Assembly (NCBI GenBank): GCA_025201365.1
Contig: JAIXMF010000055.1
Location: 1-52,216 of the forward strand
Length of the DNA: 52,216 bases
Reading direction: 5' to 3'
Origin: Syncephalis plumigaleata
Lineage: Eukaryota > Zoopagomycota > Zoopagomycetes > Zoopagales > Piptocephalidaceae
The translations under genes and the position numbers were made by a program. The first letter of the stretch is position 1, and each line of letters opens with the position of its first letter. The notes under the pieces are model-generated. The model saw only the letters and a list, made by a program, of their open reading frames with translations. It did no database searches and was not told where the DNA came from. This document shows positions 1-52,216 of this stretch, in pieces.

Positions 1-894
1 GTTGCGGCACCATCGTTGCTATCATGGCCTCGATACTCGCTGTATCAGGTCCCGGATAATGCTCGTTCAACCAGCGACATAACGGTTCAGCCAATGGCTC
101 AGTAGTCGTGTGCTCTAGTAGCATTAGCTCGTTAAGTTCCAGTATCATCGTGGCAACTCGGACAAATGTAAGTTCAATGACATTCGCGTCTGTGGTCTGA
201 CCCGCTGATGCTGCCAATAAATGGCGTGCATGACGTTTTAAAGCATCGCGGTATTGATGCGACACCTGACGTACTTGATCCAAACGTTTACGCGACAACG
301 AGAAAATAGCCGATCGAGCATCGTTACTTGCACCGATATTACTGCCCATGGCTAATGTCGATGCTGATGTCGACGCTGATGGTATTGCATCTGTTGTCGC
401 AGTAGCACTGGCTAGCTCCTCTCTTTTTATGGCCAATTGCATTTCTTTAAATATTACATAGGCATCTTGAATAAACTATCATATACGACTATGAATACTA
501 CGCGATATATATTATGAAATGCATCATCGATAAAAAATACTTACGGGAAAACGCGCCACCGGTAAACCGTATAATTGTACCATGTATATGGAACGATCAG
601 GTTCAAAGAAATCTTTAATCTAAGCATTTTATATATTTATGCATATGCATATGTTGGTTATTCAGTATATTGTCGTGTCTTTTTGCTAAATACCAAATCT
701 TGACCTGGTTTACGCGGTTTTGTTCCGCCAACAGCGATAGTAAACGCGTTGTCGACACTTGAAGGCGCCACCAGAAGGGTGCGACCACGAGAAGCCCATT
801 CTCTTGTTTTCCCCGTTTCAATAAACGACGGATTCAAGGTAAATACATCGGGAACAGAATGAATTTCACCCTGACTAGCCGTGTTTGTCTCCAT
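1..894 (-). CDS. NUP85: Nucleoporin Nup85 (N-terminal part, runs off the window edge)
   Basis: Minus-strand gene with exons 894-694, 619-545 and 475-<1; introns of 74 and 69 nt are GT-AG and keep phase. Met at 894 is the first ATG of the open frame. The later exon carries the helical pattern I associate with Nup85: a stretch around FSLSRKRLDQVRQVSHQYR, then MILELNELMLLEHTTTEP, then LAEPLCRWLNEHYPG, which aligns in order with the vertebrate Nup85 region that includes the small helix preceding the 'DWV' segment. Nup85 is a scaffold subunit of the Y-complex (Nup84/Nup107 complex) of the nuclear pore. Only about 250 N-terminal residues are inside the window; the C-terminal solenoid lies to the left. 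Family recognition is from memory of the motif order; a different alpha-solenoid nucleoporin is the alternative. Confidence 0.7.
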
Positions 895-1402
895 AATAGT
901 GGCAGTAAGAGTATAAAGAGAACGAGAGAACGAGAAAGCGTACGCGTAAGAGTGAGAGGGAAAGAAAAGGAAAAGTAGAATTCAATGAATCTGACAGACA
1001 ATAAACGCAACTTATTTGTTTACAAAACTTTCCAACCAGTTAATATAGTTAGTCTTTAACTTTTGCTGTTTATTAATAAATAATTTTGCACATTAGTTAG
1101 CACCACTGTCTTTGTCATTACTAATAATTAGCAAATAATTAACAAAATTATTAATGAAAACATTAACAAAAGTAAGAGAAAGGTTAAAGGAAATCATAAA
1201 GAATGGCATTAATAAAAGTCAATAAATGTATTAACATTACATTACAAAAGTTGCACATCTATTAATAAATAATCTATTTAGTATATAGTTCCAACAAATG
1301 TGCAAACATGTATTAATAAAAGTTAAATACTAGCAATGTCAACTGGCTAGAAAACCCTGTATTCACTTTTTGTATTTTGTTTATGTGTACTGCTCTCATA
1401 CA
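895..1402. other. AT-rich intergenic region between divergent genes, with a dispersed repeat
   Basis: Shared upstream region of the Nup85 and SBP2-like genes. It is strongly AT-rich and dominated by variants of ATTAATAAAAGT. The part from about 1130 to 1290 resembles, in reverse complement, 25680-25800, and the part near 1330-1365 (GTCAACTGGCTAGAAAACCC) resembles 27770-27795, so it looks like a short dispersed repeat. No gene seen. Confidence 0.5.
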
Positions 1403-3333
1403 ATGTCACCGCCAAAACAGAAGCATAAACAAAGCGGTGCTGTCACCACCAGTAGAAAGCCTAAGCCTACGCCGCTTTTACTGGCAGACCATATAGCAGC
1501 GCAACTTTACAAGGTACGTCATTCGCAACTATGAACTATGTAATTGCTTGTACTTACTCATTTGAATTGTATATGTATAAATATAAAAAGAGAAGTAACG
1601 CTACTGCTAAGAAACATCATCGAGATACACGTAAAGGGTCATTTGATATGGATAAACGGAAGAAAATGAGTAAATCTGGATGGTTAGCACGAGAGAGTCA
1701 GTCTATTAAACCACGTAATCCACTGGATAGCAGTGCACCACGTATTATGTATCGAGGATTTCAACGAAGAACACCAAAGGTACGTAAAACCATCACCCCT
1801 ATAAAACGTAAACTATTGGCGGGGAGAGCAGAATTGCGTATGCAACTATCAGAGCGATTAGCACGCATGAAAGACAAGAAAGATCGAAAAGCGATCGATG
1901 ATAATCATCGTAATGCAATGGAGCAGCAAACTACTAAAACGCCAACATCGCCTATGAGGAATATTTGGCTAGAGCGTGGTCCGCCAAACATTGTAGCCAG
2001 TACGAATAATCAACATACAACAGGTACAAATACGCCGTTAAAACGACGTAAAACACGACGTGTCACCAAGAAGAAGAAGAAGAAGAACAGCGGCAATAGC
2101 AGCAATCAAAATTTGACGTTAACATCGAATGAGCAACTTTTAAATGATATGCCAATACAAATTCGATATATACTAAGTCATACGCTAAACTATAATCGTG
2201 GATTACCTCAAAGGTAAGATATCATAAGGAATTATGAAATGCATCGGAAAACACAATCAGCTAACTGCTTGACCAGTTACTGTGATCAACTGGTGTCTAT
2301 AGAGTTGGATAAAGCCGTAACGAATCTATTAGGGGAATTGATTCGATTTCAGAAAAGAAAGCAACAACAAGATCCGATCAAGGTAAAATGTTTATTAATT
2401 ATTAATGAAAGCAAACATGCACGCATTGACATAAATACAGGCAAAAATACGAAAACGATATGTTATCGGATTACGTGAGACATTACGTGCACTTGCACTG
2501 AACAAGGCGCGTTGTGTTATTATGGCCAAGAACATTGAATATATTCATCCTAGTGGTAAGCTAAATAGACGAATGTTAGGACAGCAATGACATATATTCA
2601 TCTGATCCATGTCATAGAGGAGCAACTTGACCCATTGGTGGTGGAGATACGACAACAATGCTATCATCAAGCGATACCACTCGTTTATTCGATGACTCGA
2701 CGTCAACTTGGTCAAGCAACCGGTGAGGCTCGTGGACGTCGTGCGGGCGGTGTCGCATGCCTAGCCCTACTAATGATAGATGGCGCCGAGCCACTCTACG
2801 AGCAAGTATTGAATCAAGCTGAAAAAGATAGCACTAACTGGCGAAACTACTTTTGCAGTTTGTCACCATCCACTGAATCGGCTATGCCGTGGAATAATTA
2901 CCGCGAAACACCGATATGGTTGGCTGCGTGGCATGGCTACTCGGTGGATGTGGTACGTATTTGCTTAGAGAAAGGCTGGCCGATAGACGCATGCCCTATT
3001 ACTATACCAGCTACCGACAATGGTAATAGTAATGCCAGCGAGAATGAATATCATCATTGGACGCCATTGATGGCTGCAGCCTATCGGGGTCACACCCATC
3101 TAGTGGCCTATCTACTGGCGAATGGAGCCAATGTAAACGCGCAGGATCAACAGAATAGATCGGCACTATGGCTAGCAGTGGAACAGGGCCATGTGCAAGT
3201 AGTGAAAGAACTGCTAAAACCAATCCATGGCACTGACGCGACTATACGCGATAAGCATGATCAAACCGTATTACATGTAGCTATTCAAAAAAATCACGTA
3301 AAGATAATTGAAATATTACGACAACTTAATTGA
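1403..3333 (+). CDS. SECIS-binding protein 2-like L7Ae protein with C-terminal ankyrin repeats
   Basis: Five exons: 1403-1513, 1591-2213, 2277-2382, 2441-2555, 2618-3333; all GT-AG introns (58-77 nt) and all phases close, giving 556 residues. Residues 1-240 are basic, low complexity, with a poly-Lys run. Residues about 245-388 match the SBP2/SECISBP2L RNA-binding core: SYCDQLVSIELD, then LIRFQKR...QDPIKAK, KRYVIGLRETLRAL and the L7Ae fold ending IDGAEPLYEQVL. L7Ae-family proteins bind kink-turn RNA; SBP2 binds SECIS elements for selenocysteine insertion. Residues about 415-556 form four ankyrin repeats (e.g. TPLMAAAYRGHTHLVAYLLA). The L7Ae and ankyrin parts lie in the same final exon, so they are one protein. 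SBP2-like proteins may exist in organisms without selenocysteine, so the RNA target is inferred. No SECIS or UGA-Sec gene was seen here. Confidence 0.75.
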
Positions 3334-3483
3334 AACTAAGAGAGAGAGATAGAATATTACTTTTATTATTTGATAATTTCTTTTTTTTGTAAACGATTCA
3401 ATAAAAGACAAGCGAGTAATTTAATTGATCCTAGGAAGCATGTTACATCAATGAAAATAAAAAATGTAGTCGTTGTGATTTAT

Positions 3484-4227
3484 TTAATGAAAACCAAAAC
3501 GTTCCTTTAGCGATGTCATTTCCTCGTGGATGCGATGGCGTAATCGGCCGTGTTTACCATGAAGTTTATCGCTCCAGTAGCTGTTTGCCTCTTGTACTTC
3601 GGTAGTCTCCGATTTATCTCCATCTTTCACCGTGGTAGTTGTCGTGGTAACTGTAATGGTGGCCGCTCGATTGAGACGATCAAGCTCGCCCATGAGTGAT
3701 TGTAAACGCTCGGATGTTTCACGGCATCGTTCGCGTAATGCATCGCCATTGCCTTCTTTACGTAAATGGCGTACATGTCGTTGTACTTTACGTGCTTTCG
3801 CTTTGTCCTCATCATCACTCGTGTCAGATGATGACGATGATGACGACGACGATGATGCCGCTGCTGCATTATCGTCCTTTTCCCCTTGCTTTTCCTTCTT
3901 CGATTCAAGTTGATCAAGCGCCAAATGAATCATCTTCAAATCATTATCTAGTAGTTTGTCGAGTTCACCTTTAACGTGGTTCAAACGTTCGTTGAGCTCG
4001 TCCCTCTCCGATTCAACCGCGCGTTTGAGCATCCGACGACGCCAGTTGCGACGATAATGCTTAAACACACGAATAAGCCCCATGCCCGCCACTGTGACGA
4101 GAGTGGCCGATACCGCTGCCACCACAATATGCTTGCCCTTGACGGTATGGCCGCTAATAGTGCCAACAGGTTTGTCCAAAGCACGAGATGCGGAATCAGC
4201 CGCGTTATGAAGTGCTTTCGGTGCCAT
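3484..4227 (-). CDS. Unknown single-pass membrane protein with coiled coil and Ser/Asp-rich segment
   Basis: Single-exon minus-strand gene of 247 residues, starting at the ATG at 4227; its 3' end faces the SBP2-like gene 150 nt away. One hydrophobic segment (about residues 34-55, IVVAAVSATLVTVAGMGLI) is followed by a very basic stretch (HYRRNWRRRMLKR), which predicts a membrane anchor with the long C-terminal part in the cytosol or matrix. Residues about 65-110 are a charged coiled coil; then comes an acidic Ser/Asp run and a second helical region rich in Arg/Glu. A Thr run follows. I do not recognise a family. The composition and codon use look like the neighbouring genes, and the frame is uninterrupted, so a real gene is likely. 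Confidence 0.6.
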   Translation of the reverse strand: MAPKALHNAADSASRALDKPVGTISGHTVKGKHIVVAAVSATLVTVAGMGLIRVFKHYRRNWRRRMLKRAVESERDELNERLNHVKGELDKLLDNDLKMIHLALDQLESKKEKQGEKDDNAAAASSSSSSSSSSDTSDDEDKAKARKVQRHVRHLRKEGNGDALRERCRETSERLQSLMGELDRLNRAATITVTTTTTTVKDGDKSETTEVQEANSYWSDKLHGKHGRLRHRIHEEMTSLKERFGFH

Positions 4228-5014
4228 AATATATGTGTATATCTCTTTTGTGTTGTTAACGGTAGTAGTAGTATGGGACGGAGAATGAAATGAAATAAAG
4301 TTGATAAACTACTAGTAGGTGTAAGCGTAGAATAGAATAGAAGGAATTGCTAAAGCCGTTGAACAGGCTAGGCCCAACTACCGCACACACGTCATCTTAG
4401 CATTCTCGTCATTTCCTTATTGATATGTGATATACTGTTGATCACCATACTCATTGGTAAAAGTCGACATTTATTTAGACCAATCATTAATTGTGTAACT
4501 TTGCCATACACCTATATACATACATACACACACGCGCGCTATGTAGAAGCAATATAGAATGATGAAAGTAAAATCATTATCATTATAGATAGTAATATAT
4601 CAATGTACTTGCACGTCTAGTTGAACAACTGTAACTAACATCGTGCAACAGCATCAGTATGAATGATGCCTCATATTCAGTATATCACGCGACTGTGGAG
4701 TATGCAGGACAGGGTCGGCGACAGCACTCCCCATGCATTCTGCGATAACAATGATGGCTAGAAAACCCGTTTATTGCATATCTAGTCCAATATGGATCCC
4801 GGATGGTGTTGAACTTCGTAATAGCAATAGTTGCCTTTGAATGCGATCCGACAACCTCGTGATTATCCTTTATTCGGTTGTTCTACTCGATACAAGAATT
4901 TAATATTAGTACTTTTATTGCATAATCCACTTTCATAACACACAAATAATATATATATATCTTCCTAAATTCCATTGTAAACATTATATCCACTTCCCGT
5001 AAGATAGTTGTGCC
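4228..5014. other. Intergenic region between divergent genes
   Basis: About 790 bases upstream of both the minus-strand membrane protein and the 7TM gene. AT-rich, with short CA-type runs near 4500-4535 and no open frame that looks coding. Nothing identifiable beyond likely promoters. Confidence 0.5.
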
Positions 5015-6001
5015 ATGAAGCAGACGACCAGTTCAGGTCAACTCAACTCGTACGAGTACTGGGTCGGTGACGGTCAGGATATCCTGGCTATTCGTAGACG
5101 TAGCACGGGCATCCATCTACAAGTTATGGCGAATACCATCCTACTAGTCTTATTCGTATATAACTTTCTTACTTCCATTAAAATTACATGTAAACATCCT
5201 CGTCGACTTGTATCATGGTGTTGCCTTATACCATCGGCATTGGGCGTCATTGTATTTGGTATCATAGTCTTACCGGGATGTTTGCCATGGGGTGCTCCAT
5301 GCTACTCGGCAGTCTGGAGTGTCGTCGTTGGGTATTCGCTCTCCTCGATGACCGTGCACACCTCGCTGCTAGAACGCGCCTACTACGCTCATAATCGTAA
5401 TATCTGGCTATTGATCATTGGGATAGTGATCATTGCCGCTCCATCACCAGTGTTCATTTATCTTGTATGGCTTCTTGTCAAGGTGGAAAATCTACCCGGT
5501 TCAGGTTGTAATGCCACATTCCCCTCGTTCTTCCCCTATTTCCGCTTACTCTTGGATGCACCTCCTAATATCATATTTTCCGTATCGTTTATCATCGTAT
5601 TCTACCAGCAGTATAAACGCCTAGGAGACCAATGCTGGAAGGGACTAGCCCAGGATGGAATTATTACCGCATTGCTTATTATTACTTCCAACTTTCTTTG
5701 CATGCTAGCCAATGTCCTACACATCTTTGGTCCAATCACGGATATGGTATACATTCTAGACTGGTGAGCATAATATAGTTTTGTTTTTTTTGTTTCTAAC
5801 TCGCTAATTCTACTCACGCTTACATGTAGGGTGGTGACGACAACACTATTAGTATATAGCGTTCATCGTCGGGAGACCATCCAATCGAGTCTATATAAGA
5901 AACAATCAGCAACACCACTCGCCACTGAAGCGTTCACCCTACAGCTGGGCGAGACATGTGGCTACACGTATATTGACTCGCATGCTATATACTCCTCCTA
6001 A
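5015..6001 (+). CDS. Seven-transmembrane (GPCR-like) protein, paralogue 1
   Basis: Two exons, 5015-5763 and 5830-6001, joined by a 66-nt GT-AG intron inside the codon of a Trp in transmembrane segment 7; 306 residues. Seven hydrophobic segments can be counted (for example VMANTILLVLFVYNFL, GVIVFGIIVLPG, NIWLLIIGIVIIAAPSP, GIITALLIITSNFLCM and the one spanning the intron, ILDWVVTTTLLVYSV), followed by a short cytosolic tail. It shares spaced motifs with the gene at 28122-29146: a Pro-Arg-Arg-Leu loop before TM2, a LERAYYAHNRNIW-like segment before TM4, and QQYKRLGDQCWK before TM6, plus the identical intron position. A receptor role is inferred only from topology; I cannot place it in a named GPCR class. 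Confidence 0.65.
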
Positions 6002-6408
6002 GGACACTAATATACAGACACACACATATATATATAACATCGATATCATGCCTACTTGACGGGACATTACATAGAAGTGAAACCATGTTTGTTACGACTA
6101 TCTGTGTTTATTCGAGTATGTATCGTGAATACGGCAATGTAAGCTTCGTATCATTTAATGCCATTGTATCTTTGCTGTAATGGTATAACACCGCCTATAG
6201 TTCAGCAACAAATAGATAAAAGCGACGAAGAATGGTGGTATAATATTGAGCATTGCTAATAAGTGTACTAGTAGGAATCAGTATGTGCTACGTAAGTCTA
6301 TGAGCAATTGGGAAGTTGTCGGTAGAGTAAACTGCATGTGTATGTAAATGAATGAATGGATTTACTAGATCATCAAGTATGCCGGTTTATACAGCGTAAT
6401 CAATAATG
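6002..6408. other. Intergenic, left flank of the inverted-repeat arm
   Basis: AT-rich 3' flank of the 7TM gene. Bases around 6150-6200 (TTCGTATCATNTAATGNCATTG-like) resemble 35335-35385, suggesting a further diverged dispersed repeat. No gene seen. Confidence 0.4.
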
Positions 6409-8579
6409 ATAATAGATCATATTAATTGGATGAATGTCGTATCGCATTATAGACACCATCAAGTATGTTCATGTTCTCTTGACACGTCCATATGATTGTG
6501 GGATCATTCGATGACATGCCATAATGCATTGCAATCAGTATTGATCACGTCAAATGACAATGAAATGAGCAATGATAGATTACATACAAATGAACATGTC
6601 ATGTAGATGTCATGATAACGGATGACATCAGTATGATCGTTATGTATTTTATTGACTAATAGATCGGAGTAATATGAGTATATTAATATAAGATATATAG
6701 CTTATCCATCTATTACTAGCAATCAATAAGCACTAATAAGTACTAAAAATAGACGGCATGCTTGTTACTAGTGCCTGATGGCATTAACGATCTACTAATC
6801 CATTTCTAAGTATCCATTTCATTGCCATTTCCCTTTTCCTTCACTTTCCCTTCTATACCAATGCTGTCTTCTTCGTGCTAATTACATTCCACTTGCCAAT
6901 AAACAACACGCGCCTTATTCGTGCCAACTGCACTCTAGTTGTTTCTATTGTTTCCCTGCTATTTATTTCTTAAACAACACGCGTCTTCTTTGTGTCAACT
7001 ACTTCCACTTGCCAATAAACAACACGTGTTTACTTCCTCTTGACTATATGCTAGTTATTCCTCTTTCTTCTATTTACTCTCTCAGTAATACGCGTCTTAT
7101 TCGTGTCATTCTATTCCTATATTCCTTGTTTATTGCTTCCGGTTATTCTTTTGTTTACTACTAATCTTAGCTCGTTAATGTGCTCATTTGTCTTTAGTAT
7201 CATAACACCTTTGTTTATTGCTTGTTCTACTTATTAGCATACACTGTTCTGTCTTGTATGCGCATTGTTGCTTATGTGTCTGCTATCCTCGCTGATACAC
7301 GTCATCTCCACCTTGTCTTTCTTCCACTATTCGTTCATATATCACTCCACTCTATCATAATAATATCTACACGCGGTTACTCCACTACAAACATACGTCG
7401 TTTCTGCAAGTTGTTCGAGTATGCGTGTCTTTGTACCGAGTACTTATTACTTTATTCCTTGTTCCTTCGCTTTCATTCTTAACAATATATCACTTGTCGT
7501 TAGTCTATTCCTCGGTCTTGTTCCATTCTATTCTTGACTACCGGTAACGTACAACCTGCTAAGCGTACTGATCATTTATTTATTCGCAGCATTTGCTATT
7601 CCTCGCTATACTGACAGCGCTGTTTCTTGTCTATACAGTAGCGTGTTTATTTACCTTAATTGCCGCTGATTGCATAATAGGACAGTGCAAATAACTAAAC
7701 GTGCACGCTATATGCATTCTTCTCTTCTTCTCTTCTGCTCCTTCTGCTCATTTTCTACTGTTTCTCTGTGCTTTCCTGCTCTCACATATCACTTACATGT
7801 TTAATAAAATGCCATGGATTACACCCGTTCATTTTATTTATCTCTCTCTTTGGTCACATACATGTAGACATTATTGTAGTGTTATCAGGTGTAAGCGTAT
7901 ATGTATGATCCTTTGTCATATACGTGCTAACAACTTATTAATTGGAATGGTTGGTATACTGCTCGTTCTTAATTGTACTATATTGCCAGCAAACAGTGTA
8001 GGCTCATTTTAGTTTAATCATTCTATTTTATTGCTGTATTATAATCTTGTCTTGACTGTAGGTTGCTTTGTGGCATGGACCTGTGTTTGTATGAAAGTGT
8101 TAACGTACCAATATTGTCTTTATTGTTATATCTCAATGATCATTGAATGCACGATTAATTAAGCATCGTTATTATTACTACAGCACATCCAGACGTAGAA
8201 TTCGATAACGACTCGATATATAGCGTATGATCATGGAGTATGCGAGTATTTGTAATGTGCATCCGATTTATTTGATATGGTATAGTTGACACTGTAAACT
8301 ATCATTGAAGCATTTGGTAAAATCGAGTATTGCATTCTCGTTGTAAGCATATATGCATACGTGGTCATTCCATTCACTAGTTTGATAACTATTAAATTGT
8401 TAATAACATTAATTGAATATGACTACAAGATAGCACAGGACCTACGGATAAGATGATAGCAAAAGACATGTATATAAATCCATTTACTAAACTGCATTAG
8501 ATTTATGATTTTGAATCCGATGAAGTAGTCCCGGTAGCCATAGCATCAATGGATGGATTTGAACTAGGTGGCGATAATA
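6409..8579 (+). repeat. Left arm of 2.17-kb inverted repeat (intact, unoccupied copy)
   Basis: Reverse complement matches 13077-14972 plus 19176-19450; outer and inner ends were found by reading both copies until they diverge. The pieces checked, including two incidental frames of 86 and 103 codons, are identical. The arm contains, in order, a segment also present at 38340-38560, a pyrimidine-rich block also present at 10250-11126 and 35360-36304, and a piece of PUF60-like exon. The DIRS element that splits the other arm is absent; the empty site lies between 6683 and 6684. Confidence 0.9.
6709..7200 (+). repeat. Iterated AACACGCGTCTT..TTCGTGTC motif block
   Basis: Irregular tandem copies of a unit built on AAACAACACGCGTCTTATTC followed by GTGTCAACT and a spacer like CATTCCACTTGCCAAT, spaced about 45-75 nt apart. 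Copies are seen near 6904, 6973, 7017 and 7084, and again near 10461-10590 and 35526-35790, with inverted copies at 14530-14770 and 30160-30330. Each unit contains a short dyad, CACG ... CGTG. Function unknown. Confidence 0.6.
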
Positions 8580-8622
8580 TCCATGTTACTACAGCGATGA
8601 TACCTGGCACATTAATCGAAGG
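8501..8622 (+). pseudogene. PUF60-like exon fragment (end of RRM2), frameshifted
   Basis: Encodes a short piece ending an RRM (VAIASMDGFELGGDNIHV then TAMIPGTLIEGMN), matching the exon at 36649-36827. Relative to that copy one T is missing just after the splice acceptor at 8500, so the frame is broken at the start. After about 8622 the sequence jumps to a stretch (near 8665-8715) resembling 37655-37720, which lies downstream of the UHM exons in the other copy, so the UHM part has been deleted here. Confidence 0.65.
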
Positions 8623-9182
8623 TATGAATGTTCCTATATTGAATTTTACTATTGGGAACTTGTTATTCATTAATAAAAAGTATTATTAGTGTTGTACACC
8701 AACATTGATTCGTTTGTCGGATGACATGAATAAAATAATGTTTAGAAACACATGTGTAACTCGTTAATGTACAATAAATAGGCGATAATGCTTTGAATTT
8801 GCTCATAAAAAGGCATATATGTTATGGCTTCTTAGTACGATAACTAGGTAGCACTGATACATTTAGCATTTCAGACATGCATGATTCATATCATGCTCTT
8901 ATAAAGTATTCGTATAATGATGTCTAATAATGTTCGGGATCTACAATGGAAACAACGTTAAGAAGTAATAATAAAAATCATGAAACATTGTTTCCGTAAA
9001 TTATGAATGTTACAAGTTTCATATTTATTCTTAGGCAGAGGCTATGTAACATGTGTAGATACAAGTTAAGGCAAGCAATTAACGTATATCTATATTAAAT
9101 AGTGCGCTATTCTGAAGAGATAGAACGACAGCGAAAACGCCATTCATCATTCCAATTATCATTTCATAACAGTCACGCTATC
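8623..9182 (+). other. Non-coding flank upstream of LPMO copy 1
   Basis: AT-rich. A short part resembles the PUF60-like 3' flank; the remainder holds no recognisable gene. It must supply the promoter of the LPMO gene at 9183, because the duplicated DNA begins only at 9267. Confidence 0.4.
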
Positions 9183-10163
9183 ATGCTATATTCATTGTCA
9201 AAGACTATTGTCATCAGTCAGTTGGCCGTCATTTTAATGATTGCTACTGTACAGCAAACTGTAGCTCATTCCTGGCTTGAATGTACCGATTACTCAGTTG
9301 GCACGGCTCAATGTAGCGGATACCAGCGTGGCTGGAGTGCCAGTCATACCGATACCGATGTGACCTACCGTATCCTGGACAGGAAGAACGTGCCGGTCTG
9401 CTTCCCTGGTCGACAAGACTCCAGCAATAGTTACACGCCCGGATTCCCGATGGCTCAAGCTCGTCCCGGTCAGACGCTTACGTTCACATATCTGGAGAAC
9501 GGACATGTGACGAAGGATCGTCTGCCGGATAAGCCGGATCCAAAGACGTACACCATTCATTGGTCGTCGGCGGCAAACGAGGATACGCTCAAGATGCGAT
9601 CCGACCTATCGAGCAGCAATCAATTGGGCGAAGCACAACCATTCGATGATGGCCAGTGCTCGGAAGATGGATTGCAGCCAGGTCGCATCAAGAGGCCGTG
9701 CCGCGGTACCTTTACTATTCCCAATGATGCCACACCAGGTCGTCACCAATTCGTGTGGTGGTGGAAATTCGATAAGGCAGCACCCGAAGAGTACACCGCT
9801 TGTTTCGACGTTATGGTAACAACTGCGGATGGTGGCAATGTGGTGAACACATCGGGTATATCACAACGCAACGCTCGCACTAGCAATGCTTCTATTAACC
9901 TAGAAAGCACTAAGGCGACCACATCTTCTACCAGCATATCTTCGGAAGCACTCTCTAGTAGGCGTACGCAGCCAGCAGCTACAGCATCGTCGACTGTATA
10001 TTCATCATGCAAGGGTCAAGTATACGATGCATCACGATATGTCTGCGACAATAATCAGCTTTGCCCGCTAAATTATCGTGCATGTGGCGAAGCTTGCTAT
10101 CAATCCAGCAGTTATAAATGTTGTCCTGGCAATCGACTTGTTCAGATAACGCATAACTGCTAA
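9183..10163 (+). CDS. Secreted LPMO-like copper enzyme with X278-like C-terminal module, copy 1
   Basis: Single exon, 326 residues from ATG 9183 (an upstream GTG in frame is not a plausible start). A signal peptide ending TVQQTVA is followed by mature His1 in HSWLECTDYS, the N-terminal copper ligand of lytic polysaccharide monooxygenases. LTFTYLENGHVTK resembles the strand carrying the second His in other LPMO families, and EEYTACFDV supplies the axial aromatic; this assignment is by analogy. A Ser/Thr-rich linker leads to a Cys-rich module (GQVYDASRYVC, LCP, CGEACYQSSSYKC) like the X278 module reported on fungal AA11 chitin-active LPMOs. Likely role: oxidative cleavage of chitin or a related polysaccharide outside the cell. 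From His1 onward the protein is identical to the gene at 30586-31602; the signal peptide is unrelated. Confidence 0.75.
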   Translation: MLYSLSKTIVISQLAVILMIATVQQTVAHSWLECTDYSVGTAQCSGYQRGWSASHTDTDVTYRILDRKNVPVCFPGRQDSSNSYTPGFPMAQARPGQTLTFTYLENGHVTKDRLPDKPDPKTYTIHWSSAANEDTLKMRSDLSSSNQLGEAQPFDDGQCSEDGLQPGRIKRPCRGTFTIPNDATPGRHQFVWWWKFDKAAPEEYTACFDVMVTTADGGNVVNTSGISQRNARTSNASINLESTKATTSSTSISSEALSSRRTQPAATASSTVYSSCKGQVYDASRYVCDNNQLCPLNYRACGEACYQSSSYKCCPGNRLVQITHNC

Positions 10164-11092
10164 GCTATTAACAAATGATATTTCTATTTCTATTATTTAC
10201 TATAACCTATAATAAATTTAAAAGGTTTATTTCTAAATGATGATTACTAGCAATCAGTAAGCACTAACAATAATTGACATGTTTGTTACTAGTGCCTGAT
10301 GGCATTAACAGTATGCCAATCCATTTCTAAGTTTCTATTTCATTGTTGTTTCCCTTACTTCTTTGCCAATGCTGTCTTCTTAGTCTTGACTACATTCCAT
10401 TTGTCATTTACTTCTTTCACATACTGTCTTATTCATACCAACTACATTTCCCTTACCACTAAACAGCAAGTGCCTTCTTTGTGTCAACTACATTCCACTT
10501 GCCAGTAAACAACACACGTCTACTTCCTCCCAACTATATGCTAGTTATTCCTCTTTCTTCTATTTACTCTCAGTAATACGCGTCTTATTCGTGTCATTCG
10601 CATTCCACTTACTTCCTCTTTCACTTTAGCATACACATTCCCAATAGCAACTATTCTGCCATACTATCTCTATGACGTTTATTTATCTCTTTGTTTTCCT
10701 CTCCCTCTAACCTATCTACATGCTCACTTGTCGTTATTATTACTATACCAATAAGCCTTGTTTATTGTTCGTTCTAGTCCTTTGTTTTCTATCACTGTCC
10801 TGCTTATTTATCAATGTTTAAGCGTTTACTGCTCTCGTTGTAATATGTACCTTTTACTTTTACCACTCTTTTCCGTCATCTGTTTGTATGCCACCATTAC
10901 GTCATGCTTTTATTTGTATTTTATTTGTTTACTGCCATCTCCATACTCTATCTACCTACAAGCATACACTGCTTCTTCAAATAAACGGGCATACGTGTTC
11001 ATGCACCCTTCCTTGCTCATTCCTCGCTCATTCGTGACAAGTCAGTCATTCTACTAACTACTGCTAGTCTATTACATTGTTTATCGTGTATT
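9267..11092 (+). repeat. Segmental duplicate of 29655-31482 (inverted), carrying mature LPMO and 3' flank
   Basis: Identity with the reverse complement of 29655-31482 begins exactly at the CAT codon of mature His1 (9267) and runs through the stop and the 3' flank. Where I compared it the match looks perfect to about 10740; beyond that scattered substitutions and small indels appear until the copies part at about 11092. The distal part belongs to a repeat family with a further copy at 35360-36304. Confidence 0.85.
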
Positions 11093-11149
11093 CTATTTGT
11101 TCACTCGTTGCTACCTCTATGCAATAATGGATATTGTTCATGTCAACCT

Positions 11150-12369
11150 ATTTGCATTCTCATCGTTACTTGATAGATCATTACATCTTACATGAACTAC
11201 ATTGCTCTGCCACGTTAATTAGCAATGCCTACGAGATATTCTCGTTCAATAAAGGTATGTCGATAAGAAGTGTGAGTAGCATACGCAACGGTAGAACTAA
11301 TATTTGCCTTGTTTATTGTAGTTATTCAAGAATTGAATCGCTTTACCAACTCACAGTTATCGGCGTTCTACTTTGAATCTATCAAGGAGCGGCTTTACGC
11401 TGACGACAAATCATCATTGGCACGAATATCAGCACAGACTGCCATATACCACGTAAGTCATCGACACTTGATATGCAATTGTAGCTAAGCAAGGAATACC
11501 GCCTAGATTATTGAGGTGTACACACGCGCACTCGCACCAATTACTTGTCATTTAGCCGGGGAGATTCAGCTTTTCTCCTCATCGAGTTGGTCGACACCAC
11601 TTGACAGCGTATTCCAGTCGGGATGGATATCTCTGGTAAACACTTGCAATCACTGAGCTATGTGTGGTCTAACACTCGAGCATTGGTAATTGAATAGGAT
11701 GATCGTTGGCATAATACTGCTTTGGAGCAAGACTGGACAGTGCTACGATACCTTTGTAGTCAGTACTACCAGCTAGTCGAGAAGGTGCGACAGGTCAAGT
11801 AAGTGCTATCTGCAGTATACCAAATGATATATTTACAAATCCCATTGACTGACAGGGGGAGTCAAGACAAGCGCGCAAATCGATCTGACACTAAAACTAG
11901 AAGACAATGCAATGTTTCCACTAGGCCAATTACTACAGAAATACGGTAAGACGACAATAATAATAACAATAGTGATAGTGATATTGGTTGTATATATTTT
12001 ATTAAGCAATACGCATTAGCATCACAACTACCTGAACTGCTCTTGTGTGCATCGGTTAATGTTGCTGTACAGTCGACATTAACCACGAGAAATGACACCG
12101 TCCTTATTAGTGAGACAATAGCATTACCAAGTAAGCATGGAGTATGCAGTATGAGTATGCCGTGATAATGACTATTGATCGACAACGTAATAGACACTGT
12201 GAATGGTGCATCTAGTCAAATGATTCTACGTTTATCGGTACGACATAAATGCCCGAGATGTTGGAGCTATCGATCTGATCAACCGGAATGTCTATGCAAT
12301 CAATGCCAACTTGTTGTGAACAATAACAAGGGACACATCATTGACACTGCTATGCATTCATGTAACTAA
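11150..12369 (+). pseudogene. Mitochondrial-type isoleucyl-tRNA synthetase, 5'-truncated with a frameshift
   Basis: Exons approximately 11150-11254, 11322-11452, 11507-11635, 11698-11798, 11856-11945, 12020-12130 and 12194-12369, all with GT-AG introns. The product begins in the anticodon-binding domain (HYILHELH, FTNSQLSAFYFESIKERLYA, EVYTRALAPITCHLAGEI, GWISL) and ends with the C-terminal zinc finger KCPRCWSY ... CLCNQCQLVV typical of bacterial-type IleRS. The Rossmann catalytic domain with HIGH and KMSKS is missing. Exons join in phase except 11798 to 11856, where the five-G run at 11855-11859 leaves one base too many, so the frame is shifted. The truncation point lies within about 50 bases of the end of the pyrimidine-rich repeat (about 11126). 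Probably a captured, non-functional fragment. Confidence 0.75.
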
Positions 12370-13076
12370 TAGCAACATCCCATCGATGATGTCCTAGCAA
12401 GCCTATTGAATAACGACCTGATTCATTCGATCATCCTAAACACATAGAACCTAGTTGTCAGACACATACCAATTATAAACCGTTACTTTATCATATAGTA
12501 CTCGTGTACGATATTCATTATTAGTTGAATGGATTAGAATGATCAGCTAGCAATTATTACTACTAATGATACCATCATCATCATCATCATCTATTAACAT
12601 CCATATGATATGATCAATTATAGATATTGATACACGCGATACTACTATTATACAATCTATGCTACACTAATTACTGCCAACACAGCAAACACTCGATTAT
12701 TGCCATTGACGGCATTTCTATATGAGTATGGACAGTCGTCATCTCAATCGGTCGATTAAGCTGAGCATATCACATGACTGACATACCGCAGCAAGTATTC
12801 GATAATTATAATGGAGTCGGACGTTATTCTCGGTCAGTGGGTGGACTAGCCATTTCAGTCATCGTCAAAACCCAGCAAGGCTAATCATCTAGTATAGATT
12901 CATTTATGACATACACCATTTGCACCAATGTAGAACAACAGCCGCCCGAAGAATCAACGTATAGTTATTGTAAAGAGGGATGTTTATTGCGTAAAAGCAT
13001 TGACAAGAATGTAAATAACGAGTAGATCATAATAAAATCTGTGTTTACGCTGTATTAAAATGTGCACACAATGTGT
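12370..13076. other. Intergenic spacer between IleRS fragment and right repeat arm
   Basis: About 700 bases of AT-rich DNA with a short (ATC)n run near 12570-12590. No open frame or family recognised. Confidence 0.4.
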
Positions 13077-13157
13077 TATTATCGCCACCTAGTTCAAATC
13101 CATCCATTGATGCTATGGCTACCGGGACTACTTCATCGGATTCAAAATCATAAATCT
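13077..13157 (-). pseudogene. PUF60-like exon fragment (truncated copy in right arm)
   Basis: Carries the same bases as 8501-8579 in inverted orientation, including the missing T, and stops at the inner boundary of the repeat arm. Too short and frameshifted to encode anything. Confidence 0.65.
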
Positions 13158-14972
13158 AATGCAGTTTAGTAAATGGATTTATATACATGTCTTTTGCTAT
13201 CATCTTATCCGTAGGTCCTGTGCTATCTTGTAGTCATATTCAATTAATGTTATTAACAATTTAATAGTTATCAAACTAGTGAATGGAATGACCACGTATG
13301 CATATATGCTTACAACGAGAATGCAATACTCGATTTTACCAAATGCTTCAATGATAGTTTACAGTGTCAACTATACCATATCAAATAAATCGGATGCACA
13401 TTACAAATACTCGCATACTCCATGATCATACGCTATATATCGAGTCGTTATCGAATTCTACGTCTGGATGTGCTGTAGTAATAATAACGATGCTTAATTA
13501 ATCGTGCATTCAATGATCATTGAGATATAACAATAAAGACAATATTGGTACGTTAACACTTTCATACAAACACAGGTCCATGCCACAAAGCAACCTACAG
13601 TCAAGACAAGATTATAATACAGCAATAAAATAGAATGATTAAACTAAAATGAGCCTACACTGTTTGCTGGCAATATAGTACAATTAAGAACGAGCAGTAT
13701 ACCAACCATTCCAATTAATAAGTTGTTAGCACGTATATGACAAAGGATCATACATATACGCTTACACCTGATAACACTACAATAATGTCTACATGTATGT
13801 GACCAAAGAGAGAGATAAATAAAATGAACGGGTGTAATCCATGGCATTTTATTAAACATGTAAGTGATATGTGAGAGCAGGAAAGCACAGAGAAACAGTA
13901 GAAAATGAGCAGAAGGAGCAGAAGAGAAGAAGAGAAGAATGCATATAGCGTGCACGTTTAGTTATTTGCACTGTCCTATTATGCAATCAGCGGCAATTAA
14001 GGTAAATAAACACGCTACTGTATAGACAAGAAACAGCGCTGTCAGTATAGCGAGGAATAGCAAATGCTGCGAATAAATAAATGATCAGTACGCTTAGCAG
14101 GTTGTACGTTACCGGTAGTCAAGAATAGAATGGAACAAGACCGAGGAATAGACTAACGACAAGTGATATATTGTTAAGAATGAAAGCGAAGGAACAAGGA
14201 ATAAAGTAATAAGTACTCGGTACAAAGACACGCATACTCGAACAACTTGCAGAAACGACGTATGTTTGTAGTGGAGTAACCGCGTGTAGATATTATTATG
14301 ATAGAGTGGAGTGATATATGAACGAATAGTGGAAGAAAGACAAGGTGGAGATGACGTGTATCAGCGAGGATAGCAGACACATAAGCAACAATGCGCATAC
14401 AAGACAGAACAGTGTATGCTAATAAGTAGAACAAGCAATAAACAAAGGTGTTATGATACTAAAGACAAATGAGCACATTAACGAGCTAAGATTAGTAGTA
14501 AACAAAAGAATAACCGGAAGCAATAAACAAGGAATATAGGAATAGAATGACACGAATAAGACGCGTATTACTGAGAGAGTAAATAGAAGAAAGAGGAATA
14601 ACTAGCATATAGTCAAGAGGAAGTAAACACGTGTTGTTTATTGGCAAGTGGAAGTAGTTGACACAAAGAAGACGCGTGTTGTTTAAGAAATAAATAGCAG
14701 GGAAACAATAGAAACAACTAGAGTGCAGTTGGCACGAATAAGGCGCGTGTTGTTTATTGGCAAGTGGAATGTAATTAGCACGAAGAAGACAGCATTGGTA
14801 TAGAAGGGAAAGTGAAGGAAAAGGGAAATGGCAATGAAATGGATACTTAGAAATGGATTAGTAGATCGTTAATGCCATCAGGCACTAGTAACAAGCATGC
14901 CGTCTATTTTTAGTACTTATTAGTGCTTATTGATTGCTAGTAATAGATGGATAAGCTATATATCTTATATTA
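13077..14972 (-). repeat. Right arm of the inverted repeat, proximal part
   Basis: Reverse complement of 6684-8579. Its inner end cuts a PUF60-like exon fragment (13077-13157 on the minus strand). It is interrupted at 14972/14973 by the DIRS element and resumes at 19176. Confidence 0.9.
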
Positions 14973-15165
14973 TTTTCATCAAATAAATTCTCTAGAAAAT
15001 TACTTTAATATTCATAATATTATACATGAATATATATTTTGCTTTTACCCTTTTCTCTTTATTAATATCGAACTAAATAAAGTAACTTGGGATTTTCCTC
15101 CTATAAATAGTGCCTAATGTGAGCATGTATATTTCTCGCTTATCCTTTTCTCTTTCGCGGTCATC
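14973..15165 (+). repeat. Left inverted terminal repeat of the DIRS element
   Basis: Begins TTTTCATCAAATAAATTC and, from about base 30 inward, pairs with the reverse complement of 19010-19175 (shared blocks include CATGAATATATATTTTGC, TTGGGATTTTCCTCCTATAA and GTGCCTAATGTGAGCATG). The outermost bases of the two ends differ, as in other DIRS elements, where the internal complementary region restores them. Confidence 0.85.
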
Positions 15166-15234
15166 ACCGCAAAGTTCTAGTTAAAGCGTTCTATTATCAT
15201 TATATTTTATATAGCGTTATTTACAACATTTGCA

Positions 15235-16065
15235 ATGGAACAAAATCAAGGTTTCAACCCACAGGAGATGATGGCGATGTGGCAGCAAATGCAAGAAGCT
15301 ATGCAGCAGTTCAAACAGATGCAAGAAACTCTGCAGGTTCAACTCCCGACCAGGCAGAAGGACACCTGGATTCCGGACGAAAACTTTGTTAACCACGTCA
15401 GTTCATGGTCAGCAAGGCTGGATAACTTTAGCTTATCTGAGAAAGACAAGAAGGCAATAGTCGATGCCTACGCTCCAATAGAAGGTATTGACTATACGCC
15501 AGTCAGTAGCTATGAATCGAGCTCAAAACTTAACAAGTATCAGAAGGCATACGACAGCCGATTCAAGCAAATAGCATATTTATTAACAGGCGTTGTACGC
15601 CCGCTAGATGTTATCCTACAACAAGCAATCCTACAAGCAGACCAGGAAGCTGATCGCCAGTTTGTAGTAGCTCTAGACGATATTAGATCGTTGCTGTTAA
15701 ACACGATTCACACTGTGAAATCGTTTAGAATGGATATGGTCCTCAAGTCAATGGACAGTGACTTCACACTCATTCAGAAAGAAGAGCAACCAAAGGAAGA
15801 CCTTGCAATTATCCAACAAGCTTTCATTGAGCAAAGCAACCAAAAGAAGGCCATACTGGAACACAAAAAAGCCCAGCAGTTTTTTCGAGCGGACCCGCCA
15901 CGAAACGCTGGCGGGCAGGATCAATCCAATTGGCACAACAGGAACTCTTACCAGAAGCGCCCATTCAACCAAGCCAACAACAACAGAAGAGGAGGCAGAG
16001 TCAAGCCCCAATTCAACAGAGGCAACCACCACCACAACAACAACAACAACAACAACCAACAGTAG
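15235..16065 (+). CDS. DIRS ORF1, Gag-like protein
   Basis: 276 residues from ATG 15235. The N-terminus is Gln/Met-rich with coiled-coil character (MQEAMQQFKQMQETLQ), the middle is a helical region, and the C-terminus is basic and Asn/Gln/Arg-rich ending in an Asn run, compatible with nucleic-acid binding. This corresponds in position to the putative Gag ORF of DIRS elements, which is poorly conserved in sequence. Its last 135 bases overlap the RT frame, which lies in the -1 frame. No zinc knuckle seen. Confidence 0.75.
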   Translation: MEQNQGFNPQEMMAMWQQMQEAMQQFKQMQETLQVQLPTRQKDTWIPDENFVNHVSSWSARLDNFSLSEKDKKAIVDAYAPIEGIDYTPVSSYESSSKLNKYQKAYDSRFKQIAYLLTGVVRPLDVILQQAILQADQEADRQFVVALDDIRSLLLNTIHTVKSFRMDMVLKSMDSDFTLIQKEEQPKEDLAIIQQAFIEQSNQKKAILEHKKAQQFFRADPPRNAGGQDQSNWHNRNSYQKRPFNQANNNRRGGRVKPQFNRGNHHHNNNNNNNQQ

Positions 16066-17966
16066 GAGGCAGATTCCAGCGCTTCCATCTAGCCTGGGCT
16101 CGATTGACAGACAGCAAGTGGGTACATGCCGTCGTCAAAGAAGGTTTCCGGATACATTTCAGCAAGTGGCCACCAATCTCAAACAAAGTGCGACCGACGA
16201 TCCCGCTCAACCAGGAACAGCGCGTATTACTGAGGCAAGAGATCAACAGTCTATTGGCCAAACGAGCAATAGAGCCTGCCACGAATACGCCAGGTTACAT
16301 GAGTCCCATGTTTGTCATCCCGAAGTGGAACGGAGGCTATCGACCAGTGTTCAATCTGAAGGCACTGAATCAGCACGTTATATCCCCTCACTTCAAGATG
16401 GAGACAATCCAACAGGTCACCCAGCTAGTAAGGAAAAACGACTACCTCACGTCCATAGACATTACCGACGCCTTCCTACACATTTTGGTACATCGCAGCT
16501 CAAGAAAGTACCTCCGTTTCAATTGGGAAGGAGAAACATTCCAATTTCGCACCACACCCTTCGGCCTGTCAGTAGTCCCGTGGGTTTTTACACGTTTAAC
16601 AAAGCCCGTATTAGCATGGGCAAGGTCAATAGGCATTCGAATTTCAGCATACCTAGACGATTGGATCATCATCGCCAGCTCAAAGCAGGAATCGAAATGT
16701 CACACAAACACAATAATGGCCAAACTAGCAGAACTAGGTTGGCTGTGGAATCCCAAGAAGTCACAGCTCACTCCAACGCAGTCTCTAGTTCACCTAGGCT
16801 TCAAGATAGAAACGAAGACGATGACCATCAAGCTTCCCACCAAGAAGATCCGCGACATACGCAAATCGATCAAAGCAGTGCTCAACAGCAATACGACAAC
16901 ACCTCGAATGATCCACAGTCTCACAATGAGAATCAAGGCAGCGACGATCGCAATATTTCCTGTGAACTTGTACACCCAAGCATTGATGTTCTTCAAGAAT
17001 TCCCATGTGAAGAACAACAAGAACTGGGACAGCAAACAGACGCTACCAGCAGATTGCAAGCGAGAACTGAGATGGTGGTCCACCAACCTATCCAAGTGGA
17101 ACGGCAGATCACTAATAACACGTCCACCAACATCATCAATCTATGTGGATGCCAGCGACAAGGGATGGGGTGGAGTTTACAAGAACAACATGATACAAGG
17201 TCTATGGTCACACGAAGAAGCGAAGCAATCAATCAATTGGAGAGAGCTGAAAGCAATCGAATTGATGATCAAATCATTACCGCAACTATCGAATACGACG
17301 ATTCTGATACGCACAGACAACACGACGGCGAAGTCATACATCAACAAGCAGGGAGGAACGAGATCTCGTCAACTCAGCTCACTAGCAACGCAGATATGGG
17401 AGATGTGTCTCAAGAGGAACATTCAGATTCGAGCCAAACACATTCCAGGCTCTCAGAATACCGAAGCAGACTACGCATCGCGCAAGTTCTACCTCAAGAA
17501 CTTATGGCAAATACATCCACGCACATTTGCACAGATACAACGCAGGTACGGTCAACACGACGTAGATCTATTCGCCGATCGAACGTCTCATCTACTACCA
17601 ACGTATGTAGCGTGGAAGCCAGACCCTCACGCGATAGCCACAGATGCACTATCAATCAGCTGGAGACAATTCAGCCATCCTTACCTGAATCCGCCGTGGA
17701 ACTTGATATCCAAATGTGTGAACAAGATACAACAGGAGAAGATAGCACAAGCAACGATAGTGACGCCATTCTGGCCGTCAGCAATGTGGTTCCCCATACT
17801 GAGCAACTTAGCCACAGCTCCCCCAATAATACTCGACCCACAACACCACGCGCAAACTACCTCCCCTTCCGCCAGTTGGCCATGGACAAATCACAAGTGG
17901 AGAATATCCGTGTGGAGTGTCTCAAGCGAAAATATGAGGAGCCAGGATATTCGGACAAGGCAGTGA
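15831..17966 (+). CDS. DIRS ORF2: reverse transcriptase, RNase H and methyltransferase-like domain
   Basis: The frame is open from 15831 (after a TGA at 15828) to 17966 and has no ATG before the RT core; the first Met is inside YMSPMFVIPKWNG. RT motifs follow, including VFNLKALN, SIDITDAFLHI and the catalytic YLDDWIII. The RNase H part has IYVDASDKGWGG, NWRELKAIEL, RTDNTTAKSYI and HIPGSQNTEADYASR. The C-terminal part with DVDLFADR and LNPPWNLISK matches the DIRS-specific adenine-methyltransferase-like domain, where NPPW resembles the catalytic motif. The lack of an early start, plus the 15831-16062 overlap with ORF1 in the -1 frame, suggests translation by frameshifting or re-initiation. Copies RNA to DNA for retrotransposition. 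Confidence 0.9.
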   Translation, partial: AKQPKEGHTGTQKSPAVFSSGPATKRWRAGSIQLAQQELLPEAPIQPSQQQQKRRQSQAPIQQRQPPPQQQQQQQPTVGGRFQRFHLAWARLTDSKWVHAVVKEGFRIHFSKWPPISNKVRPTIPLNQEQRVLLRQEINSLLAKRAIEPATNTPGYMSPMFVIPKWNGGYRPVFNLKALNQHVISPHFKMETIQQVTQLVRKNDYLTSIDITDAFLHILVHRSSRKYLRFNWEGETFQFRTTPFGLSVVPWVFTRLTKPVLAWARSIGIRISAYLDDWIIIASSKQESKCHTNTIMAKLAELGWLWNPKKSQLTPTQSLVHLGFKIETKTMTIKLPTKKIRDIRKSIKAVLNSNTTTPRMIHSLTMRIKAATIAIFPVNLYTQALMFFKNSHVKNNKNWDSKQTLPADCKRELRWWSTNLSKWNGRSLITRPPTSSIYVDASDKGWGGVYKNNMIQGLWSHEEAKQSINWRELKAIELMIKSLPQLSNTTILIRTDNTTAKSYINKQGGTRSRQLSSLATQIWEMCLKRNIQIRAKHIPGSQNTEADYASRKFYLKNLWQIHPRTFAQIQRRYGQHDVDLFADRTSHLLPTYVAWKPDPHAIATDALSISWRQFSHPYLNPPWNLISKCVNKIQQEKIAQATIVTPFWPSAMWFPILSNLATAPPIILDPQHHAQTTSPSASWPWTNHKWRISVWSVSSENMRSQDIRTRQ

Positions 17967-18874
17967 AAGTTCTAGCAGAAGTAAAGCACAAAACGTACAT
18001 CAGAGGTCAACAATTATTCATTTCATGGGCAATCCAAAGGGATATCAATATCAGCAAATTTACATCAGCAGATTTGGTTAATTTCATAGCAGATGCACAT
18101 GAAGCAGGCTACAGCAAAGCAACTCTACAAACTTATAGAGCAGCAATTGTCAAGCTACACACACGCCCTGAATCAATCAAAACCAATCCTGACATACAAG
18201 CACTGATAAGGAACTTCAAATACATCCCACGTCCACTGAATAAATCAAAAGTTGATATTACGCCCACATTACGTCACTTATACGCCATACCGACGTCACC
18301 AGCAGCTGATTTTGATCAACTACGACGAAAAACGGCTTACTTACTGGCAATGTCAGCACTATTGAGACCCTCTGATATCAATAGAATTTGCAGATCACAA
18401 TCAAAAACAACTGACGAAGGCCTACAGCTATACATCATTAATCCGAAAGAAAAGCGAAAGAAGGAGTCGATTACTAAACCAATCATTATTCCACCTAACA
18501 GCAACATCCCACAGCTATGCCCCGTACAAGCATACGAAACACTATTACAACACCCACAATATATCGTCAGAAACAACTACCTATTCACTAAGTTAGGCAA
18601 GCCTCACAATAAAGTCGCCGATAACACCATTGCTTCTTGGTTGTCAAAGTTGACAGCGCTCTCAACAGACATTCGCCCAACTCCTCGTGTCAGATCAATC
18701 GCTTCAGATTTAGCACTTGAAAGAGGTGTACCACACGATGACATCATTACACTAGGCAATTGGGCAGATGCACGCACATTCGAAAAACATTACAGACGCC
18801 AGCGTTTATTAAGAAGTAATGTTACAGAAAAAGTGTTAGATTTAAGTCCAGTACACTTTGCGTCAGCTGAATAA
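17882..18874 (+). CDS. DIRS ORF3: tyrosine recombinase
   Basis: 330 residues from ATG 17882, overlapping the end of ORF2 by 85 bases in another frame. An N-terminal SAM-like DNA-binding region (YIRGQQLFISWAI, YSKATLQTYRAAIVKLH) precedes the catalytic domain: first Arg in MSALLRPSDINRI, second box in VRSIASDLALERGVPHDDI, and the likely nucleophile Tyr in TFEKHYRRQRLL, with LGNWAD between. It would join the circular cDNA into the genome. The same frame stays open upstream to about 15758 beneath ORF2; that upstream part has no recombinase homology that I can see, so I start at the Met just before the conserved region. Confidence 0.88.
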   Translation: MDKSQVENIRVECLKRKYEEPGYSDKAVKVLAEVKHKTYIRGQQLFISWAIQRDINISKFTSADLVNFIADAHEAGYSKATLQTYRAAIVKLHTRPESIKTNPDIQALIRNFKYIPRPLNKSKVDITPTLRHLYAIPTSPAADFDQLRRKTAYLLAMSALLRPSDINRICRSQSKTTDEGLQLYIINPKEKRKKESITKPIIIPPNSNIPQLCPVQAYETLLQHPQYIVRNNYLFTKLGKPHNKVADNTIASWLSKLTALSTDIRPTPRVRSIASDLALERGVPHDDIITLGNWADARTFEKHYRRQRLLRSNVTEKVLDLSPVHFASAE

Positions 18875-18985
18875 GCAAAATATATATTCATGTATAATAT
18901 TATGAATATTAAAGTAATTTTCTAGAGAATTTATTTGATGAAAATTACACTTTAATATGAAGAATATTATACATGAATATATATT
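18875..18985 (+). repeat. Internal complementary region of the DIRS element
   Basis: Starts directly after the recombinase stop codon. 18875-18944 is the exact reverse complement of the first 70 bases of the element; 18945-18985 is the reverse complement of its last 41 bases. The fusion point (GATGAAAA|TTACAC) fixes both element ends. In the DIRS1 model this region templates completion of the ends during circle formation. Confidence 0.9.
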
Positions 18986-19009
18986 ACCCACCACACCCTC
19001 CGCAAGCAT

Positions 19010-19175
19010 GAATTGACCGCGAAGAACGGATAAGCGAGAAATATACATGCTCACATTAGGCACTATTTATAGGAGGAAAATCCCAAGTTACTTTATTTAG
19101 TTCGATATTAATAAAGAGAAAAGGGTAAAAGCAAAATATATATTCATGTATAATATTCTTCATATTAAAGTGTAA
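19010..19175 (+). repeat. Right inverted terminal repeat of the DIRS element
   Basis: Reverse complement of the left terminal repeat apart from a diverged outer 30 bases; ends CATATTAAAGTGTAA. Confidence 0.85.
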
Positions 19176-19450
19176 ATATACTCATATTACTCCGATCTAT
19201 TAGTCAATAAAATACATAACGATCATACTGATGTCATCCGTTATCATGACATCTACATGACATGTTCATTTGTATGTAATCTATCATTGCTCATTTCATT
19301 GTCATTTGACGTGATCAATACTGATTGCAATGCATTATGGCATGTCATCGAATGATCCCACAATCATATGGACGTGTCAAGAGAACATGAACATACTTGA
19401 TGGTGTCTATAATGCGATACGACATTCATCCAATTAATATGATCTATTAT
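19176..19450 (-). repeat. Right arm of the inverted repeat, distal part
   Basis: Reverse complement of 6409-6683. Also related to the + strand copy at 38340-38560. Confidence 0.88.
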
Positions 19451-20168
19451 TGTATATACAATGGTCATTGATCAGTAAGATACAATTTGATACCGAGATA
19501 GTATGACTAGTTTATAACGTGTGTGTATTCTATTTAGGATCATTAGTCAAGTATGACCATGCTAATTGATGAGCAGTCAAGCAATCACTACTTGAGAAGA
19601 TATTAGTTAGGAATTACGACTACGGTCCCTTTCCTAATATTTTAGTACGCTGGGTCAAATGCGCGCATTATCATTACTGCTGAAATTGAACTACTTTGTC
19701 TAATTATAGACAAGGCCAATATAAATAGTAGATCGGAGTATTGAACGAACAACCTCAATGATTTGTCGGTTGTACTAAGTAAACTACTATGTTTATTTGC
19801 TCATTCTACTGGTGCATAATCATCAGCAATCGGTTACAGCGTGTGTTTATTAGCATCCACTAAGCATGGATGATACATGCCGAATAATACGTGGTGTTAT
19901 TCATATGGATTCCTTATAATTAATCGATTGCACATGCTGCGCTCCTCCTTCCTTTAGTAGGCGCATTTATAGTTTCCATTTTTGCGCATATAGTTTAACT
20001 TCCGCTAATTGAATACTACATTTGGATGCTTGACCGTTGCCGCTATTGTAATTAGTCGATGCCATTTATAACAATAAAACGTTTATACTCTTAGCTGCCA
20101 TATTCTTCTTTTCTGTTTCTCTTTCTTCTCGTAAGGTTTTCCTTTGAATTTCCATACAACGTCAAAAC
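19451..20168. other. Intergenic region upstream of the secreted-protein gene
   Basis: About 720 bases outside the repeat arm. No gene or known motif recognised; presumably contains the promoter of the gene at 20169. A pyrimidine-rich stretch (20105-20135) precedes the start. Confidence 0.4.
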
Positions 20169-21401
20169 ATGATGATAATGTCATTTGGAGTGGGTAGGCT
20201 ATCCATAGCTGTAATGGCCATATTAATGCTGGCATCGCATGTCCAATTTACAACTGTTAATGCCCTACCAACTACTGATACAACAGCGGCAACGACCACA
20301 GCTACCACTACGACGACAACTACGAAAACGACAACAGGCGCAGCAGAACTAGGTAGTACTGGCAAGTCAGCCTCAATTGGTTATGATCCAAGTAAGTAAC
20401 TAAAGTACAGATAACCATAACCAGCTATTAATACTCGCATAAACACAGAGACAAATACATTCTATGGTTATAAAATAGGAGCCGAGAATGCATTTGGTTA
20501 TCAAGGACTCGTGTTTATTGGTGACAAATCGTTGCAAACTGGTTCTAAGAGTATTTACGCAATGAAGAGCTCCAAGAAATACCTGCTGCGATGTGCATCA
20601 TTAAACGAGCTGGAAGTCAACGCTATCGATACAGACGCTCAGGATAGAACTACGCAATTCCTTAAGGTAATTTACAAATATGAATATGTGTCTTCTTCTT
20701 CTACTACTATTCTTTACATAGTAAGCTTATAATCTTGTCTAATAGCAATGCGCGGATAAATACTACACTCGAAAGGATTATACGGCGCAAAAAATAGCCG
20801 GTTGTCCGGTTGTCCGTACGCGTAACACCGATCCCAAATGTTACGGCAGTCAAGTCATAGCTGGTACATTCGGTATAGACGCGGCGGCAGATTACCTTAA
20901 ATCTAAGCCTGAGCAATTCGAGACGATAATCACACAAATAAAGGAAGGTATGTCTATGTTATTAATGCATGCAACAATAGCAACAGCAGCACTTCGGCTA
21001 ACACAATAATACTAAGGATTGGAGGTGATGGCAAGTTTGCATTGGTATTACCACATTAACAAACAGAGTAAGTGGATTAATCCAAAGTGTTGACAATCAT
21101 TTTATGCTTACTCAATTATTGTCTAGATGTTGCCGTGTATAAAGAAGGCAACACCTACAAGGTACAATTTACTCATGCTGAAAGCGCAATGCCATTATCG
21201 GTACTTCACAAGACCTACAAGTCTACGGATTATGACAGTTGGCGAAATAAGCAAGATCTAGTAACTACGGAGATGTATCGCGAGATCTACAAGAAACTCT
21301 TCCCAAATATGACAGATAAAGATATTAATCTTAAAGTTGAGCATGCTATGAATCTGAGAGTGCCAACGAAACCATTAATCGTTAAGGCACGTCTTCAATA
21401 A
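20169..21401 (+). CDS. Unknown secreted protein with Thr-rich linker
   Basis: Five exons: 20169-20391, 20449-20666, 20746-20947, 21017-21067, 21127-21401; introns of 57-79 nt, all GT-AG and phase-consistent; 322 residues. The N-terminus is a signal peptide (hydrophobic IAVMAILMLASHVQF, likely cleavage after VNA), then a Thr/Ala-rich, probably O-glycosylated linker. The mature domain begins near SIGYDPKTNTFYGYKIGAEN and has four Cys in its centre (RCASLNE, QCADKYY, GCPVV, KCYGS), enough for two disulphides. A lysine-rich C-terminal region follows (KLFPNMTDKDINLK). I do not recognise the family; a secreted effector or wall protein is possible but unproven. Strong splice consistency makes the gene itself credible. 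Confidence 0.65.
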
Positions 21402-21427
21402 AGGAGAAACATAATTTTATTGTTTGT

Positions 21428-24400
21428 TTATTCATCTTCACTATCATCGTCTTCGTCTTCGTCTTCTTCTTCGTCTTCATCTTCATCGGCATATGGATCA
21501 GGTATAAACAATGCCGATGGTGCAATGTTATGTACTTGACCAAGTTGCGGTGCTTTAGCAATTGGTTCAAGTATAATGTCAGATGCGACGGGTGGTGTTA
21601 ATAATATTTTAACCACACTGATAGTAGCAAATAAGTTAGCGCGATTAATATCATTAGTACGCGTAGCATTAACTTACTTTTCACCCGTAAGGAATGGTTT
21701 AAAATATTTAGTATAAATTCGTTTTAAATCATTCATTTCCACCATGTCCAAATAGCGCGTGAAGTATCGCTCTTGATCATGTTGATTTGTAAAGCCCTAT
21801 AAGCATGCGTGTAACATTAGTATACAGTACTCTAAATGTCATTACATGATACTTACTCGGAATGCATCGTCGACTGCCGAACCAATTACTCCATTGGAGG
21901 TGGCTCGCCTAGAAAACCAATGGTAGGCAACGATGGCTCGTGCCGCTTCTAATGCATGCTCATCGCACACGCTATCCCAGTGCGTGTCTAACTTTTTGAG
22001 AATTCGCCAGAATTCGTCTAGTGCACGAGCAGGATCTTGCGCCTCGCTTACGGAATACACCAGTTGTCCATGCCATGAATACAAGTTGACTCCCGCTCCG
22101 TATGCGTATCCCTTGCCGCGTACAGCCTCGTAGATCGGTCCATCCACTCGGGACAATAGCTCGCATAGAATACTGATGGCCGATTTCTCACGATGTGCTG
22201 GATGTTCCGGATCGTTGATAGGTGCCAGTACATCACAAGGCAACACGCACGACAAGTAAGAGGCGGATAATGCCGGTAATGGCATTACCAATAGATCGCC
22301 AGGTGCGATTAGTTGTACATCCGTACTAATATCATACGGTGAACGAGGTGCAGGGAATGGTCCTCGAGCAGCATCGCTTTGAACGGATGCTTTCGTTGTT
22401 GTCGTGCGATATGCCACGCTATTCCATGCAGTGAGCAGCTGGCGATGCAAACTAGCATGATCTATCTCTGATGGCGCTGCTATTTGTAAGAATCCACCCA
22501 GTTCACATTGACCTCCTTCAGTGATATCATGATGCCTATTTGATAATAAATAGTTTTTAATATCGTCTAATGCCTTGATGATCTCACCTTGACCTTGTGT
22601 TGTTTTTAAACGGGCCAGTACACCCTTAAGGAATGCACGCTGTCGAAACAGATTAACGTAACAATCGTTCTGATTAGTAGCTACTAGGTGGCATTGGTTA
22701 GGCTGACGCTTCGCTACTGCATCTAGTTGTTTCTTAGCGGTAACTCGTGCCAATACTGCCTCCACCATATCCGATCCTTTACGTTGCATTTCACTGATAT
22801 CACTTAGTAGATTCCGCGTGATAGTGCTAATACGTTCCATGTCGTATTTCATACCGACTAAACCGCCTAATAGCCAGGAGAGCATTTTCCCGTAGTTTCG
22901 ATGCTCGCAAGTACCCGAAATAATGATATAATCCGATAGACGCATCACACCAAGCAGCTGATTGCCATAACCTATCGATGCAGTATGCGACACTAGATCT
23001 CGCGCCATGCCCGTTGCAACTTCACGATAATCCAGCATGTTATCTTGACTCACGCTTACATCCAAACTCGACATAACACTATGCATGACCATTGGTAGTT
23101 CATAGAGTGCCGACTGGAATAGCACTAGCCATGGACGTAAATGTTGAGGCAATGCCGCGATCGGTAATCCAATTTGCAAATGCGTAAATAACGTATCGGC
23201 TGTAACGAGTTGCGTGGCAGCAAATGGATAGGATGAATTATCCACTTGTTCAAGTAGGAATTTCGATTCAAGCTGCGGCACATTATCGATTGGTGGCAAT
23301 GCAGGCATGGTGGCAATTAGCTCGGGTGGCACGTTCACTTTGTTAGCAGCAATGGCCCGTTTGGCGATTTCCCCTAACAGCGCTAGACCCTCCTCGCCTA
23401 GTTCCGCTTTCTTCTTTCGTTCCTGCTCTAATGACGCATGTTCAAGTTCCTCGGCCATTGCACCGTCAGGTATCATGATTACCTACGATATATGTGTGTG
23501 TATATATTAGAAATGTTAATCTATTTAACGTTCAGTGTCAGGTTACCTCGACCATTGGTGCATCGATTAGCCAGTCAGTCATTAGCGCTTTCCAGTAATT
23601 ATCGTCTTCATGTAATAAACTATCAATAATTTGGAATACATTAGACTGCGATCCAATCTTGGGGATATCTGTCGTGTCCGCACCCGCAAGGAATGTTTGC
23701 GCCACAACATCTTGTATAATAGTGTCCATTACCACCTCGTGTGGATTATGTTCCAATTCCTCGCATAACACTCTTCGATGTCGCTCTATTGTATCGCGTA
23801 TGTTTTGCTTCCCAAAAAATCCATTCTTGACCACATTTTGTAATTCTTGCATGAATGTCCGATAAAATGTACCGTGTGTCAGCAAGTTAGCTGGTGCTGC
23901 GTTGTCATTGCTATCGTTTGCTGATTCGCTATCCGATTCGTACGGCACGCCACTAAAGACAATACTGCAATAGGGTCGCGCGTAGCATTGCAAATTGGAC
24001 CAGATAAACGAGGCCCACGGGTGCTCCAATTCGACAAAGCGCTGCCGAAGTGGAGACGCTGCCGTATCTTCAAAGTATCGGAACAGTATTTGCAATGCTA
24101 TGCAAGTTTTAACATCCGATAATAAAGGACCCTGCCAACCTGTGTTGTTGTGATTACTATTAGATTCACTCAAGTATTATCGTATTATTTACACACATAC
24201 CATATGCAATGTCACCAACGTCTTCCTCGGCCGATGCAAACTTAATGGCACGGGATGTTATGCCCTTGGGTAATGAGCGATAATCGGCGCAAAATATCGG
24301 TGGTACATTGATACTATCGGTTGAAGTTTGTTCAAATACGTCGAGTACATTATCGATCTCTCCTAATAGCGATTCGTTTAACGATTGTCCCGTTAGAACT

Positions 24401-25145
24401 AATGTCATTTGACGCGGTTGATAGTATCGTCGATGATATTGTTTAATTTTCTCATTATCTAACTGCATAATATGTTGTGTAAGGCCACCGCATTCGTGGA
24501 AATACGTAGCGTTATCGGAATATAGCAATTGTCGTAGATGTCTGTCCATCTAATGAATGTATTATTAGATTGTAAGCTTGCCATACCACCAAATAGCTTA
24601 CCAAGTCATCTGATGTATTCTCTCGTGCTGCCATTTCACTAAACACAACGCCTTGTCGCTTAGCTTGTCCATCCCAATGAAACACCTCGGTAATAAATTG
24701 ATCATCGCGTAGCGTGGGCGATAGCACATGTTGCAAATAAATCGGTAGCACGTTACGCATCCCATCAACACCGGCGGTATCAAGCGTGTAGACGGTGAAT
24801 TCCTCAGTTGTATATGCGTTCGTGCCCGACGATAAGGAACGGCAAGCTAGCGTGTCAAGGTAACCACGCTGCGGAGTCTCTTTGGAACCGCAAAATATCA
24901 CTAGTCAACGCGTATAAGCTAACCTGCACATAAAATACTGCTAAATACCTACAGTGTTCCAGCGTATGTGGAAGGCCCTCTTCACTCTCATTACCCGTGG
25001 GGACTACGATAGTAAGGTAGCAAAGTGGACCTGGAATGTTCAGCAGTACAACGCGTAATCCTGTTTTCGAATGTGTATACACGCTGGCCGGATAATTGAT
25101 AGCCGGCGAATGATAGGTAAACTCTTCAAGCAAATTGAATGTCAT
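21428..25145 (-). CDS. M16C zinc metalloprotease, YOL098C-like
   Basis: Seven exons on the minus strand: 25145-24953, 24900-24602, 24549-24201, 24139-23547, 23482-21857, 21796-21678, 21617-21428; introns 52-64 nt, all phases close; 1122 residues. The inverted zinc motif HTLEH (residues about 60-64, in GLPHTLEHLIFCGSKETP) spans the first intron, and the third zinc ligand Glu lies downstream in GVVFSEMAAREN. SLSSGTNAYTTEEFTVYTL is typical of the M16C branch containing yeast YOL098C and, more distantly, presequence proteases. Four M16 half-domains fit the length. The C-terminus ends in an acidic Asp/Glu tail. No clear mitochondrial presequence. Likely a cytosolic or organellar peptidase clearing peptides; substrate unknown. 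A real housekeeping gene judging by the intact frame. Confidence 0.85.
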
Positions 25146-28121
25146 GATAATAGCAAGTACTCAGCTGATTATTGTAGAAGTTTGTTGAACAACACACTGA
25201 TAGACGAGGAAAGAGAGGCTCCGATTCTACCGTTTTAAGCGATAAGAATACTGCCATGTTTATTGGTAGATTTAATAGTAGTTGGCCTTACGCTCAAGGA
25301 ACATCATACGCAATCTACACACTGGTACGCATAAGCGTGTAACACAATCATTTAACATGTACCATTGATTAGTCTGGCTATATAAGCAATATCTAAACAC
25401 AAGTAGCAGCTAATATTACTTATATCGAGCATAACATAATTATTCATGAAAATACCAATATCCGCTTGCTACATGTCGATTTATTGTAACAGCGCGGCAT
25501 TATGATGATGATGATGCCGCACGAACGGAGTCAAATATTGCTAAAAGTCCGAAATGCGGCGTTGCTATATAATGATATCTGGCGTTCACAAGGAAATATC
25601 CTAATGAATACGTAAAGATACAGAATTTTCCAAGCAATTGGCGCGGTTAGCCGTTAGCTTTTACTTTTATTAATAAAATTGTAGAACTTTGTAATGAAAT
25701 GTTAATAAATCTATTGACTTTTATTAATCACTTTCTTTATGATTTTTTCTTATCTTTCCCTTTCTTTTTGTTAATGCTCCCATTAGTAAGTTTGCTTGCT
25801 TTATTGACGACTAATGACTATGCATAACATTAAGGACAATAGGACAATTATACCATTCTCTCTCTATTCATTTCACTCGTTCTGTTCATTACTAATTCCT
25901 TTGCTCATTCACTTATCGCAGCTCGCGCGTTCTACTTATTCCTCCTGCTCATTACGCTCATTCACTTCGTATTCCTTACATAGTACACTCATTCCTTCTG
26001 CTCAATATATATTCGTTCACTTCTCGCTTCTCTTGAATTCCTCGCACGATCTATTCATTCACTTATCCAAGCTCTCGTGTTCTACTCATTCTGCTCTACT
26101 CTTTACTCATTCACTTCGCTCAGTCCTCTCAGTCCTCTCAGTCCTCTCATAGCTTTTCCTCTTTCGCTTTACTCCGTTCTACTCGTTCCTCCTTCGCATC
26201 GCCTTGGGGTCGAATGGCTTTCGTTCTAAAATACTAAAATTATTCTGCTCTTCTTCTTTCCCCCGCTTCAAGATGCAGTTTACTCGGCCGTCGCTTCCTC
26301 AATCGCGAAATGAGCACAAATAATCGCACTTCGCACTTCGCGAAAGTACCATATTGCTCATGCTGGATAATGGTGTATCCATAATGCGCTGTTGTGCTTA
26401 GCTGTTATTATATTTTATTCATTTCCTATCTTCATTACCTCATATCCCCTTCGTTCGTTTGTTTATTCACTCGTTCAATAATCTCGTAACTATTACCGTA
26501 ACACTCATAGACGATAGCAATGCTCGTTAACACACACACACACTCGTCTATTGCTTTTTATTCTTTTATTTGTCCTCTGACAACACATACACCACTACAA
26601 CTCATGCTTTTCCTCTTACTCCACCTTCGTTTATTGTTATATACAGGCTACGCTTAGCTGCAAGCATATACCACTTGCCTTTGTGTTGTTCTCGATCGGT
26701 CGTCTTATTCCCGTCTAGTCTGTCACTTTGCCAATGACTACTTGTCGAATATGTTGATTGTATGTCGCGTACTCGTATTTTGTATCGCTACTCGTCGGTA
26801 GCCTCACTCCAATCTGTATACTCTGTCATAAGCACACTTTGCTCTTCACACTGTGTAGGAGTTGGTTCTTTATTCGTTGTCGATCAACGTGGCATATACC
26901 CCACTGGGTCTTTCATACTGATCTATCCTCTATTCAGTTCTCTCTTTCTCGCTCCCTTGTCTACTTGCTTGCGACACTCCCTTGCCCTCACTCGTGTATT
27001 TCTATTATTTCATGCCGTGTCCTTTATTCACTACCTTTGCTTACCGTGTTGTACCACTTTATTCTCGTTGACTTGCTGATCTTTGCTTGTAGTATGTGGT
27101 GACACGTACGCATACATAACACTCGCGCTATGCATTAGGCACCACACTTGCTTGCCAGCATACAACGTCTCCACTCGCTGCTTTGCCTTACTTACTCGTG
27201 CTTTATAACTATATATGCAAGTACGCGGTACTCGTGTTAATTACTAGCCAGTGCTTTTGTTCTTCTGATTGCGACATGTATACGTAACGAACACTACACC
27301 TTCTACTCGTGCGTTGTGAAAGTACGCGTACATACATAATATCCGTGCTAACTACTACCATTCGCGTCGCTTAGCACTTTGTATTTGTAGCGGTACTGTC
27401 TGACATTGTATTGCATATTGTATATGTGTCGAGGAAGTCCTATATGATGGCTATATCTTTATTTGCATAGTATACATCAATAGCTAACATGGCACTAATA
27501 GAGGGTAATAACGGCATTAGTACATCCATTCATTGCTCATTAGCATGGTATTATATGACTTCTCCAATCGATTAACACAGTAAGTCATTAACATTTGTTC
27601 TTATTACTAAATAATCTTGCGCATTCATTAGAACTATTATCGCATTGCTATTATTATTGAGTAGTTGTCATGACACTAGCAGTTGAAGGTTATCACACTT
27701 CTACATCTAAATACGTAACTTTATTATCACAACTATGATTTATTCGTAAAAATAAAAGGCTAACAGCGTCAATTGGTTAGAGAAACTCTGTAAGAAGAAC
27801 GAGAACATTAATTAAGCTTGTTAGGAGAAGAGTGTCAATATCACCAGTAACAAATTTAACTGGTTCTACTAGAATTTATTTATGGATTGTTACATATATA
27901 TATGTATATATATATATTGAAAATGAGCAATACTTATCAAGAATAATTATACGAATGATCCTGCCTCATTGAGGAACATGTTGTGATGTTATCCTGATTT
28001 GCTATTAGCAGAGGAGCATAGCACGACAACAGTAATGGGATTAATAATAATAATAACTAAAGCTAGCGATTGCCTAGAATGACAATGATTACACTTGATA
28101 GCAATAAATAATATTGTCATT
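25146..28121. other. 3-kb non-coding region, pyrimidine-rich with short iterations
   Basis: 25146-25620 is AT-rich. 25620-25800 resembles the repeat at 1130-1330 in reverse complement. 25800-27400 is strongly T/C-rich on the + strand, with recurring CTCATTCACTT and ACTCGTT words. 27560-27800 again resembles 1070-1360 (+). Open frames of 100-114 codons here are of biased composition, lack splice or start context and are not supported as genes. An (AT)n run lies near 27890-27920. Confidence 0.5.
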
Positions 28122-29146
28122 TTATCTTCGCGAATCAATCGTGGTATCCTCTGGCCACACACTTGTTTCAGCCTCTCGTGTAATTCTTGTAAACATGTCG
28201 TCCTGTCCTGGCGTTCTCCTACTAGAGCGATTCTTGCTAGCATTTGTCTCGGCAATAAAGTACAAACATCGAGTACTCTCTGTTAATAGTGTCATAGTTA
28301 CTACCCTAGTATGTTTAAATGTCGTTAGAATCATATAATGATGTATATCTCTGTCCATGTCCACATAATGCAATACGAATACACTTACCAATCAACCATG
28401 TATACTAGGCTGCTTGATTCCGCAAATGTATTGGCAACACCCAGGAAGAAGCATATGAAATTAGAAACAATGACCATCAGCATAGTCAGTATTCCATTAC
28501 GCCCTAACTCTTTCCAGCATTCGTCGGGGTGTTTTCGATACTGCCGATACACCACGATGCTGAAAACAATCGAGAAGACAATGTTTGAAGGAAGATCGAC
28601 CGCCAGTCGAACGTAGGGAAGAAACGGGGGATACTTTAGGTAGCATGCATGTTTCTCGCTCAGCAGGGCGGATGAGGTTAGCCAGGAGGTAGCTACATAA
28701 ATAGGACCTGGAACGGTAATTAGAATGACGCCCAATATGGTGAACCATATATTACGCTGACAGGCAAAGTAGGCCCTCTCAAACAGCATCAGATTGCATA
28801 TCATCGATGATATAGTAATAGCGAACAGGGTGGCCCACGCAAACGTACTACACGTTGCATTCTCAGTTAGCCAGAATGGTGCACCGGCACTTGCGTACGA
28901 TAAGAAACTAACGCTGTTTGCGCAAAAAGAACACCATGGTGCCAGTCTACGAGGATACCTTACAACGATCTTGCCAACACAGATTGCATTACGAGCAAAG
29001 ATATATCCGATGAAATAGCAAAGTACCATTTGAAGGTTAGATGCGGAATAACGCTGTCGAAGAAGATCGCTATCATCTCGCGCTTCCCAAATGTAATTGA
29101 TCATACTTCGCCTTCCATCGACATTGTCAGGTCTTATTGTCTCCAT
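28122..29146 (-). CDS. Seven-transmembrane (GPCR-like) protein, paralogue 2
   Basis: Two exons, 29146-28389 and 28305-28122, with an 83-nt GT-AG intron that splits the Trp codon of TM7 (MVDWVVTMTLL) at the same place as in the gene at 5015; 313 residues. Shared landmarks: RYPRRLAPW before TM2, LFERAYFACQRNIW before TM4, PYVRLAVDLPSNIVFS in TM5 and RQYRKHPDECWKELGRNGI before TM6. The C-terminal tail is longer and charged (residues about 270-313). Overall similarity between the two is moderate, so this is an old duplication, unlike the recent repeats around them. Function inferred from topology only. Confidence 0.65.
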
Positions 29147-29654
29147 CTATTACGATCGAGATATCTTGTGCATGTAGGATGAAGAAAAGCAAGTACTTTT
29201 TTTCTCTAATATAACTGCCGATGCTATTTGATGCTTTAGCGATTATTACGATTACTGCTATTGAATTAAACTATTAAGAAAATAATATAGGCATAAACAA
29301 AGGAGGAACGAAGAGGAAACCGGGCATTTGGTGTATGATACCAAGAGGTATGAGGCAAGTAGATTGGTCGTTGGTGCACGCGATATCGATGGTTGGCATA
29401 AACCTGTTCCTTAATGGCAGAATCATGTGCTTAGCACGCTTATTGTTTTTCTCGAATACACAACAGGAAACAAAGGCTCGGGTAAACTATGCGTAACCGG
29501 TCGTCGGTCCTATGAACTATCGCTAATTTACAAGTATAGCCATTCTACGATTAATGGGCAATAAACTTATACTACTACATTATGGCTCATAAGACTTGAT
29601 GCTGTCATAATACTTATGATATAAATGCTAGTCTGTAATAAATAAAAAATCTTA
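29147..29654. other. Intergenic region next to the LPMO duplication
   Basis: About 500 bases, AT-rich, upstream of the second 7TM gene and outside the duplicated block. Nothing recognised. Confidence 0.4.
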
Positions 29655-31482
29655 ATACACGATAAACAATGTAATAAACAAGCAGTGAATAGTAGAATGA
29701 CTAATTTGTCACGAATGAGCAAGGAATGAGCAAGGAAGGGTGCATGAACACGTATGCCAGTTTATTCGAAGAAGCAGCGTATGCTTATAGGTAGATAGAG
29801 TATGGAGATGGCACTAAACAAGTGAAAATACAAAAATAAAAGCATGACGTAAGGGTGGCATACAAACAGATGACGGAAAAGAGTGGCAAAAGTAAAAGGT
29901 ACATATTACAACGAGAGCAGTAAACGCTTAAACATTGATAAATAAGCAGGACAGTGATAGAAAACAAAGGACTAGAACGAACAATAAACAACACTTATTG
30001 GTATAGTAATAATAATGACAAGTGAGCATATAGATAGGTTAGAGTAAGAGGAAAACAAAGAGATAAATAAACGTCATAGAGATAGTATGGCAGAATAGTT
30101 GCTATTGGGAATGTGTATGCTAAAGTGAAAGAGGAAGTAAGTGGAATGCGAATGACACGAATAAGACGCGTATTACTGAGAGTAAATAGAAGAAAGAGGA
30201 ATAACTAGCATATAGTTGGGAGGAAGTAGACGTGTGTTGTTTACTGGCAAGTGGAATGTAGTTGACACAAAGAAGGCACTTGCTGTTTAGTGGTAAGGGA
30301 AATGTAGTTGGTATGAATAAGACAGTATGTGAAAGAAGTAAATGACAAATGGAATGTAGTCAAGACTAAGAAGACAGCATTGGCAAAGAAGTAAGGGAAA
30401 CAACAATGAAATAGAAACTTAGAAATGGATTGGCATACTGTTAATGCCATCAGGCACTAGTAACAAACATGTCAATTATTGTTAGTGCTTACTGATTGCT
30501 AGTAATCATCATTTAGAAATAAACCTTTTAAATTTATTATAGGTTATAGTAAATAATAGAAATAGAAATATCATTTGTTAATAGCTTAGCAGTTATGCGT
30601 TATCTGAACAAGTCGATTGCCAGGACAACATTTATAACTGCTGGATTGATAGCAAGCTTCGCCACATGCACGATAATTTAGCGGGCAAAGCTGATTATTG
30701 TCGCAGACATATCGTGATGCATCGTATACTTGACCCTTGCATGATGAATATACAGTCGACGATGCTGTAGCTGCTGGCTGCGTACGCCTACTAGAGAGTG
30801 CTTCCGAAGATATGCTGGTAGAAGATGTGGTCGCCTTAGTGCTTTCTAGGTTAATAGAAGCATTACTAGTGCGAGCGTTGCGTTGTGATATACCCGATGT
30901 GTTCACCACATTGCCACCATCCGCAGTTGTTACCATAACGTCGAAACAAGCGGTGTACTCTTCGGGTGCTGCCTTATCGAATTTCCACCACCACACGAAT
31001 TGGTGACGACCTGGTGTGGCATCATTGGGAATAGTAAAGGTACCGCGGCACGGCCTCTTGATGCGACCTGGCTGCAATCCATCTTCCGAGCACTGGCCAT
31101 CATCGAATGGTTGTGCTTCGCCCAATTGATTGCTGCTCGATAGGTCGGATCGCATCTTGAGCGTATCCTCGTTTGCCGCCGACGACCAATGAATGGTGTA
31201 CGTCTTTGGATCCGGCTTATCCGGCAGACGATCCTTCGTCACATGTCCGTTCTCCAGATATGTGAACGTAAGCGTCTGACCGGGACGAGCTTGAGCCATC
31301 GGGAATCCGGGCGTGTAACTATTGCTGGAGTCTTGTCGACCAGGGAAGCAGACCGGCACGTTCTTCCTGTCCAGGATACGGTAGGTCACATCGGTATCGG
31401 TATGACTGGCACTCCAGCCACGCTGGTATCCGCTACATTGAGCCGTGCCAACTGAGTAATCGGTACATTCAAGCCAGGAATG
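29655..31482 (-). repeat. Segmental duplicate of 9267-11092 (inverted)
   Basis: Contains the mature-LPMO coding region and its 3' flank. Ends at 31482 on the first base of the His1 codon. Distal part (29655 to about 30000) has diverged slightly from the other copy. Confidence 0.85.
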
Positions 31483-31602
31483 TCCATCAACATAAGATGG
31501 GTATTTAGCTAGTAGCAGTAGAGTAGCGGCTAGCACTAATCCACATTTAGAGCTAATACCTCTACGATGATAAATACTTGCAGTCGTGTAATGCCCGTTC
31601 AT
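30586..31602 (-). CDS. Secreted LPMO-like copper enzyme with X278-like module, copy 2
   Basis: Single exon, 338 residues, taking the ATG at 31602 (an in-frame TTG at 31614 is not a likely start). The leader MNGHYTTASIYHRRG... is longer than in copy 1 and has a hydrophobic core CGLVLAATLLLLA ending YVDG before His1. Every residue from HSWLECTDYS to the C-terminus is identical to the gene at 9183-10163. It lies 180 bp within tandem range of a third, diverged LPMO gene at 32129 on the same strand, which suggests this is the parental locus. Same predicted activity: copper-dependent oxidation of an extracellular polysaccharide, perhaps chitin given the C-terminal Cys module. Confidence 0.75.
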   Translation of the reverse strand: MNGHYTTASIYHRRGISSKCGLVLAATLLLLAKYPSYVDGHSWLECTDYSVGTAQCSGYQRGWSASHTDTDVTYRILDRKNVPVCFPGRQDSSNSYTPGFPMAQARPGQTLTFTYLENGHVTKDRLPDKPDPKTYTIHWSSAANEDTLKMRSDLSSSNQLGEAQPFDDGQCSEDGLQPGRIKRPCRGTFTIPNDATPGRHQFVWWWKFDKAAPEEYTACFDVMVTTADGGNVVNTSGISQRNARTSNASINLESTKATTSSTSISSEALSSRRTQPAATASSTVYSSCKGQVYDASRYVCDNNQLCPLNYRACGEACYQSSSYKCCPGNRLVQITHNC

Positions 31603-32128
31603 GCTGATAAGCAAATAAGTAAGGAATAAATAGATACTATTTTTGTATGGCTAAGAAAAGTGTTATACACCTAGTCGACGAATAAGGGCGAGTAAAGTAG
31701 TAAGGTGACAATAATGGTGAAACGCGGTGCAACCATCGAAGAGGTCAGGAGCTTGCTCTTTTTTTACATTTAAAAAGGTTATTACCATGTGAACACATGT
31801 TGTTGAACAGTAAGCAAAAACAGTTTTCGTGTGTATTTTCATGAACTTGCTAATATCTAATCGGTCTGTTATAACATTTATTCTCATAACTTGTTTGAAA
31901 TGTTTTACAGAACAGTAATAATGATAATGATAATAAAGGAGATAACTCAGCACGGCATTGTATTCCATCCCAGTCAATTTCATTCATGTGTGATTGTACA
32001 ATTTTGGACGCTATCAACAATAAATTGATAGTCGCTAATAGTAACAATGATGACTTGCAATGATACTGAAATTTATTCCATCATTGAATGAATGTGTGAA
32101 AATTCATATAATAAAAATAAGAAGGATC
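31603..32128. other. Spacer between tandem LPMO genes
   Basis: About 525 bases, AT-rich; presumably holds the promoter of copy 2 and the 3' end of the third LPMO gene. Open frames here look incidental. Confidence 0.4.
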
Positions 32129-32950
32129 CTAGTTAACTCGTTGCTGTGGTGCGATTTTACCTGCCGCCACCTGAGCACGTACATTCGGCGAATAATTGTA
32201 TTGCGATGCGTAATCGAACCAGTCATTACCATAGCCCGGATTGAACAATGGCTTATTACCGAGCCAGCGTGATGCTTCATTAGGCGGTAACGTATCACTT
32301 GGTTTCTCGCCAGGTCGCAATACCTCAACGTCGAAACATGCGGTATACTCCTCGTTGCCGTTAGTCTTGGCGAACTTCCACCACCAAACCACTTGGTGCC
32401 TGCCTGGTTTGGCATCTTTCGGCACGGTGAATCTACCCCAGCATGGCCGCTTAACACGACCTGGTTCCGTGCCTACATCGGCGCAACCGCCATCGTCGAA
32501 TGCAATAGCTCGACCAAGCTGATTTTGTTGCCCTAGATCGGCGCGCGTTCTAATCGTGTCGGTCGTGGTCGAGTCTGACCAATGTATTGAATAGGTGCCC
32601 GGGTTAGGACGTGGTTTATCGCGTACCGCGTGATCACGCTCCATGTACGTAAACACGAGAGTTTGTCCGGGTAATGCGCGAGCCATCGGAAAATTCGGAT
32701 TGTCCGGGACGCGCTCTTGTTTATACGGGAAACAGGCAGCAGCATATGGCTCACTTTGTCCCTTTATACGCCAGGTCATCAGCGCGTCACGATGTTGTGC
32801 GTCCCAGCCGCGCTGCCAGCCGTGACATTGACCACCACGGAAATCGGTACATTCCAGCCAAGAGTGCGCATTTGCTTGATGATCGCCAATTAGCGATAGA
32901 CTAGTAGCTATGATAGCTACAACGATAACCGAATCGATGACACGTAGCAT
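32129..32950 (-). CDS. Secreted LPMO-like copper enzyme, paralogue 3 (no Cys module)
   Basis: Single exon, 273 residues from ATG 32950. Signal peptide ending HQANA, then His1 in HSWLECTDFRGGQCHGWQRG. It keeps the family landmarks of the other two: PMARALPGQTLVFTYMERDH (second His candidate), TYSIHWSD, AFDDGGC, RVKRPCWGRFTVP, GRHQVVWWWKF and EEYTACFDV. The X278-like Cys module and Ser/Thr linker are absent, replaced by a short Asn/Tyr-rich tail. Identity to copies 1 and 2 is clearly partial, so this is an older tandem duplicate. The exact CAZy family cannot be assigned by eye. Confidence 0.75.
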   Translation of the reverse strand: MLRVIDSVIVVAIIATSLSLIGDHQANAHSWLECTDFRGGQCHGWQRGWDAQHRDALMTWRIKGQSEPYAAACFPYKQERVPDNPNFPMARALPGQTLVFTYMERDHAVRDKPRPNPGTYSIHWSDSTTTDTIRTRADLGQQNQLGRAIAFDDGGCADVGTEPGRVKRPCWGRFTVPKDAKPGRHQVVWWWKFAKTNGNEEYTACFDVEVLRPGEKPSDTLPPNEASRWLGNKPLFNPGYGNDWFDYASQYNYSPNVRAQVAAGKIAPQQRVN

Positions 32951-33540
32951 GATATAAAAAAGTGGTAAAAGTAATAGGCGATATAATGTGTGTAGATGTA
33001 TATATGGTTGTAAGAGTGAGAAAGATAACGATTTCGATAGACCGGTTCATCTAGAAATGCGGTCAAAGAACTTTACCTTGATATATATAGAAATATTAAG
33101 GTAAGATTTCCCTTCAAGCATGCGGAGCATCTATTTCTCTCACTCATTCATTCATTCATGCATGATAATAAGCAAAGATGGCCTACTTTGTGTTATTCGA
33201 GAAAGAAAAAGAATAGTAGTACGATGGAGTTCCCGTAATACAGTGTATCAGCAGCATTATTTGAAACAATGCTACGGAAATGGTAGGATAAAGAGCAGTA
33301 GTACAAGTCTTTACTAGAAATGTACCTATCTTATCCGTTTGAATCGAATGGTAGCATTAGTGTTCATTACAGTGTCTCGATTTATTGTAAAATCAGCATT
33401 AATTAGTAAACTGTCGTTAATATAAATAACTCGTCATTAGCTTATTATTATCATTATTATTATTAGTTAGTATTGTTATTTTATCCTTTTATTTATTTAT
33501 TTATTTATTAGTATCTTTTATCATGTGTTATTGTTCGCTT
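32951..33540. other. Intergenic region
   Basis: About 590 AT-rich bases with (TTAT)n near 33490-33510. No gene recognised; contains the upstream region of the third LPMO gene and the 3' flank of the SR gene. Confidence 0.4.
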
Positions 33541-34361
33541 TTAGGTACTTGGTGTTTCCTCGCCTTTATCCGGTGATGGTGAATTTCGTCGCTGCTGTCG
33601 AGGTGATCGCGATAGTGATCGTGCCGTAGGCGATCGGCCACGAACCGGACTATCTCCTCTGTGTGGCGTACGACTCCGACTACGGCTCAGGCTTCGGCCA
33701 CGACTGTAGCTGCGTGAACGGCTACGGCTGGCTGGCGAGATCGAACGACGGTAACGAGGTGGGCTGCGGCTTCGTCTACCATATGGTGAACGACTACGCG
33801 AGCCACGTCGACCGTAACGACCTCGCGGGCCAGATCGCCACTGTGACGATGGCGTATGCTTCGCCCACTATATGAAATACGCGCTATTACAATACTATTC
33901 TTTCTTTCGCTTTTTCTTTCTTTACAACTTACCTGGATATCCAGTGGATACCCCTCGAAACGTCGTCCGTGCATATCGTGATAGGCGTCGTCCGCCCAGC
34001 TTGACTCCTCAAACTCTACAAATGCAAACCTAAATTATTTAATAAAAATTATTAATAACAACAATTATTCACTTTTATACGAAATAGATATATATATGTG
34101 TGTGTATATGTATGTGTGAATGTCTATCGTCAATGTTACTTACGGACGCGAACGTGGTCCCTTTGGCGCCGGAATATCACAGCGAATTAATCGACCATAT
34201 CTGTAACCAAAAATAACTTTGTTAGCTATAACTTGTACTCTAGGATAGTGAATTCGCAATAATAAATATAAAGCATAGCATTACCGTTCAAATTCATAAG
34301 CTAAATCACGAGCCCGTGTATCAGGATGGAATCCCGTAACAAACAGTGTACGACGTGACAT
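33541..34361 (-). CDS. SR-family splicing factor (RRM plus RS domain)
   Basis: Four exons on the minus strand: 34361-34285, 34200-34144, 34029-33933, 33867-33541; introns 65-114 nt, phases close; 185 residues. A single N-terminal RRM: RNP2 is TLFVTGF (residues 4-10), RNP1-like is RPFAFVEFE, with ADDAYHDMHGRRFEG in the second helix and last strand. The C-terminal half is an RS domain with many Arg-Ser and Ser-Pro dipeptides (SRSRSYSRGRSLSRSRSR). SR proteins bind exonic enhancers, recruit U1/U2 components and are phosphorylated on the RS domain. Resembles the SRSF3/SRSF7 or S. pombe Srp2 group; exact orthology not determined. Confidence 0.88.
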
Positions 34362-34722
34362 AACGTCTAGCGTAAGTTGAGTATCTAGTTCAATAAAAGT
34401 AATAAAGTCAATAAAAAGAATTCAAAAAGGAAAAGGAGGAAGAGCAGTTTTTTTATTCGAAAAATGAAAAGATACGAATTAAGAACGCTGGCAAGAACCA
34501 CGGACAAGTTCAAACGAAAGAAGAAAAGGGAATAGTAAACAAGGTTGTTATCAATACGATACCATAGCTAGTTAATTACAGGCTTTTTCCATCCAATTTG
34601 CGCAATTAGTCTTCTGTTTTATGAATAGATAATAATTAACACTTACAAGGACCCCCGTATTCTGTTTCCCAGCCCCCCTCCCTTTGGGGGAAGGACTGGG
34701 GTGATAGCGATAACCATCGCGG
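34362..34722. other. Intergenic region with a C/G-rich hairpin
   Basis: AT-rich except 34663-34704, where CCCAGCCCCCCTCCC is followed by TTTGGGGG and AAGGACTGGG, able to pair as a hairpin with CCCAG/CTGGG and CCCCC/GGGGG. A minus-strand splice-donor-like GTAAGT lies at about 34646. No convincing gene. Confidence 0.35.
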
Positions 34723-35023
34723 TTAATTTGTTATTTGTTGTTTGGTTCCCTCTTGATCTTGTTCTTCATTGCTTGAACGTTTAGAAGGAACGGTACTTTG
34801 TCGGAATTGTGTTGGAACACCGGTTCCACTAGGAAGGCATTTGGTGATTTGAATGAAATCCAGACGAGCAATCATAACCCCGATTCCACAAACGATACTT
34901 GAATCCTTTAATTTGCATGTCCTCTTAATCATTGTTTCGATGTGTGCATCTAATAGAATAATGAATTAGTATACTGTAATAAATATCAAAGTGTAATGAG
35001 GTATACTTACCGTAAGGGATCAT
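34723..35023 (-). CDS. Possible small two-exon protein, unknown
   Basis: Exons 35023-35011 and 34949-34723 joined by a 61-nt intron with GTAAGT and TATTAG ends; the spliced frame is exactly 80 codons (79 residues). The product begins MIPYDAHIETMIKR, has a short hydrophobic stretch (IVCGIGVMIARLDFIQI) and a hydrophilic tail rich in Gln/Glu. I do not recognise it. Consistent splicing argues for a gene, but its small size and the repeat-rich location leave it uncertain; it could be a fragment of a larger lost gene. Confidence 0.35.
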
Positions 35024-36304
35024 GACAAGTAGTAGGACACTTTCTCATTGATAGTGTGGGAGCTATGGTTGCTCGATTTGCTCAAGCACAATGTGTACGC
35101 GATATACAATAAGGTAGTGTGAGTAGAGTGTAATAAGACAGCGTAAGAGCGTGTAATAAGCACGATTGAACTGGAAGATGGAGATAATAGATGCGTCTTT
35201 TTATATATGTGGCATGTTAGTAGCACCAACTGCATAGATCTATTATGTAGGAGTGAATACGCTCATACAGATACATACAGGAAGGATGAATCTATTGTGA
35301 CAAGCAGTGTTATCTACAACACAATACAGTAAGATTCGTATCATCTAATGTCATTGTAGCAAAGTTACAATGGTACAATGCCGCTTAGAACACAGCAATC
35401 AATACAGGCAAGTGCCGATACTAATCGACATGTTTGTTATTCGTACCAACTGCATTTCCCTTTTCCTTCCCTTTACCTCTTTACTAATGCTGTCTTCTTA
35501 GTGCCAACTACATTCCACTTGTCATTAAACAATACACATATTCTTAGTCTTGACTACATTCCACTTGTCGTTGACTTCTTTCACATACTGGCTTATTCGT
35601 GCCAACTGCATTCTAAGTGTTTCCCTTTACTTCTTCACCACTACTGTCTCCTTCGTGCTAACCTCATTTTCCTTGCCAATAAACAACACGCGTCTTATTC
35701 GTGTCAACTGCACTCTAGTTGTTTCTATTGTTTCCCTGCTATTTATTTCTTAAACAACACGCGTCTTCTTCGTGTCATTCACATTCCACTTACTTCCTCT
35801 TTCACTTTAGCATACACATTCCCAATAACAGCTATTCTGCCATACTATCTCTATGACGTTTATTTATCTCTTTGTTTTCCTCTTCCTCTAAGCTATCTAT
35901 ATGCTCACTTGTCATTATTATTACTATACCAATAAGTGTTGTTTATTGTTCGTTCTAGTCCTTTGTCTTCTAGCACTGTCCTGCTTATTTATCAATGTTT
36001 AAGCGTTCACTGTTCTCGTTGTAATATGTACCCTTTACTTTTACCACTCTTTTCCGTCATCTGTTTGTATGCCACCAATACGTCATGCTTTTATTTGTAT
36101 TTTATTTGTTTACTGCCATCTCCATACTCTATCTACATACAAGCATACGCTGCTTCTTCAAATAAACTGGCATACGTGTTCATGCACCCTTCCTTGCTCA
36201 TTCCTTGCTCGTTCGTGACAAGTCAGTCATTCTACTATTCACTGCTTGTTTATTACATTGTTTATCGTGTATTCTATTTGTTCGCTCGTTACTCTCTATG
36301 CAAT
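35024..36304 (+). repeat. Repeat block related to the arms and LPMO flanks
   Basis: From about 35335 the sequence resembles the repeat blocks at 6709-7200 and 10250-11126, including copies of the AACACGCGTCTT..CGTGTC motif (near 35526, 35680, 35753). 35880-36304 is a close but imperfect match to 10690-11126. Long incidental frames of hydrophobic, Ser/Leu/Tyr-rich composition come from the pyrimidine bias and are not genes. The block ends CTCTATGCAAT, the same end seen at about 11126. Confidence 0.75.
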
Positions 36305-36364
36305 CAATTGTAAGCATTATCAGCATAGTTTATTGAATAAATATACGATTTAAAATGCTCATCG

Positions 36365-37409
36365 AATACAGCATATGATTATGGAATATGCGAGTATTTG
36401 TAATGTTGATCCGTTTTATTTAATATGGTATAGTTGACACTGTAAACTATCATTGAAGCATTTGGTAATATCGAGTATTGCATTCTCGTTGTAAGCACAT
36501 ATGCATACGCGGTCATTCCATTCACTAGTTTGCTAACTATTAAATCGTTATTAGCATTAGCCGAATAGGACTACAAGGCAGCACAGGAGCTACGGGTAAG
36601 ATGATAGCAAAAGACATGTATATAAATCCATTTAATAAATTGCATTAGATTTATTGATTTTGAATCGAATGAGGTAGTTCCGGTGGCCATAGCAGCAATG
36701 AATGAAATTGAACTAGGCGGCAATAATCTTCATGTTATTACAGCCATGATACCTGGTACATTAATCGAAGGCATGAAGGCATTAAAAGGATTGGCACCAC
36801 TTCAAGCACTATCTGCTACGATAGCCAGTACTGCTACTACATGTACATACATACATACATGCATACATAGCAATCTAAGTATACTATACCAATACCTTGA
36901 CAGGACAATCCATGACAATACCACCGGTGGAACCATTGAATAGCGCATTGGGTGAAGAATACATCAGCATTATAGGAAGTCAACGTTACGCGGTAATGCA
37001 GAAACTCGCACAGAGTGAAGAGGTAGGCAACGCGTATGTACTGATATATCGAATAACATTACTGGTGTAGGCAGCTCGTGTTGCACATAATCGTGCACAG
37101 AAGAGCGACAACACGACAACTACTGTGGTGTGTATTGCTAATGCAGTCACTGCCGGTGAAGCGGACAATACACTAAGCGAAGAGCTCGAGAAGGAGTGTC
37201 GGCGCTTTGATATCGTAACTCGTATTCATATTGAATTAGACGACGACCCCGCTGGTGCCGCCTATATATTCGTGCAGTTTGATGACGTGTCTGGTGCACA
37301 GCAAGCGGTGAAGATGCTCCATGGCCGCTGGTTCAGTGGACGACAGTTGGCGGCCGACTTTTACAACCAGGATGCGTTTATTCAAGGCAATTATCGATTA
37401 GCTATGTAG
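36365..37409 (+). pseudogene. PUF60-like splicing factor, 5'-truncated, UHM retained
   Basis: Exons 36649-36827, 36904-37022, 37071-37409 (introns 76 and 48 nt, in phase). The first exon encodes the end of an RRM (IDFESNEVVPVAIAAMN, IELGGNNLHVITAM), then a linker with RYAVMQKLAQ. The last exon encodes a U2AF-homology motif (UHM): TVVCIANAV, YIFVQFDDVSGAQQAV and the diagnostic GRWFSGRQLAADFY. This order matches human PUF60 / fly Half pint, a U2-snRNP-associated splicing factor that binds UHM ligand motifs. RRM1 and the start of RRM2 are absent; the upstream 36365-36648 matches 8230-8500 and looks like intron. The remaining frame is intact to its TAG, so it decayed little or still makes a short protein. 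No start codon in a good position. Confidence 0.7.
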
Positions 37410-38339
37410 ACATCAGTGAATAATAAAGTGAATATCTCAACTTGGTACACTTATACGACATATGTTGCCACGATGTGTAGTCGACCAAGTAGGCCGTAGA
37501 ATGATGCATCATTAAACATTACCTACAATGTAGTGCCAATTACAATGTGGTATACCTTTACAGCTGGTGATACACTACTAGTATATGATGTGCTAGATGT
37601 CGTAGTAGCTGATCGATATGTACTAACCTATTGAATGATGATGGATTTGATGATAAACTAATGTCTAATAAAAAGTATTAGTAGTGTAATATGAGTGCAT
37701 TGTACTTACTTGAATCGTTTGCTTTTTAGATATGACCAAATGTAAACACGCTTAGACAAGTGTATACAGGAGATTAATGAATATTTATTGACAGAAAAAG
37801 CAAAACAAACATATTTGATACAGTTGGCCATACATGGCGCATATTGAATGGAAATAGAGAATACTTGGATACTGTCAATGATATTGCAAAAGAAATGCTA
37901 TTTGTTCGAGCGCCTTTCCCTATGTCGCTAATCAAGGTGCATCATTAAAACAAGCAATTTTTATTTATTATTATGCCGAAAGGAATACAAACTAATGACA
38001 TACGTATGCAATATTGACAGGATGAACGACAGTCGTACCTACGCGACAATACTATGATGACGTCAATCTTAGAACTAGTAATATATCTGTCTTCCGAAAT
38101 CATATTATACTATTTGATGAGATGACAATCAGTCAGCAAGCTAGGAAAGGCAGTCAAGCCGTTGAATTCTGCTTAATACATGGACTATTGATTGATCAAT
38201 AGGAATAAAGCTTACTTTTGATATTCTATTCTTACATTGTTGAACATGCATACATTAGAATGATAATGTCAAACGTATGCCATTTGATTTACATGTAGTC
38301 AATGCGTATGTGTGTGAGAGAATGATGCTTGAGGAATGA
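37410..38339 (+). pseudogene. Decayed coding remnants of an unidentified gene
   Basis: Protein-like pieces occur in mixed frames: at about 37768-37846 EINEYLLTEKAKQTYLIQLA, at about 37848-37940 REYLDTVNDIAKEMLFVR and APFPMSLIK, then after a splice-like acceptor at about 38020 DERQSYLRDNTMMTSI. Stops and frame changes separate them. I cannot name the parent gene. The first part of the interval is the 3' flank of the PUF60-like copy. Confidence 0.3.
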
Positions 38340-38560
38340 TCATATGAATTGGATGAATGTCGTATCGTATTATAGATACCATCAAGTATGTTCATGTTCC
38401 ATTGATACGCCCATATGATTGTGGGATCATTTGATGACATGTCGTGATGCATTGCAACCAGTATCGATCACGTCAATTGACAATGGAATAAGCAAGGATA
38501 GATGACATACAAATGAACATGTCATGTAGATGTCATGATAATAAATGACATTTGTATGAA
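38340..38560 (+). repeat. Dispersed repeat, third copy of the arm's outer segment
   Basis: About 220 bases closely resembling 6420-6640 (+) and 19205-19440 (-): shared words include GATTGTGGGATCATT, ACAAATGAACATGTCATGTA and GATGTCATGATAA. Several substitutions, so older than the arm duplication. It contains many TGACAT/ATGTCA half-sites. Confidence 0.75.
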
Positions 38561-39490
38561 TGTGACAATCAAGTCAGAATAATAATTACATGCACGCTCT
38601 ATTATTGAAAGCTATCGTGTAGTATATCTACAAGTCCCTTCCGTCTATTCATCCATGGTCCTATTACATAAATATCCACTAATGGCTGGTTCATTTATTG
38701 AATAAATATGTAATGCTATAGGGCATTCTTCTACTCTATTCATCGTCCGATTCTTTCTTCTACTCCAGCTATGCTTATTACTTATCGTGTGCCATGAATG
38801 AGCATTGTATATCGAGTGAGGTCGTCGAATATTGATTACACGAGTGCTATTTCATCACATATGTCAGTATCCTTAGAACTATGCTTCCTACATATTGTCA
38901 TTACACTTGGATTACAACATGTCATAACTATGTCTAGTGTTGCTGTAATGCTAGGAACAAAGACAGCGTCTACGTTTCTATACTTTAATGTTTAAACGAT
39001 ACAACAGCATGGAAGCGAGTGATGACAACAGCGATCAATGGTATTGGTGAAAACACGATTCGATACACATACAAGTGATTACGGAGGACGTAGTCAAATG
39101 TGAAAAAGAGAAAGAGAAAGAAAAAGAGATAGTTGCAACGGATACGTATTCTTCAATGACACATCGTGACACCATTAACAATTGGATCTAGACGTTCTTC
39201 TGCACATCGCATGCATCTACCACATTGGTGTACACTAGTGTTTGAATGATTGTGTAGACACAAGTAATCAGCATTATTGATAGCAGTTTATTCATTATGC
39301 ACGAGTACATGTATACACTAGTATCAACATCAATCCTTAATCATCATTGTATTGACTGATGATATACGAGAATTGTTTAATGTCCACATTTTATTGCCTA
39401 ATGAAAATTGTTATCTCACTCAAAATCAATTTATTTTTTATTAATTTGCTCCATACAAATTATGCAACTTTAGCCACGCTTGTCTTCTCC
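38561..39490. other. Intergenic region upstream of uS7m
   Basis: About 930 bases, AT-rich, with a GA-rich run at 39104-39130. No gene recognised. Confidence 0.4.
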
Positions 39491-40409
39491 ATGCTTCGTG
39501 TTTCCACTCTATTGCGATCAAGCCTTTTACGCGGCAGTATACGTCCTGCCGTGGGCACTCACTGTTTGTCTGCTGTTCGACAGCTAGCCACAAGTAAGTA
39601 GAACGTGTAGTTACGTGATTGACGCGTCAACTATATATTTACATGTTTATTTACTTGGAATCCCACTTTATGTAGACACGAATGGATCTGCCAATGACGA
39701 TCTGCTTAATGTTATAGAAGATATCACCAATCAAACTAGCAATAGCACTACTAGTACTACCTCGTCATATGTTTTTGGCGGCAGTACGGGTGCCGGTGAC
39801 GATGAAGCTATTCAACAGGTGGTTCGTAATTCAATTGAAGCATTTGCTTTACGGGAAGAACCATCATTAAACAAGCTTACCGCATCAGATGAAGCCTTGC
39901 TAGACGCGACGACATCAACGGATGAGGAGACGATGACATCACGGGTCACGGAAGCAATGCGTACATCAATGCGTGATGATCCATTATTATCGCAACTCGT
40001 CAACACCATTATGAAGGATGGCAAAAAGGCACGCGCGCAAGGTTTCGTCGCGAAAGCATTGCTCGAAGTACGCTCCCGTACGCATAGTGATCCCTACGCT
40101 CTACTGGTCAGTGCGATCGAGCGATGCTCTCCGTTACTTCGTCTCGCTAGTACGCGTAAGGGTTCAAAGAATGTACCGGTACCGTTCCCGTTGAATGAAC
40201 GGCAACGTCGTCGTTACGCGATCACTTGGATATTGAAGGCGGCCGAGAAACGATCCGAGCGTCAATTCCCTATGCGTTTAGCGAGTGAACTTATCGCCGT
40301 GTCCCAAGGACAAAGCTCGGCCATCGATCATCGTCAGCGTGTACACAAGGAAGCATTGGCGGCTCGTGCCAATGTACAAGCGGGAACACAGCATCGTTCT
40401 TCATTCTAA
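39491..40409 (+). CDS. RSM7: Mitochondrial small-subunit ribosomal protein uS7m
   Basis: Two exons, 39491-39593 and 39676-40409, one 82-nt GT-AG intron in phase; 278 residues. The N-terminus is Arg/Ser/Leu-rich without acidic residues (LRVSTLLRSSLLRGSIRP), a typical mitochondrial presequence, encoded mostly by exon 1. After an Asn/Ser/Thr-rich segment the uS7 domain occupies the C-terminal 150 residues: PLLSQLVNTIMKDGKKARA, ALLVSAIERCSPLLRL, NVPVPFPLNERQRRRYAI, RLASELIAVSQGQ and HKEALAARAN. uS7 nucleates assembly of the small-subunit head on the 3' major domain of the rRNA. The long acidic spacer (residues about 40-120) is an insertion compared with bacterial uS7. Confidence 0.9.
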
Positions 40410-40636
40410 TCATCATCATCACACACGCCTGTCTACACATAGTAGCTTTCTTTCATCGTATCATTTCTTTATGTTTCTCCATCATAACCATCATCATAAT
40501 CATCATCATCTAATAAATATGATTACTACTATTATTACTCTCCTTTACATTAAATGATACGAATGTATTCATATGTATATATACTATGTTAAGAACAAAG
40601 AAAAACACAAATATACGAATATGTTTATTTAGAATA

Positions 40637-43600
40637 TTAAGCAACATCACCATTAGGTGTGAGTAGACGAGCGTGTGCTGTCTTCATTTCCGGAACAATA
40701 ATAAGACGGGATGAATGGGATGCTTCGTTTGCTGTCACTTCAAGGGTAGCAACTCGTTTCTCGCGTTGATGCTGCAGTGTCGACGTTCTTAATGTGGCCT
40801 CCAATCGATTATCGCAAAGTGGACACGCGTAGGACTGATTCTCCTGTTCGAGTTCCTCGAGCCGCTCCTCCGATAATTGATTATCGCATCGCATGTGAAT
40901 CCATCGTTCGCAAATGTCGCAACATGCCATGTTGCCTGTATCCTCTTCAAGTTCCATTTGTTCCTCTAGCGTGAGTGCATCATTCTCATCCTTATAGGTG
41001 ATCAGACAGCATGGACAATAACGATCGGCCATGTAGTCATCGTAGCATGAATGACAATAGGTGGCCACGTAACGTGGATGTAACTGATTCGGTGTGGATG
41101 TATCAGGCGGTAATATTACATCGCGTAATTCATCCAACGTGTACAACGGCCGTTCGGGATGTTTAGTGTGGCATGTGTGGCAACGAGTACATGCGGGACA
41201 ATGCCAATCGTTACCTATTAATTAATTTATACATAAATGCATGTATGCATGTATAAATTAGCTACTCTATCGTATATATCATGATATTGTTTCTATTATT
41301 TACCTTTCTTCTTCTTCTTGACTTGATTTGTATTTGCACAACAGCTATTATGCCATGCTCTATCGCAACCCGCGCACAACTGCCATGAATGCTTGCTCTG
41401 CTTGTCTCGCTCTTTATCGTTCACTTCTTTGTCGCATACCGTGCATCGTTTGCAATTGCGACATCGCCACGGGTACTCGGATGCTTGCATTACCACGCGT
41501 GGTGTAGTGAGATTGGCACATAATGTATGATACTTTCGTTTACATTCAGTGCACGTGACAAATGCTTTCCTCGATGCTGGAAGCATGTCCTCCGACTTTC
41601 CCTCCAACAATGTACTAGGTGCTGTTGTTTTCAAGCAATGGAAACATACTAGAATCTGCTTAATCGATGGTACTGGTGTGCCACCCGTACTACCCTGCGA
41701 TTTTGTACGTTGTGTGCTGGGTGTAGATGCTGCAGACGATTCACTATAGCCATTTGTCGTATTGCCAGCACTAGTACTACCACTAATGGGTTTCAATCGA
41801 AGGGTGACTTTACCCGATTTAATGGTACTAGACGTGCCACTACTAGCCACGCTACTTGCATCCGATGAAACACTACCGGATCGTTCGAGTCGATTTCGCT
41901 TCTGAGGATATTCACTACGTGATGTCTCCACGCTATCTGCACCGAATGGTAAACGTGGATATATTTTACGTTTTTGTCGTTCACGAGTCATCGAATCATT
42001 CGGCTCCTCCTCAGGTAATTGTGATGAGATACTCGCGGCTATTCCCGTATGCGATTGCTTGTTATCCTGCATTGGTGTATGTACAATGGTACGATTATCC
42101 GATGGTTCCTAATCATTATATTATTCATCTATATCGCATATTACTAACCATAATACTTACATGTTTATAAGAAATAGATGGTTTTCGTTTACTAGTCGAT
42201 GTCTTGATTGACGATATTTCCTTATGAGAATCGGATATTGCGATATCATCGTGTCCATTAACCACGTCCACTTCTTCATCAATCATCATACGTGTTTCCT
42301 TGACATCAACATTACCCGCTAGTTCTGTACGCGATGATAATTCGTGATTCGTCGTTGATGTCGTGTCTTTTTGTAATTGATCCGTGGTAGATGCTTCCAT
42401 ACGTGCCATTAATTGTCGATTAGATACAGGTGCTACGGATGTAGCATTCTAATTAATACACAAATAATACAGTGTCATCATCATTGTTGTTAGTATAAAC
42501 ATTGCAAGAATCATGATTGTAATATACTTACGCCATGTCGTAATTTCAATGTGATTGCAGCAGGTCGTTGTCCGGCATCTTCCTCGTTGGTCATCGGTGT
42601 CACACCCGTACCATTTGTAAGTAGACCGGGTGTAATTTTACCTTTCTCTTCAAGTAGAAACTTTGTTCTTTCTCCCGCTGAAAATGGACGAATCGGCGTT
42701 TGACCATAGGCCGATTGTGGTGAGGTCAATGCTCGGTAGGATTCATGGCCGGACACGGTATTTAATGGATTGGATGTACGATGAGCTGATTGCGTATCAA
42801 TACGAGGTGGTCTACCGCGAGGTCTACCTCTACCACGACCACGTTTCGGTGTCAAGTAAGCGGGTAAATTGGCGGTATGATGTGTGCCACCAGTTGATCC
42901 AGATGCCGTGTTAGACAATGCTGATGATGCCGACGAGGATAATGGTAGACCATTCGCTCCCGAGCGTAATTCATCGGGTAAGGACGCGATGGTAAATGTA
43001 GGTTCTGGCAATGCAAGGGGTGGAGCAGGTTTAGGCGATGGTTGATTGAACCTTGTTCGATGTCTACACCAAAGAAGAAGAGGAAGAAAGAAGAGGAAAG
43101 ATTAGTACAATATGCTTGATGATTAGTAGTCAACACGATTAGTCACGTACACTGGTAGTAAATTTTGATATTGTCCATCTAATAAAGCAATGGGAAAGTA
43201 CGAATTATCTTTCTCCTCTATTGCTGACGTATCGAACGGAGTCAATCCATAGGAATTCATTCTTGTTACGAGATTTGCATAACTATAATCATCGTGCTGA
43301 TGCTGACTAGTCGCTGGCATTGATGTATCTATCGTATCTGTATCCATAGATGAGAATGCCACTCTCTCCTCTACTGCTGCATCATTGATTAGTCCCGTCT
43401 CTTTTCCAGTTGTCACTCCCGTAGATATGGGAAGTATAGACTCGAGTCGACACTGAGTTGGCTGGGTAATGGTCGGTATAAATTCAATTTGCGTATGCGG
43501 ATCAGACCACGATGCGAATTGAACTCGTCGTTGCGCAAATTTCGCATTAAGTTCGCGTACACGTTGAGCAGCGTGGTAGAGTCGTTCCTTCGCTGGAATA

Positions 43601-44425
43601 TCCTTTTCACGTAAGCGTGGTGGTTTCAACGCAAGACGTGGCACCACCGTGGACGGGTCCCATTGTGGTGCATTACGCGCTGCTCGTAGGGCGGCCAATT
43701 CAGCCGGTGTGGGTGGTGGCATTCTAGCCTCAAAGTAGTCATCCTTCCAGGGTCGACCATTCTTAATGACGAGATGACCGAACTTTTTAAACACACTACG
43801 TGCACTAACGAGTAGGATGTTACGTCGTCGTAAAGTACTCGGTAAGTAGCCGTGATCATTCATGAATTCCCTATCCTGATCATCGGCATCAACTCGTTTC
43901 AAATCGGGATTACGTACGAAAAACACGTAACTATCGCGATAATGTAGTAATGCGGATGGTTCCTTCGCCAACATGTACAATCGGCGCGGATGTCTTGTTT
44001 TCACGGGAAATGTCAGCACTGCATATTCACGACCTGTAATACGTGCTTAGCATTTGTTCATGAACAATACTCGCGATTAACTCATACGTACCGCCTTGTA
44101 GAACACCGTCTAGATCCACCTTCTGTTCCCCGAGTGGATCATGCTCACCGTCTGAATTAGGATCGTTTAACGACGTACTCTCTAGTGTGGCGTCATTTAC
44201 CGCGTTTGTGTCCTCGCTACTTTGATGTCGTTGCGTTAAACGGGAGAACTTCTTGTTAGGCGTGTCAACATCCATCGTATCTCCATCATGGTCGTTATTC
44301 AAAGTATTGCTAGTGGCGGTATAGCCAGGGTCACTCTCCTTTGGTGTCATTGCTATAGTTGAATGCGGTGATTCTATCGGTGTCTCTACGTCATCGTCGT
44401 CAACGATCAATCGCGTATCCTCCAT
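40637..44425 (-). CDS. Chromatin-remodelling subunit: RSC7/Swp82 domain, AT hook and PHD fingers
   Basis: Minus-strand exons 44425-44092, 44033-43147, 43063-42532, 42448-42161, 42108-41304, 41214-40637 (about 1140 residues if one gene). Exon 2 holds the RSC7/Swp82 (Npl6) domain: GREYAVLTFP, RRLYMLAKEPSALLHYRDSY, NILLVSARSVFKKFGHLVI, DDYFEARM and later YFPIALLDGQYQNLLPVY. Exon 3 has an AT hook, KRGRGRGRPRGRPPR. Exons 5-6 encode tandem PHD fingers (CFHCLKT ... CTECKRKYHTLC ... WRCRNCKRCTVCD ... LCAGCDRAWHNSCC ... WHCPACTRC) and a further PHD-like finger (MACCDICERWIHMRC ... YACPLC). Such subunits read histone tails in RSC/SWI-SNF-type remodellers. Four of five junctions are clean; 43147 to 43063 does not keep phase with any GT-AG pair, so a frameshift, a mis-set junction or two genes are possible. 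N-terminus acidic. Confidence 0.75.
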
Positions 44426-45690
44426 AATGATTGATAGGCGATAATCTAGAGAGTATAGCAGTAGGAATCATACAGTAGAACAAGGACATAATAATAATAA
44501 TACAGTATAGTAGTTAGCTTCATAGATCCTAGTAGTTCCCGTTCAGTTACTAGCAATACTCGTTCTCATAGTCAAGTTACGGTCAGTGTATCGATGGTAA
44601 CTAGGTAGATAGTTGCCAATTTGCTACTTTGCTAAGAGCATTTAGGTACACCGAGTGTGTCGCAAATGACGTGTATTCATCGCGATCATAACTATTACGA
44701 CGACGACTACTACTACGACTATTACAATAATAGTAAGAGTAGAGTTAAAAGTAGACCCGTCGTCTTACTTGCCATAAATACAAACGCTTACTGTTATTGT
44801 TATTATTGTTATTGTTATTAGGATATTGCTATCTTTCTTTCTTTCTATCTATCTATCTATCTCTAGCTATCTTTCCTTCTTTCTATCTTTCTACTTGTGT
44901 TTATCACCACCACCATTACTCATTGTTGCCACTATTCCCTCGTAGAAATAGTGCTAGACCAGTGTCTCCACTCTATGAAATAAATATACCACAATAAACG
45001 CTTACCTGATACTGCGTCGAATACTATAGACCGGCAATAATCGACAGATAATCTGCCCTAATGACAACAATCAAGAGAAAATAACACTCCACTGTCTGAA
45101 GGGGGCAAGTGTGTGTCTGTGTGTGTGTGTCTGTGTGGATGGCATTCTGTGGATAGTTTATTGTCGTACTTTCTCTCCTCTATAAATGTGCATGATCAGT
45201 CATACTTTTTTTCCGCTTTTTACCAAATCTAGCCTTACCTTTCTTTTACTAATAGTGCATAATCCTATGTTCTATTATCGTTCTAGATTGTAGATTATAT
45301 CTTTGTTATTTGTATGTATAATGGTTAATGATATGTTTTATGTGTTTATATGTTATTGGTCCCATTGAGAATGTAGTAAACCATTGCAAATAATGTAAAT
45401 AAATAATAGGATTTCTCATTAATCACGTGATTAAATATTTTTTCTTTTCTTTTATATTTTTATGAGTGTGAAACATGCTTCCTCTTTTTTTTAATGAGCG
45501 CTCGCTTCTTACTACTTGATTCTGCTTCATTGTTGTCGAATAAGGTCTACTATCGTGTAGTATTTAGTGTAAATCACGTATAAATACACCTTACTAAACG
45601 ATATAAAAGCGGTAATAGTGAATACTACTCTATAAACAAAAAGCTAGTTTGTAGTTGAATTGTTACTTGTTACGAACGCGCTTCCTCGTA
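44426..45690. other. Divergent promoter region with simple repeats
   Basis: 1.27 kb between the divergently transcribed RSC7/PHD and Pol I genes. Holds (TATC)n near 44845-44866, a GTGTGTCTGTGT run at 45110-45137 and AT-rich DNA before the Pol I start. No gene recognised. Confidence 0.5.
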
Positions 45691-48270
45691 ATGACACCAC
45701 CACCACCAAGAGAATCGCAATTCCATACGGTTAAGCGTGAATTACGCGCTCGTAATCCGTCAGATAAGGAATTCGAGTATCCTGCGTTGCAAACACTCAC
45801 CTATCCGCATATCAAGTCGTTTAACGCGATTACTGAACGATGCCACGGTGATACCCTAGAGGATGGTGTGTCGTCGGGTCTGATCGATCTAGCCCTCGAG
45901 GATATTGGTCAGAAGGTGGTATTTGACGGCAAGAAGGATAGTGAACACGAATTTGGTAACAAATTGACTTGTATCCTTTTATATCTATGCCTATATATCT
46001 ATATAATAACGAAGTACATGATAATAGTTATAGAATATTAACTCAATAGGTGACTATAGTGTGGATTGAAGAGGTACAGATTGGTCGTCCTGCAGTACCT
46101 GAACGTGATACTCACTCGGTCAATCGACTTATTCTACCATCTGAGGTATGTATTATTAGTTTGATATTCATATATTGCTGTTGTTGTTGTTGTTACTAAT
46201 GATGATGTTGTTGTTATTGATTATAGTGTCGCGAACGTCTTACCAACTATGCCGGTCGACTCATGGTCAAGTTGTGTTGGCGTGTTAATGATGGACCTGT
46301 GCAAACGGAACTCAAACAAATGGGCATGGCACCCATTATGGTTAAATCGAATCTATGCAACATTGAAAAGTACATGCCACGTCAACTTATAGAAGCGGGC
46401 GAGGAAAGCGAAGAGATGGGCGGCTACTTCTTGATCAATGGTCTTGAAAAGATCATTCGTTTACTTATTGTTAATCGACGTAATCATGTATGTATACCTG
46501 CCCGCCTTCTTTCCATGTTAATATAAACATAGATCAACTAACTAGCTAATTAATTAATTGATATGTTTATCGACATATATATATATTAGGTGATGGCTAT
46601 TATGCGTCCATCATTCGCTAATCGTGGTCCCGCTTACACGCCATATGGTTGTCAAATACGTTGTGTTCGTCCCGATGAGACATCATCCACCGTTGGTCTG
46701 AACTATTTAAACGACGGTCAAGTAATGTTCCGATTCAGTTTTCGTAAACAGGAATTCTTAGTACCCGTAGTTATGATATTAAAGGTAAACCATGATATGT
46801 CATTGATGTGTTGTGATATACTAACGCATGCTATATTTGTACATATCGTAGAGTCTAGTGGAAGTGTCCGATAAGGAGATATTTGAGGCCGTTCTACGTG
46901 GTGATTATGCCAACACATTCGTTACGGATCGTGTCGAGTTAATGTTGCGCAAGTTCAAGAACTATTCGCTATTCAGTCGTGAACAATGTCTCGCCTATTT
47001 GGGTGACAAGTTCCGTGTCATTATGAATATGCCCGAGGACGCCACTAACATACAAGTGGGCGAGCATCTACTTAACAAGGTGGTCATGGTACACTTGAAG
47101 CATAATCGAGACAAGTTCAATCTCCTAGCGTAAGTTATTTATGTATGTACTGCTAGATGAATAACTTGACTAATAATCATTACTTGTTAGATTCATGATC
47201 ACTAAACTTTATTCATTGGTATCAGGTGAATGTGCACCAGATAATCCTGATTCACCACAACATCAAGAAGTACTACTTGGTGGTTTCCTCTATGCGGGTA
47301 TTTTGAAGGAGAAGTTGGAAGATTGGTTATTGGCCGTACGTGGCGAGATTATGCGGGAAATACGTCGTAATCCACAAAATATCGATTTTATGGATCGTAA
47401 GTATAATCTAGATAGGATTACATACTATCATTGTTTACTTACTTTGCTTTGCTTTGCTTGTTATTAGGTCGTTATCTATTCAAAGTAATCAATTCAGTAC
47501 CTAGTGATATTGGCAAGAAATTGCACTACTTTATGGCCACTGGTAATTTAGTATCTACTACTGGTTTGGATTTACAACAGGTAAATTGCAATGTATACAT
47601 GTGATAGATTTGTACTCATTCTCGTCTTAATAGACATCTGGATTCACGATTATCGCAGAGAAACTCAACTTTTTACGTTACTTGTCTCACTTCCGTTGTA
47701 TACATCGTGGTGCCTTCTTTGCCGAATTGAAAACGACCACCGTACGTAAATTATTACCGGAAGCATGGGGTAAGTATACATTATAGTACATATAGACACG
47801 CGTATTAATCACTTCTCGTTGTCTACTATTAGGATTCCTGTGTCCGGTACATACACCGGATGGTTCACCATGTGGTCTGCTCAACCATTTAGCGCATACT
47901 TGCAAAGTGGTGACGTACTTTGCTCGTACCGAGACACTACCACGTATTTTGGCAAGTCTAGGCGTGTCGCTTAATGTGGTCAGCCCGGAACCGCAAGATG
48001 TGTGCGTACAGTTGGACGGTCGACTTATTGGCTGGTGTTCACCGGCACTCGCTGAACGTGTGGCACGCGAGTTACGCCACTGGAAGGTGACAGAGCAACA
48101 ACGATCCATTCCAGTGGATTTGGAAATAGGCTACGTGCCACCCTCGAATCGTGGTCAATACCCCGGTCTTTACTTGTTCGCTAGTCCAGCACGTATGATG
48201 CGACCAGTACGCTATCTAGCCACCAATCAACAGGACATGGTGGGATCATTCGAACAGGTAAATGATGATA

Positions 48271-48302
<32 letters not shown>

Positions 48303-50285
48303 AATGTTGTTTATTAATCAGTTATAATGTCAATGTCATTTACTAATTAGGTCTATATGGAAATTGCCTGTATGAACGATGAAGTGGATCCCGACACGAG
48401 TACACATCAAGAGTATACGCCCACTAACATTCTAAGTGTTGTCAGTAATTTGACACCATTCTCTGACTTCAACCAGTCACCACGTAACATGTACCAGTGT
48501 CAGATGGGTAAACAAACGATGGGTACACCGGCGCAAGCACTCGATAAGCGTACCGATAACAAGATGTATCGATTGCAAACGGGTCAGACACCCATTGTTC
48601 GACCGAAACTACACGATTCCTACGGTATTGATGGATTCCCCAATGGTATGAACGCTGTAGTGGCGGTTATTTCATTTACAGGTAAGCTGTCTTCTCCTTC
48701 TAATTATCTTGATAGATTTATACTAATTTATTATTATGACTGCTGTAATCATCATCATCATAGGTTATGATATGGAAGATGCTATGATTCTTAACAAGTC
48801 TGGACATGAACGTGGATTCGGTTATGGTACCGTGTACAAGTCGCAAGTCATCGATCTAATGGAATCACAACGATCTGGTGAGGGTATTCGGTATCATTTC
48901 GGTTTGGGTTCGGATACGCCACGTAAAGTGATGGATAAACTTGATCTGGATGGTCTACCCTTCATTGGTGTGAAGCTATGTGATGGCGATCCATTATGCG
49001 CCTATATCGATGATGTGACAGGACGTACCGTCATTAAAAAGTATAAAGGACTTGAAGATGGTTACGTGGATCAAGTGCGTCTACTTGGTAAGTGCACAAC
49101 TACCAATATGCATCATGATTATTGCTAATACATACACGTATATTGTTACTACTACGATAATTAGGTAATGATATGGGTGATCAAGAGTGTCAAAAGGTGC
49201 ATATTCGTTTCCGTATCACTCGTTCCCCTATTATCGGTGATAAGTTCTCGTCACGTCACGGTCAGAAGGGTGTTTGCTCGCAGAAATGGCCGGCAGTCGA
49301 CATGCCATGGACCGAGTCTGGTATACAACCGGATGTCATTATTAATCCACACGCTTTCCCTTCACGTATGACCATTGGTATGTTCGTGGAGAGTCTAGCG
49401 GGTAAAAGTGGTGCACTACACGGTATCGTACAAGATGCCACACCATTCCAGTAAGTAATCATGAATATGTATACATAGGAGATAGAATGATGATACTGAT
49501 GATCATTTTGTGTGTGTTTACCTATATTATACGAATAGATTTAGCGAGGAACATACCGCTGCCGATTATTTCGGTGAACAATTGGTAGAAGCTGGTTATA
49601 ATTATCACGGTAATGAAGCAATGTACAGTGGTATTACAGGTGAAGAACTACGTGTTGATATTTACATTGGTGTATGTATTACTATTACTATTACTATTAC
49701 TATTACTAACTGTTACACTATTAGGTGGTCTACTATCAACGATTGCGCCATATGGTAGCTGATAAATATCAAGTACGTACAACTGGTCCTGTTAATGCGT
49801 TAACCCAACAACCACTCGGTGTAAGTAGTCATGCAATGGAGATATACAAGTAAACACTCATTAATATTGTTGATTATTAGGGTCGTAAACGAGCTGGTGG
49901 TATTCGTTTCGGTGAAATGGAACGCGACTCATTGTTGGCACACGGTGTTTCATTCTTATTACAAGATCGTCTCATGAACTGTTCCGATTACTCTCAGGTA
50001 TTTATAATATACTAGCTGTATTAATTGATCAATTATTGTATATTCCTGCTAACAACGTGCTATTTATTTCTCTCAATCAATTAGACACACATTTGTCAGC
50101 GTTGCCATTCCATCGTGTCACCAGCGTCATTAGGTGTATCGGCTGCCTCTACAGATCATACGGTTCAGTGTCGTTTATGTCAACGATCAGATGCTGTCGT
50201 ACTAGTGGCTGTACCCTACGTGTTCCGCTATTTAGCCACTGAATTGATGGCCATGAATATACGATTGGATCTAACCGTGCAATAA
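45691..50285 (+). CDS. RPA135: RNA polymerase I second-largest subunit
   Basis: Sixteen exons: 45691-45970, 46060-46145, 46227-46487, 46590-46784, 46852-47129, 47191-47396, 47468-47580, 47634-47769, 47833-48257, 48351-48681, 48764-49087, 49165-49450, 49539-49671, 49725-49820, 49881-49997, 50085-50285; every junction is GT-AG and in phase; 1155 residues, close to yeast Rpa135. Landmarks of the beta-subunit family: [54 protein letters not shown], the hybrid-binding [13 protein letters not shown] and [19 protein letters not shown]; the C-terminal zinc site is CQRCHS ... CRLCQR. Pol I-specific rather than Pol II by the N-terminus ([10 protein letters not shown]) and the missing first zinc-ribbon partner spacing. 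It transcribes rDNA in the nucleolus. Start chosen at the ATG 45691. Confidence 0.93.
48258..48350 (+). repeat. (GAT)n microsatellite inside a Pol I gene intron
   Basis: Intron 9 starts GTAAATGATGATAATGATG and carries about ten GAT units before the TTAG acceptor at 48350. A similar (TAC/TAT)n run fills intron 13 (49672-49724). Confidence 0.8.
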
Positions 50286-52216
50286 GCTAAATCTTCTCTT
50301 TTGATCTATTCATTTACTAATAAACCATTTTTATTATTTTGCATAATTGTGTTAACCATTTATTGCTTTACACTTGTGTACGTATTACTTGACATTGTAT
50401 CATGATTAAACTAATTGCATAGCAAGGCCTATTCTCTCTTTTGTCTATTTTCTTTTTCTTAATTCGTAATACTGTCTTCTCTTCTCTTCTCTTCTCTAGT
50501 TCCCTTGTTCCAAACGTAAATAGCCAAAGAGACAGTTTTTAACCCCTGTCACAATTTTGATTTTTTCATTTTTTCCACCCCCGTCCACCATATACGGAGA
50601 TTTACAACTGTAACTACAACCACGTCAATACTACTGTTGTGCTAGAAAATGATACATGAACAATGACAATGATATCATAAGGATAGATCGGTGTTTATAG
50701 GGTTACCTTTTTAAATGAGTAGTAATAGTAGTAATCTATCTATTATTAAGCATGATACTAATACATTTATTAATTAATTGACTGGTTTACTTAATAGAAT
50801 CATAGATGAACTAGCTCATTATTATACTAATATGTAATACTATATCGTCATAAACATTTGTATGTGTGTGTGTGTGTATATTGGCCTATTCATTTACTAT
50901 TTATCAAACTAACTGTCTAACTGTCTAACTGTCTTCCTATTACACTTGCCCATGTAGACTGTTTTTATTGGCTCAAACTTGTATTGTTCTAACGCATTCG
51001 TTCATCGTTCATTGTGCAACCACATACATACAAATAAACAAATAAACAAACAAACAAGCAAGCAGGTAAGGCTAGTTACATCCAATGATCATCATGATTG
51101 CCCATGATATATCATCATATAGTTATTCATAATATTCATAGTATTAATTGTAATGAAAAAGCGAGAGTGAGAGTGACTGGGGTTAATTACCCATTCATCG
51201 TCGTACTATAACATCTACTACTACTACTACTACTACTACTACTCTATTACTAACATTTCTATATTATTAAGGTTCCTTCGTCCTTACACAATTGTATCAA
51301 TAATATTTTATAATAAACTATTTAACATATACTTGTATAAGTGCTATTTCCTCTTATCTGTACGGTTGACTGTGTTGATTTGTATTGTATGACTTGTATG
51401 ATGATGATGATGATGATGATGATGATTATGATGATGGTGGTGTGTGGGTGTGTGGGTGTGTGCAAGATCTGCTATTTTTTGACTTTTGATTATTATCCGC
51501 ACGTCCACTTTTTCATTCCTCTCTCGGTCGGTCTTTCTCTTTCTCTCTTTCCACCCTTTGCCATACCATATACAACAATAACAATACTGCCATTATTGTT
51601 AGTGGTCATTGTGGTCATTTAGTCGTGTTGTCTCTTGGTCTTTCTTGATTACTCGTCTTACTCATTGACATACACGCATACTCTATCGCTTTGTCTCTAT
51701 CTTTTCTACTGAGCTAGTGAACGACAACACACCCACACACATACGCGTGTGTATATTGGACAGTTTTTTTCTAGTGTACACCTTGCGTACTTGATTGATT
51801 CGTGACTACGATTCTAACATTTGTGTGCGTGTATTATTACTACTACTACCACTCCTACTATTGTTTAACGAAAGAGAAGGGAAAGAAGCTACGACACGTA
51901 AAATCTCGCCTTGATTCTATTTCTTTTTATCATAGCTTCTCTAACGCTAGTTATTATTCTACTACTATTGAGTACTATACGGTAAGTTAATAAGGATAAC
52001 CATGATAATGGCGCATTTATATGTTCGTGTATACTATGCTATGCTATGCTGCTACACATCAATCTTATATGAACAAGTGGAGGTATGATAGTAGTAGCTA
52101 GTTAATTGACATTCTTTATTATCAAGTGTATGTGGGTACAAGTGTAAGGTGTGGTGGTAGTGGTGGTGACTATATGCCTACTTTGTTGTAATATGCTATC
52201 CACTTATTGGATATCT
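50286..52216. other. Intergenic region with simple repeats, no gene identified
   Basis: 1.9 kb after the Pol I gene. Holds (TAC)n at about 51211-51243, (ATG)n at about 51398-51425, CA/TG-rich runs near 50860-50880 and 51725-51750, and T/C-rich stretches. Short frames are repeat-derived. It may include the promoter of a gene to the right. Confidence 0.5.

Follow-up and report, generated by a model that had tools for sequence, protein, structure and literature searches.

A putative selenocysteine-machinery protein of a fungus: an SBP2 core followed by an ankyrin-repeat tail

It is SBP2 that determines at which UGA codons selenocysteine (Sec) is inserted, and Sec use is rare among fungi. What, then, is a gene that joins an SBP2-type core to ankyrin repeats doing in a fungal assembly? 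The original prediction left two answers: either Sec insertion is retained and its SBP2 has gained an interaction module, or an SBP2-derived RNA-binding protein has been repurposed. The first is favoured by the SBP2 identity of the protein (SID included), by the Sec genes and fungal domains of the assembly, and by a search that returned no second SBP2-like locus. We consider it very probable that the gene is the SBP2 of a Sec-using fungus, its only one as far as the search shows, and that the ankyrin tail is an added interaction module.

The gene lies on the plus strand at 1403-3333 of the window (the whole stretch of DNA analysed, 52,216 bases). Its five exons, separated by introns that are all GT..AG, encode 556 residues with no internal stop:

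1403..1513, plus strand: exon 1, start codon and basic N-terminus; 3' end uncertain
1591..2213, plus strand: exon 2, SID stretch (residues 61-127, about 1660-1860), NPLDSSAP at 1717; 5' boundary uncertain
2277..2382, plus strand: exon 3, SBP2-type segment from YCDQLVSIELD (2278) to RFQKR (2344), ahead of L7Ae
2441..2555, plus strand: exon 4, first half of L7Ae, GLRE at 2468
2618..2904, plus strand: exon 5, first part, rest of the SBP2 L7Ae domain plus linker
2905..3330, plus strand: exon 5, second part, four ankyrin repeats (residues 415-556), the first with an insert

By enumeration, 36 open splice combinations retain four chosen motifs. Among the models listed, variation is confined to the first intron, both ends of which remain uncertain, and to the last intron, which has four open variants and was set at 2556-2617 because this fits the L7Ae alignment. 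The resulting 2555/2618 junction is spanned by the SBP2 alignment, with one single-residue gap nearby (phmmer).

When the 411 residues ahead of the ankyrins were compared with PDB chains using phmmer, the best match was SBP2 (7zjw/7zjx, E 1.1e-26), in two separate stretches corresponding to the SID (23.2 bits) and to the RNA-binding domain (RBD, 83.4 bits). Residues 61-127 align with SBP2 486-551, the part containing the SID core, with 29 identities in 65 aligned positions (i-E 3.3e-4), and residues 244-381 with SBP2 630-761, the RBD (53/132 identical). The SBP2-type core leading into L7Ae that had been predicted from the exon chain is thus recovered, together with a SID core upstream of the RBD that the prediction had not mentioned. 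Retained positions are Q520, K525, K533 and R540 in the SID and R654, F655, Q656, R658, G676, R678, E679 and L681 in the RBD; altered positions are K517 and R543, the two ends of the SID core, and K650, D657, N730 and Q756 in the RBD (residue numbers are those of the SBP2 chain and agree with the human numbering in PMC2746813). In the accessible text of that paper the SID core (human K517-R543) is unique to the SBP2 family, K650 and N730 are among the SECIS-binding residues, and RFQDR654-658 is required for Sec insertion; the motif reads RFQKR here, four of its five residues being retained and D657 replaced by K. The order of SID core, RFQxR segment and L7Ae RNA-binding domain with GLRE is common to this protein and SBP2 (SECISBP2), whereas the fungal protein differs in its C-terminal ankyrin domain, in having about 60 residues ahead of the SID match where SBP2 has about 485, and in the altered positions just given. 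Judged by its sequence, the gene product is SBP2, SID and RBD included, an assignment that was made against the SBP2 chain and does not separate SBP2 from SBP2L; the fusion protein would accordingly be predicted to bind SECIS elements and to recruit eEFSec.

The original prediction had proposed searching the same assembly for the other Sec genes, and tRNA-Sec, SepSecS, eEFSec and SPS2 were all found there, PSTK as a candidate. The tRNA-Sec (UCA anticodon, 74.7 bits against a cut-off of 47) is on contigs C1 and C65; these are the two of six matches to the model that exceed the cut-off, and two of the remaining four were checked, both (L011, L013) proving to be tRNA-Ser. SepSecS is encoded on C35 and C110 (E 2.1e-25). 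On C318, eEFSec is recognised by the eukaryotic SelB domain III (E 7.5e-8, matched in 0 of 14 prokaryote controls) and by a domain II piece that is without a Pfam match and has eEFSec as its best PDB match (E 7.3e-13, next EF-Tu at 7.6e-6); pieces of the G domain can also be read on this contig. The PSTK candidate is on C223 and C58: its first exon fits NCBIfam selen_PSTK_euk best, at an E of 3.5e-10 that is far under the full-length cut-off, has KTI12 as its best Pfam match and meets archaeal PSTK structures at E 0.57-0.6 only, and a genome-wide search with selen_PSTK_euk at E 0.001 gave no match.

Two genes in the assembly bear a UGA at a selenocysteine position. On C101, the SPS2 reading is AGLKG-TGA-GCK, continued beyond an intron placed by eye as VPQVELLALL; we take this to be the SPS2 active site with its UGA; the selD model gives three SPS2 matches, all exon pieces below its cut-off. 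On C223, a GPx gene reads NVASK-UGA-GLT, with the UGA at the active-site position (929-931 of L043), just upstream of two Pfam matches. Taken together, tRNA-Sec, SepSecS, eEFSec, the candidate PSTK and the UGA-bearing SPS2 and GPx support the view that the organism uses Sec.

As to SECIS elements, SPS2 is followed by a hairpin that is SECIS-like, and no candidate of note was found on the 3' side of GPx. The SPS2 hairpin lies 66 nt past the inferred stop and has an ATGA, a helix of 12 pairs whose loop contains AAA, and a TGA, with no clear lower helix; its fold is 1.7 s.d. better than those of shuffles, 11/200 of which are as good. Under a strict descriptor, composed after the hairpin had been picked by eye from 22 regex hits, it is the one hit in the SPS2 3' region, and its score of 24 is reached nowhere in the 104 kb formed by both strands of the window and in none of 200 shuffles; a looser descriptor gives two hits at a score of at least 24 per 52 kb of window. 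On the 3' side of GPx the strict descriptor found nothing, the looser one reached a best score of 19 (the window yields 12 such per 52 kb), and a folding scan returned a single weak candidate in four nested versions. With Rfam at E up to 10, neither the SPS2 locus nor the GPx locus showed a SECIS match, and the window gave no Rfam match that reached its gathering score.

Could the protein instead be an SBP2-derived RNA-binding protein put to another use, with Sec insertion lost or served by another SBP2? Residues differ at several positions of the human SID and RBD, the ankyrin tail is foreign to the SBP2 match, and the claim of a single SBP2 comes from one search, in whose loose first look four candidates were scored. 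That search used the RBD as query against the assembly and allowed E values up to 10, yet its six matches all came from the two alleles of the SBP2 gene, with no other SBP2-like locus; the Pfam L7Ae family has 11 matches in the assembly, two of them these alleles. The presence of tRNA-Sec, SepSecS, eEFSec, the PSTK candidate and UGA-containing SPS2 and GPx also argues against repurposing, which we regard as improbable. As no other SBP2-like locus was found, the SBP2-ankyrin protein most likely does the Sec-insertion job.

Pfam recognises the ankyrin tail itself (Ank_2 E 2.5e-39, Ank E 4.5e-23). It is built of 33-residue repeats, with repeat motifs at 2905, 3061, 3160 and 3265, and among the best 60 of its 313 PDB matches the top ones are designed ankyrins and ankyrins. 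Matches to NCBIfam bacterial ankyrin proteins were far under their cut-offs and generic, and were set aside. The other ankyrin matches in the genome (15 among the matches listed) are at most 43% identical to it, so that no recent donor is visible. Placed directly behind L7Ae, the repeats are probably an added protein-protein interaction module that docks a partner protein, for example a part of the Sec-decoding complex, or perhaps a regulator or localisation factor.

A different concern is that the gene model merges an SBP2 gene with a separate ankyrin gene, the ankyrin part having its own mRNA or being spliced out. This seems quite unlikely: as predicted, the four repeats share exon and frame with L7Ae, and exon 5, whose 716 bases encode the rest of L7Ae and all of the ankyrin part, stays open through 237 codons, a length that 0/1000 base shuffles equalled (longest 172). 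The same region is found on a second contig (C362), 98.9% identical over 6 kb, and the frame is intact and unchanged in both alleles. The C362 allele differs at 14 codons. Eight of these changes alter the amino acid, and every one of the eight falls among the first 211 codons, three (codons 63, 73 and 108) in the SID stretch; from codon 212 onwards there are four synonymous changes, and codons 335-556, which hold the ankyrins, are unchanged.

It is more improbable still that the L7Ae core derives from another family (eL8, eL30, Snu13 or Nhp2) and only superficially resembles SBP2. Pfam does assign the core only to the broad L7Ae family (Ribosomal_L7Ae, E 2.2e-8), but the PDB comparison, in which 46 distinct sequences had an E value of 10 or lower, puts another L7Ae protein in second place at E 0.045, about 24 orders of magnitude behind SBP2, and the SID matches SBP2 separately. 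The profile comparison that the original prediction had suggested for telling SBP2 from other L30e/L7Ae families thus places SBP2 first.

An assembly chimera or a contaminant contig we dismiss almost entirely: the window, 52,216 bases long, makes up an entire contig and has the look of a haplotig, but the same fusion stands on a 976-kb contig, about 1% different, and the 3-Mb contig C1 bears both the tRNA-Sec and a match to the fungal-specific transcription-factor domain Fungal_trans. The assembly (32.6 Mb in 383 contigs) seems to hold both haplotypes in part, because several loci occur twice, with one copy on a small contig (C335/C362, C65/C1, C110/C35). Fungal_trans gave 16 match lines, which include alleles or pieces interrupted by stops, and matched 0 of the 14 controls, which are prokaryotes and therefore uninformative on other eukaryotes; together with an Rsc7/Swp82 subunit encoded in the window (Pfam), these lines support a fungal assembly.

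The window also holds traces of duplication and of a mobile element. Two secreted-looking proteins, at 9099-10163 (plus strand) and 30586-31650 (minus strand), are identical over their last 298 residues (from HSWLECTDYS) and differ in their N-terminal leaders; their DNA forms an inverted repeat of 1.83 kb that is 98.6% identical, and the pair looks like a recent duplication or gene conversion. The protein at 9099-10163 matches Pfam DUF7492 and Carb_bind. Two multi-pass-looking membrane proteins in opposite orientation, at 5003-5767 (plus strand, no Pfam match) and 28385-29146 (minus strand), are 34% identical over 239 residues; they are older paralogues outside the recent repeat. A retroelement, perhaps of DIRS type, lies at 15181-18874 (plus strand). 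Its domains are a reverse transcriptase (E 1.7e-22) and a methyltransferase that is Dam-like (E 3.7e-7); an overlapping frame of 1051 residues is without a Pfam match and has a recombinase-like end.

How does the fusion compare with what has been published? Sec use in fungi is already known, as the original prediction had noted for some early-branching lineages: the accessible text of PMC10386755 reports nine Sec-using fungi, of which seven belong to the Harpellales (citing Mariotti et al. 2019), and that of PMC12611240 describes Zancudomyces culisetae as expressing selenoproteins and machinery genes. The present fungus has in common with Harpellales and other early-branching Sec users both the machinery and the UGA selenoproteins (PMC10386755, PMC12611240, in their accessible parts). 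No SBP2-ankyrin architecture came up in the literature searched, which leaves most subscription journals outside. Ankyrins are not mentioned in the accessible sections of PMC11227280 or PMC7539508, and an IMG/VR scan with the RBD gave 18 pattern matches and no relative. SBP2L (SECISBP2L) has the SID-RBD core in common with the fungal protein, which differs in its ankyrin tail; according to the available portion of the older PMC2746813, SBP2L is the only form in invertebrate deuterostomes and is absent from fungi. With ankyrin-repeat proteins at large the tail shares canonical repeats, the fusion to SBP2 being the difference.

If the gene is indeed the SBP2 of this fungus, one may speculate about what the tail does. 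Tentatively, the protein could be a two-handed adaptor, whose RNA-binding half would hold the SECIS element while the ankyrin half held one constant protein: eEFSec, a ribosomal protein or a stress regulator. Such a contact, absent from animals, would then gate or localise Sec insertion, and would perhaps substitute for the long regulatory stretch at the N-terminus of animal SBP2.

The assembly adds one more Sec system to the few known in fungi, unless its species is already among the nine reported in the accessible text of PMC10386755. The SBP2-ankyrin fusion may help to show how an early fungal lineage has retained Sec insertion and controls it, and its ankyrin tail could be used as bait for the partner.
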